Positions 1-39,574 of a stretch of DNA of 39,574 nt are shown here, piece after piece (the stretch's first letter is position 1; each line of letters begins with the position of its first letter). The translations under genes were made by a program, and so were the position numbers. Under the pieces are notes generated by a model, which saw only the letters and a program-made list of their open reading frames with translations, ran no database searches and was not told where the DNA came from. Source of the stretch: an uncultured Anaerolineae bacterium. GTDB lineage: Bacteria; Chloroflexota; Anaerolineae; Aggregatilineales; Phototrophicaceae. The stretch covers positions 1 to 39,574 of the forward strand of contig CALAJK010000059.1 of the NCBI GenBank assembly GCA_937922795.1, given 5' to 3'.

Positions 1-96
1 GCTTTTGGGATGCGCGTAGCGCGGCACACTCGCTTGGGCGACGCGATACGCAAGGCGGACAAAGCGAACGTATTTACTCTCTCGTTTTTGGCTCAT
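1..96 (-). CDS. Transposase N-terminus (partial, cut by left edge)
   Basis: An open frame on the minus strand starts at ATG 94-96 and runs off the left edge after 32 codons. It is basic and contains the stretch AYRVAQASVPRYAHPKS. From memory this matches the start of DDE transposases of the IS5/IS1182-like type, where a Tyr/His/Pro/Lys/Ser segment precedes the first helix-turn-helix part; only the N-terminus is visible, so the family is not fixed. No Shine-Dalgarno sequence precedes the ATG, but TTGCAA (126-131) and TAAAAT (104-109) with a 16-nt spacer put the probable transcription start at about the ATG, so the message may be leaderless. The flanking DNA to about 200 is more AT-rich than the rest of the window, as expected for an insertion sequence end. 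No catalytic residue can be checked. Confidence 0.55.
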   Translation of the reverse strand, partial: MSQKRESKYVRFVRLAYRVAQASVPRYAHPKS

Positions 97-367
97 GCTT
101 TTGATTTTACCGGCTCAACTTATCTTTGCAACTGAGCACAGCAAATTCACCAAAAGTCGGTGATAGAGACCTGAGTATATGAAGATTATTAAGCTGTTCA
201 TGGGGAGATTCCGACAAAAACCAGCGGCGTTTGCTGTACGATCTCGCCAAATGAGGCGGCGGCTTCTGGCCAGGTTGTGGTTCGGGCGTTCGGTCGCCCC
301 GCCGCGGCGGGCTGGCGGTTCGTGTATACTGGTCAGCAGCAGATGGAAACCAGCGACGAGGGTGAGC
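97..367. other. Intergenic region, probable IS end plus propeller-gene upstream region
   Basis: No convincing gene lies here. Positions 97-200 are AT-rich relative to the window and probably contain the terminal repeat of the element whose transposase begins at 96. The partner terminal repeat is outside the window, so the boundary cannot be placed. A TATACT hexamer at 325-330 is a possible -10 for the gene at 368, but no good -35 accompanies it. The in-frame ATG at 179 is not used as a start because it has no ribosome binding site and its translation before 368 shows no conserved features. Confidence 0.4.
104..131 (-). promoter_or_regulatory. Candidate promoter of the transposase-like gene
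   Basis: Reading leftward, -35 TTGCAA (126-131) and -10 TAAAAT (104-109) are separated by 16 nt. Seven bases separate the -10 from the ATG at 96, so transcription would begin at or next to the start codon. Seen in sequence; not tested. Confidence 0.4.
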
Positions 368-2278
368 ATGATGCGTCTGGTGAAGTGGGCGGCGCTGACG
401 CTGCTGCTGGCGGCGCTGCCGGTCAGCGGCCAAGATGGGCTGAACCTGCCGACCGAGCTGTACGTGCTGACGAACGCCGGTCAGGTCGTGGAGTATGGCC
501 TGGGGGCGTCGGGCATCCGGGCGGTGACGCCGGACGATGTTTTCGTGGTGGACTTCGGCATCGCGCCGGACGGCGTGTGGCTGGCCTACCGCACCGAGGA
601 CGGGCTGAACCTCGCACGCATGGATACGGGCCAGGTGTATGCGGTCGAGGGGCGCACCGCCGGCCTGCCGCAGGTGCGCGGTCAGGGCGATACTGTCGCC
701 TGGTCGCCGGCGGGCGATGCGCTGGCCTACACCACCGCCTACGGCGCGCGCGTGTGGTTTAGCAGCGGCGGCCGGTTCGCCGATCTGACCGAGGGCGCAT
801 TTCGCCAGCTCATCTGGTCGCCGGATGGCCGCTACCTGGCGGCTGAGGCCGACAATCACATCTGGTGGCTGTACCGCCGCGAGGGCGAGACGCTCATCCT
901 GACCAGCGCCATCCCGTCGTCGCTGGGTCTGGCGTGGGTCAGCCTCACCGAAGTGGCGCTGGCTCCAGAGACCGGCGGGCTGATCCGCATGAACCTGGCG
1001 GAAGGCAACCGCCAGACGGTGCTGCTGGACGACACCTGGGTCTACCGCCTGCCTTATCAGTTACCGGACGGCACGCTGGCGGTGTTCGGCCGGCAGAAGG
1101 GCGAGGGCGATCCAGACAGCGGCTTTGGCCGGCTGCTGGGCTTAAGCCCGGACTCGCCGCGGGTGAATAATCTGGGTCAGGCCGAAGTGGATACCAGCGG
1201 CCTGCGCTGGACGCCAGGCGGCCAGTTCATGCTGGCGTTTCGCGGCGGCGTGCTGGCGATCGTCGCGCCGGTCACCGGCGACGGATTGACGCTGCCCGTG
1301 GCCGACGCCGTGGCGTATACCTGGGGCGCGCCGCCTTTGGAGCGGGCATCGGGAGTCCGGCTGTCAGCAGATGGCTTCTTTCTGGCCGCCGACGCCAGCG
1401 GCTACGACCAGGTGTGGCGGCTGCCGGCCGATGGCTCGCCCGCCGCGCCGGTCTCCAAAGCGGCAGCGGCCGTCGCCGCCTTCGCCGTCTCGCCGGATGG
1501 ACGCGAGCTGGCCTTCGCCAGCGGCGGACAGGTGTGGCGGCAACCGCTGGCGGGGGCGCAGGCGCCGGTCCCACTGGCTGATGCCGGCGGCAGCGTGGGC
1601 GAGTTGGCCTACAGCCCCGGCGGCCGGCGGCTGGCCTATACGGTGGATGGCAGCGTGTGGGTGGTGTCCGCCCGCGGCGGCGATGCTGCGCCGGCGCTGG
1701 CCGCCGCTGGGACAGCCTACCGCCAGCCGCAGTTCGCCCGCGCGACCGATGTCCTGCTGGCTTCCGCCGATGGCGCGGCGGCTCTTTCTCGAATACTGGA
1801 CTTGAACACTGGCCAGACGGTGGAGCTGGGTGCGTATCAGCCGGCGATCTGGCTGGCCGATGATGGGCGCATCCTGGCCGGCAGCCGCAGCGCCGATGAG
1901 CAGTCCCCTCAGACGCTGGTGATCCTCAACCCCAGCAACCTGTCGCAGCTGACGGCGCTGGCGGCGCTGCCATACCCCGAACATGTCCTCGATCTGCGCG
2001 AAGTCCGTCCGGGGCGAGTGCGGCTGGCGCTCGGCTCGCTGCGCCCCGGTCCGCGCGCGCTGGCAGTGGTCGAAATGGACATGACCAGCGGCGCGATCAC
2101 GCCGGTGGGGGACGGCGGCTACCTGCTTGATCCCAGTCTGTCGCCGGATGGCCGCTTCCTGGCCGGGCGAGCCGGCGCCGGCGGCGCGCTGGCTTTTCGC
2201 AGCCTGGAAACCGGCCGTCAGGTGGTTCTAGATACACCCCCCGGCGCTCATGCTTTTCAATGGGGGCCAGGCCGGTGA
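368..2278 (+). CDS. Secreted TolB/WD40-like beta-propeller protein
   Basis: Encodes about 636 residues. The start is placed at ATG 368 (a second ATG follows directly) because GAGGGTGAG lies just upstream and translation from here gives a clean signal peptide (MMRLVKWAALTLLLAALPVSG). The mature part repeats units of the type SPDGR-xLA or SPxGxxLAY (for example around residues 110, 150, 325, 370 and 425), the hallmark of PD40/TolB-type propeller blades; at least six can be counted. No catalytic domain is visible. The protein is probably exported and acts as a binding or scaffold propeller. The response regulator at 2473 lies 194 bp downstream in the same direction, so a functional link is possible but unsupported. 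Substrate unknown. Confidence 0.75.
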   Translation: MMRLVKWAALTLLLAALPVSGQDGLNLPTELYVLTNAGQVVEYGLGASGIRAVTPDDVFVVDFGIAPDGVWLAYRTEDGLNLARMDTGQVYAVEGRTAGLPQVRGQGDTVAWSPAGDALAYTTAYGARVWFSSGGRFADLTEGAFRQLIWSPDGRYLAAEADNHIWWLYRREGETLILTSAIPSSLGLAWVSLTEVALAPETGGLIRMNLAEGNRQTVLLDDTWVYRLPYQLPDGTLAVFGRQKGEGDPDSGFGRLLGLSPDSPRVNNLGQAEVDTSGLRWTPGGQFMLAFRGGVLAIVAPVTGDGLTLPVADAVAYTWGAPPLERASGVRLSADGFFLAADASGYDQVWRLPADGSPAAPVSKAAAAVAAFAVSPDGRELAFASGGQVWRQPLAGAQAPVPLADAGGSVGELAYSPGGRRLAYTVDGSVWVVSARGGDAAPALAAAGTAYRQPQFARATDVLLASADGAAALSRILDLNTGQTVELGAYQPAIWLADDGRILAGSRSADEQSPQTLVILNPSNLSQLTALAALPYPEHVLDLREVRPGRVRLALGSLRPGPRALAVVEMDMTSGAITPVGDGGYLLDPSLSPDGRFLAGRAGAGGALAFRSLETGRQVVLDTPPGAHAFQWGPGR

Positions 2279-2347
2279 AGCCGCCAGATTTCAGGTCGCT
2301 TACCGGGTACACTCATGTGATTTTAACGAAGAGCGTGTATTATGACC

Positions 2348-2370
2348 TTCAGCTTGTAAAGCGAGCTGAA
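2348..2370. repeat. Inverted repeat upstream of the response regulator
   Basis: TTCAGCT (2348-2354) and AGCTGAA (2364-2370) are perfect complements. The stem extends two more pairs inward through one wobble, leaving a 5-nt loop. It lies about 100 bp before the response regulator start, just after a possible -10 (TATTAT, 2338-2343), which is a position suited to an operator or a leader hairpin. No T-run follows, so it is not an intrinsic terminator. Confidence 0.4.
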
Positions 2371-2400
2371 ATATGCCGATCCGCGCCGCTCCGTCTGGCC

Positions 2401-2423
2401 GCAGGCAGCCCATAGGCGCCTGC
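2401..2423. repeat. GC-rich hairpin in the leader of the response regulator
   Basis: GCAGGC (2401-2406) and GCCTGC (2418-2423) form a 6-bp stem with an 11-nt loop, 49 bp before the response regulator start. The following bases (CTTTCATG) are not a real U-tract. Role unknown. Confidence 0.3.
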
Positions 2424-2472
2424 CTTTCATGCTGTCTAGTGCGCAGAGCGCGGCGCAGAAAGTGAGAAAGTC

Positions 2473-3156
2473 ATGGCCTCTGAACGTGTCCTGGTGATCG
2501 AAGATGAAGCCCGCATCGCCCAGTTTATCGAACGCGGCCTGATCTATGAGGGCTACCGCGTCAGCGTAGCCCGCGATGGCCAGACCGGTTTGATGATCGC
2601 CCGCGACAACCCGCCCGATTTGGTCATCCTTGACTGGATGCTGCCCGGCCTGGATGGGCTGGAAGTGTGCAAGCGCCTGCGCGCTGCCAGCGATGTGCCG
2701 ATCTTGATGTTGACCGCCAAAGACGACATCAAGGATCGAGTGACCGGCCTGGACGCTGGCGCTGATGATTATCTGGTGAAGCCGTTTTCGGTGGATGAGC
2801 TGATGGCGCGGGTGCGCGCCCTATTTCGGCGCGCAACGCCCGTCTCGCGCCCCGAAATCCTGCGCTTCGCCGATCTGTCGCTAGATACCGGCACGCACCG
2901 CGCCTACCGCGGCGAACGCCCAATTGACCTGACCGCCAAAGAGTATGAACTGCTGGAGCTGTTCATGCGCAACCCGCGCCAGGTCTTGACGCGCGATGTG
3001 ATCTTCGACCGCGTCTGGGGATATGACTTCGGCGGCGAGAGCAATATCATCGAGGTCTACGTGCGTTATCTGCGTCAGAAGACCGAAATCGACTCCCTGC
3101 CGCGGTTGATCCACACGGTGCGCGGCGTAGGTTATGTCTTGCGTGAAGAAGAATGA
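2473..3156 (+). CDS. OmpR/PhoB-family response regulator
   Basis: Encodes 227 residues, normal for the family. The receiver domain (about 4-120) has acidic residues E10/D11, phosphoacceptor D54 in [10 protein letters not shown]81 and K103 in the LVKPF motif. A winged-helix DNA-binding domain follows (about 130-225), with the typical [12 protein letters not shown] and RYLRQKTE segments and the C-terminal RGVGYVL. The stop overlaps the kinase start by ATGA, so the two are translationally coupled and form a cognate pair. After phosphorylation by that kinase it should bind promoter DNA; its targets cannot be read from the window. The dyad at 2348-2370 could be an autoregulatory site, which is inference. 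Confidence 0.95.
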
Positions 3157-4694
3157 CCATTCGCAAGAAGCTAGCGCTGCTGTTTTCGGGACTGCTAGCG
3201 CTGTTCATCGTCGTCTCCGGTCTGATCACGTTCGGGGTCATCCGTGCGACCTGGCTGGAGACGATTGACAGCACGCTGCGCGAGACAGCCGAGCAGGTGC
3301 TGACCAACAGCCGCGCCTTCATCATCCGCGAGTTCGGCAGCCCAACGCGCATCGGCGTGCGCCTGCCGCAGCTGGACATTTTCCGGGCGTCCGGCGTGCT
3401 GGTGCAGGCCTGGGCGCTCGATGGCGACAAGGGGCCGCGCCTGGCGAGCGCCTCTGAAAACCTGGGCAGCTACCGCGACCCGCTGGACAAGCGTATGCTG
3501 GGCTTCGAGGCGGCGTCGTTTTCGGTGGTGCAGATCAACAACACGCCGCTGCGAGTCCTCACCAGCCCAATTCGCGTGCCGGGGCAGGAGACGCCCCTGA
3601 TGAGTGTGCAGGTAGCGGCCTCGCTGGAGACGCTCAACGAGGCGATGGAGAAGCTGGCGATCCTGATGCTGGCGGGCGGCGGGCTGGCGGTCGTGGGCGC
3701 GTTCGGCCTGGGCATGTGGCTGTCTAACCAGGCGCTGCGCCCGATTGAGCGCATCATCCAGGCGGCGGACAGCATCTCAACCGCCCAGGATTTGCGCATA
3801 CGCCTGCCGTGGAACGGGCCGCAGGACGAATTAGGGCGGCTGACCTCGGTGTTCAACCGGATGATGGACCGGCTGGAACATCTCTTCGGCGTGCAGCAGC
3901 GGTTCGTGGCTGATGTCTCGCACGAGCTGCGCACGCCGCTGACCACCATCCGCGGCAACCTCGATCTGGCGCGGCGCTACGGCATGGACGCCGCCTCGCT
4001 GGAAGCGATTGAGAGCGAGACTGAGCGCATGTCGCGCATGGTCAACGACCTGCTGGTGCTGGCGCGCGCTGACGCCGGCGCGCTGACGCTGGAGCTGTCA
4101 CCCCTGGACCTGGACACGGTGGTCGCCGACGTTTTCCGACAGGCGCGCGTGCTCGTCCGCGACCGCGACCTGACACTGAAACTCGACCATCTGGAACCGG
4201 TGCGCGTCAACGGCAACAGCGACCGAATGCGCCAGCTTTTGCTCAATCTGGTCAACAACGCTATCCAATTCACCCCGGACAAGGGACAGATCAGCCTAGG
4301 ACTGCGGCGAGTTGACGATCAGGCTGTCCTGACCGTGGCCGATACGGGCGTCGGCATCAGCCCAGAAGATCTGCCTTACATCTTCGACCGTTTCTACCAG
4401 GCTGAGCGCTCGCGTGCGCGCGCCGAAGGCCAGGGAGGCGCGGGGCTGGGATTGGCCATCGTGCGCTGGATCGCCCAGGCGCACGGCGCTTCGGTTGATG
4501 TGCAGAGCACGCTCGGCGTCGGCAGCACGTTCACAGTGCGGCTGCCCGTGCTGACCGATCCGGAAAGCCATTCGCGCCGCGCCAACGGTGACTTGAACCA
4601 TGCGAACGGCATGAACGGCTACCCGGCATTGAGGCGTCTGGGGCTGCCGCTGCGCCGCCGCGCCCCGGCCGAGATGACCACGCCCGAAGCCTGA
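3153..4694 (+). CDS. Membrane sensor histidine kinase (HAMP-HisKA-HATPase)
   Basis: Encodes 513 residues. Transmembrane segments lie at about 8-30 and 168-190 and enclose an extracytoplasmic sensor region of about 135 residues with no recognised fold. HAMP follows (about 190-245), then HisKA with phospho-acceptor H257 in [13 protein letters not shown]. The ATPase domain has the N box [12 protein letters not shown], the G1 box VADTGVGIS, the F box IFDRFY and the G2 box GGAGLGLAI. About 45 residues after the ATPase domain are rich in Asn and Arg and have no family counterpart. The gene overlaps the regulator by 4 bp and should phosphorylate it. The signal sensed is unknown. The next gene is convergent, so the operon ends here. 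Confidence 0.93.
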
Positions 4695-4725
4695 AGCTGA
4701 AGTGATGAAAGGCGTCAGATCGAAT

Positions 4726-5508
4726 TTAGCCGGGCTGTACGCTGATGCGGAATTCCGCTGGGAGGCCAAACCACGATGAGACTTCAATTCGATAGGTTCC
4801 GGCCTCCGGAAGCCGCAGCCCGCGCAGGGCGGCGTCGCGCTCGCCCAGGCCGACCGCCGCGCCGGAGTCGTCATCATAGCCGTTCGGCAGCGGCTGGCCA
4901 CCCGGACTGTAGACCTGCAGCACCAAGTCAACTTCTGGCGATGTAGGCCGGGTGGCCTGGGCAGTGACGGTGATCACCTCATTGGTGTCGGCGTTGAACA
5001 AAAAGACTGTCGGTCGCGCGTTGGCCAGCGTCCCTAAGCGCGATGTCCCCAGGATGATCGCGGACTCCTGGACGGGAACGAACGCTGTCACCTCCCCGAC
5101 CGCCAGCCGCAGCCCAACCCTCCCCGTCTGCCCGCGGGTGAACGTATCCAGCCGGATGATGTAATCGCCCAGCGTGGGCAGCCTCAAGTTTTCGATGCCG
5201 GCGTCGCCCTTGCCAGTCACCAGATCATCGTTGAAAGCCAGCGGTTCGCCGTCGGGGGCGAAGATCTGCAGCGTGGTATCCACAGCTTGGCCGCCGGGCA
5301 GGCTGGTAGCATATAGGCTGATCGTCTGGGCGGCGCGGGCAGTGTAGACGAACGTCATCGGCTCGCCCGGCAGCCATATGCGCACCGGGCGTTCCGGCAG
5401 CAGCGCCTTGGGCGGCGCAGCCGGCTGCGCCGTAGTCGTCAGCGCGGGCACAATCCCCGCCAGCGCCCAGACCAACAGCCAGCGAACAACTTTCAGACAG
5501 GCACTCAT
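4726..5508 (-). CDS. Secreted protein with two PPC-like beta domains
   Basis: Encodes 260 residues from ATG 5508. That start is chosen over the longer frame (to 5604) because GGTGGAG lies 6-12 nt upstream and translation begins a signal peptide (MSACLKVVRWLLVWALAGIVPAL). Two similar beta-rich repeats follow, each with an Asp-rich turn (FNDDLVTGKGDAGIENLRLP and GYDDDSGAAVG) and a TYRIEV or DYIIRLD strand. This is the pattern of pre-peptidase C-terminal (PPC, PF04151-like) domains, which usually accompany secreted peptidases; here no peptidase is attached. It probably acts as an extracellular adhesive or binding module. It is convergent with the kinase and divergent from the lipoprotein at 5737. 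Confidence 0.7.
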   Translation of the reverse strand: MSACLKVVRWLLVWALAGIVPALTTTAQPAAPPKALLPERPVRIWLPGEPMTFVYTARAAQTISLYATSLPGGQAVDTTLQIFAPDGEPLAFNDDLVTGKGDAGIENLRLPTLGDYIIRLDTFTRGQTGRVGLRLAVGEVTAFVPVQESAIILGTSRLGTLANARPTVFLFNADTNEVITVTAQATRPTSPEVDLVLQVYSPGGQPLPNGYDDDSGAAVGLGERDAALRGLRLPEAGTYRIEVSSWFGLPAEFRISVQPG

Positions 5509-5736
5509 AGACGCACTCCACCTTCTGTATCCCTTCCATCTTAGCGCAGAGGGGCGGCTGAAACCATGCCGCCGGGCTGTTAGTTGACCGCTGGTGGCGC
5601 GCATCGCCAGGCGGCTGAACGGGGCGGAGACGCGACCGGGGGTGAAATCCGGGCAGAGGGTGGTTGCGCAAGCGCGGATTTGCTGCTACCGTAACCAGCG
5701 AACGCGGCAAATCTGTAAAGGGTCGGGCACGGCAAA

Positions 5737-6195
5737 ATGGAGCGGTTCATCGTGGTCGGGTGGGCGGCGGTGATGCTGGCGGCCTGCGGCGTATCCACAC
5801 CGACTCTACCCGCCTCAACAGAACCGGGCGCGGCAGCCCCGACGGCCGCCCTACCGGCGGCTGCGCCGACGACGCCAGCCCCCACGTATGTGCTGCCCAC
5901 GCTGCCGCCCTCGCCGACCCCTGTCTGTCCGGGCGCGCCGCGCACCCGGCTGATCCTGCATGAGCGCGGTTGGGTGATACCGGACGACCCCCGGCCGGTG
6001 AACGTGCGGCGCGGGCCGGGCACGAACAATCCGGCTATCGGCCAGATCCCGGCGCGGGGCGTGTTCATGGTGCGGGAGGGGCCGGTCTGTGCCGGCGGAT
6101 TTAGCTGGTTCCGGGTGGAATACGGCACGCTCCAGGGATGGATCGCCGAGGGCGACAGCGACAATTACTATGTCGAGCCTTACCTACCGGGTTGA
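5737..6195 (+). CDS. Lipoprotein with bacterial SH3 domain
   Basis: Encodes 152 residues. The N-terminus is a lipoprotein signal with lipobox VMLAAC (Cys17). A Pro/Thr/Ala linker follows (about 20-62), then an SH3b-like domain (about 85-150) with the diagnostic segment PVNVRRGPGTNNPAIGQIP and the closing WFRVEYGTLQGWIAEG. SH3b domains bind peptidoglycan or proteins at the cell surface. No strong Shine-Dalgarno sequence is visible; AAAGGG lies about 14 nt before the start, rather far. The last 16 bp overlap the end of the convergent membrane protein gene. The role is probably envelope anchoring; no enzyme domain is present. Confidence 0.8.
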   Translation: MERFIVVGWAAVMLAACGVSTPTLPASTEPGAAAPTAALPAAAPTTPAPTYVLPTLPPSPTPVCPGAPRTRLILHERGWVIPDDPRPVNVRRGPGTNNPAIGQIPARGVFMVREGPVCAGGFSWFRVEYGTLQGWIAEGDSDNYYVEPYLPG

Positions 6196-6860
6196 TAGCC
6201 TTCGATCTGGACGGCATACTGCGCCGTCAGATAGCCGATGACCGGCAGCGCCAGCGGCGGCGCGGCGACCCAGCCGATGCAGGGGATGGCGAACACCAGG
6301 CCGAAGAACAGGCTGACGCCGACCATGACCGCCAGCCACTGAAGCGTCAGGCCGGGGCGGCGGCGCAGCGCGGCGAACAGATCACCGAACTGGAAGAAGA
6401 CCACGATGTTGCCCTCGTCGGCGTACCGCGCCAGCCCAAGCGCCAGCATAGGCCAGGTGAGCAGGTTGTAGGCCAGCAGCAGCGGCAGCGCACAGCACAG
6501 CGTGGTGGCCAGCAGCAGGTTGCCCAGCACGCCGTCGCCCCAAAAGCTGGACGTCAGCGCGGCGCAGCACCCCAACAGCAGATTGGGCAGGTTGTAGACG
6601 AGCAGCGCCGTCAGCACAGCGCCGCCCTGCCGCAGCTTGGCGTTCAGATCGTTCCAGCGCGGCAGCGGCCACGGCTTGCGGTCGTGCAGGTTGCGGATCA
6701 GCTCCACCAGCGCTCCGAGCAGCAGCGCATAGGCTGCCAGGCCGGCCAGCAGCAGCGGCAGCGTGATCGCTCCCACGAAGCCCAGCGCGGCGGCCACGGC
6801 CAGCTTCTCCATCGCCTGTGGATCATCGAACGCATAGGTGAACGCCCGTCCAAGATTCAC
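6180..6860 (-). CDS. DUF4013-like multi-pass membrane protein
   Basis: Encodes 226 residues, mostly hydrophobic, with about five to six membrane segments separated by short polar loops. The N-terminal segment MNLGRAFTYAFDDPQAMEKL and the loop pattern ending in TLQWLAVM...GYLTAQYAVQ fit the DUF4013 family (PF13197), whose function is unknown. The C-terminal residues overlap the convergent SH3 lipoprotein gene by 16 bp. No motif suggests transport or catalysis. Confidence 0.7.
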   Translation of the reverse strand: MNLGRAFTYAFDDPQAMEKLAVAAALGFVGAITLPLLLAGLAAYALLLGALVELIRNLHDRKPWPLPRWNDLNAKLRQGGAVLTALLVYNLPNLLLGCCAALTSSFWGDGVLGNLLLATTLCCALPLLLAYNLLTWPMLALGLARYADEGNIVVFFQFGDLFAALRRRPGLTLQWLAVMVGVSLFFGLVFAIPCIGWVAAPPLALPVIGYLTAQYAVQIEGYQPGR

Positions 6861-7063
6861 GCTGATTGCCCCCTGTGTGCTGCCGAAATTATGACCGCAG
6901 CGCGAAGGTTCGACAAGCGATGCTGCCAGGAGTTCGCATCTGTCCGGCGCTGCCAGCTTGGGTTGGGCTGTCCCGCCGGGTTTGCGCCGCAGTTTGCCCG
7001 ATGTCTCCTGATCTGCTGCTGTTCAACCGGTTAATTTGCCTGCCTGCGCGTTTTTGTAGATCG

Positions 7064-7072
7064 TGCTACACT
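7064..7072 (+). promoter_or_regulatory. Candidate extended -10 for the LysM-glycosidase gene
   Basis: TGC-TACACT at 7064-7072 has the TGn extension of an extended -10, and a second hexamer, TACAAT, occurs at 7091-7096. No good -35 lies at 16-18 bp from either. Distance to the start codon is 62 and 38 bp respectively. The same TGCTACA-type element recurs elsewhere in the window. Confidence 0.4.
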
Positions 7073-7134
7073 CTTGTGTAATTGTTTTCATACAATGCGT
7101 ATTCGGTTTACCTAGCGGCAGAAAAGGAGTTCCT

Positions 7135-8562
7135 ATGCGTCGTTTGATGGCGGCCCTCATCGTGCTGGCGCTGCTGTTGATGCTGGCGAGCACGGTGATG
7201 GCACAGAATGAAATCGTCCACGTCGTCCAGCGCGGGGAGAATCTGTTTCGTATCGCGCTGCGCTACCAGGTGTCGGTGGCGGCTATCGCCCAGCGCAACA
7301 GCATCCCCAACGTGAACCTGATTTACGTTGGCCAGCGGTTGATCATCCCCGGCACGACGGGCGGCTCCGGAACCCCTGTGCCGCCGCCGCCTACCCAGCA
7401 GCCGGGCGGCGAAACCACTTATACTGTTCAGCGCGGCGATACGCTGGGCAATATCGCCCGGCGCTTCGGCACGACTGTGCAGGCCATCGCCCAGCGCAAC
7501 AACATCGCCAACGTCAACCTGATCTTCCCCGGCCAGCGGCTGATCATCCCGACGGGCGGCACAGTGCCCCCGCCCACGCAGCAGCCCGGCGGAGTTGTGC
7601 CAACGCCGCCGCCCGGCCAGGGGACAGGCGCGCTCGAACTGGGCGGGCATGTCTTCAGCTTCTCGTACCCGGCGCAGATGCGCGGCGCGGGCATGACCTG
7701 GGCTAAGAGCCAGATTCGCTGGGATGGCAGCGCTCCGCCCAGCATCGCCCAGGGCGCGATTGACGCCGCCCGCAGCAACGGCTTCAAAGTGCTGCTGAGC
7801 GTGGTCGGCAATCCGGAACAGGTGCGCGCCAACCCGTCGCAGTACTACCAGAACTTCGCCAACTTCCTGCGCGGCGTGGCGGCGCTTGGCCCGGATGCCA
7901 TCGAGGTGTGGAACGAGCAGAATATCGACCGCGAATGGCCGTCAGGGCAGATCAACGGCGCGGCCTACACCCAGATGCTGTCAGCGGCTTACCAGGCCAT
8001 CAAGCAGGCTAACCCGAACGTGCTGGTCATCAGCGGCGCGCCGGCCCCCACCGGTTTCTTCGGCGGCGCTTGCACCGCCAACGGCTGCGACGATGCGCCC
8101 TTCCTGCAGCAGATGGCGCAGGCCGGAGCCGGTCAGTTCTTCGACTGCACTGGTATCCACTATAACGAAGGCGTGCTGTCGCCCACCCGCACCAGCGGCG
8201 ACCCGCGCGGCAATCCCAATCACTATTCGCGCTACTACCAGACGATGGTGAACACATATCTGTCCATCTTCCCCAACAAGCCGCTGTGCTTCACGGAGAT
8301 CGGCTACCTGTCGCCTGAGGGCTACGGCCCGCTGCCGGCGGCCTTCTCGTGGGCGGCGAACACCCGCGCTCAAGACCAGGCGATCTGGCTGGCCGAGGCG
8401 CTGACGCTAGCTAAGAATTCGCGGCGCGTGCGGCTGTTCATCGTCTGGAACGTGGATGCGACCGAATACGGCGCTGACCCGCAGGCCGGTTACGCCATCA
8501 TCCGCCCGAATAACACCTGCAACGCCTGCGTGACGTTGGGCGCGGTCATGGCGCAGCCGTAA
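7135..8562 (+). CDS. LysM-repeat secreted glycoside hydrolase-like protein
   Basis: Encodes 475 residues. The start at ATG 7135 is set by a strong AAAAGGAG at 7122-7129 and a signal peptide (MRRLMAALIVLALLLMLASTVMA). Two LysM domains (about 28-70 and 98-140) have near-identical cores (AIAQRN-I-NVNLI--GQRLIIP), joined by Pro/Thr/Gln linkers. A C-terminal domain (about 165-475) looks like a (beta/alpha)8 glycosidase of clan GH-A (GH39/GH5-like), with acid/base candidate E261 in EVWNEQN and nucleophile candidate E388 in CFTEIGY. LysM modules bind N-acetylglucosamine polymers, so the enzyme probably acts on cell wall or exopolysaccharide from outside. It heads the plus-strand run of carbohydrate genes. 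Confidence 0.82.
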   Translation: MRRLMAALIVLALLLMLASTVMAQNEIVHVVQRGENLFRIALRYQVSVAAIAQRNSIPNVNLIYVGQRLIIPGTTGGSGTPVPPPPTQQPGGETTYTVQRGDTLGNIARRFGTTVQAIAQRNNIANVNLIFPGQRLIIPTGGTVPPPTQQPGGVVPTPPPGQGTGALELGGHVFSFSYPAQMRGAGMTWAKSQIRWDGSAPPSIAQGAIDAARSNGFKVLLSVVGNPEQVRANPSQYYQNFANFLRGVAALGPDAIEVWNEQNIDREWPSGQINGAAYTQMLSAAYQAIKQANPNVLVISGAPAPTGFFGGACTANGCDDAPFLQQMAQAGAGQFFDCTGIHYNEGVLSPTRTSGDPRGNPNHYSRYYQTMVNTYLSIFPNKPLCFTEIGYLSPEGYGPLPAAFSWAANTRAQDQAIWLAEALTLAKNSRRVRLFIVWNVDATEYGADPQAGYAIIRPNNTCNACVTLGAVMAQP

Positions 8563-8600
8563 ACTGACGGCGCAGTTCGCCACGGCCGCTGGTACTTCGA

Positions 8601-8653
8601 CCCACTTCCCGCCCCCTCACTGAAGCGTTGACGAGGGGGCGGGGTGAAGTGGG
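8601..8653. repeat. Long inverted repeat between glycosidase and GT4 genes
   Basis: CCCGCCCCCTC (8608-8618) pairs perfectly with GAGGGGGCGGG (8633-8643) around a 14-nt loop. After a 3-nt bulge (GTG, 8644-8646) the stem continues with CCCACTT (8601-8607) against AAGTGGG (8647-8653), 18 bp in all. It sits 39 bp after the glycosidase stop and ends 14 bp before the next start. No T-run follows on either strand, so it is a strong barrier or stability hairpin rather than a typical terminator. It could also be one copy of a dispersed REP-like element; no second copy was found here. Confidence 0.8.
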
Positions 8654-8666
8654 GACGGCAGGCCTC

Positions 8667-9815
8667 ATGTCTATCTCCATCCTGTTTGCCTCCAGCTATA
8701 CCGATCTGGGCGGCGGCGAAACCGCCCTGCTCAATCTGGTGGATACGCTCGACCCGGCGCGCTACCGCCCGCACCTGCTGGCGCCCCGCGCCGGACAGCT
8801 CAGCGCCGCCTGGGAAGCCCGCGGCTGGCCGGTTCACGTCCTGCCGTACCGTGGGGCGACGGTGTATTTCGTGCCGGCCGTCTGGGCGCGGCTGCCGGTC
8901 ACGTGCCGCATCGAACGGCTGATCCGCGACCAGGACATCCGCCTGGTTCACAGCGACTATCACACGCTGCCGATGGCGCTGCCGGCGGCGGATCGGTGCG
9001 GCGTCCCAACGCTGTGGACGTGCTGGGGCTGGTGGTTCCGCCCCAAACCCTGGCAGCGCGGTTTCTTCCGCCGCTGCGCCGCCATCCTGGCGCAGTCGCG
9101 GGCTATCCTGGAGGGCTTTTTGGGCGATCCGCCGTTCATGCCGCCCGACCGGATTGAAATCCTGTATCCCGGCGTGGACACCGCGCGTTTCCATCCGGGC
9201 GTGGATGGGAACGCGCTGCGGGCGGAGATCGGCGTAGAGCCAGCCGCCCCGGTCGTCGCGCTCATCGCCCGCTTCCAGGACGTGAAGGGGCACGATGTGT
9301 TCCAGGCGATGGCGCGGCAGATCGCGGCGGCGCTGCCAGAGGCGCGCTTCATCGTGGCCGGCGAGAACACCCAGACCCGCGCCGACGATGTGTACAAGCG
9401 CGGCATCCTGGAAGCAGCCCGAACCGACCCGCTGCTGCGCGACCGGCTGCTCTACCTGGGTTACCGCGCCGATGTCGAGCGCGTCATCGCCGCCGCCGAT
9501 GTGGTGGTGTGCAGCTCGCACTTCGAGAGCTTCGGCATGGTCAATGTCGAGGCGATGGCCTGCGGCCGGCCGGTGGTCAGCACCAACCGCGGCGGCCCAT
9601 CCGAGACGGTCGTCCACGGCGAGACCGGCCTGCTGGTGGCGCCGGGCGACCCGGACGGCTTGGCGGCGGCGGTGCTGGCGCTGCTGCGCGACCCGGCGCG
9701 GCGGGCGCAGATGGGCGCGGCCGGCCGGGCGCGCGTCGAGCGGCTGTTTTCAGCCGAGTCAAGCGGGGCGCGTTTCGCTCAGGTGATCGAGACGGCGCTG
9801 GCAGGCCGCCGCTGA
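8667..9815 (+). CDS. Glycosyltransferase family 4
   Basis: Encodes 382 residues from ATG 8667; the upstream extension of the frame lies inside the inverted repeat and is not used. The N-terminal domain begins SISILFASSYTDLGGGETALLNL, the Gly-rich acceptor-side loop of GT-B enzymes. The C-terminal domain has ALIARFQDVKGHDVF and the donor-binding EX7E-type region ESFGMVNVEAMACGRPVVST, followed by the GGPSETV and GETGLLV motifs usual for GT4. It should transfer a sugar from a nucleotide donor to a lipid or glycan acceptor at the cytoplasmic face. Donor and acceptor cannot be told from sequence. Neighbouring glycosyltransferases suggest surface polysaccharide or glycolipid synthesis. Confidence 0.9.
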   Translation: MSISILFASSYTDLGGGETALLNLVDTLDPARYRPHLLAPRAGQLSAAWEARGWPVHVLPYRGATVYFVPAVWARLPVTCRIERLIRDQDIRLVHSDYHTLPMALPAADRCGVPTLWTCWGWWFRPKPWQRGFFRRCAAILAQSRAILEGFLGDPPFMPPDRIEILYPGVDTARFHPGVDGNALRAEIGVEPAAPVVALIARFQDVKGHDVFQAMARQIAAALPEARFIVAGENTQTRADDVYKRGILEAARTDPLLRDRLLYLGYRADVERVIAAADVVVCSSHFESFGMVNVEAMACGRPVVSTNRGGPSETVVHGETGLLVAPGDPDGLAAAVLALLRDPARRAQMGAAGRARVERLFSAESSGARFAQVIETALAGRR

Positions 9816-9889
9816 AGGCGCAACTTTGCCCACGCTGGCGCGTAAATAGGGTTATCAGGCAGTGACAGCCGCCGGAAACTGAGGCCGCG

Positions 9890-10516
9890 ATGAGCCATTA
9901 TTCCCCCCTGCGTGATCCCCGCATCTACCGCGATTTGCTGTATCTGATCGTCCAGTTCATCCTGGGGACGCTGTATTTTTCCATCCTGGTCGCCGGTTAC
10001 TCGTTGGGGCTGTCGCTGCTCATCCTGATCATCGGCCTGCCCATCCTGCGCCTGACGAACCGGGCGGCGGCGATCCTGGCGACGCTCGACCGGCGCATGA
10101 ACGCCGCCTGGTTCAGCCCGGATGGCCTGGCCGAGCTAGAAACGTTTGACCTTCAGGCGGCCTGGCAGGCCAGCCGGCGGGGCGGGCTGGCCGGGGCGGG
10201 CTATTTGCTGGGGCGCTTCACGCTGGGCATCACCGCCATCAACGTCGTCGGGCTGCTGCTGCCGTTTCTGCTGATCGAAATATTGTTGAACCTGGCCGGC
10301 GTCCGTACTGGTATGCTCACCGCCAACTTGCAGCGGGCGCTGGCGCTGGCGCTAGCCGGCGTCGAGGGCGCGCCAGCAGCCGACTTTGACGAGGTCGAGA
10401 AGCCCAAACGCAAGCGCGGCGAACTGCTCGACCTGGAGATGGAGATGGATGACGAAGACGGGGAGGGCTACATCCTGACGGATGACGGCGAGATCGCCAA
10501 AGTCAAGCGCCGCTGA
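9890..10516 (+). CDS. Membrane protein with Sensor-like domain
   Basis: Encodes 208 residues. The N-terminal YRDLLYLIVQFILGTLYFSIL followed by a second hydrophobic pair (about 25-60) and two more segments (about 105-145) matches the layout of the putative Sensor domain (PF13796-like), normally found at the N-terminus of actinobacterial and chloroflexal histidine kinases. Here no kinase follows. Instead there is a charged tail with a Lys/Arg block (KPKRKRG) and an acidic block (LEMEMDDEDGEGY). It lies between two GT4 genes in the same direction, 74 and 25 bp apart. Function unknown; it may be a stand-alone sensor or a partner of a membrane enzyme. Confidence 0.6.
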   Translation: MSHYSPLRDPRIYRDLLYLIVQFILGTLYFSILVAGYSLGLSLLILIIGLPILRLTNRAAAILATLDRRMNAAWFSPDGLAELETFDLQAAWQASRRGGLAGAGYLLGRFTLGITAINVVGLLLPFLLIEILLNLAGVRTGMLTANLQRALALALAGVEGAPAADFDEVEKPKRKRGELLDLEMEMDDEDGEGYILTDDGEIAKVKRR

Positions 10517-10541
10517 AGGCGCGCCGCCGCTGAGACGCATC

Positions 10542-11741
10542 ATGCGCCGAATCCTGTTCATCTCCCGCTGTCCGCCGTACCCGCTGCACCTAGGCGATCG
10601 GCTGATCCTGTTCCACCTGGCGCGAGAACTGGCCGGGCGCGGCCATGCGCTCGATCTGCTGGCGTTCGCCGACCGGGCTGACGACGCCGACATTGACTGG
10701 GAAGGGACGCCCGCGCGCCCCTTCTTTCGGGCATTTCAGATCATCGCTGCGCCGTGCCGGCGCGCGTCCAGCCTGCTGCGGCGGGCGCTGCTGCCCGGCG
10801 CGCGCTGGCCCCGGTCGGCGGCGGAAGCCTGGTCGCCGGCCATGTGGCGGGTGGTCGAGGCGCAGGTGCGTGGACAGGCCTATGACGCTATACACCTGTT
10901 CGGCGGCGTGCAGGTGTACGAATATTGGCGGGCGTTGGGCGGCCGTCCGGCACTCATCACGCCCTACGAGTCGTACAGTTTGTATCTGCGCCGCGCGCTG
11001 GCCGCCGCCCGCGGGGCGGCCCGCCTGGCCGCCGGGCTGCGCTGGCTGTTCGCCCGGCATTACGAGTCGTGGATGTTCAGCCCCTACCGCCGGGTAGTAG
11101 TCGTTTCGGAGCGCGACCGGGATGAGCTGCGGCGGCTGAACCCGGCGCTGCCGCTGGCCGTCATCCCCAACGGCGTAGACCTGGCCGCCTTCAGCGGCGG
11201 GCAGGGGCAGGAGCCGCGCCAGCCGGCGCTGCTGTTCGTGGGCAACTATGAGTATCCGCCGAATGTAGATGCCGCCCGCCGCCTGGCCGCCGACATCCTG
11301 CCGGCGGTGCGGGCGCGCGTGCCGCAGGCGCAGTTGTGGCTGGTGGGCCACGCGCCGCCGCCGGAGCTGCAGGCGCTGGCCGGCGACGCGATCCTGGTGA
11401 CCGGGCGTGTGCCGGATGTGCGCCCTTACCTGGCGCGCGCCGGCGTTTTCGTCAGCCCGCTGCGGTTGGGGGCGGGCATCAAAAACAAGGTGCTGGAGGC
11501 GCTGGCGATGGGCTGCCCGGTGGTGGCGACGCCCATCAGCGCTGACGGCATCGCCCTGACGCCCGAACACGATGCGCTCATCGCCGACGGCCCGGCGCTG
11601 GCGGAGGCGGCAGCCCGCGTGCTGGCCGACCCGGCGCTGGCGCGGCGGCTGGCCGCCAACGGGCGCGCGCTGATCGAGCGACGCTACACCTGGACGCACG
11701 TGGCCGACCAGTATGAGGAACTGTATGCACAACTGGGCTGA
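10542..11741 (+). CDS. Glycosyltransferase family 4
   Basis: Encodes 399 residues from ATG 10542. The longer frame (10482) overlaps the previous gene and lacks similarity. It opens MRRILFISRCPPYPLHLGDRLI, typical of GT4/Wza-like sugar transferases that act late in polysaccharide synthesis. The donor domain has LLFVGNYEYPPNVDAARRLA, LWLVGHAPPPEL, VTGRVPDVRPYLARAGVFVSPLRLGAG and IKNKVLEALAMGCPVVAT, the conserved C-terminal series of this subfamily. The 3' end overlaps the next gene by 17 bp, so both are co-translated. Sugar specificity unknown. Confidence 0.9.
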   Translation: MRRILFISRCPPYPLHLGDRLILFHLARELAGRGHALDLLAFADRADDADIDWEGTPARPFFRAFQIIAAPCRRASSLLRRALLPGARWPRSAAEAWSPAMWRVVEAQVRGQAYDAIHLFGGVQVYEYWRALGGRPALITPYESYSLYLRRALAAARGAARLAAGLRWLFARHYESWMFSPYRRVVVVSERDRDELRRLNPALPLAVIPNGVDLAAFSGGQGQEPRQPALLFVGNYEYPPNVDAARRLAADILPAVRARVPQAQLWLVGHAPPPELQALAGDAILVTGRVPDVRPYLARAGVFVSPLRLGAGIKNKVLEALAMGCPVVATPISADGIALTPEHDALIADGPALAEAAARVLADPALARRLAANGRALIERRYTWTHVADQYEELYAQLG

Positions 11742-12528
11742 ACCCTTTCACTGCTTGACGTTCGCCGAACGCGAAATCCCCAATGCCGTCATCGAACGCA
11801 TCCTCCAGCAGGGCTGGCCGCGCTTCATGCTGTTCGATCCGGTGGCCGCCCTGCACTGGACGCGGCTGTATGTGTACTTCCCTCAGTTCCAGTTCGGCCT
11901 GTACGACGCGGACGACCGGCTGGCCGTGCTGGGCAATGGCATCCCGTTCGCCTGGGATGGCCAGGTATCCAGTTTGTCGGCTCAGGGGTGGGACTGGTTG
12001 ATTCAGCGGGGCGTGGCCGATTACCAAGATGGCCGTGCCCCGACCGCGCTGGCGGCGCTAGCCATCACTGTCTCCCCGGACTACGCCGGCCAGGGAGCCA
12101 GCCGCAGCGGCGTGGCGGCGCTGCGTATGCTGGCCGCCCGCGAAGGGCTGACGGCGCTGGTAGCCCCCCTGCGTCCGAACTTCAAGGCGCGCTATCCGCT
12201 CATCCCGATGGAACGCTATATCACCTGGACGACCGCCGACGGCGAGCCGTTAGATCCCTGGCTGCGCCTGCACTGCCGGGCTGGTGGCCGCATCGTGGGC
12301 GTGTGCCCGGAGTCTATGACCATACCGGGCAGCGTCGCCCAGTGGGAAGAGTGGACAGAGATGCGCTTTCCGGAGACTGGCGCTTATGTGGTGCCGGGCG
12401 CGCTCAACCCGGTGGCGATAGATGTCGAGCGCGACCTGGGCGTATATGTTGAGCCGGGCGTATGGGCGCACCACACCGTGGCCGCTGAGTTTGAAGCGCC
12501 GCTGCTGACAGCCGAGGCGCCGGGCTGA
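11725..12528 (+). CDS. GNAT-fold acetyltransferase-like protein
   Basis: Encodes 267 residues from ATG 11725, chosen because GAGGA lies 5 nt upstream; the ATG at 11713 has no such site. The central segment ALAITVSPDYAGQGASRSGVAALRMLA contains the V-x-P-x-Y-x-G-x-G-x-S core of GNAT motif A, where acetyl-CoA binds. The later segment ESMTIPGSVAQWEEWTEMRFPETGAYVVPGAL is conserved among a group of bacterial proteins of this architecture whose substrates are not known. It overlaps the preceding glycosyltransferase by 17 bp, suggesting a co-produced modification step, perhaps on a sugar or lipid; this is inference. Confidence 0.65.
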   Translation: MHNWAEPFHCLTFAEREIPNAVIERILQQGWPRFMLFDPVAALHWTRLYVYFPQFQFGLYDADDRLAVLGNGIPFAWDGQVSSLSAQGWDWLIQRGVADYQDGRAPTALAALAITVSPDYAGQGASRSGVAALRMLAAREGLTALVAPLRPNFKARYPLIPMERYITWTTADGEPLDPWLRLHCRAGGRIVGVCPESMTIPGSVAQWEEWTEMRFPETGAYVVPGALNPVAIDVERDLGVYVEPGVWAHHTVAAEFEAPLLTAEAPG

Positions 12529-12596
12529 AGTGCGCTCTCCACCGGAATAGGGTAAAACAGAGGCGCGTGCGCCGTTTAGGCGTAGAAAGGACGCGC

Positions 12597-13205
12597 ATGG
12601 CCGAACAGAATTACACCATTGACCGCGATCTGCGCGAGGCGGAGGCGATGGCCGAGGCGCTCGTGCCCTATGTCTACGACGATGAACTGTACACCAAGCT
12701 CGGCGGCCAGATGCCGAGCCTGACGCTGGGGGCGCTACTGCTGCGGCTGCGCCGCCTGGCCGAGCTGAGCCCGCAGATGACCGACGCGCAGCGGGAGCGC
12801 TGGCGGAAAATCCGCGAACGGCACGACTCGGTGCGGGCTGAATGGTCACAGCACTACGCCGCCAAGCTGGCGCGGGAAGCCGAGTCGCGCTTGAAGAACC
12901 TGGACGCTTACTTCGAGGAGTTCGAAGACAGCCCGCGCTCGGCGGCCAACGCTTACCTGCCAGAGGCGCTGCGCCGCACCATCATTCAGGAGATCCTGGC
13001 CGTCCTGCCCGCCGACGCAGCGCGCGAGGCCGGCCTGGAAGCCCGCGTGCGCAAGGCGGACGGCCGCCTGCGCCGCTATGTCGAGCCGGCCCCGTTTCTG
13101 TGGTCGCCCGTGTTAGCGCCGGTGTATCCCCCGGAAACCTTCTGGTGGCTGTACCACCGCCCGCCGCAGGGCGAACCCAAGCCGGAAGCGGATGACGAAG
13201 CCTGA
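12597..13205 (+). CDS. Unrecognised soluble protein, helix-rich
   Basis: Encodes 202 residues from ATG 12597, preceded by AAAGGA at 7 nt. I do not recognise the family. It has no signal peptide or membrane segment. The first 130 residues are charged and predicted mostly helical, with many Arg, Glu and Ala, including RLRRLAELSPQMTDAQRERW and a repeated EAEAMAEA type pattern. The C-terminal part (FLWSPVLAPVYPPETFWWLYHR) is aromatic and Pro-rich. Only 3 bp separate its stop from the next start, so it is probably cotranscribed with the GT-C gene. A short perfect GGCGC-GT-GCGCC palindrome lies upstream at 12562-12573. Confidence 0.6.
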   Translation: MAEQNYTIDRDLREAEAMAEALVPYVYDDELYTKLGGQMPSLTLGALLLRLRRLAELSPQMTDAQRERWRKIRERHDSVRAEWSQHYAAKLAREAESRLKNLDAYFEEFEDSPRSAANAYLPEALRRTIIQEILAVLPADAAREAGLEARVRKADGRLRRYVEPAPFLWSPVLAPVYPPETFWWLYHRPPQGEPKPEADDEA

Positions 13206-13208
13206 TTC

Positions 13209-15074
13209 ATGGCGGCTTCCCCTACCGGCAGATATTGGACGCTAGCCGCCGCCCTGATCCTGCTGGCCGCCTTCGGCTACGTTGCCGGCGGCCTGCTCGC
13301 CGACTCCTTGTGGGATGACGAGGCGTGGAGCGCGTGGGCGGTGCGTTCGCCCTACCTGGCGGACACGCTGGCGCGGGTGCGGGCGGATGTGCACCCGCCG
13401 CTGTACTTCCTGCTGCTGGACGGCTGGACGCTGGTCGCCGGCGACTCGCCGCTGGCGCTGCGGCTCCCTTCGGCATGGTTTGCGCTGACCGGGCTGGCCG
13501 CCGCTGGCGCTGCCGGCGCGCGGCTGTTCGACCGGCGCGCCGGCCTGGCCGCCATGCTGCTGCTGGGCGCTTCCGGCTTCTTCGTCTACTATGCCCGCGA
13601 AGCCCGCATGTACAGCCTGCTGCTGGCGCTGGCGACGCTGGCCGCCGGGGCGTACCTGCGCTGGCGGGCGCGCCCGAACTGGCGGCGGGCGCTGGCCTAC
13701 GGCGGGCTGCTGGCCGGCCTGTTCTACACTCACTATGCTGGCCTGCTGGTCGCGCTGGCATTGGCGCTGCATCACAGCCTAACCCGGCGCTGGCGGCGGG
13801 CGCGCCCGGCTGGGCGCGGCGCGCCTATCCCGTATCTGCTGGCGGCGGCGCTGGCGCTGCCGTGGCTGCCGGCGGCGCTTGAGCAGCTACGCGCCAACCC
13901 CGGCGGGCCGTTGGCCGCGCCGGTGGCGACCGACTGGGGGACGCTGGCGGCGCTGGCGCTGGTGACGACGGGCGGGTGGGGCGGCCTGCTGCTGCTGCCG
14001 TTCGCGCTGGGCAGCGGCCTGCCGCGGCTGCGCTGGGACTGGCCGGCGGCGCTGCTGCTGGGGCTGTGGCTGCTGCTGCCAGCGGCGCTGCTGCTGGCGA
14101 CCAATGCCTGGCTGAGACCGGCGTTTCAGGTGCGCTACGTCCTAGCCAGCCTGCCGGCCGGGGCGCTGCTGGCCGCCTGTGGGCTGCGCTGGCTGGACTT
14201 CGCGCCGCTGCGCTGGTTGGGGCTGGCCGTCCCGCCCGCGCTGGGGACGGCGGCGGCAGCGGCGCTGCTGGCGGCGCTGGTCATCCTCAACGTGCAGGCT
14301 TACGCGGGCATCTGGCCGGGCAAACCGCCCTGGGACGAGGCGATCCAGGCGGTGATCGCCGCCCGCGAGCCGCTGGAGCCGGCCATCACCGACCTGGCAC
14401 CGTACAGCCCGGCCGCCTACTACGACCGCCAGCGCGGCCTGCGCCGCGGCATCGCCCTGGATTTGTCGTGGCGGTTGCACACCGCCGCCGAAGCCCGCGC
14501 CCGCGTCCATCTGCTGGACGGCGCGCCGTCGGTCTGGGCTATCCTGCCGGTGAACACCGCCAAGACCTGGCATATCGCCGCCGAACTCGACCGGACGCGC
14601 GCCCCTGGCTACCGGGCGGCGCTGGCCAACCTGATCTTCTACCGTTTTGACTGCGGCCGGCCGGGCGATCTGCGCTTTCGCTTCGGCGATCACCTGCGCT
14701 TTGCGGGCGGGCCGGGCGCGGCGGAGCAGTTGACAACGCGCCCCGGCGAGACCGTATGCGTCCATCTGCGGCTGGAAGCGCTGGCTGCGCTCGACGGCCG
14801 CTACTCCGCCGGCCTGCATCTGGTTGATCTGACCGGCGCGCACATGATCGCCCAGTGGGATGGCGGGCTGGGAGCGGCGGACGCCGGCGCTGTGCTGACG
14901 CCGGCGCCGTGCCTGGGTATTCCGCTGGACGCCCCGCCGGGGTATTATCATCTAGAGTGGGTGGTGTATGACTGGCGGACGGTCGAGCGACTGCCGGTCA
15001 TCGAAGACGGGACAGGCGCTGATCTGGTTTGGGGCGACGTGTTGGTGCTGGCGGCGGTGGACGTCGCCGGCTGA
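13209..15074 (+). CDS. GT-C membrane glycosyltransferase (GT39/ArnT-like)
   Basis: Encodes 621 residues, starting 3 bp after the previous stop. About ten to eleven membrane helices fill residues 10-370. The first periplasmic loop carries WDDEAWSAW, the acidic motif that serves as catalytic base or metal ligand in GT-C enzymes, and the next has DVHPPLYFLLLDGWT, characteristic of the PMT/ArnT group. These enzymes move a sugar from a polyprenyl-phosphate carrier to a protein or lipid outside the membrane. The C-terminal about 230 residues form a soluble beta-rich extracytoplasmic domain. It fits the neighbouring GT4 genes as the membrane-side step of glycan assembly. Acceptor unknown. Confidence 0.88.
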   Translation: MAASPTGRYWTLAAALILLAAFGYVAGGLLADSLWDDEAWSAWAVRSPYLADTLARVRADVHPPLYFLLLDGWTLVAGDSPLALRLPSAWFALTGLAAAGAAGARLFDRRAGLAAMLLLGASGFFVYYAREARMYSLLLALATLAAGAYLRWRARPNWRRALAYGGLLAGLFYTHYAGLLVALALALHHSLTRRWRRARPAGRGAPIPYLLAAALALPWLPAALEQLRANPGGPLAAPVATDWGTLAALALVTTGGWGGLLLLPFALGSGLPRLRWDWPAALLLGLWLLLPAALLLATNAWLRPAFQVRYVLASLPAGALLAACGLRWLDFAPLRWLGLAVPPALGTAAAAALLAALVILNVQAYAGIWPGKPPWDEAIQAVIAAREPLEPAITDLAPYSPAAYYDRQRGLRRGIALDLSWRLHTAAEARARVHLLDGAPSVWAILPVNTAKTWHIAAELDRTRAPGYRAALANLIFYRFDCGRPGDLRFRFGDHLRFAGGPGAAEQLTTRPGETVCVHLRLEALAALDGRYSAGLHLVDLTGAHMIAQWDGGLGAADAGAVLTPAPCLGIPLDAPPGYYHLEWVVYDWRTVERLPVIEDGTGADLVWGDVLVLAAVDVAG

Positions 15075-15111
15075 TCCCCGGCTGAGGCGGGAGAGGACGC
15101 AGTTTTCTTTG

Positions 15112-16131
15112 GTGCCTAATGTCGTGACGTGCGATGTGTTGATTGTCGGTGCGGGATTATCCGGCTTGATGGCCGCCGCGGCGCTGCGAGGGCGCGGGCT
15201 GCGGCTGGTGATTGTGGACAAGGGGAACAGCGTCGGCGGGCGTATGGCCACCCGCCGTATCGGGCCAGGGCAGGCTGACCACGGCGCGCAGTTCTTCACC
15301 GTGCGGACGCCGGAGTTCCAGGCGCTGGTGAACGACTGGCTGGCTGATGATTGGATTTACACTTGGAGCAGCGGTTTCAGCAGCGGCTCGCTGGCGGCTG
15401 ATCCGCCCGATGGCCACCCGCGCTACGCCGCCCGCGGCGGCATGAATGCCCTGACTAAACGCCTGGCGCAGAAGATCCAGCCGGATGCCGACATCCGCCT
15501 CAAGGTCAAACTGATCTCGCTCACGCCGGCCGTCGGCACGTGGCAGGCGATGGACTCCGACTGCCAAATGTATGTCGCCAAAGCGCTGGTGCTGACGCCG
15601 CCTGTGCCGCAGTCGCTGGCGCTGCTGGGCGCATCGCTGGAAAAACTGGCCGAGAGCGACCGCGAGGCGCTCCAAGCCATCAGCTATGCACCGTGCGTGG
15701 CTGGGTTGTTCTGGGTCAACGGCGAGGTCGACCTGCCCGAACCCGGCGCGCTGCAGCGGCCCGACGCGCCCATAAGCTGGATCGCCGACAACCGGCGCAA
15801 GGGCATCTCGCCGGATGCGGCCATCATCACCGTCCACGCCGGCCCCGATTACAGCCGCGAGCTGTGGGAGCAGCCGGACGATCAGGCGCTGGCCGCGCTT
15901 CGGGCGGAGCTGACGGCGCGCTTGAAACCCGGATCTGCCATCGTCGAGGCGCAGCTCAAGCGCTGGCGCTACGCTCTGCCCACCAGCACCTACCCGGCGC
16001 GCTATCTGCTGCCGGCGGGCGTGCCGCCGCTGGTCTTCGCCGGCGATGCGTTCGGCGGCCCGCGGGTGGAAGGCGCGGTCTTGTCCGGCATCGAAGCCGG
16101 CCACGCCCTGCTGGCGCGGCTGGCCGTCTAA
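15112..16131 (+). CDS. Renalase-like FAD-dependent oxidoreductase
   Basis: Encodes 339 residues if begun at GTG 15112. The start is uncertain: GGGAGAGGA lies about 14 nt upstream, and another GTG at 15124 would lose only four residues. A Rossmann dinucleotide motif is at the N-terminus (DVLIVGAGLSGLMAAAALRGRG), followed by the GGRMATRR motif and ADHGAQFFTVR seen in renalase and bacterial amine-oxidase-like flavoproteins. The C-terminal PLVFAGDAFGGPRVEGAVLSGIEAGHAL is the second FAD-binding motif. Renalases oxidise alpha-NAD(P)H isomers; whether this one does is unknown. It follows the GT-C gene by 37 bp in the same direction. Confidence 0.85.
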   Translation: MPNVVTCDVLIVGAGLSGLMAAAALRGRGLRLVIVDKGNSVGGRMATRRIGPGQADHGAQFFTVRTPEFQALVNDWLADDWIYTWSSGFSSGSLAADPPDGHPRYAARGGMNALTKRLAQKIQPDADIRLKVKLISLTPAVGTWQAMDSDCQMYVAKALVLTPPVPQSLALLGASLEKLAESDREALQAISYAPCVAGLFWVNGEVDLPEPGALQRPDAPISWIADNRRKGISPDAAIITVHAGPDYSRELWEQPDDQALAALRAELTARLKPGSAIVEAQLKRWRYALPTSTYPARYLLPAGVPPLVFAGDAFGGPRVEGAVLSGIEAGHALLARLAV

Positions 16132-16144
16132 ACTGCGCTGGAGC

Positions 16145-16160
16145 GCCCGCCGCTGCGGGC
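16145..16160. repeat. Short GC hairpin before a lipoprotein gene
   Basis: GCCCGC (16145-16150) and GCGGGC (16155-16160) form a tight 6-bp stem with a CGCT loop, just upstream of the Shine-Dalgarno sequence at 16164-16172. It may affect translation or be chance in this GC-rich DNA. Confidence 0.35.
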
Positions 16161-16178
16161 AGGTTGAGGAGACCGCAG

Positions 16179-16757
16179 ATGGGCAGAAGCAGACCATTCC
16201 TGATGATCATCGCCGGCCTGCTGCTGGCCGCCTGCGCCGCTGCGCCTGCGCCTGCTGCCACCCCCACGCCGCTGGGAAGAGTCTATACCGCCCCTGACGG
16301 TCAATTGAGTTTCCAGTATCCGTCTGGTTGGGTGGTGGCGGGCGAGCCGACTCAGCTTCAACTGGCCAACAGCCCGCAAGCGCTGACCGCAACTCAGCCG
16401 CGGCCGGGGCAGTTTCAAGCGCGCATCACCGCCGGGCCGATCGCGGCGCGTCCAGGCCTCAGCGCCGACGCGACGCCGCGCCAGGTAGTCGAGTCGTTCG
16501 TGACCGCCATCCGCCAAGGGCTGGATGCGCCCACGTTCGGCGAGCCGACTGAGCTGGCGATCGGCGCGCGAGCGGCGAGCCGGGTCGAGGCGACCAGCGC
16601 CGACGGCCAGGCGGTGCTGCTGGCGGTAGACCTGGGCGATGGGATTTACGCCATCGTCAGCGGCGTGGCCGCGCCCGGCGAGCTGGCGGCCTTTGAACCG
16701 GCGCTGCGGTCGGTGATTGAAACGCTGGTTTATGCCCTGCCACAGGCGGCAGGTTGA
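16179..16757 (+). CDS. Lipoprotein with PsbP-like beta domain
   Basis: Encodes 192 residues. ATG 16179 is chosen because TTGAGGAG ends 7 nt upstream and translation starts a lipoprotein signal with lipobox LLLAAC. The frame stays open far upstream (from 15540), but that part is a shadow of the FAD gene. After an Ala/Pro linker comes a domain with YTAPDGQLSFQYPSGWVVAGEPTQLQL, the beginning typical of PsbP/DUF1795-like folds that are common in exported bacterial proteins. No catalytic residues are evident. Probably anchored in the outer leaflet of the cytoplasmic membrane; role unknown. Confidence 0.72.
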   Translation: MGRSRPFLMIIAGLLLAACAAAPAPAATPTPLGRVYTAPDGQLSFQYPSGWVVAGEPTQLQLANSPQALTATQPRPGQFQARITAGPIAARPGLSADATPRQVVESFVTAIRQGLDAPTFGEPTELAIGARAASRVEATSADGQAVLLAVDLGDGIYAIVSGVAAPGELAAFEPALRSVIETLVYALPQAAG

Positions 16758-16784
16758 CCGCATGTAGAAGACTGGAGCCTAAAA

Positions 16785-17723
16785 ATGAGCGTCGCCTGTT
16801 TTGGAGAACTGCTAATTGATTTCGTCGCCCAGCAGCACGGCGTCACTGTGGGTGAAGCCTTCAGCTTCCAGAAAGCGCCGGGCGGCGCGCCAGCCAACGT
16901 GGCGGTGGCGGTGGCGCGGCTGGGACATGCCAGCGCCTTTCTGGGGCAGGTGGGCGATGATCCCTTCGGTCGCCACCTGGCGGCAGTGCTGGAAGCGGAA
17001 GGCGTGGATGTGACCGGCCTACGCTTCTCAACCCAAGCGCGCACCATGCTGGCTTTCGTCTCGCTGACGGCCGAGGGCGAGCGCAGCTTCGTCTTCTTCC
17101 GCCATCCCAGCGCCGACATGCTCATGCGCCCGGAAGACGTCGCCACAGAGGTGATCGCCCGGCATGATGTGTTCCACTTCGGCTCGATCACGCTGATTGA
17201 CGAGCCGGCGCGGTCGGCCACGCTGCACGCGGTGAAGACCGCGCTGGAGGCGGGGCGGCGCGTGTCCTACGACCCGAACCTGCGCCTGTCGCTGTGGCCC
17301 AGCGCGGAGGCCGCCCGCGCTGGGATGCTGTCTGGTCTGGACTACGCCCACATCGTCAAAGTCAGCGAGGATGAGCTGGAGTTTCTCACTGGATCCCGCG
17401 ATGCATACCGACTGTGGCGCGACCGCACGCAGGTGATCGCCGTCACCTACGGCCACAAGGGCGCCAGCCTCTACACCCGTTCCAGCCGGCACGACGCCCC
17501 TGGCTTCAGCGTGCGCTCGGTGGATACTACCGGCGCCGGCGATGGCTTCGTCGCCGGGCTGCTGGTCGGCATCCAGGAGCATGGCGACGACTACCCGGCG
17601 CACTTGGCCGAGATCGGGCGTTTCGCCAACGCCGTCGGCGCGCTCACGGTCACCCAGTATGGGGCCATCCCGGCCTTGCCCAACCGCGCCGTCGTCGATC
17701 AGTTTTTACGCGGCAGTGGATAG
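16785..17723 (+). CDS. PfkB-family sugar kinase (fructokinase-like)
   Basis: Encodes 312 residues, the usual size. The N-terminal FGELLIDF and GGAPANVAVAVARLG (PfkB signature 1) are the sugar-binding side. The C-terminal DTTGAGDGFVAGLL is signature 2, with catalytic base D253. The enzyme phosphorylates a sugar with ATP; closest resemblance is to fructokinases and 2-keto-3-deoxygluconate kinases, which motifs alone do not separate. Translation probably starts at ATG 16785 behind TGGAGCC. No sugar transporter or hydrolase is adjacent, so the substrate cannot be inferred from context. Confidence 0.9.
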   Translation: MSVACFGELLIDFVAQQHGVTVGEAFSFQKAPGGAPANVAVAVARLGHASAFLGQVGDDPFGRHLAAVLEAEGVDVTGLRFSTQARTMLAFVSLTAEGERSFVFFRHPSADMLMRPEDVATEVIARHDVFHFGSITLIDEPARSATLHAVKTALEAGRRVSYDPNLRLSLWPSAEAARAGMLSGLDYAHIVKVSEDELEFLTGSRDAYRLWRDRTQVIAVTYGHKGASLYTRSSRHDAPGFSVRSVDTTGAGDGFVAGLLVGIQEHGDDYPAHLAEIGRFANAVGALTVTQYGAIPALPNRAVVDQFLRGSG

Positions 17724-17771
17724 CACAAATTTGTTGCCAAAATTTTACGTTCTCTCAAGTCACCCTTAATT

Positions 17772-17797
17772 TATACTGAAAGGAGCGTGATCGATCA
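17772..17797 (+). promoter_or_regulatory. Possible -10 and palindrome upstream of cpaF
   Basis: TATACT (17772-17777) is a good -10 but has no matching -35. The 10-bp palindrome TGATCGATCA (17788-17797) follows at the expected start site and could be an operator. The stretch 17724-17780 is unusually AT-rich for this DNA and includes the palindromes ACAAATTTGT (17725-17734) and AAAATTTT (17739-17746). Confidence 0.4.
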
Positions 17798-17821
17798 ACT
17801 GAGAACATAGAGCGGAGGGTT

Positions 17822-19315
17822 ATGTCTGCGTCTTTTATCCAACGACGAATCAACGACCAGGCTAAACGCGCGGCTGAAACCCCGGCTGCACCGATGAGCG
17901 CCTCTCCTCTGCCGGACGATGAGGAGACTGTGTCGGTGTCCGCCGTCCCGCCTACGCCTGAACCTGCCTCGTCTGGAGCGGTTGAACCCTCCCTGACACC
18001 GCCTGCCAAACGGCGCTCTAGCCTCCGAGTCAGCGTGCTGCGGAAGCAGCTGCGCCCTAAACTGCTGGCGTCCCCAGACGAAGCCGATCATTGGCGGCGG
18101 GGCGACGCGGAGAAAGAAGCGCTGCTCATCGGCCGTCTGCACGCCCTGCTGCAGCGGGCCGGCGTCCAGCTCGCCCCGGCTGAACTGCGCGAGCTGGAGA
18201 AGGCGCTGCTCGACGATTTGCTCGGCTTCGGCGCGATCGAACCGCTCGTACAGGACAAAACCATCTCCGAGATCATGGTTGTCGGCGCGGACATGATCTT
18301 CGCTGAACAAAAAGGCAAACTGACTGAAAGCCCGATCGTCTTCGATGACGAGGATCATGTGCAGTGGACGGCGCAGCGCATCGTGCGGCCGCTGGGGCGA
18401 ACCCTCAACCGCGCCAACCCGATGGTGGACGCCCGCCTGCCGGATGGCTCGCGCGTGCATATCGTCATGCCGCCGTCGGCGCTCAAAGGCACGACCATCA
18501 CCATCCGCAAATTCCCCGGCAAACCGCTGACCGTAGACGATCTGATCAAATTCGGCTCGTTCACCCCCGAAGTGGCCGAGTTTCTGCGCGCCTGTATCGT
18601 CTCGCGGCTGAATGTCGTCGTCTCCGGCGGCACGGGTTCTGGCAAGACGACGCTGCTCAACGTCCTCAGCTCGTTCATCCCGGAAGATGAGCGCATCATC
18701 ACCATCGAGGACGCCGCTGAGCTCCAGCTCACCCAGCGGCACGTTGTCACCCTCGAGACTGCTCCGCCCATCTCCGGCGGCGACGGCGTCGCCGGCCGGT
18801 TGACCATCCGCGACCTGGTGCGAGGCGCGCTGCGGATGCGGCCGGACCGCATCGTAGTAGGCGAGTGCCGCGGTGGCGAAGCGCTCGATATGCTTCAGGC
18901 GATGAACACCGGCCATGATGGGTCGCTGACCACCATCCACAGCAACAGCCCGCGCGACTGTATGGCGCGCCTGGAGACGCTGTGTTTGATGGCCGGCATG
19001 GATCTGCCGGTGGGCGTTATCCGGCGGCAGATCGCCGGCGCGGTCAACCTGATCATCCAGCAAAGCCGCTTGAAGGATGGCACGCGCAAGATCGTGCAGA
19101 TCACCGAAATTCAGGGTATGGAGGGCGAAAATATCACCCTCCAGGACCTGTTCGTCTATCGCACGCCGGGGTATACCGGCTCAGGCTACTCGCATGCCGG
19201 CGGCGGCGCGCTGGAGCCGACCGGCTTCCGGCCTAATTTTGAAGACCGGCTAAAGGAGCACGGTTTCAAGCTGATGGCCAGCGTCTTCGGCGGCGGCAGC
19301 CGTTTCAAGAAATGA
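17822..19315 (+). CDS. cpaF: CpaF/TadA-type secretion ATPase
   Basis: Encodes 497 residues, with GGAGG 2-6 nt before the start. A disordered Pro/Ser-rich N-terminus (1-65) precedes the CpaF N-domain and the RecA-like core with Walker A GGTGSGKTT (K275), the Asp box ERIITIEDAAELQL, Walker B RPDRIVVGECRG and the His box GHDGSLTTIHSN. CpaF/TadA hexamers power Flp/Tad pilus assembly or, in archaea and Chloroflexota, related type IV filament systems. The usual partners tadB and tadC (membrane platform) and prepilin genes are not adjacent: the sugar kinase gene is upstream and a convergent aldo/keto reductase follows 23 bp later. So it is an orphan in this window. The gene is cpaF-like; symbol by similarity. 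Confidence 0.92.
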   Translation: MSASFIQRRINDQAKRAAETPAAPMSASPLPDDEETVSVSAVPPTPEPASSGAVEPSLTPPAKRRSSLRVSVLRKQLRPKLLASPDEADHWRRGDAEKEALLIGRLHALLQRAGVQLAPAELRELEKALLDDLLGFGAIEPLVQDKTISEIMVVGADMIFAEQKGKLTESPIVFDDEDHVQWTAQRIVRPLGRTLNRANPMVDARLPDGSRVHIVMPPSALKGTTITIRKFPGKPLTVDDLIKFGSFTPEVAEFLRACIVSRLNVVVSGGTGSGKTTLLNVLSSFIPEDERIITIEDAAELQLTQRHVVTLETAPPISGGDGVAGRLTIRDLVRGALRMRPDRIVVGECRGGEALDMLQAMNTGHDGSLTTIHSNSPRDCMARLETLCLMAGMDLPVGVIRRQIAGAVNLIIQQSRLKDGTRKIVQITEIQGMEGENITLQDLFVYRTPGYTGSGYSHAGGGALEPTGFRPNFEDRLKEHGFKLMASVFGGGSRFKK

Positions 19316-19338
19316 ACGCTGCCGGCCGTCGGCGTCAT

Positions 19339-20292
19339 CTACGGGTTTGAGCGCAGAAATGCCTCAATCTCGGCGATGTCGGTCTCATTCAGCCGAAAGT
19401 CCATCGCGCCGATGAAACCGTCTACCTGCTCCGGCTTGCGCGCGCCGACGATGGCTCCGGTGACGGCGGGCAGGCGCAGCGTCCAAGCGATGGCGACCTC
19501 CGCCGCCGATTTGCCGTGGCGCTGCCCGATCTCCACCAGCTTGGCGGCCACACGCAAATTGCGCGACAGCCGCGGCTCTTGAAACTGCTCGTCGCGCCGC
19601 CGCCAGTCGTCCTCCGGCAGGCTGGCCAGGCGCTCGTGGCTCATCGTCCCGGTGAGCAGGCCGGACTGCATCGGCGAGTAAACGATCACGCCGATGTTGT
19701 TCGCCTGGCAAAATGGCAGGATTTCGGCCTCAATATCGCGCCGCAGCACCGAGTACGGCGGCTGCAGCGAGGTGATCGGCGCGATCTGCAGCGCCCGGCG
19801 CATCTGCGCCACATCGAAGTTCGAGACGCCGATGTGGCGCACCTTGCCCTCTTTTTGCAGTTCGACCAGGGTTGACCAGCCCTCTTCGATGTCTTCGTCC
19901 GGGTCTGGCCAGTGAATCTGGTACAGGTCAATCACTTCGACCTGCAGCCGCCGCAAGCTGTCCTCGACTTCCTTGCGGATCGAGTCGCGCTTCAACCGGC
20001 CAAACACGTTGCCCTGCTCGTCCCAGACGAGCTCGCACTTGGTGAAGATGTAGGGCTTCTCCGCCAGGCCTTTCACCGCCCGCGCGACCACTTCTTCGGA
20101 GTGGCCTAGGCCGTAGACCGCCGCCGTATCAATCCAGTTGATGCCCAGGTCGAGCGCTCGGTGAATGGCAGCAATGGACTGCTCATCGTCTACCGCCCCC
20201 CAGCCGTATTCCCAACTGCCGCCGATCGCCCAAGCGCCAAACCCGATGGGGGTGATCAGCAGGTCGCTGTTGCCTAACTGCCGCTTCTGCAT
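19339..20292 (-). CDS. Aldo/keto reductase
   Basis: Encodes 317 residues, normal for the family. The catalytic tetrad is visible as D55, Y60, K85 and H127 in the segments WIDTAAVYGLGHSEE, IFTKCELVW and YQIHWPD. The C-terminal GAIVGARKPEQVDGF is the NADP-binding loop. It reduces carbonyl compounds with NADPH as a (beta/alpha)8 barrel in the cytoplasm; substrate unknown, closest in style to bacterial general stress AKRs. AGAGGAG lies about 11 nt before the ATG. It is convergent with cpaF and divergent from the single-receiver gene. Confidence 0.93.
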   Translation of the reverse strand: MQKRQLGNSDLLITPIGFGAWAIGGSWEYGWGAVDDEQSIAAIHRALDLGINWIDTAAVYGLGHSEEVVARAVKGLAEKPYIFTKCELVWDEQGNVFGRLKRDSIRKEVEDSLRRLQVEVIDLYQIHWPDPDEDIEEGWSTLVELQKEGKVRHIGVSNFDVAQMRRALQIAPITSLQPPYSVLRRDIEAEILPFCQANNIGVIVYSPMQSGLLTGTMSHERLASLPEDDWRRRDEQFQEPRLSRNLRVAAKLVEIGQRHGKSAAEVAIAWTLRLPAVTGAIVGARKPEQVDGFIGAMDFRLNETDIAEIEAFLRSNP

Positions 20293-20592
20293 AAATAAAC
20301 AGTCTCCTCTCTAGTAGTGTGGTGTTTCACAGCTTCTGTCAGCGGCTCGCTGCCGCCGCAGCGCCCGGCTTTGAATCTATCTGAAAGATGGGCGCCTCAC
20401 AATCGGGCTGCGCCAATGGTCATAACGACATCGGGCGAAGCTGACGCGGTGCGGCGCGCCTGACTTCTCAAGGTTCTGCTGCATCAATCTGATGCTAAGC
20501 TGAGTCAGAGAGCGGGTTTGAACAATTCATGATGCCGCGACTGCCCGATTGACTCGGCATCACGTGATTCACCCGTGAGAGACGAGGTTGGC
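20293..20592. other. Divergent intergenic region with paired TGATGC sites
   Basis: About 300 bp separate the aldo/keto reductase (-) from the receiver gene (+), with no supportable ORF. It holds two inverted pairs of one hexamer: GCATCA-ATC-TGATGC at 20481-20495, and TGATGCCG (20530-20537) with CGGCATCA (20555-20562) around a 17-nt loop. The loop contains TTGACT (20549-20554), a possible -35, but no -10 follows at the right distance. A palindrome ATCACGTGAT (20559-20568) overlaps the last arm. This looks like a regulatory region; regulator unknown. Confidence 0.5.
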
Positions 20593-20967
20593 ATGCATAC
20601 GATCCTAGTCGTAGATGACGAAGTACCCTTTCTTGACATGCTGCACATGCTGCTCGAAGGAGCGGGTTATCGCGTGCTGACGGCCTCAGATGGGTTAGAA
20701 GCGATGGCGATAGTGCACCGCCACCGCCCCGACGTGGCGCTGCTAGATGATATGCTGCCCGGCATGAACGGCGGCGAAATCTGCCTCACCATCAAGCAGG
20801 ACCCACAGCTTCGGCATATCCCGGTCATCCTCTACAGCGCCGGGGCGCGGGTGCGCGACCGCTCGTTCATCGAGCGTGTCGGCGCAGACGCTGTGCTGTA
20901 CAAACCCTTCAAACCGGAAGATGTGAAGAGCGTCATCCGAGCCTGCCTGAACAACGTCCGCGCATAG
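20593..20967 (+). CDS. Single-domain response regulator (CheY-like)
   Basis: Encodes 124 residues, just a receiver domain. ATG 20593 is preceded by GAGG at 5 nt and gives the natural start MHTILVVDDE; the GTG at 20575 would add six residues with no similarity. Acidic residues D8/D9, phosphoacceptor D52 in ALLDDMLPGMNG, S82 and K104 in LYKPF are all present, so phosphorylation should work. There is no output domain, so it must act by binding a partner. No kinase is adjacent. The stop is 4 bp from the convergent membrane protein gene. A paired-hexamer regulatory region lies upstream. Confidence 0.93.
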   Translation: MHTILVVDDEVPFLDMLHMLLEGAGYRVLTASDGLEAMAIVHRHRPDVALLDDMLPGMNGGEICLTIKQDPQLRHIPVILYSAGARVRDRSFIERVGADAVLYKPFKPEDVKSVIRACLNNVRA

Positions 20968-20971
20968 GCGC

Positions 20972-21775
20972 TCAGCGCTGGCGGCGGCGCTCGGCGTCCA
21001 GCGTCTCCTGGTCGGCCAGCAGCTCATCCAGACTTAGCTCGCCCAACCGGCTCTCCGCCAGCGCCGTGCGCAGCTCAGTGCTGATCTCGCCATCTTCTGT
21101 CAAATGGCGGCGCACCACGCTCAGGTCGGTATCCTGCCACCGGAACGCGTGCTCCGCCAGCGGCAGCCCGTCCGCCGTCACCCGCAGCCGCCAGTCACGG
21201 TGCATGGCCTGCGCGTCGTGAATCGGCAGGCGAGCGGTCGGTGTGATCAGGTTGCGCCCGCGCTCAAGCTGATAGAAGTCTTCATGGACGAATAAGCGCT
21301 GGCCGTTGCTGTCGAGGATTTCGAACTTAATTCGGCCGCGGGCGCGGGTTGGCAGGCGCACCTGCACGAACGGCTGGATGTAGTCCACGTCGTCCGGGAC
21401 GGGGCGGGTGCGAAAGACGCCGGGCGTTTGGTCGCCCCGGAACGCCATGACGCCGATGTCTACCGGGATCACCGGCGCCTGGGAGGGGTCTAGGCCGGCG
21501 CGTTCGGCGGCTTGCAGCGCGTGGGCGTACACCTGCTCCGCGCCGGACGGCCGCTGATCAGCATAGTCGTGATCGTCGTAGTCGGCGGCGTACCCGTCAT
21601 CGCGGCTCGCCGCCCGTGGGGCGGTCTCAAACTGCCGCCACAGGAAGTATACGCCCAGCAGCACCAGCAGGATCGCCGGGAAGAAACCAGCGACCAACGC
21701 CGACAGGCCGATGGCGAGCAACACCAGCCCGGCGATCATCTCTGAACTCAAGCGATTGGAAGATCGTCTCACCAC
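20972..21775 (-). CDS. Membrane-anchored beta-domain protein, paralogue A
   Basis: Encodes 267 residues from a GTG at 21775; an ATG at 21739 is an alternative with a weaker upstream site. Two closely spaced hydrophobic segments (about 13-46) are followed by an acidic linker and a soluble domain (about 95-215) with VDIGVMAFRGD, RIKFEILDSNGQRLFVHEDFYQ and HRDWRLRVTADG. The same strand order recurs in the next gene upstream (21797-22549), so the two are a tandem duplication. I do not recognise a named family. The C-terminal tail is helical and rich in Leu/Glu/Arg. The pair is likely cotranscribed, separated by 21 bp. Confidence 0.65.
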   Translation of the reverse strand: MVRRSSNRLSSEMIAGLVLLAIGLSALVAGFFPAILLVLLGVYFLWRQFETAPRAASRDDGYAADYDDHDYADQRPSGAEQVYAHALQAAERAGLDPSQAPVIPVDIGVMAFRGDQTPGVFRTRPVPDDVDYIQPFVQVRLPTRARGRIKFEILDSNGQRLFVHEDFYQLERGRNLITPTARLPIHDAQAMHRDWRLRVTADGLPLAEHAFRWQDTDLSVVRRHLTEDGEISTELRTALAESRLGELSLDELLADQETLDAERRRQR

Positions 21776-21796
21776 GTCGCGCTCAACTTGCAGCGG

Positions 21797-22549
21797 TCAC
21801 TGCCGCGCCTCGCGGTTCTGCATCCGCATCAATTCTTCCAGCGTCAGGGCATCGTCGCTGTCGCCAGCCTGCGCCAGCCGTTCCGCCGCGCCGGCGATCT
21901 GCCGCCGCCGCGCCTCCAGCGACGGCGTGACGGTGAAGCCCAACACCCCCAGCAGCGCGCCATCCACATACACCCGCAGATCCCAGTCACCGTGGCCAAG
22001 CCGATCATTGCCGGCCAGCGGCAGATGATGATCGGCCAGGATGTTCATCTCGCCGTCGCGCAGGTAGGTTTTCAGCTCATGGACGAACTGCGTCTGGCCG
22101 CTGGCGTCCAGGATTTCGAACCGCACCAGCGCGTGGCGGTCGGCGGCCTGCGGCTCCACTTGCAGTGTCAGATACGGCCGCACGCCGTTGTCATCGAGCG
22201 AGATCGTGCGTGAGCGGCGCATGAGCATCCCTTCGGCGCTGGTGTGCAGGCTGATCAAGCCCACGTCCAGCAGCGTCAGCCCGGGCGGCGCGTAGGCTTC
22301 GCGGCGGCGGGCGCGTTCGGCGGCCTCGCGCGCCTGCGGGCTCATGCGCATCCGCGCCAGCGAGGACAGTCCTGGGCCGGCCTGGAGCGCGCGCGGATCG
22401 ATCTCCACCAGCGAGGCGAAAGCGGCCACGCCGAAAAGAGCAATCAGCGCCAGCGCCACCTCAGTCGAAGCCGCGCCAGACACCAGCACCAGCGCCACCA
22501 ACGCGCCGATGATCGCCAGCCACAACACATTCCGTCGGCGTAAGCGCAT
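21797..22549 (-). CDS. Membrane-anchored beta-domain protein, paralogue B
   Basis: Encodes 250 residues from ATG 22549, preceded by GGAG at about 11 nt. The frame also opens at a TTG seven codons earlier, which is less likely. Two N-terminal hydrophobic segments (about 7-50) precede a linker and a soluble domain carrying LDVGLISLHTS, VRFEILDASGQTQFVHELKTY and HGDWDLRVYVDG. These align one to one with segments of paralogue A, including FEILD-x-x-GQ and W-x-LRV. The C-terminus ends in a similar L-x-EEL-x-x-x helix. Function unknown. A possible -10 (TATACT, 22587-22592, minus strand) lies upstream. Confidence 0.65.
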   Translation of the reverse strand: MRLRRRNVLWLAIIGALVALVLVSGAASTEVALALIALFGVAAFASLVEIDPRALQAGPGLSSLARMRMSPQAREAAERARRREAYAPPGLTLLDVGLISLHTSAEGMLMRRSRTISLDDNGVRPYLTLQVEPQAADRHALVRFEILDASGQTQFVHELKTYLRDGEMNILADHHLPLAGNDRLGHGDWDLRVYVDGALLGVLGFTVTPSLEARRRQIAGAAERLAQAGDSDDALTLEELMRMQNREARQ

Positions 22550-22704
22550 AACGCCCCCATCTCCACTCAAACCGGTATCTCTCCTAAGTATACGGCAGAT
22601 TCACGGCGCGGTTGCGCCCGTCTCGATTTTCAGCTGCGCGATGGCCGCTTTGGCCATACACTGACAAGAGACTAGACGGCTGCCCATCAGGAGATCAATG
22701 CTCG

Positions 22705-24255
22705 ATGGCTTCTTCCGCACCCAATTCACGGCCTGGGGCGGTATCCCGCCCGATCGTTCGAATCCTAACGACGGCGCTGATAGCGCTGGCGCCGCTGGCG
22801 GCCACCCTGGCGCTGGCTCGGCTGCACCTGAGGACGAACATCACTCAATTCGTACCGTACTTCAATGATGAGGTCGGCTACTGGCATCAGGTGCTGACGT
22901 TCAAGACGGCCGGCTTCAACGGCGGCTATTACAGCTTAAACGAATGGCCGCCGATGGCCAGCTTCCTGCACTACGATACTTTTGGGCCGTGGTATCCGAT
23001 GCTCTACGGCGCGGCGGCGGTGCTGGTCGGTTGGGAGCCCTATTCGGGCATCATCGTCAACGGTCTGGCGCTGGCAGTGGCGCTGTTCACCTTCTACCTG
23101 CTGCTGCGCCTCCCGCCAAGGCGGGCGCTGCTGGCCGGCGGCTTCACGCTGACTTCCTGGCCGGTGCTGCTGTTCCTGTTCAGCAACATGCAGGAATCGC
23201 TCCAGCAGGCATTCGCCATCGGCACGGCCATCCTGTTCTACGCGGTGATCACCCGGCGTGGGCGGCTACCGGCGGCGCTGTACCGGGGCGGGCTGGCCTG
23301 GCTGCTGGCCATCGCCATCACCCGACCGGCGTGGGCGCTGCTCTTTCTGCCGTATTTCGGCCTCGCCAGCCGCCGGCGCGGTTGGGGACGGCTGATCATG
23401 ACGCTGCTGCAAAGCACCCTAGCGGTGGGCGTGGTGCTGCTGGCCGGCATGATCACGGGAGCGCCGGGCAACAATTCGATCTATAAGACGATCGGCAGTT
23501 TCACCATCTCGCCGGACATCGGCGTGCGCTATCTGCTGGCGTATGTCAGCGGCAATCTGGCGGCGTTTTTCAACCCGCGCAAGCCGCTCCTTGACTGGCT
23601 GCAAACGGTGCAAACGCTCGTCCTCATCGCCGGCGCGCTCATCGTCCTGTGGCGGAGACGCGGCGCTGCCGACGGCATCCGCGATGAAGCTGCCTTTCAC
23701 GCGCTCAATCTGGGCGGCATCGTGGCCGCCAGCCAAGCGCTGTACATCGTCGGCACAGGCGGCGACTACCGTGTGACCGGCGCGCATCTGCTGCTCTCCG
23801 GCCTGCTGCTGGTCTTGTGCCGGCGCGACCGGGTCGCGCTGGCGCTGCTGGCGTCCAATCTGGTCTTCTTCCCGGCCTTCCTCGACCACTACGCCGCCGC
23901 CGCGCGCCCAGCGCTCACCGCCGACCGGGCAGCGCTGACCGAGTTCCGCGCCGCTGCGCACCAGGCAGTCCGCTACGACCCACATGCCGCCTCAGCCTGG
24001 TGCAATACGCTCATCCTGCCGATCCCGCTGTACGACGAACGGCTGACCGGCATTCCCGGCGGCATCGGCCTGTCATTCTTTGTCGATGCGGACGAAGTGC
24101 CCCTGCCGCTGAAGTCCCAGTATCTGCTGACCGACCCCGTCACCGCCGAACGTCTGCTGCGCCGTCAGCCGCGCCCCCGGCTGGAACTGCTGGCGGAGCA
24201 GCCGGCGGCGGCGCTGTACCGCAACCTGGACGCGAACTGCGCGCCCGGCGGCTGA
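22705..24255 (+). CDS. GT-C-like multi-pass membrane protein
   Basis: Encodes 516 residues from ATG 22705, with AGGAG 11 nt upstream; the frame before it (to 22612) is not used. About nine to ten membrane helices are seen. The first outside loop contains PYFNDEVGYWHQVLTF, an Asp-Glu pair placed as in GT-C glycosyltransferases (GT39/GT83-like), followed by GFNGGYYSLNEWPPMASFLHYDTFGPWYPMLYG. The C-terminal about 130 residues are soluble and extracytoplasmic. The most likely role is sugar transfer from a polyprenyl carrier, but no family-specific signature beyond the DE loop is certain. It stops 4 bp from convergent rsmA. Confidence 0.65.
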   Translation: MASSAPNSRPGAVSRPIVRILTTALIALAPLAATLALARLHLRTNITQFVPYFNDEVGYWHQVLTFKTAGFNGGYYSLNEWPPMASFLHYDTFGPWYPMLYGAAAVLVGWEPYSGIIVNGLALAVALFTFYLLLRLPPRRALLAGGFTLTSWPVLLFLFSNMQESLQQAFAIGTAILFYAVITRRGRLPAALYRGGLAWLLAIAITRPAWALLFLPYFGLASRRRGWGRLIMTLLQSTLAVGVVLLAGMITGAPGNNSIYKTIGSFTISPDIGVRYLLAYVSGNLAAFFNPRKPLLDWLQTVQTLVLIAGALIVLWRRRGAADGIRDEAAFHALNLGGIVAASQALYIVGTGGDYRVTGAHLLLSGLLLVLCRRDRVALALLASNLVFFPAFLDHYAAAARPALTADRAALTEFRAAAHQAVRYDPHAASAWCNTLILPIPLYDERLTGIPGGIGLSFFVDADEVPLPLKSQYLLTDPVTAERLLRRQPRPRLELLAEQPAAALYRNLDANCAPGG

Positions 24256-24259
24256 TCAC

Positions 24260-25078
24260 TCAGCCGGGAAAAGCCACCCGCGCCAGCGCCGCCCACTCGG
24301 CCAGCGTCAGCGTCTCCGCCCGGCGCTGCGGATCAATGCCGGCCTGCGCCAACAGCGCCTCGGCCGCCGCCGGCGGCAGCCCCAGGCCACCGGCCAGCGC
24401 GTTCTTCAACTGCTTGCGCTTCTGGCCAAAGCCGGCCTTCACCACCCGGAAGAAGGCCGCCTCATCGGGCACGTCCACCGGCGGCGTCGGGTAGGTGTCA
24501 ATCCGCACCACGGCGCTGTCCACGTCAGGGCGCGGCCAGAAGACGGCGCGGTTCAGCCGGGCGACGATGCGCGGTTGGCCGTAGAACTGGGCGCTCACAG
24601 CCAGGATGCTCATGTCGCCGGGGCCGGCCAGCAGCCGCTCCGCCACCTCCTGCTGCACCGTCAGCACCAGCCGGCGTGGACGATGGCGACTCTCCAGCAG
24701 GTGGCGCAGGATGGCGCTGGTGATGTAGTAGGGCACGTTGGCGACCACCACGTAGGGCTCTGGGGCGAACAGCGCCGCCACGTCCACCGTCAAGATGTCC
24801 TGGTACAGCACAGTGACCGATGGACAGCCGGCCAGCGCTTTTTCCAGGATGGGGCGCAGGCGTGTGTCCACCTCGACCGCCACCACCCGGCGCACTGCTC
24901 GCGCCAGCCGTTCGGTCAGCAGGCCGGTGCCGGCGCCGATCTCCAGCGCCTGCTCGTCAGGCGTCAAATCGGCGGCGGCGATGATCTTCTCCAGGGCGTT
25001 CGGATCGTGCAGAAAATTCTGTCCCAGGCTCTTCTTGGGGAAGATGCCGTGCGCTTCCAGCAGGGCGCGGGGGTTCAT
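24260..25078 (-). CDS. rsmA: 16S rRNA dimethyladenosine transferase RsmA/KsgA
   Basis: Encodes 272 residues from ATG 25078, giving the standard start MNPRALLEAHGIFPKKSLGQNF; an ATG 11 codons upstream is not favoured. The SAM site motif I is LEIGAGTGLLTERLA (about 46-60), the acidic ribose-binding residue lies in VAVEVD, and motif IV is NVPYYIT (114-120), where the Asn-Pro-Tyr binds the target adenine. The enzyme makes m6,2A at two adjacent adenines in helix 45 of 16S rRNA, a late step in small-subunit assembly. It follows the HAD gene by 50 bp and probably shares its transcript. Confidence 0.96.
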   Translation of the reverse strand: MNPRALLEAHGIFPKKSLGQNFLHDPNALEKIIAAADLTPDEQALEIGAGTGLLTERLARAVRRVVAVEVDTRLRPILEKALAGCPSVTVLYQDILTVDVAALFAPEPYVVVANVPYYITSAILRHLLESRHRPRRLVLTVQQEVAERLLAGPGDMSILAVSAQFYGQPRIVARLNRAVFWPRPDVDSAVVRIDTYPTPPVDVPDEAAFFRVVKAGFGQKRKQLKNALAGGLGLPPAAAEALLAQAGIDPQRRAETLTLAEWAALARVAFPG

Positions 25079-25128
25079 GCGGGGTTCATCCCTTCTGGAG
25101 CGGCCAGGCATGCCGCGGCCAGGACGGC

Positions 25129-25818
25129 TCAGCAGGCCAGTGGCACGCGCGCCAGGAAGCCGGTCAGGTCATCCAGCAAGTAGTCGGGCGCGCAGGCTTC
25201 CAGTTCGTCGCGGTCGGCGTAGCCGGTCAGCACCGCCACCGCCACCGCCCCCAGCGCCCGCGCACAGGCCACGTCCGCCGGCGTGTCGCCGATGACGATC
25301 ACCCGTTCAGGCGGAAGCGGGACGCCGAGGAGCTGCTCAGCCCGCGCCCGCGCCAGGAACGGCAGCCGATTGCGATCCATGGCCTCGCTGCCATACGCGC
25401 CGACTTTGAACCAGGCCGGGTCGAAGCCGGCGGCCTGGAGCTTGATGGGCGACGTTGCCTGCATGTTGCCGGTCAGCAGGCCGGGCAGGGCGTGAGGGTG
25501 GTCTTGCAGCGCCTGTACCAACTCGACAGCGCCGGGGCAAGCTTGGACTGGGAAGCGGTGGATGATCTGGGCGAGGTGGCGCGCCGCCGCCCGTTCGAAG
25601 TCGGGCAGCGCCGCCCCAACCTGCGCTTCGCCGTAATCGCCCTGCTGCGCCAGCAGTTCGACCAGCGTTTGCCAGTCGGTCTTGCCGCCAAAAGCGTGCC
25701 GCGAGATGTCCACCGCCGCCCCGAAGACCTCCTCGGTCGCCAGGCGGATCGCCTCGCGCCCGCAGCCCTTGGGCCACAGCAGCGTGCCGTCGATGTCGAA
25801 CAAGACCAGCCAGGTCAT
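25129..25818 (-). CDS. HAD-superfamily phosphatase (phosphoglycolate phosphatase-like)
   Basis: Encodes 229 residues from ATG 25818. The frame is open to 25959, but that upstream part is out of frame with the real remnant there. Motif I is VLFDIDGTLL with nucleophile D8 and acid/base D10, the helical cap follows, motif II is LLTGN, and motif IV is VIVIGDTPADVACA. Size and cap fit the Gph/PGP group, which removes phosphate from phosphoglycolate or similar small molecules; substrate is not proven. The ATG overlaps the stop of a decayed GNAT gene (ATGA), which suggests the two genes were once translationally coupled. Confidence 0.88.
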   Translation of the reverse strand: MTWLVLFDIDGTLLWPKGCGREAIRLATEEVFGAAVDISRHAFGGKTDWQTLVELLAQQGDYGEAQVGAALPDFERAAARHLAQIIHRFPVQACPGAVELVQALQDHPHALPGLLTGNMQATSPIKLQAAGFDPAWFKVGAYGSEAMDRNRLPFLARARAEQLLGVPLPPERVIVIGDTPADVACARALGAVAVAVLTGYADRDELEACAPDYLLDDLTGFLARVPLAC

Positions 25819-25970
25819 TCGATACGCTTTCCCATCAGAATATCCCGCTTGTCGCGCCCGCTGACATCCGACACCACGCCGATGATCTGGCAGCCGAGCT
25901 TCTGGTGGAACGCATGCGGGCGGCCTTTCAAGTCTTGCATGGCACGGATATGATCCCACGTTATGGGCAG
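25815..25970 (-). pseudogene. Tail of a decayed GNAT (AAC(6')-like) acetyltransferase gene
   Basis: The stretch between the lipoprotein stop and the HAD start translates without a stop for about 50 codons in one minus-strand frame ending at TGA 25815-25817. It contains GRPHAFHQKLGCQIIGV and RDKRDILMGKRIE. This matches the C-terminal end of aminoglycoside 6'-N-acetyltransferase-like GNAT proteins, whose consensus runs about G-x-P-x-x-F-Y-Q-K-L-G-F-x-I-V-G-V and then G-x-P-D-I-x-M-A-K-R. Conserved Tyr, Phe and the PDANG turn are replaced, so it has drifted. Upstream the frame enters the lipoprotein gene and no GNAT core remains, so the 5' part is lost. Its TGA overlaps the HAD ATG. Recognition is from memory of the family; a search would settle it. 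Confidence 0.7.
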
Positions 25971-27187
25971 CTCCCTTTGCCCAGCGTGTAGCGGGCTTCC
26001 TTGACGTTATCGCCGCGCTCGGTCTCCGGGATCAGATTGTCGCCGTTCACGGTCATCACCAGCCGGTGTTCTTCGTTGACGTAGGTGCTGATGGTGATCG
26101 GGATCGGGCCGGCGGTGAACGTCTGGCCGGGCTGCAAGACCGGGAAGACGCCGGTCGTCGTCTGAGTGAGCGCGCCGTCGCGCACGGCGAAGTCCTGGAT
26201 GGTGATCGTGCCGCCGCTGGCGGTTGGGCCAGTGCCCAGGTTGGCCACGTCCAGGAAGATGTTGAAGGTCTGATTGCACTGCGGCGACCCCGGCTCGAAG
26301 CGGAAGTTGCCGGCGACCAGATTGACAGTCGTGACAGGCGTCGGCGTGACCGGGATCGGCGTGGGCGTCAGCGTGGGCGGCGGCGGGCCGGGATCCACGG
26401 GGATCTGCGATTGGTCGCCGGAGACGGTCAGCAGTTGGCCAAACACCCAGCCTTCGCCGTTGTAGTAGCGCACCTTGTACCAGTCGCCCGCCGGCGTGCG
26501 CGCCAGGATGTCGGTCGTCTGGTTGGCGGCGAAGCTGCCAATAGGCGGGTTGAACAGCGTGCTGGGGCCGGCGCGCACGTTCACGCCCTGGATAAAAGTG
26601 GCCGTCGGCTTGCTGGGCGTGGGCGTCAGCGTGGGCGGCGGCGGTTCAGTCGGCGGCGGCGGGTTGGTCGGCGCGGTCTGCGCGCCCTGGCTGCCCTGGG
26701 CGTCGGTCGGCGCGGGCGTGGGCTGGCCACCGGCGGGCGCGGGCGTGTTGGTCGGCTGCATCTGGGCGCTGCTGACCACGGTGATGCTGACGGTGGCCGG
26801 CAGGCTGCTGGAGCCATCAGCCCGGAAGGCCGTCACGCTGATGCTGTGCGAGCCAGCCCCGACGGCTGGCCAGGTCTGGGCGATGCTGAAGGCCGGCGCG
26901 CCCGCCGCGTTCGGGTTCTGCAGCGCGGCGATGATCGTCCCATCAACGACCACCTCCACCCGGTCAATGTCCGGACCAGCGTTGGTGATCTGCGCCTGGA
27001 TGTTGACCGTCACCCCTTCCATATAGACGGCGTTGGGCAGCGGCGACGCCAGCCGCACCGCCGGCGGTCCGCTGAACACCGTCTGTTCGCCGGCATTGGG
27101 CGCGGCGAGCAGATTGCAAGCCGCCAGCAGCGCCAGCAGCGGCAGCGTGAGCCAACGTTTCGCGGGGAGCCATGCACAACAGACCAT
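25961..27187 (-). CDS. Modular lipoprotein: Ig-like, SH3 and CARDB-like domains
   Basis: Encodes 408 residues; GGAG lies about 8 nt before ATG 27187. The lipobox LLAAC puts the lipidated Cys at 24. A bacterial Ig-like domain (about 42-135) has PLPNAVYMEGVTVNIQAQITN and DRVEVVVDGTIIA. A Pro/Thr linker leads to an SH3b domain (about 200-258) with GVNVRAGPSTLFNPPIGSF and GEGWVFGQLL. A second Pro/Thr linker leads to a CARDB-like domain (about 290-405) with FNIFLDVANLGTGPTASGG. It is an extracellular adhesion or binding protein, with no enzyme. It is the first gene of the minus-strand set that continues into the HAD and rsmA genes, with a gene remnant between. Confidence 0.82.
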   Translation of the reverse strand: MVCCAWLPAKRWLTLPLLALLAACNLLAAPNAGEQTVFSGPPAVRLASPLPNAVYMEGVTVNIQAQITNAGPDIDRVEVVVDGTIIAALQNPNAAGAPAFSIAQTWPAVGAGSHSISVTAFRADGSSSLPATVSITVVSSAQMQPTNTPAPAGGQPTPAPTDAQGSQGAQTAPTNPPPPTEPPPPTLTPTPSKPTATFIQGVNVRAGPSTLFNPPIGSFAANQTTDILARTPAGDWYKVRYYNGEGWVFGQLLTVSGDQSQIPVDPGPPPPTLTPTPIPVTPTPVTTVNLVAGNFRFEPGSPQCNQTFNIFLDVANLGTGPTASGGTITIQDFAVRDGALTQTTTGVFPVLQPGQTFTAGPIPITISTYVNEEHRLVMTVNGDNLIPETERGDNVKEARYTLGKGSCP

Positions 27188-27303
27188 AGGACGGACTCCA
27201 GTGGTGGTTTGTCATTCGGCGCACAACTTTAACGCAAGCCGGGCGTTTGTGCGAATGGGCAGCTGCGCACGCTTGCCCTGCCCATCGCGCTCTGGCAAAA
27301 ATC

Positions 27304-27312
27304 CGCTACAAT
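27304..27312 (+). promoter_or_regulatory. Candidate -10 of the GAF protein gene
   Basis: CGC-TACAAT at 27304-27312 lies 33 bp before the start codon. It shares GCTACAAT with the elements upstream of the HEAT and leuS genes, but the TG of the extension is CG here. No clear -35 is seen. Confidence 0.45.
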
Positions 27313-27345
27313 GAACGCAATCGCAGTTCTACGGGAGATCCGGCG

Positions 27346-27954
27346 ATGGTGACCAATCCTGTAGCCGTGATGCGGCGGGAGAATGCCCGTCTGCAGGCTG
27401 AAAATGAGCATCTGACCGATCAACTCCGCCGCCTGCGCGAGTTCGTCTCGATCCTCAGCGATCTCACGCAGGCAACGCGCAGCATCCACAGCGACGCCGA
27501 ACTCATGCCGCTGATGGAACAGATTCTGACCAAGGCGCTGAACTTACTGAATGCTCCGGACGGCTCGTTGATGCTGCTGGATGACGAGACCAACGAACTG
27601 GCATTTGTGATCGTGAAAGGCACGCTGGCCGCCAACCTGGTCGGCTACCGCATCCCGGCCGATACTGGCGTGGCCGGTTGGGTGGTGAAGCACGGCGAGC
27701 CGGCGCTGGTGCGCGACGTGCGCCGCGACCCGCGCTTCTCACACCTGATAGACGAACAGTTCACCTTCCGCACTCAGTCGATCTGCGCTGCGCCATTGAT
27801 CGGCGACCGCCGGGTGTTTGGGCTGATCGAGGCGCTCAACCAGCCAGGGGACGAGCCGTTCTCGGATATGGATCTGGCGCTGCTCAGCCTGCTGTGCCGT
27901 TTCGCTGGCGAGGTGCTGGCCGACCTGGAGCGCATTGGCCCCGGTGGACGTTGA
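27346..27954 (+). CDS. GAF-domain protein with N-terminal coiled coil
   Basis: Encodes 202 residues from ATG 27346, behind GGGAG; the longer frame (27247) starts before the -10 and is not used. Residues 8-38 form a short coiled coil (MRRENARLQAENEHLTDQLRRLREF). A GAF domain follows (about 50-195) with LLNAPDGSLMLLDDETNEL, GYRIPADTGVAGWVVKHGEPALVRDV and AAPLIGDRRVFGLIEALN. GAF domains bind small ligands or cofactors, or mediate signalling contacts. No output domain is attached, so it may serve a separate kinase; the PAS histidine kinase at 28591 is nearby but not in the same operon. Ligand unknown. Confidence 0.88.
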   Translation: MVTNPVAVMRRENARLQAENEHLTDQLRRLREFVSILSDLTQATRSIHSDAELMPLMEQILTKALNLLNAPDGSLMLLDDETNELAFVIVKGTLAANLVGYRIPADTGVAGWVVKHGEPALVRDVRRDPRFSHLIDEQFTFRTQSICAAPLIGDRRVFGLIEALNQPGDEPFSDMDLALLSLLCRFAGEVLADLERIGPGGR

Positions 27955-27957
27955 GCT

Positions 27958-28161
27958 TCACAGCTCGGAGCAGTCCCAGACGAAGCTGCAGCGTGGACAG
28001 CGTACCTTGCATGCCAGCCGGAATGTGGGCGCGCCGCAGCCTGGACACACGGTGGACAGCGTGTAGTTGGGCAGCGGGATGAGCGGCCGCGCCGGCGGGG
28101 TGTCAGACCGGGAGTCGGCTTCGGCTGGACGCTGCCCGTGATTTTCGAACGTTTCGGTCAT
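27958..28161 (-). CDS. Small zinc-ribbon protein
   Basis: Encodes 67 residues, preceded by AGGA at 6-7 nt. The C-terminal half has two Cys pairs, VCPGCGAP and VRCPRCSFVWDC, spaced as a zinc ribbon. The N-terminal half is polar and Pro-rich. The gene is convergent with the GAF gene, 3 bp apart. Function unknown; similar short proteins occur as conserved hypotheticals. Composition and a good start site support it as real. Confidence 0.75.
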   Translation of the reverse strand: MTETFENHGQRPAEADSRSDTPPARPLIPLPNYTLSTVCPGCGAPTFRLACKVRCPRCSFVWDCSEL

Positions 28162-28340
28162 GCTACGTCCTGATTCGTGCTAACGGCCTGACAGCGCACT
28201 AGACTGCGATGCGCTGGCGCAGTCCATACTCATCCTGCTCAGAGCGGTCGTATGTGCGTTCCAGCATATGGGACGCATGTTCCATTGTCAAGCGCATGCC
28301 TGGCCCGTAGTCTACTCGCCAATCTAGACGATTACAGTGT

Positions 28341-28370
28341 TTGACCGGATATGCAGACAGCCATTATAAT
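28341..28370 (+). promoter_or_regulatory. Consensus-like promoter upstream of PAS kinase
   Basis: TTGACC (28341-28346) and TATAAT (28365-28370) are separated by 18 nt. The -10 is a perfect match. The start would be near 28377, leaving a leader of about 210 nt before the kinase gene. Confidence 0.7.
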
Positions 28371-28538
28371 CTCGCCCCTGGGCGCAAGAGTCCCTAGTCG
28401 CCAGCCAACTTTTGTAGAAACGGGTCAGGTACAGAGCGCGCCGACAGCGCTTGCTTCCAACCTAACATTTACTTTGTTGATGTCATCTTTATGCCTTATT
28501 AAGACGGCGAGAAGGGTCAAGCTGGAACAACTGCGCCT

Positions 28539-28555
28539 ATCATATAAAATATGAT
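28539..28555. repeat. AT-rich dyad before the PAS kinase
   Basis: ATCATAT (28539-28545) and ATATGAT (28549-28555) are perfect inverted repeats around AAA. A TATAAA at 28543-28548 inside it could be a -10. A dyad overlapping a -10, 35 bp before a kinase gene, fits an operator. Confidence 0.5.
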
Positions 28556-28590
28556 CCGTATATCTTGAGGATAGCGTTTAACGTCAGCGT

Positions 28591-30651
28591 ATGGCCCGCC
28601 TATCAAGACGATCTATCGCCCTCTGGGATAAACTCACTGAGCCTGCGCCCGCGATTCAGAACAAGGATCAGCGGCGCCAAGCGCGGCTGGCGTCCACGCT
28701 GCTGCTGGTGGGATCGGTCTCTTTTTCGGTTTCGACGGTGCTTCATTACGCCGTCCAGGATGTCTTCGGCTACCAGTTGGCGCTAGTTGTAACCGTGTGT
28801 ACGGCGGCCAGTTATTGGATCAGCCGCACCCGTCACTACCGGCTGGCCATCCTGTTCATGATCCTGCTCATGACCCTCGTCATCCTGCTGTACACGGGCA
28901 TCCGGCGCGACCCGATCGTGTTCATCGGATTGATCATCCTGATTTTCCTATACGCCCAATTGTTCGACTGGCGGCAGACGCTGGCGCTGGCGATCGGCAC
29001 GCAGCTTGGCATCGTGGCGATCACGATCTTGCTGCCGGGCTTCCTGCCGACGCAGGCCGTCTTGTTGATCATCTCCTATTTCTTCACCGGCATCCTGGCG
29101 GTGGCGGCGGCCTATCATCGGCAGCACGACCAGCAGGCCTTTCAGACGCAGACGCGCCAGCTTGAAGACAGCGCCGCCCGCTACCGCGCCCTGTTTGAGC
29201 AGGCCACCGACGCCATCTTTCTGCTCACCCTGGAAGAGCAGATCATCGCCGTCAACCAGCGCGCCGCCGACCTGTTAGGCTGTGATGTGGACGATCTGCT
29301 GCGGCTGAGCATTGACGACCTCATCCCGCCGGAGGAACGAGCATCCAATCGAGAAGTGCGGGCGGCGCTGCTGGCCGGCGAGATCGCGCCCTATGAACGC
29401 ACGTTTGTGCGCGCCGACGGCCAGCGCATCCCGGTGGAAGTCAACGCCGCCGCCATCCGCAACCGGCACGGCCAGCCGGTCGCCATCCAGAGCATCGTGC
29501 GCGATATTCGCATCCGCAAACAGGCTGAGGCCGCTCAACGCGAGTCCGATGAGAAGTTCCGCGCCATCTTCGACGAGTCGCTCGACGTCATCATCATCCT
29601 GGGGGGCGCTAACCGCCAAATTCTGAGCGTCAATCAGGCGGCCAAGCGGGTGCTGGGCTACGAGCCGCAGGCGCTCATTGGCCAACCGCTTCAGGTGCTG
29701 TTCCCGTCTGAGGCCGAAGAAGATACGCTGGAGATGCAGTTTCACGGCGCAGTGCTGGAAAAACAGTCTATTCTCCGCGCTGACGGCAGCGAATGCCTGA
29801 TGGACATCACCGTCACGCTCATCCCCTGGCGGCAGGGCAAAGCCATCATGCTCACTCTGCGCGACGTCTCGCAGCGGTCAGTGTTCGAAAGCCAGCGCCT
29901 GGAACTGGCCGCTCAGCGCACGCAAGTTGAGGCGCTGCGCCGGTTCATCAGCGATACCTCGCACGACCTGCGCACGCCGCTGTCGGTGATGAACACCAGC
30001 CTATATCTCATCCGCCGCCGGCTGCCGGCTGAGGAACTGGCCAAGATCGAACGCCAGATGCAGCTGCTGGAAGCGCAGACCGCCCACATGGCACAAGTCC
30101 TGCAGGACTTCGTCGACATGACCGAGCTGGATTTTGAAGGGGCGGCGTTCCACTTCCAACGCGTGAACCTGCACACGCTCATCCACCATCTAGTGGCCCA
30201 GAATCAACCGGCGGCAGCCCTCAAGCTGCACAACCTGACATTCTTCAGCGACGACCCGCAAATTTACGTCCACGCCGACGCCCGCTACCTGACGCGCGCC
30301 GTCCAACATCTGCTCACCAACGCCATCAACTACACGCCGAACGGCGGGCAGATCGCGGTCACTCTGTGCCGCGTGGGCTCTCAAGTCGAACTCACTGTGC
30401 GCGATAACGGCATCGGCATCGCGCCGCAGGACCTGCCGCACGTGTTCGAGCGCTTCTACCGCGCCGACAACACCCGCCCGATTGACAAGGGCGGCGCTGG
30501 CCTGGGCCTGACCATCGCACGCAAGATCGTCGAACAGCACGAGGGCACGATCATGCTGGAGAGCGCCGTCGGCGCGGGCACATTGTGCCGCGTCTGGCTG
30601 CCCGCCGCCGAGGGGAACCTCCAGCCAGAAGCCGCCGAACCACGCGGGTGA
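28591..30651 (+). CDS. Hybrid-free PAS/PAS sensor histidine kinase
   Basis: Encodes 686 residues. An N-terminal membrane region of about six helices (about 30-180) is of MASE-like type with no periplasmic sensor. PAS1 (about 195-310) starts YRALFEQATDAIFLLTLEEQ, and PAS2 (about 325-430) starts FRAIFDESLDVIIILGG. HisKA carries H458 in SDTSHDLRTPLSV. The ATPase domain has the N box LTNAINYTPNGG, VRDNGIGIAPQDLPHVFERFY and GGAGLGLTIARKI. No receiver is attached and no regulator is adjacent, so it is an orphan kinase; the CheY-like protein at 20593 is a possible but unproven partner. No good Shine-Dalgarno precedes ATG 28591 (GAGGAT is 20 nt away). Confidence 0.9.
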   Translation: MARLSRRSIALWDKLTEPAPAIQNKDQRRQARLASTLLLVGSVSFSVSTVLHYAVQDVFGYQLALVVTVCTAASYWISRTRHYRLAILFMILLMTLVILLYTGIRRDPIVFIGLIILIFLYAQLFDWRQTLALAIGTQLGIVAITILLPGFLPTQAVLLIISYFFTGILAVAAAYHRQHDQQAFQTQTRQLEDSAARYRALFEQATDAIFLLTLEEQIIAVNQRAADLLGCDVDDLLRLSIDDLIPPEERASNREVRAALLAGEIAPYERTFVRADGQRIPVEVNAAAIRNRHGQPVAIQSIVRDIRIRKQAEAAQRESDEKFRAIFDESLDVIIILGGANRQILSVNQAAKRVLGYEPQALIGQPLQVLFPSEAEEDTLEMQFHGAVLEKQSILRADGSECLMDITVTLIPWRQGKAIMLTLRDVSQRSVFESQRLELAAQRTQVEALRRFISDTSHDLRTPLSVMNTSLYLIRRRLPAEELAKIERQMQLLEAQTAHMAQVLQDFVDMTELDFEGAAFHFQRVNLHTLIHHLVAQNQPAAALKLHNLTFFSDDPQIYVHADARYLTRAVQHLLTNAINYTPNGGQIAVTLCRVGSQVELTVRDNGIGIAPQDLPHVFERFYRADNTRPIDKGGAGLGLTIARKIVEQHEGTIMLESAVGAGTLCRVWLPAAEGNLQPEAAEPRG

Positions 30652-30688
30652 GCAGAGGCGGCCACCACCTTCGCCGAAAACCACGTTT

Positions 30689-31921
30689 TCAGTACTTGGG
30701 CAGGCTGGGGTCAACCTCGTCGGCCCAGGCCAGGATGCCGCCTTTGACGTTGAGCATCGGGTTGCGGTAGCCGGCCTCGCGCAGGCAGCGGATCACATCG
30801 GCGCTGCGCACGCCCGATCGGCAGTGGACGATCAGCTCGCGGTCGTCCGGGATCTGCGCCAGGACGGTCTCATGGCGCAGTTTGCGTCCGGCCAGCAGCG
30901 CGTTCTTGGCCGCCAGGATGTCGCCTTTGGGGATGCGCAGCGTGCCCTCCAACGCGACGATCGCCCACTCGTGCGGGTCGCGCACGTCCAGGATGAGCAG
31001 GTCCTCACCGGCGTCCAGCCGCGCTTTCAGGTCGCGCACGCTGATCTCGTCCACCGGCGCGCCGGCGTCGCCCGTGCGGTACAGGCTGCGGTCATGGGCG
31101 GGCATTCCGCAGAACTGCTCGTAGTCGATCAGTTCGACCTGTTCCGCCGGCACGCTGCACACCGGGCAGTTCGGGTTTTTGCGCACCTTCAGCGTGGTGA
31201 AGCTCATCTCCAGCGCGTCGTACAGCAGCATCCGCCCGATCATCGGCTGGCCGATGCCGAGGATGAGCTTGAGGGCCTCGGTCGCTTGCATCGTGCCGAT
31301 CGTCCCCGGTAGGATGCCCAACACCCCGCCTTCGGCGCAGCTTGGCACGAGGCCGGGCGGCGGCGGCGTGGGGAACATGCAGCGGTAGCACGGCCCCTCT
31401 TTGGCGTAGAACACGCTGAGCTGTCCTTCAAAGCGGAAGATGCTGCCGTAGACGTTGGGCTTGCCCAGCTTGACGCAGGCGTCGTTAACCAGATAGCGCG
31501 TGGGGAAATTGTCCGTCCCGTCGATGATGACATCGTATGGGGCGAACAGCTCCAGCGCGTTGGCCGAGGTCAGCGGCACGTTGTGCTTCTCGATCTGCAC
31601 GAATGGGTTCAGATCCTTCAGCCGGCGCTCAGCGCTGTCCACCTTCAGCGCGCCCACGCTGGCCTGGCCGTGGATCACCTGGCGCTGCAGATTGGACTCG
31701 TCGACCACGTCATAGTCCACCAGCCCGATGCGGCCGATGCCGGCAGCCGCTAGGTACAGCGCCAGCGGGCTGCCCAGGCCGCCGGTGCCGATCAGCAGCA
31801 CCGACGATGCCTTCAACCGACGCTGGCCTTCGATGCCCACCTCCGGCATGATGAGATGGCGGCTGTAACGCCGGATTTCTTCGTTGGAAAGTTCCGCCGT
31901 AGATTCGACTACCGGTAACAT
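30689..31921 (-). CDS. moeB: MoeB/ThiF adenylyltransferase fused to rhodanese
   Basis: Encodes 410 residues from ATG 31921, with GAGGAG 5 nt upstream. The E1-like domain (about 10-265) has the ATP loop GTGGLGS (45-51), TDNF with D136, the crossover Cys in SCAEGGVLG (C195), and zinc pairs C178/C181 and C252/C255. A rhodanese domain (about 290-405) has active-site loop HCRSGVRS with C367. Such fusions activate the C-terminal Gly of a ubiquitin-like sulfur carrier as acyl-adenylate and then deliver sulfur from the rhodanese persulfide to give a thiocarboxylate. It is the last gene of the minus-strand sulfur operon, 29 bp after the thioredoxin. The partner carrier is at 32920. It could also serve molybdopterin synthesis, but no moa genes are present here. 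Confidence 0.92.
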   Translation of the reverse strand: MLPVVESTAELSNEEIRRYSRHLIMPEVGIEGQRRLKASSVLLIGTGGLGSPLALYLAAAGIGRIGLVDYDVVDESNLQRQVIHGQASVGALKVDSAERRLKDLNPFVQIEKHNVPLTSANALELFAPYDVIIDGTDNFPTRYLVNDACVKLGKPNVYGSIFRFEGQLSVFYAKEGPCYRCMFPTPPPPGLVPSCAEGGVLGILPGTIGTMQATEALKLILGIGQPMIGRMLLYDALEMSFTTLKVRKNPNCPVCSVPAEQVELIDYEQFCGMPAHDRSLYRTGDAGAPVDEISVRDLKARLDAGEDLLILDVRDPHEWAIVALEGTLRIPKGDILAAKNALLAGRKLRHETVLAQIPDDRELIVHCRSGVRSADVIRCLREAGYRNPMLNVKGGILAWADEVDPSLPKY

Positions 31922-31950
31922 GCTGCTCCTCGATGACAAAGTGTGATCCA

Positions 31951-32361
31951 TCACAAAGCTGTCGCTTCGATCTGCCGGCGCAGTTTGGGCACATCGGCCA
32001 CGCCGTGATTGACGTCGCGCGGCTGGCCGCGCCCGTCCAGGATGAAGGTGGTCGGCGCGGTGAACACGCCCCATCGCCGGGCGGCGTCCGGGTCTTGAGA
32101 GGCGTCTACCTGGATCACCTGGATCTGGTCGCCCAGCTCGGACTGCAGGCGCGCCAGCGCCGGCTGCTGCTGCGTGCGGCAGGGCACACAGCCCGGCGTG
32201 GTGAAGTAGACCACCGCCGGCGTGCCCGGTCGGAAACCGTTCAGGATTGGGTCAGCCAGGGCGCTGGCCGCCGCTCGGCGTAAATGGCAGCGCCGCACTA
32301 AGCAGTAGGCCGCCAGGCCGAAGACGAATAGGACGATGACCAGCAGCAGCCGTTCAACCAT
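31951..32361 (-). CDS. Membrane-anchored thioredoxin-fold protein
   Basis: Encodes 136 residues from ATG 32361, preceded by GGTGGAGAG. One N-terminal membrane anchor (about 4-22) is followed by a thioredoxin fold with active site TTPGCVPCR (C58 and C61) and the cis-Pro segment FTAPTTFILDGRG. The CVPC dithiol fits reduction of a disulfide or persulfide near the membrane. In the operon it probably keeps a sulfur donor or the rhodanese/MoeB cysteines reduced; this is inference. Orientation of the soluble domain is not certain because residues after the anchor are Arg-rich (VRRCHLRR), which favours the cytoplasmic side. Confidence 0.85.
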   Translation of the reverse strand: MVERLLLVIVLFVFGLAAYCLVRRCHLRRAAASALADPILNGFRPGTPAVVYFTTPGCVPCRTQQQPALARLQSELGDQIQVIQVDASQDPDAARRWGVFTAPTTFILDGRGQPRDVNHGVADVPKLRRQIEATAL

Positions 32362-32430
32362 AGTCTCTCCACCTCGATCACCGCGGCAGCATTCCAATAC
32401 CCATGTTCATTCGAAAAACCTGCCCGGCCG

Positions 32431-32886
32431 TCATTTCACCGGCGCGCGGCTGAAACCCGGCACGCCCAGCCGGTTGAGCTGGTAGTACATCCAGCAGCCC
32501 AAGCAGAAGTTCAGCCAGAAGTTCAGGTTGGCCAGGGCGATCACCACCCATACTAGGACCCACGCTGGAACGGGAATGCCCGCCAGCAGGAGCACGGCGG
32601 CGGCGGCGTTGAACAGCCCGCCGACCAGCAGAGCGAAGCGGTGCGGCTCCGGGTTGTCCGGGATGACGCGCGGCTTGACCAGGCCGCTGGGTTTGACGAC
32701 CCGCTGGTACAGCAGCCGATAGGGCGCGAACGGCGCGTCCGCTGCCCCTAAAAGCTGCGCGATGGCCACCAGCGCCACCAGCGGCCAGGCGTCCAGCACG
32801 AACGCCAGCACCAGCAAAATGATGGTCGCTGCCTGTCCGGTCTTGAGTGCCGTCTGGTCTACTTGACGCAAAGTCTCGGCTGCCAT
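32431..32886 (-). CDS. DUF4395 membrane protein
   Basis: Encodes 151 residues with three to four membrane helices. The segments VDQTALKTGQAATIILL, PDNPEPHRFALLVGGLF and LNFWLNFCLGCWMYYQL match the DUF4395 family (PF14340). This family is often found next to thioredoxins and rhodanese-like genes, and its conserved CLGC cysteine pair near the C-terminus suggests a redox or sulfane-sulfur function. Here it lies between the sulfur carrier (33 bp) and the thioredoxin (69 bp), supporting a role in moving sulfur or reducing power across the membrane. Function unproven. Confidence 0.88.
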   Translation of the reverse strand: MAAETLRQVDQTALKTGQAATIILLVLAFVLDAWPLVALVAIAQLLGAADAPFAPYRLLYQRVVKPSGLVKPRVIPDNPEPHRFALLVGGLFNAAAAVLLLAGIPVPAWVLVWVVIALANLNFWLNFCLGCWMYYQLNRLGVPGFSRAPVK

Positions 32887-32919
32887 AATGACCTATCGCT
32901 CCTGTTTGAACTCACAGCT

Positions 32920-33222
32920 TCAGCCTGATGCCAGGTCGGAGTGGCTGGCGCCGCGCCCGCCGGCGATGCTGGGGATGATGCGCAGGCTGTCGCCGGGCTC
33001 CAGCGGCGTCGCCAGGCCATCGAGGAAGCGCACATCTTCCTCGCCCAAGAACACGTTGACGAAATTGCGCAGTTTATCGCCATCGAACAAATGCGCCCGC
33101 AGTTCAGGGTACTGCCGTACCAGATCGTCGAGCGCCGCGCCGATGGTATCGCCGCTCACCTCCACCTGCGCCTGGTTGCCAGTATACGGCCGCAGCGGGG
33201 TCGGAATTTTGATGCTGACCAA
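32920..33222 (-). CDS. MoaD/ThiS/CysO-type sulfur carrier with C-terminal extension
   Basis: Encodes 100 residues if begun at TTG 33222. The GTG at 33231 touches the GAGGAG Shine-Dalgarno sequence, whereas the TTG lies 8 nt after it. The beta-grasp fold is evident: VSIKIPTPLRPYTG, the LDDLVRQYPELRAHLF helix, NFVNVFLGEEDVRFLDGL and the end GDSLRIIPSIAGG, close to mycobacterial CysO. Carrier proteins of this kind normally end in Gly-Gly, the sulfur-accepting site. Here Gly88-Gly89 is followed by 11 more residues (RGASHSDLASG), so a protease must cut first; the JAMM protease of this operon fits. The carrier should receive sulfur from MoeB-rhodanese and give it to MetY. Confidence 0.9.
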   Translation of the reverse strand: MVSIKIPTPLRPYTGNQAQVEVSGDTIGAALDDLVRQYPELRAHLFDGDKLRNFVNVFLGEEDVRFLDGLATPLEPGDSLRIIPSIAGGRGASHSDLASG

Positions 33223-33355
33223 GGGTGTCACTCCTCACATGCAGATGGAACTACTCTCAATCGAAAGGCCTGAGCGCGGGGGCTTTGTCCCCGATTCGAC
33301 GCGCCGTTTCTACCTGAACTTATGCGCCGGCACAACCTCGGCATGTAGGCGGCGA

Positions 33356-34555
33356 TCAGACGGCCGCCTGCCGCGCCCACAGCCGGTCGAGATAGCCGCC
33401 GACGATGTGCGTCATCGTCTCAACCTCGACTAAAAACGAGTCGTGGCCAAATGACGCCTCCACGTGATGATGTTCGACTTCGCGCTTTTGTGCCTCCAAA
33501 GCGTGCACCAGCTCCCGTGCCTGAGCCTCGGTGTACAGCCAGTCGCTGGAGATGCTGACCACCAGGAACGGCGACCGCGTCCGCGCCACCGCCGCCGCCA
33601 GCGAGCCGTAGCCGTCGGCGGCGTCATAGTAATCGAGCGCCTTGGTGATGTACAGGTAGCTGTTGGCGTCGAAGCGTTCGACGAACTTCTGCCCCTGGTG
33701 CTTGAGATAGCTTTCGACGGCGAAATCCACGTCGAAGTTGTACTTCAAACGACCATGCTGCGCCCGCCGCCCGAACTTCTGCTCCAGCGACGTCTCGCTC
33801 ATGTACGTCACGTGGCCGACCATGCGCGCCACCGCCAGGCCGCGCTCTGGGCGCGGGCCGTCGTAGTAGTCGCCGCCGTTCCAGTTCGGGTCGGCATAGA
33901 TCGCCTGGCGGCCGATCTCGTTGAAGGCGATGTTCTGGGCTGACGAGCGCGGCGTGCTGGCGATGAACAGGCAGGCGCCGACGCGCTCCGGGTAGTCAAT
34001 GGCCCACTGGAGCGCCTGCATCCCGCCCATGCTGCCGCCGCCGACCGCGAACAGCCGCTCAATCCCCAGGTAGTCCAACAAGTGGCGCTGCGCCGCCACC
34101 ATGTCCTGCACCGTCACGAACGGGAAGCGCAGCCCATAGCGCCGTCCATCAGGCGCCAGCGACGACGGCCCGGTGCTGCCCTGGCAGCCGCCAATCACAT
34201 TCGAGCAGATGACGCAAAAGCGGTTGGTGTCGAACATCTTGCCTGGACCAACCGCGTCATCCCACCAGCCCGGCTTCTCGTTTGGGTCAGCCGTGTGATA
34301 CCCGGCCACATGGGCGTCGCCGGACAGCGCATGACAGATGAGGATGGCGTTGGAGCGATCGGCGTTCAGCCGGCCGTAGGTCTCGTAGGCCAGCGTGAAA
34401 CGCTCCAACCGCCCGCCGCCCCGCAGGTGCAGCGGCATCTCGAAGTGCGCGTACTGCCGCCGGACGATGCCAACCGAACCCGGCTGATGCCGGCGGTAGA
34501 GGCTGGGATGAGCCTGGCGTATGGGTGTCGTCCTATTGTTGTGCACAGCCAGCAT
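33356..34555 (-). CDS. metX: Homoserine O-acyltransferase MetX
   Basis: Encodes 399 residues. AGGAGG lies 7 nt before ATG 34555. The alpha/beta-hydrolase fold carries the triad S175 in VGGGSMGGMQ, D338 in SISSDWLYT and H371 in SFGHDSFL. The segments HALSGDAHVAG, GWWDDAVGPGK and NVIGGCQGSTGP are signatures of MetX. The enzyme activates homoserine as O-acetyl- or O-succinylhomoserine, the substrate of MetY next door. Acetyl versus succinyl cannot be decided from these motifs alone. It follows metY by 70 bp, with a strong hairpin in the gap. Confidence 0.96.
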   Translation of the reverse strand: MLAVHNNRTTPIRQAHPSLYRRHQPGSVGIVRRQYAHFEMPLHLRGGGRLERFTLAYETYGRLNADRSNAILICHALSGDAHVAGYHTADPNEKPGWWDDAVGPGKMFDTNRFCVICSNVIGGCQGSTGPSSLAPDGRRYGLRFPFVTVQDMVAAQRHLLDYLGIERLFAVGGGSMGGMQALQWAIDYPERVGACLFIASTPRSSAQNIAFNEIGRQAIYADPNWNGGDYYDGPRPERGLAVARMVGHVTYMSETSLEQKFGRRAQHGRLKYNFDVDFAVESYLKHQGQKFVERFDANSYLYITKALDYYDAADGYGSLAAAVARTRSPFLVVSISSDWLYTEAQARELVHALEAQKREVEHHHVEASFGHDSFLVEVETMTHIVGGYLDRLWARQAAV

Positions 34556-34578
34556 AGCGCGCCTCCTGGCGTTGGATA

Positions 34579-34617
34579 GGCCGCAGCCCCGGCGGATTGT
34601 GCCAGCGGGCTGCGGCC
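34579..34617 (-). repeat. Strong hairpin between metY and metX
   Basis: GGCCGCAGCCC (34579-34589) and GGGCTGCGGCC (34607-34617) are a perfect 11-bp inverted repeat with a 17-nt loop. It begins 9 bp before metX and 9 bp before... the metY stop on the other side, filling the metY-metX gap. No U-tract follows, so it is more likely to set mRNA stability or relative expression within the operon than to terminate it. Confidence 0.75.
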
Positions 34618-34625
34618 GATGACTT

Positions 34626-35963
<1,338 letters not shown>

Positions 35964-36014
35964 CTAAATTTTGCTTGTGCTTATCCTCAACTACGATCGT
36001 CGTTCCCCACAACC

Positions 36015-36083
36015 CGGCTGCTAGCCGCCGGCGGTCAGCCGCCGTCGCCTGGACGGCCGCTGAGCGCTGAGGGCTAACGGCTA
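36015..36083. repeat. Degenerate GCTnAGC-type low-complexity stretch upstream of metY
   Basis: Between the JAMM stop and metY, units such as GGCTGCTAGCCGCC, GGTCAGCCGCC, GCTGAGCGCTGAG and GGCTAACGGCTAG follow each other. They are variants of one GC(T/C)nAGC theme and can fold in several ways. It extends into the last codon of the JAMM gene. It may be a slipped-strand repeat or a structured spacer in the operon mRNA. Confidence 0.4.
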
Positions 36084-36506
36084 GGCCACCGTCAGCGGCT
36101 CCTCGTCAAACTGGGTGCGGTCGGGCCGCAGCCGCCAGGCGCGCATCCCGGCCTGCTGACCGTTCGTCACCTCGGCGATGAGGTAGCTGAAATGGGGCAG
36201 GGCATGGTCGCGGTCGAACGCCGACGGGACTGCCGGCGAGTCCGGGTGGCTGTGGTAGTAGCCCACCAGCGCCAGCCCACGCGCGTCGGCTTCGTCCTCT
36301 AGGCGCGCCCAGTCGGCGGGCGTCATGGCGTAGCGGTGATGCTGCTCTTCCGGCGCGAATACGTTAGCGACGGCTGTCACCTCCACAATCTCAACCGTGT
36401 CACCATCTTGTCGTCCCAGCAGGAAGCCGCCGCCTTCGTTAGGATAGGCCGCTTCCAAGTGGCGGAAGATTGCGGCTTGCAAGTCACGGCGGATGATGAT
36501 ATTCAC
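36081..36506 (-). CDS. JAMM/Mov34-family metalloprotease (Mec+/HcyD-like)
   Basis: Encodes 141 residues from GTG 36506, with AGGAGAG about 4 nt upstream; the longer frame from a TTG at 36542 overlaps the terminator U-tract. The JAMM signature is complete: E24 in PNEGGGFLLG, then H85-x-H87-x7-S95-x2-D98 in HSHPDSPAVPSAFD. Bacterial members of this group (Mec+ of mycobacteria, HcyD of Wolinella, QbsD) remove residues after the Gly-Gly of sulfur carriers, or cut a product amino acid from them. Here the carrier at 32920 has an 11-residue extension, so trimming is the expected role. It is the first structural gene after the attenuator and is followed by metY at 129 bp. Confidence 0.92.
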   Translation of the reverse strand: MNIIIRRDLQAAIFRHLEAAYPNEGGGFLLGRQDGDTVEIVEVTAVANVFAPEEQHHRYAMTPADWARLEDEADARGLALVGYYHSHPDSPAVPSAFDRDHALPHFSYLIAEVTNGQQAGMRAWRLRPDRTQFDEEPLTVA

Positions 36507-36535
36507 TGCGCTCTCCTGACTGCTGACCACCGGCG

Positions 36536-36570
36536 TAAACAAAACGAGCTAACCAGGACGGTCAGCTCGT
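36536..36570 (-). terminator. Intrinsic terminator inside the sulfur-operon leader
   Basis: On the minus strand, 11 bases (36570-36560) pair with 36554-36544 around the 5-nt loop GUCCU. All pairs are Watson-Crick except one G-U. The run UUUUGUUU follows at once (36544-36537). This is a textbook rho-independent terminator, placed between the leader peptide stop (36598) and the JAMM gene start (36506). Its position means that operon expression needs read-through, so it is an attenuator. Confidence 0.85.
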
Positions 36571-36597
36571 AGGGCTTGCGGGTTACGCGGCGGTGTT

Positions 36598-36711
36598 CTA
36601 AAACCGCTCCGGCGTCACGCGTCCTGGGAATCGGCCAAGGCCATGCATACACATGCACATACAGGGCATGACCTCAACGAACGGGACGGGGGACGCGTTT
36701 GTTATGCTCAT
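36598..36711 (-). CDS. Cys/Met-run leader peptide of the sulfur operon
   Basis: A 37-codon ORF starts at ATG 36709-36711 and ends at TAG 36598-36600. It contains the run PCMCMCMHG (residues 16-24), with three Cys and three Met codons alternating directly after another Met-Pro. Seven bases separate the ATG from the -10 TACGCT, so the mRNA probably starts at or next to the AUG and is leaderless. A terminator follows 28 nt after the stop. The coding run of the two sulfur amino acids made by the downstream operon is strong evidence for a regulatory leader. CCAGGACG, covering codons 29-31, is complementary to CGUCCUGG at the terminator loop (36560-36553). The frame also opens further upstream (to 36828), but transcription would start too late for that. 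Confidence 0.75.
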   Translation of the reverse strand: MSITNASPVPFVEVMPCMCMCMHGLGRFPGRVTPERF

Positions 36712-36718
36712 GGCCGCT

Positions 36719-36747
36719 AGCGTAACATGGCTTGCGGCAGATTGCAA
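36719..36747 (-). promoter_or_regulatory. Promoter of the sulfur operon
   Basis: On the minus strand, -35 TTGCAA (36742-36747) and -10 TACGCT (36719-36724) are 17 nt apart, with the extension TGT just before the -10 (36725-36727). It points to transcription from about 36711, the A of the leader ATG. The extended -10 resembles TGTTACAAT upstream of leuS. Confidence 0.65.
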
Positions 36748-36848
36748 GAGGTCAGCGGGGTAAATTTTCGAAATCATCCCGCAACGTCTGGCGCAGCGCC
36801 CGCGTATAGTAGGGATAGCAGCATCCATCTGGCCGCAGGAGGCGCGCG

Positions 36849-37541
36849 ATGATCCCGATCAAAACCCTTCAGCCGGTCCGCATCAAGGCCTATGTGACCT
36901 ACGGCCTGATCCTGGTCAACGGGCTGGTTTTCCTGTGGCAGCTCACGCTGTCACCGCGCCAACTCTACGAAACTTACTACGCGCTGGCGGTCGTGCCGTG
37001 CGAGCTGAGCCGCAGCTTGTTCGCGCCGGAGACGCTGCTCGATCTGGTGCGCAGCCTATTCCTGCACGGAAGCTGGGTGCATCTGGTCGGCAATATGACG
37101 TATCTATGGATCTTCGGGCGCAATGTAGAGGAATACTACGGCCACCGGCGCTTCTTCGTCCTGTACCTGGTCGCTGGCGCGCTGGCGGCGCTGACCGAAA
37201 AGGCCGTCAATGCGGCGCTGTGCGCCCCGATGATCGGCGCCAGCGGGGCCATCGCCGGCGTGCTGGGCAGCTACCTACTGCTGTATCCGGGGTCGCGGGT
37301 GCGGGTGATGATCATCTTCTTCCGCTTCTTCCCGCGCTTCTACAACGTTCAGGCGCTGGTGGTGCTGGGCTTCTGGTTCATCATCCAGTTGTTCAACGGC
37401 CTAGCCAGCCTGGGCGCTGACACGCTCGGCGGCGGGGTGGCCTTCTTCGCCCACATCGGCGGTTTCTTGGCTGGGGCGCTCATCACCTTCGTCTACCTGA
37501 TGTTCAACCCGCCCCCCGACCGTGACGTATACGTTAACTGA
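36849..37541 (+). CDS. Rhomboid-family intramembrane serine protease
   Basis: Encodes 230 residues; AGGAGG lies 8 nt before ATG 36849. Six membrane helices are visible. The catalytic dyad is S132 in GASGAIAG (TM4) and H202 in FFAHIGGFLAGA (TM6). Oxyanion-region residues are H78 and N82 in WVHLVGNMTYLWIFGRNVE. Rhomboids cut substrate proteins within the membrane; no substrate is evident. It is transcribed divergently from the sulfur operon, and TATAGT (36805-36810) is a possible -10 of its own. No functional link to the sulfur genes is apparent. Confidence 0.94.
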   Translation: MIPIKTLQPVRIKAYVTYGLILVNGLVFLWQLTLSPRQLYETYYALAVVPCELSRSLFAPETLLDLVRSLFLHGSWVHLVGNMTYLWIFGRNVEEYYGHRRFFVLYLVAGALAALTEKAVNAALCAPMIGASGAIAGVLGSYLLLYPGSRVRVMIIFFRFFPRFYNVQALVVLGFWFIIQLFNGLASLGADTLGGGVAFFAHIGGFLAGALITFVYLMFNPPPDRDVYVN

Positions 37542-37566
37542 CGTCCGGTCTAAGTCATGCTACAAT
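37538..37566 (+). promoter_or_regulatory. Promoter of the HEAT-repeat gene
   Basis: CTGACG (37538-37543) is a fair -35 and TACAAT (37561-37566) a good -10, spaced by 17 nt, with extension TGC (37558-37560). The -35 overlaps the stop codon region of the rhomboid gene. Confidence 0.65.
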
Positions 37567-37608
37567 GCCCTTATCAACCACTGGATTGTTCGCGAAAGAA
37601 TACCGACC

Positions 37609-37872
37609 GTGACCTCTCCTGATGACACGATCTGGCGCATGCAGACCAACGCCGATGTGCGCGGCCTAGTCGAGAAGCTGCAGCACGCCGACGCGACCGT
37701 CCGGCGGCGCGCGGTGATGGCGCTGCGGATGCTGCACGCCGCTGGGGCGATCCCGGCGCTGCAGGCGCTGCTATCACGCGAGCCAGACCCGACCGTCCGG
37801 CAGGCGATTCTGGTGACGCTCGACGACTTTTTCGAGCAAGAGCTGGACGACGAAGGCGATCCGGCAACCTGA
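37609..37872 (+). CDS. Small HEAT-repeat protein
   Basis: Encodes 87 residues from GTG 37609, 42 nt after the -10 of a good promoter; ATG 37639 is an alternative start. The body is a HEAT/armadillo-like helical pair: DVRGLVEKLQHADATVRRRAVMALRMLHAAGAIPALQALLSREPDPTVRQAILVTLDDF, with the Asp-x-x-Val-Arg turns that mark HEAT repeats of the PBS-lyase type. The tail is acidic (EQELDDEGD). Such proteins bind other proteins. Partner unknown. It sits between the rhomboid and leuS genes with its own promoter. Confidence 0.75.
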   Translation: MTSPDDTIWRMQTNADVRGLVEKLQHADATVRRRAVMALRMLHAAGAIPALQALLSREPDPTVRQAILVTLDDFFEQELDDEGDPAT

Positions 37873-37892
37873 TTCCCGCTGACCGGCGAGGG

Positions 37893-37922
37893 TTGATTCG
37901 CCTGCGCACTTTGTGCTACAAT
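37893..37922 (+). promoter_or_regulatory. Upstream promoter P1 before leuS
   Basis: TTGATT (37893-37898) and TACAAT (37917-37922) are 18 nt apart, with extension TGC at 37914-37916. The 10-bp palindrome ATGCGCGCAT (37921-37930) overlaps the start site and could be an operator. Confidence 0.7.
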
Positions 37923-38080
37923 GCGCGCATCATCACAGCGACAGGATGCCGTTTCATGATCGTCATTCGCGTTTCCGGGGTCGAGGCGCCCCGCTCTTCT
38001 CTTATGCAGCCGGCATAAGCCGCGCTCCCCCGCTGCGGGCATCCTGCTCACCGTTTCAACTCAACGCCAACCGTAAAGTC

Positions 38081-38089
38081 TGTTACAAT
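38081..38089 (+). promoter_or_regulatory. Downstream promoter P2 before leuS
   Basis: TGT-TACAAT at 38081-38089 is an extended -10. No clear -35 is found at 16-18 nt. The start would be near 38096, giving a leader of about 75 nt before the leuS ATG. Confidence 0.55.
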
Positions 38090-38171
38090 CGAGCCTGTTT
38101 GGGGTTCGACCCATGTGCTGTCCCTGGTGCTCAGCCAATTGCAAACTGGAACACGTGACAGAGAGATGACC

Positions 38172-39574
38172 ATGACCGACACATACAACCCGCAAGCCAT
38201 TGAAACCAAGTGGCAGCAGCGCTGGGAGGCCGACCGGCTGTACCGCTCCCAGGTGGACTGGAGCCGCCCCAAGCACTACGCGCTGACCATGCTGCCCTAT
38301 CCCAGCGGCGATTTGCACATCGGCCACTGGTTCGCTATGACGCCGTCCGACGCCCGCGCCCGCTATATGCGGATGAAGGGCTACAACGTGCTGTTCCCGA
38401 TGGGCTTCGACGCCTTCGGCCTGCCCGCCGAAAACGCCGCCATCCAGCGCAACATCCACCCCAAGACCTGGACCTATGCCAACATCGAGAACATGCGCCG
38501 CCAGCTGCGCAGCATGGGCGCGATGTTCGACTGGGAGCGCGAGGCGGTGAGCTGCGACCCGTCGTACTATCACTGGACAGAGTGGTTCTTCAAGAAGTTC
38601 TATGAGCACGGCCTGGCCTACCGCGGCGAGGCGCTGGTCAACTGGTCAGAAGCGCTGCAAACTGTGCTGGCCAACGAACAGGTGATCGACGGCAAAGACG
38701 AGCGCACCGGCCAGCCGGTGGTGCAGAAGCTGATGACCCAATGGTTTTTCGCCATCACCCGCTACGCCGACGAGCTGCTGAACTTCGATCACCTGGACTG
38801 GCCGGAACCGGTGCGCGTGATGCAGACCAACTGGATCGGCCGCAGCGAGGGCGCGCGTGTCACCTTCACCACCGAGGCGGGCGATCCCATCGAGATCTAC
38901 ACCACCCGCCCGGACACGCTGTGGGGCGCGACGTTCATGGTGCTGGCACCCGAACATCCGCTGGTGGAGAAGATCACGACCGACGCCCAACGCCCGGCCG
39001 TGACAGCCTATGTGGAACAGGCCGCCCGCGCCACCGAGATCGAGCGCACCGCCGAAGGCCGCGAGAAGACCGGCGTATTCACCGGCGCATATGCCATCAA
39101 CCCAGTCAACGGCGAGCGCATCCCGATCTGGATCGCCGACTACGTGATGATCACCTATGGCAGCGGCGCCATCATGGCCGTGCCCGCCCACGACGAGCGC
39201 GACTTCGCCTTCGCCCGCAAATTCGGGCTGGAGGTGCGGCCGGTCATCCAGCCAGAGGGGACGGTCTTCGACGGCGCGACCATGCCTGAAGCCTATGTGG
39301 GTCCCGGCCTGATGATCAACAGCGGCGCCTTCAACGGCACCCTGTCCAACGGCGACAAAGGCCGCAAGAACCCAGCCATCAGCGCCGTGATTGACTGGCT
39401 GGAAGCGCGCGGCGTAGGCCGCGAGGCCGTCAACTACCGCCTGCGCGACTGGCTGATCAGCCGCCAGCGCTATTGGGGCGCGCCCATCCCGTTGCTCTAC
39501 ACCCAGGACGGCGGCATCGAAGCCGTGCCGGACGACCAACTGCCGGTGCTGCTGCCCGACGATGTGGACTTCCT
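38172..39574 (+). CDS. leuS: Leucyl-tRNA synthetase (partial, cut by right edge)
   Basis: The first 467 codons are present; the gene runs off the window, so the KMSKS and anticodon-binding parts are missing. Start is ATG 38172 (ATG 38166 is in frame and possible), behind AGAGAG. The HIGH motif is at 49-52 in [13 protein letters not shown]. The CP1 editing domain has [10 protein letters not shown] (244-253) and [13 protein letters not shown] with the editing Asp near 344. The enzyme charges tRNA-Leu. One oddity: in the ZN-1 insertion, the segment [24 protein letters not shown] lacks the usual Cys pairs (NWCPxC and a later CxxH/C), so it should not bind zinc there. Otherwise typical bacterial LeuRS. 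Confidence 0.95.

Follow-up and report, generated by a model that had tools for sequence, protein, structure and literature searches.

Directly ahead of a sulfur operon, the 39,574-nt stretch of Anaerolineae DNA analyzed here (the window) carries a conserved leader that probably works as a ribosome-mediated transcription attenuator. Its 37-codon open reading frame (ORF) occupies a leaderless position, and shortage of cysteine, and probably of methionine, would cause read-through into the operon; to this reading we assign a probability of roughly 0.78. The leader is real and conserved in related genomes, and its ORF, promoter position, terminator, matched competing helix, conservation and Cys/Met pattern were all obtained by computation.

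The preliminary description of this DNA had lined up a promoter, an AUG, a 37-codon ORF, the run PCMCMCMHG and a terminator on the minus strand, and each of them is present there. The ORF (MSITNASPVPFVEVMPCMCMCMHGLGRFPGRVTPERF) begins with an ATG at 36711, 7 nt past the -10 element, so that a transcript starting there would be leaderless; its stop codon lies at 36600-36598. The promoter is missing from the output of a strict sigma-70 scan (0 found; 9 of 12 matches required), but the same promoter form recurs in relatives. Among 67 scored leaders, the window's included, a -35 TTG is found in all 67 (taking the best of five spacings), the spacer measures 17 nt in 62 and 18 nt in five, and TG precedes the -10 in 65; the ATG follows the -10 by 6-8 nt (5-8 nt being the search criterion) and by exactly 7 nt in 56. 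A divergent gene for a rhomboid-domain protein (36849-37541, plus strand) starts about 100 nt from the leader promoter.

Features of the leader and of the operon behind it, with positions in the window
Feature	Position	Strand	Support
Promoter: -35 TTGCAA (36747-36742), 17-nt spacer, extended -10 TGT-TACGCT (TACGCT 36724-36719)	36719..36747	-	
Leader-peptide ORF, 37 codons and stop, leaderless position	36598..36711	-	kindred ORF in 71/78 upstream regions
Sensor codons PCMCMCMHG, codons 16-24, Cys at 17, 19, 21	36640..36666	-	core comparison among leaders
Region 2 (CCAGGACG), 5' strand of putative antiterminator, codons 29-31	36620..36627	-	8 bp with CGTCCTGG
Intrinsic terminator and U tract	36536..36570	-	terminator scans; helix covariation in 45 leaders
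JAMM/JAB-domain protease, first structural gene, GTG start	36081..36506	-	PF14464, 9.2e-26
metY, O-acetylhomoserine sulfhydrylase	34626..35951	-	TIGR01326 above cut-off; PF01053
metX, homoserine O-acetyltransferase	33356..34555	-	NF001209 above cut-off
ThiS/MoaD-like sulfur carrier protein	32920..33231	-	PF02597
DUF4395 protein	32431..32886	-	PF14340
Thioredoxin-like protein	31951..32397	-	PF00085
ThiF/MoeB-type activating enzyme with rhodanese domain	30689..32074	-	PF00899, PF00581

Behind the terminator, the genes follow in the order JAMM-metY-metX-ThiS-DUF4395-Trx-ThiF. In the sulfur operon proposed earlier, metY and metX score above the TIGR01326 and NF001209 cut-offs, and the ThiS and ThiF domains are matched. 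By analogy, the gene set fits a thiocarboxylate-dependent sulfur transfer to O-acetylhomoserine. The precedent is the sulfur-carrier-dependent methionine synthesis of Wolinella, in which a protein thiocarboxylate likewise is the sulfur source for methionine (Krishnamoorthy and Begley 2011, cited in PMC6225789); as excerpted there, that work differs in being about enzymes and mentions no attenuator.

Of 61 genomes searched with the JAMM protein, 54 gave a match, and the best 80 of 336 loci were taken; together with the window they form a set of 81 loci, 78 of which extend at least 290 nt upstream. Counts on these 78 regions replace our initial locus counts, which held near-duplicates. An ORF with at least two Cys codons within nine, starting 5-8 nt past TAnnnT, occurs in 71 of the 78 regions (shuffles: mean 2.1, maximum 6), and one with at least three in 59 (shuffles: mean 0.2, maximum 1). 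In a control stretch 850-1200 nt upstream, none of 74 sequences contains such an ORF at either cut; the antisense strand yields three at the lower cut and one at the higher. Seven JAMM regions lack a qualifying ORF: in six, a Cys-rich ORF is present but falls outside the criterion, and in L087 there is none at all. The comparison of related genomes that the preliminary description had suggested therefore speaks for the leader: frame, Cys run, terminator and competing helix recur while bases vary. One outcome that it had named as fatal to its attenuator interpretation – no conserved frame or C-M run in relatives – failed to appear, the terminator being conserved as well, and that interpretation is supported.

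Titles place 77 of the 80 relatives (best 80 of 336 loci) in Chloroflexota (Anaerolineae, Aggregatilineales, Phototrophicales etc.); nearly all are metagenome assemblies, and the remaining three are titled otherwise, probably in error. Loci titled Pleurocapsa minor (L107), Proteobacteria (L051) and Bacteroidetes (L056) show a typical leader with JAMM-metY and are probably misassigned Chloroflexota contigs. For other Chloroflexota, 201 sampled genomes yielded 16 JAMM loci, none of them with a convincing leader and one with a weak two-Cys ORF. Hence, as far as tested, the device is confined to one order-level lineage, which fits an origin independent of the actinobacterial leaders discussed below.

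As in known attenuators, an intrinsic terminator lies between the leader ORF and the first gene. Its helix (36570-36544) comprises 11 bp with a 5-nt loop at -17.7 kcal/mol; the consensus scan describes it with 12 pairs and a 3-nt loop. The scan gave a terminator in 75 of 80 leaders, though two or more of these are doubtful. Across an alignment of 45 leaders, 95.1% of the cells of this helix are paired, and 40 two-sided changes are counted against 9.4 in shuffles; such changes affect six of the 11 pairs, a value reached by 23 of 500 shuffles. The consensus fold of the 45 leaders consists of the terminator only.

The complementarity of codons 29-31 to the terminator loop, also part of the original proposal, holds exactly: CCAGGACG (36627-36620) forms a perfect 8-bp match with CGTCCTGG, which covers the terminator loop and the stem top. 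In the leaders at large, a competing helix of up to 11 bp (L049) joins the 3' part of the ORF to the loop and the adjoining stem bases. Duplex energy between region 2 and the terminator is a looser measure and weak against shuffles (mean z -1.06 over 74 leaders, -0.9 for the window); contiguous helices were therefore compared with permuted partners instead. These tests cover 70 of 75 leaders, since L032, L034, L065, L072 and L074 had wrong terminator bounds. With its own partner, the helix scores 16.6 versus 13.96 (sd 0.31) with permuted ones (0/5000 permutations over the 70 leaders); taken singly, 19 of the 70 beat 90% of swapped partners. Antiterminator pairs counted on fixed alignment columns are poorly kept (in 12 to 40 of 45) because loop lengths differ. 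A candidate hairpin at the stop codon was dropped, as it occurs in 64 of 70 leaders versus 63.1 in shuffles, no more than chance.

When the RNA is cut before the 3' arm of the terminator is complete and is left free past a stalled ribosome, the antiterminator is the predicted fold in 66 of 70 leaders, compared with 50.7 (sd 3.4; maximum 58 in 30 permutations) for permuted partners. In the window leader it is predicted at -32.3 kcal/mol if the ribosome stands at the first Cys codon and at -28.7 kcal/mol if it stands at the last, and does not form if the ribosome is at the stop codon. With the terminator fully made, 59 of 70 leaders fold best into the terminator and 11 into the antiterminator, a stalled ribosome notwithstanding; the window leader likewise prefers the finished terminator. 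Because the finished terminator is the stabler fold, the model needs the antiterminator to win during transcription.

According to this model, the transcript would begin at or beside the AUG of the leaderless ORF. As long as Cys-tRNA and Met-tRNA are charged, the ribosome should reach the stop codon and sit between region 2 and the terminator, which could then fold and end transcription ahead of the operon. If charged Cys-tRNA or, in the window leader, Met-tRNA became short, the ribosome would be expected to stall within CMCMCM, leaving CCAGGACG free to pair with CGUCCUGG, in the loop and upper stem of the terminator then being transcribed. Provided that this antiterminator forms before the terminator's 3' arm exists, polymerase would enter JAMM-metY-metX-ThiS-ThiF. 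Cys would be the basic signal of the family, with Met codons presumably added where the operon makes homocysteine.

Three explanations other than an attenuator were weighed. Runs of C and M resemble metal-binding motifs and the Cys residues are strongly conserved, as one would expect of a functional Cys/Met-rich micropeptide that binds metal or takes part in redox reactions and merely precedes an ordinary terminator. Outside the core, however, the peptides share little by eye, Cys and Met differ in number and order from leader to leader, and the 3' parts of the ORFs, taken together, match the terminator loops of their own leaders; we therefore regard a micropeptide as improbable. Still less probable is a metabolite-binding riboswitch, for SAM or another ligand, overlapping the ORF by accident: SAM riboswitches often control methionine operons, yet searches of the window with gathering scores and of 36400-36850 with E values up to 1 gave no match to any Rfam covariance model, whether SAM riboswitch, T-box or other, and the consensus fold of the 45 leaders shows nothing beyond the terminator. 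Terminators and short ORFs are both common, and a chance ORF ahead of an ordinary terminator would combine the two; the conservation of the leader (59/78 regions versus 0.2 in shuffles and 0/74 in the control stretch) refutes it and makes its probability negligible.

JAMM operons were classed as without metY if the fetched locus had no metY match above 50% identity and ThiS or ThiF was seen; left out of the class counts were three loci with a cut upstream region (L032 and L044, where the C-M run is nevertheless visible, and L045), L076, in which metY was not seen, and L087, which has no leader. Per 10-codon core, Cys amounts to 3.55 in metY operons, 3.60 in JAMM operons without metY and 3.58 in cysK leaders, while the corresponding values for Met are 3.61, 0.78 and 0.42. 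At least two core Met are found in 31/31, 10/45 and 0/19 of these leaders, in 3/3 leaders of metY genes without JAMM, and in 7/15 rhodanese leaders (class TST, n = 15, from which G005, G007, G025 and G036 were left out for their weak Cys runs). Cys and Met codons stand before metY-metX-ThiS-ThiF, in keeping with the product of that operon. Of the Cys-Met signal first proposed, the Cys part is constant; the Met part is not universal and is added mainly where metY belongs to the operon. Judged by these counts, Cys is the conserved signal of the leader family, and the Met codons follow the operon.

The same difference is seen within genomes. Six genomes of one genus carry both a metY leader with 3-5 core Met and a cysK leader, whose core contains 0, 0, 1, 0, 0 and 0 Met in G000 (the window's own genome, a draft of 127 contigs), G005, G007, G009, G014 and G015; the single Met in G007 precedes the Cys run. 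For G014, a second contig (L143) supplied the full metY leader, whose core is identical to that of the cut copy (L003). In G042, MCCGCMMC is the sequence of the metY leader and CLCWLDSCC that of the leader of a JAMM operon without metY.

It is less likely, in our view, that the ribosome stalls at Cys codons alone, with Met codons as neutral passengers or by-products of TGTATG-type repeats. Such a Cys-only attenuator agrees with the constancy of Cys across classes and with the many leaders without Met. Moreover, ATGTG yields TGT or TGC in both frames, so that the window core holds four Cys in the +1 frame and three in frame 0; among 30 metY leaders examined, +1-frame core Cys codons equal or exceed those of frame 0 in nine, the window's included, and the +1 frame has a stop inside the ORF span in all 30. 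Against this stand the concentration of Met in metY leaders (36% of the core versus 3.1% outside), its near absence (0 or 1) from the cysK cores of the same six genomes, and the variety of its arrangements (MCCMMMCCM, MPMMMGMCC, CMCMCM), which are not one simple repeat. Since Met content and metY share a history, phylogenetic tests matter. Five independent supported pairs, from a quick tree with many weak branches, give 1.6 in the same direction versus 0.0 opposite at a cut of at least two Met, but 1.2 in favour versus 1.5 against at a cut of three; because this test is too thin for Met versus metY, PGLS was added. It estimates 1.07 more core Met with metY (p = 0.006), whereas the whole-peptide Met gives p = 0.068 and Cys is not significant. 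The phylogenetic correction weakens the association of Met with metY, and the phylogenetically independent evidence for Met is thin. From the codon evidence as a whole, Cys sensing by these leaders appears well supported and Met sensing by the metY leaders likely.

The leader is not a single case: in sister genomes, kindred leaders precede genes for a rhodanese-type sulfurtransferase, cysK, assimilatory sulfite reductase and the binding protein of an oligopeptide-type transporter. Model R1, largely a terminator model, has matches with E values of 0.1 or less in 60 of 61 genomes. Forty of its matches were fetched and judged by hand, giving 21 with a Cys-rich short ORF (19 in leaderless position) and 19 without. 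The 21 are followed by rhodanese genes (11, one with an intervening gene), metY (2), JAMM (2), peptide-transporter binding proteins (2), cysK (1), sulfite reductase (1) or a contig end (2). Thirty rhodanese loci include 14 in which a Cys ORF in leaderless position lies no more than 500 nt away; at the corresponding place in the window's own genome, the Cys ORF lacks the -10. At one rhodanese locus (L155, G013:C3), a look-alike of beta-carbonic anhydrase, recognized by eye, lies between leader and gene. Ten metY loci outside JAMM operons comprise three with a leader, also Met-rich, six without and one cut at a contig end. For cysK, a leader is found in 19 of 22 loci examined, with none convincing in L183, L184 and L235, and none was found upstream of the weaker cysK-like genes L200 and L201; several of these ORF starts were chosen among in-frame ATGs, and in one gene-search set only 4 of 16 cysK leaders occupy the leaderless position. 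The sulfur-gene leader regulon is therefore patchy across loci. Upstream of an assimilatory sulfite reductase gene, L144 (G042:C1:1474000-1479400) has a Cys-rich short ORF and a terminator, the ORF not being leaderless by its -10 score. Short ORFs with terminators also precede a solute-binding protein of oligopeptide type by likeness (L149, G010:C133; FYGCMCTY) and an oligopeptide-type binding protein identified by profile match (L153, G003:C597; MSCCCVMM); these two leaders suggest that uptake of sulfur-containing peptides may be under the same control.

A broader reading is that this Chloroflexota lineage keeps a sulfur regulon under leader peptides whose codon mix is tuned per operon: cysK leaders would rely almost wholly on Cys, metY-metX leaders on Cys together with Met, and rhodanese leaders would lie in between. 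Each leader would be a two-input sensor of charged Cys-tRNA and charged Met-tRNA, equipped with an intrinsic terminator, and would have arisen separately from the leaderless Cys and Cys-Met leaders of actinobacteria, though in front of similar genes. We consider this an even bet. Within one genome, leader codons follow the operon product, so that codon content would predict the signal. As a natural experiment, such leaders bear on the tuning of attenuators and on the question whether two amino acids can be weighed by a single leader; the two-amino-acid sensing is the part most worth experimental attention. They also outline a candidate sulfur regulon (rhodanese, sulfite reductase, sulfur carrier, cysK, metY) in organisms whose closest named relatives are almost all metagenome assemblies.

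With the trp, his, thr and ilv attenuators, the window leader shares control codons, a terminator and a putative alternative helix, and leaders of the thr and ilv kind contain codons for more than one amino acid. It differs from them in its predicted leaderless start, its Cys and Met codons, the sulfur operon, and the pairing of region 2 with the terminator loop and stem top. Also comparable are the leaderless polycysteine short ORFs of mycobacteria, on which Canestrari reportedly published in 2020. Two genes that they accompany, cysA2 and nirA, are annotated as thiosulfate sulfurtransferase and sulfite reductase. Leaderless Cys-rich short ORFs are described before cysA2, Rv0485 and nirA (Shell 2015, PMC4633059), and in the excerpted account they resemble our leaders in leaderless position, Cys cluster and placement upstream of sulfur genes of overlapping kinds. 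Mycobacterial cys leaders are described, in the part of the source used here, as having Cys runs near the stop codon and no conserved terminator hairpins (Seliverstov 2005, PMC1262725). The window leader, from another phylum, departs from this actinobacterial pattern in having a terminator with a matching helix and 16 codons between the last Cys and the stop.

The uORFC-8-2 motif of Rhodobacterales similarly has a terminator, together with a uORF in which Cys codons stand in tandem; unlike our leaders, as outlined in PMC8632094, it has two Cys codons inside a stem, precedes cysS and belongs to Alphaproteobacteria. The nearest counterpart is metL of Streptomyces lividans TK24, a leaderless 29-residue peptide containing CMCRRMC before metNIQ and a proposed attenuator (PMC8079986). 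Its leaderless transcript corresponds to the one predicted for the window leader, and both have a Cys-Met cluster before methionine genes. In the excerpts of that article, metL differs in belonging to an actinomycete, in preceding an import operon rather than metY-metX and in having no typical intrinsic terminator; its authors call it methionine-dependent, and those excerpts describe no operon-tuned leader family. Because of metL, the window leader is not the first methionine-codon attenuator, and the alternating Cys-Met leader that had seemed unfamiliar is in part already in print; the version before JAMM-metY-metX was not found in the open literature searched. There, most subscription papers lying outside the search, no Cys or Met leader was found for Chloroflexi. 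Within that same literature, the kind of device is known, while the terminator design with a matched helix, the metY-metX operon, codons that follow the operon and the lineage were not found. Beside the actinobacteria, the lineage studied here represents a second one in which sulfur genes are preceded by Cys and Cys-Met leaders in leaderless position.
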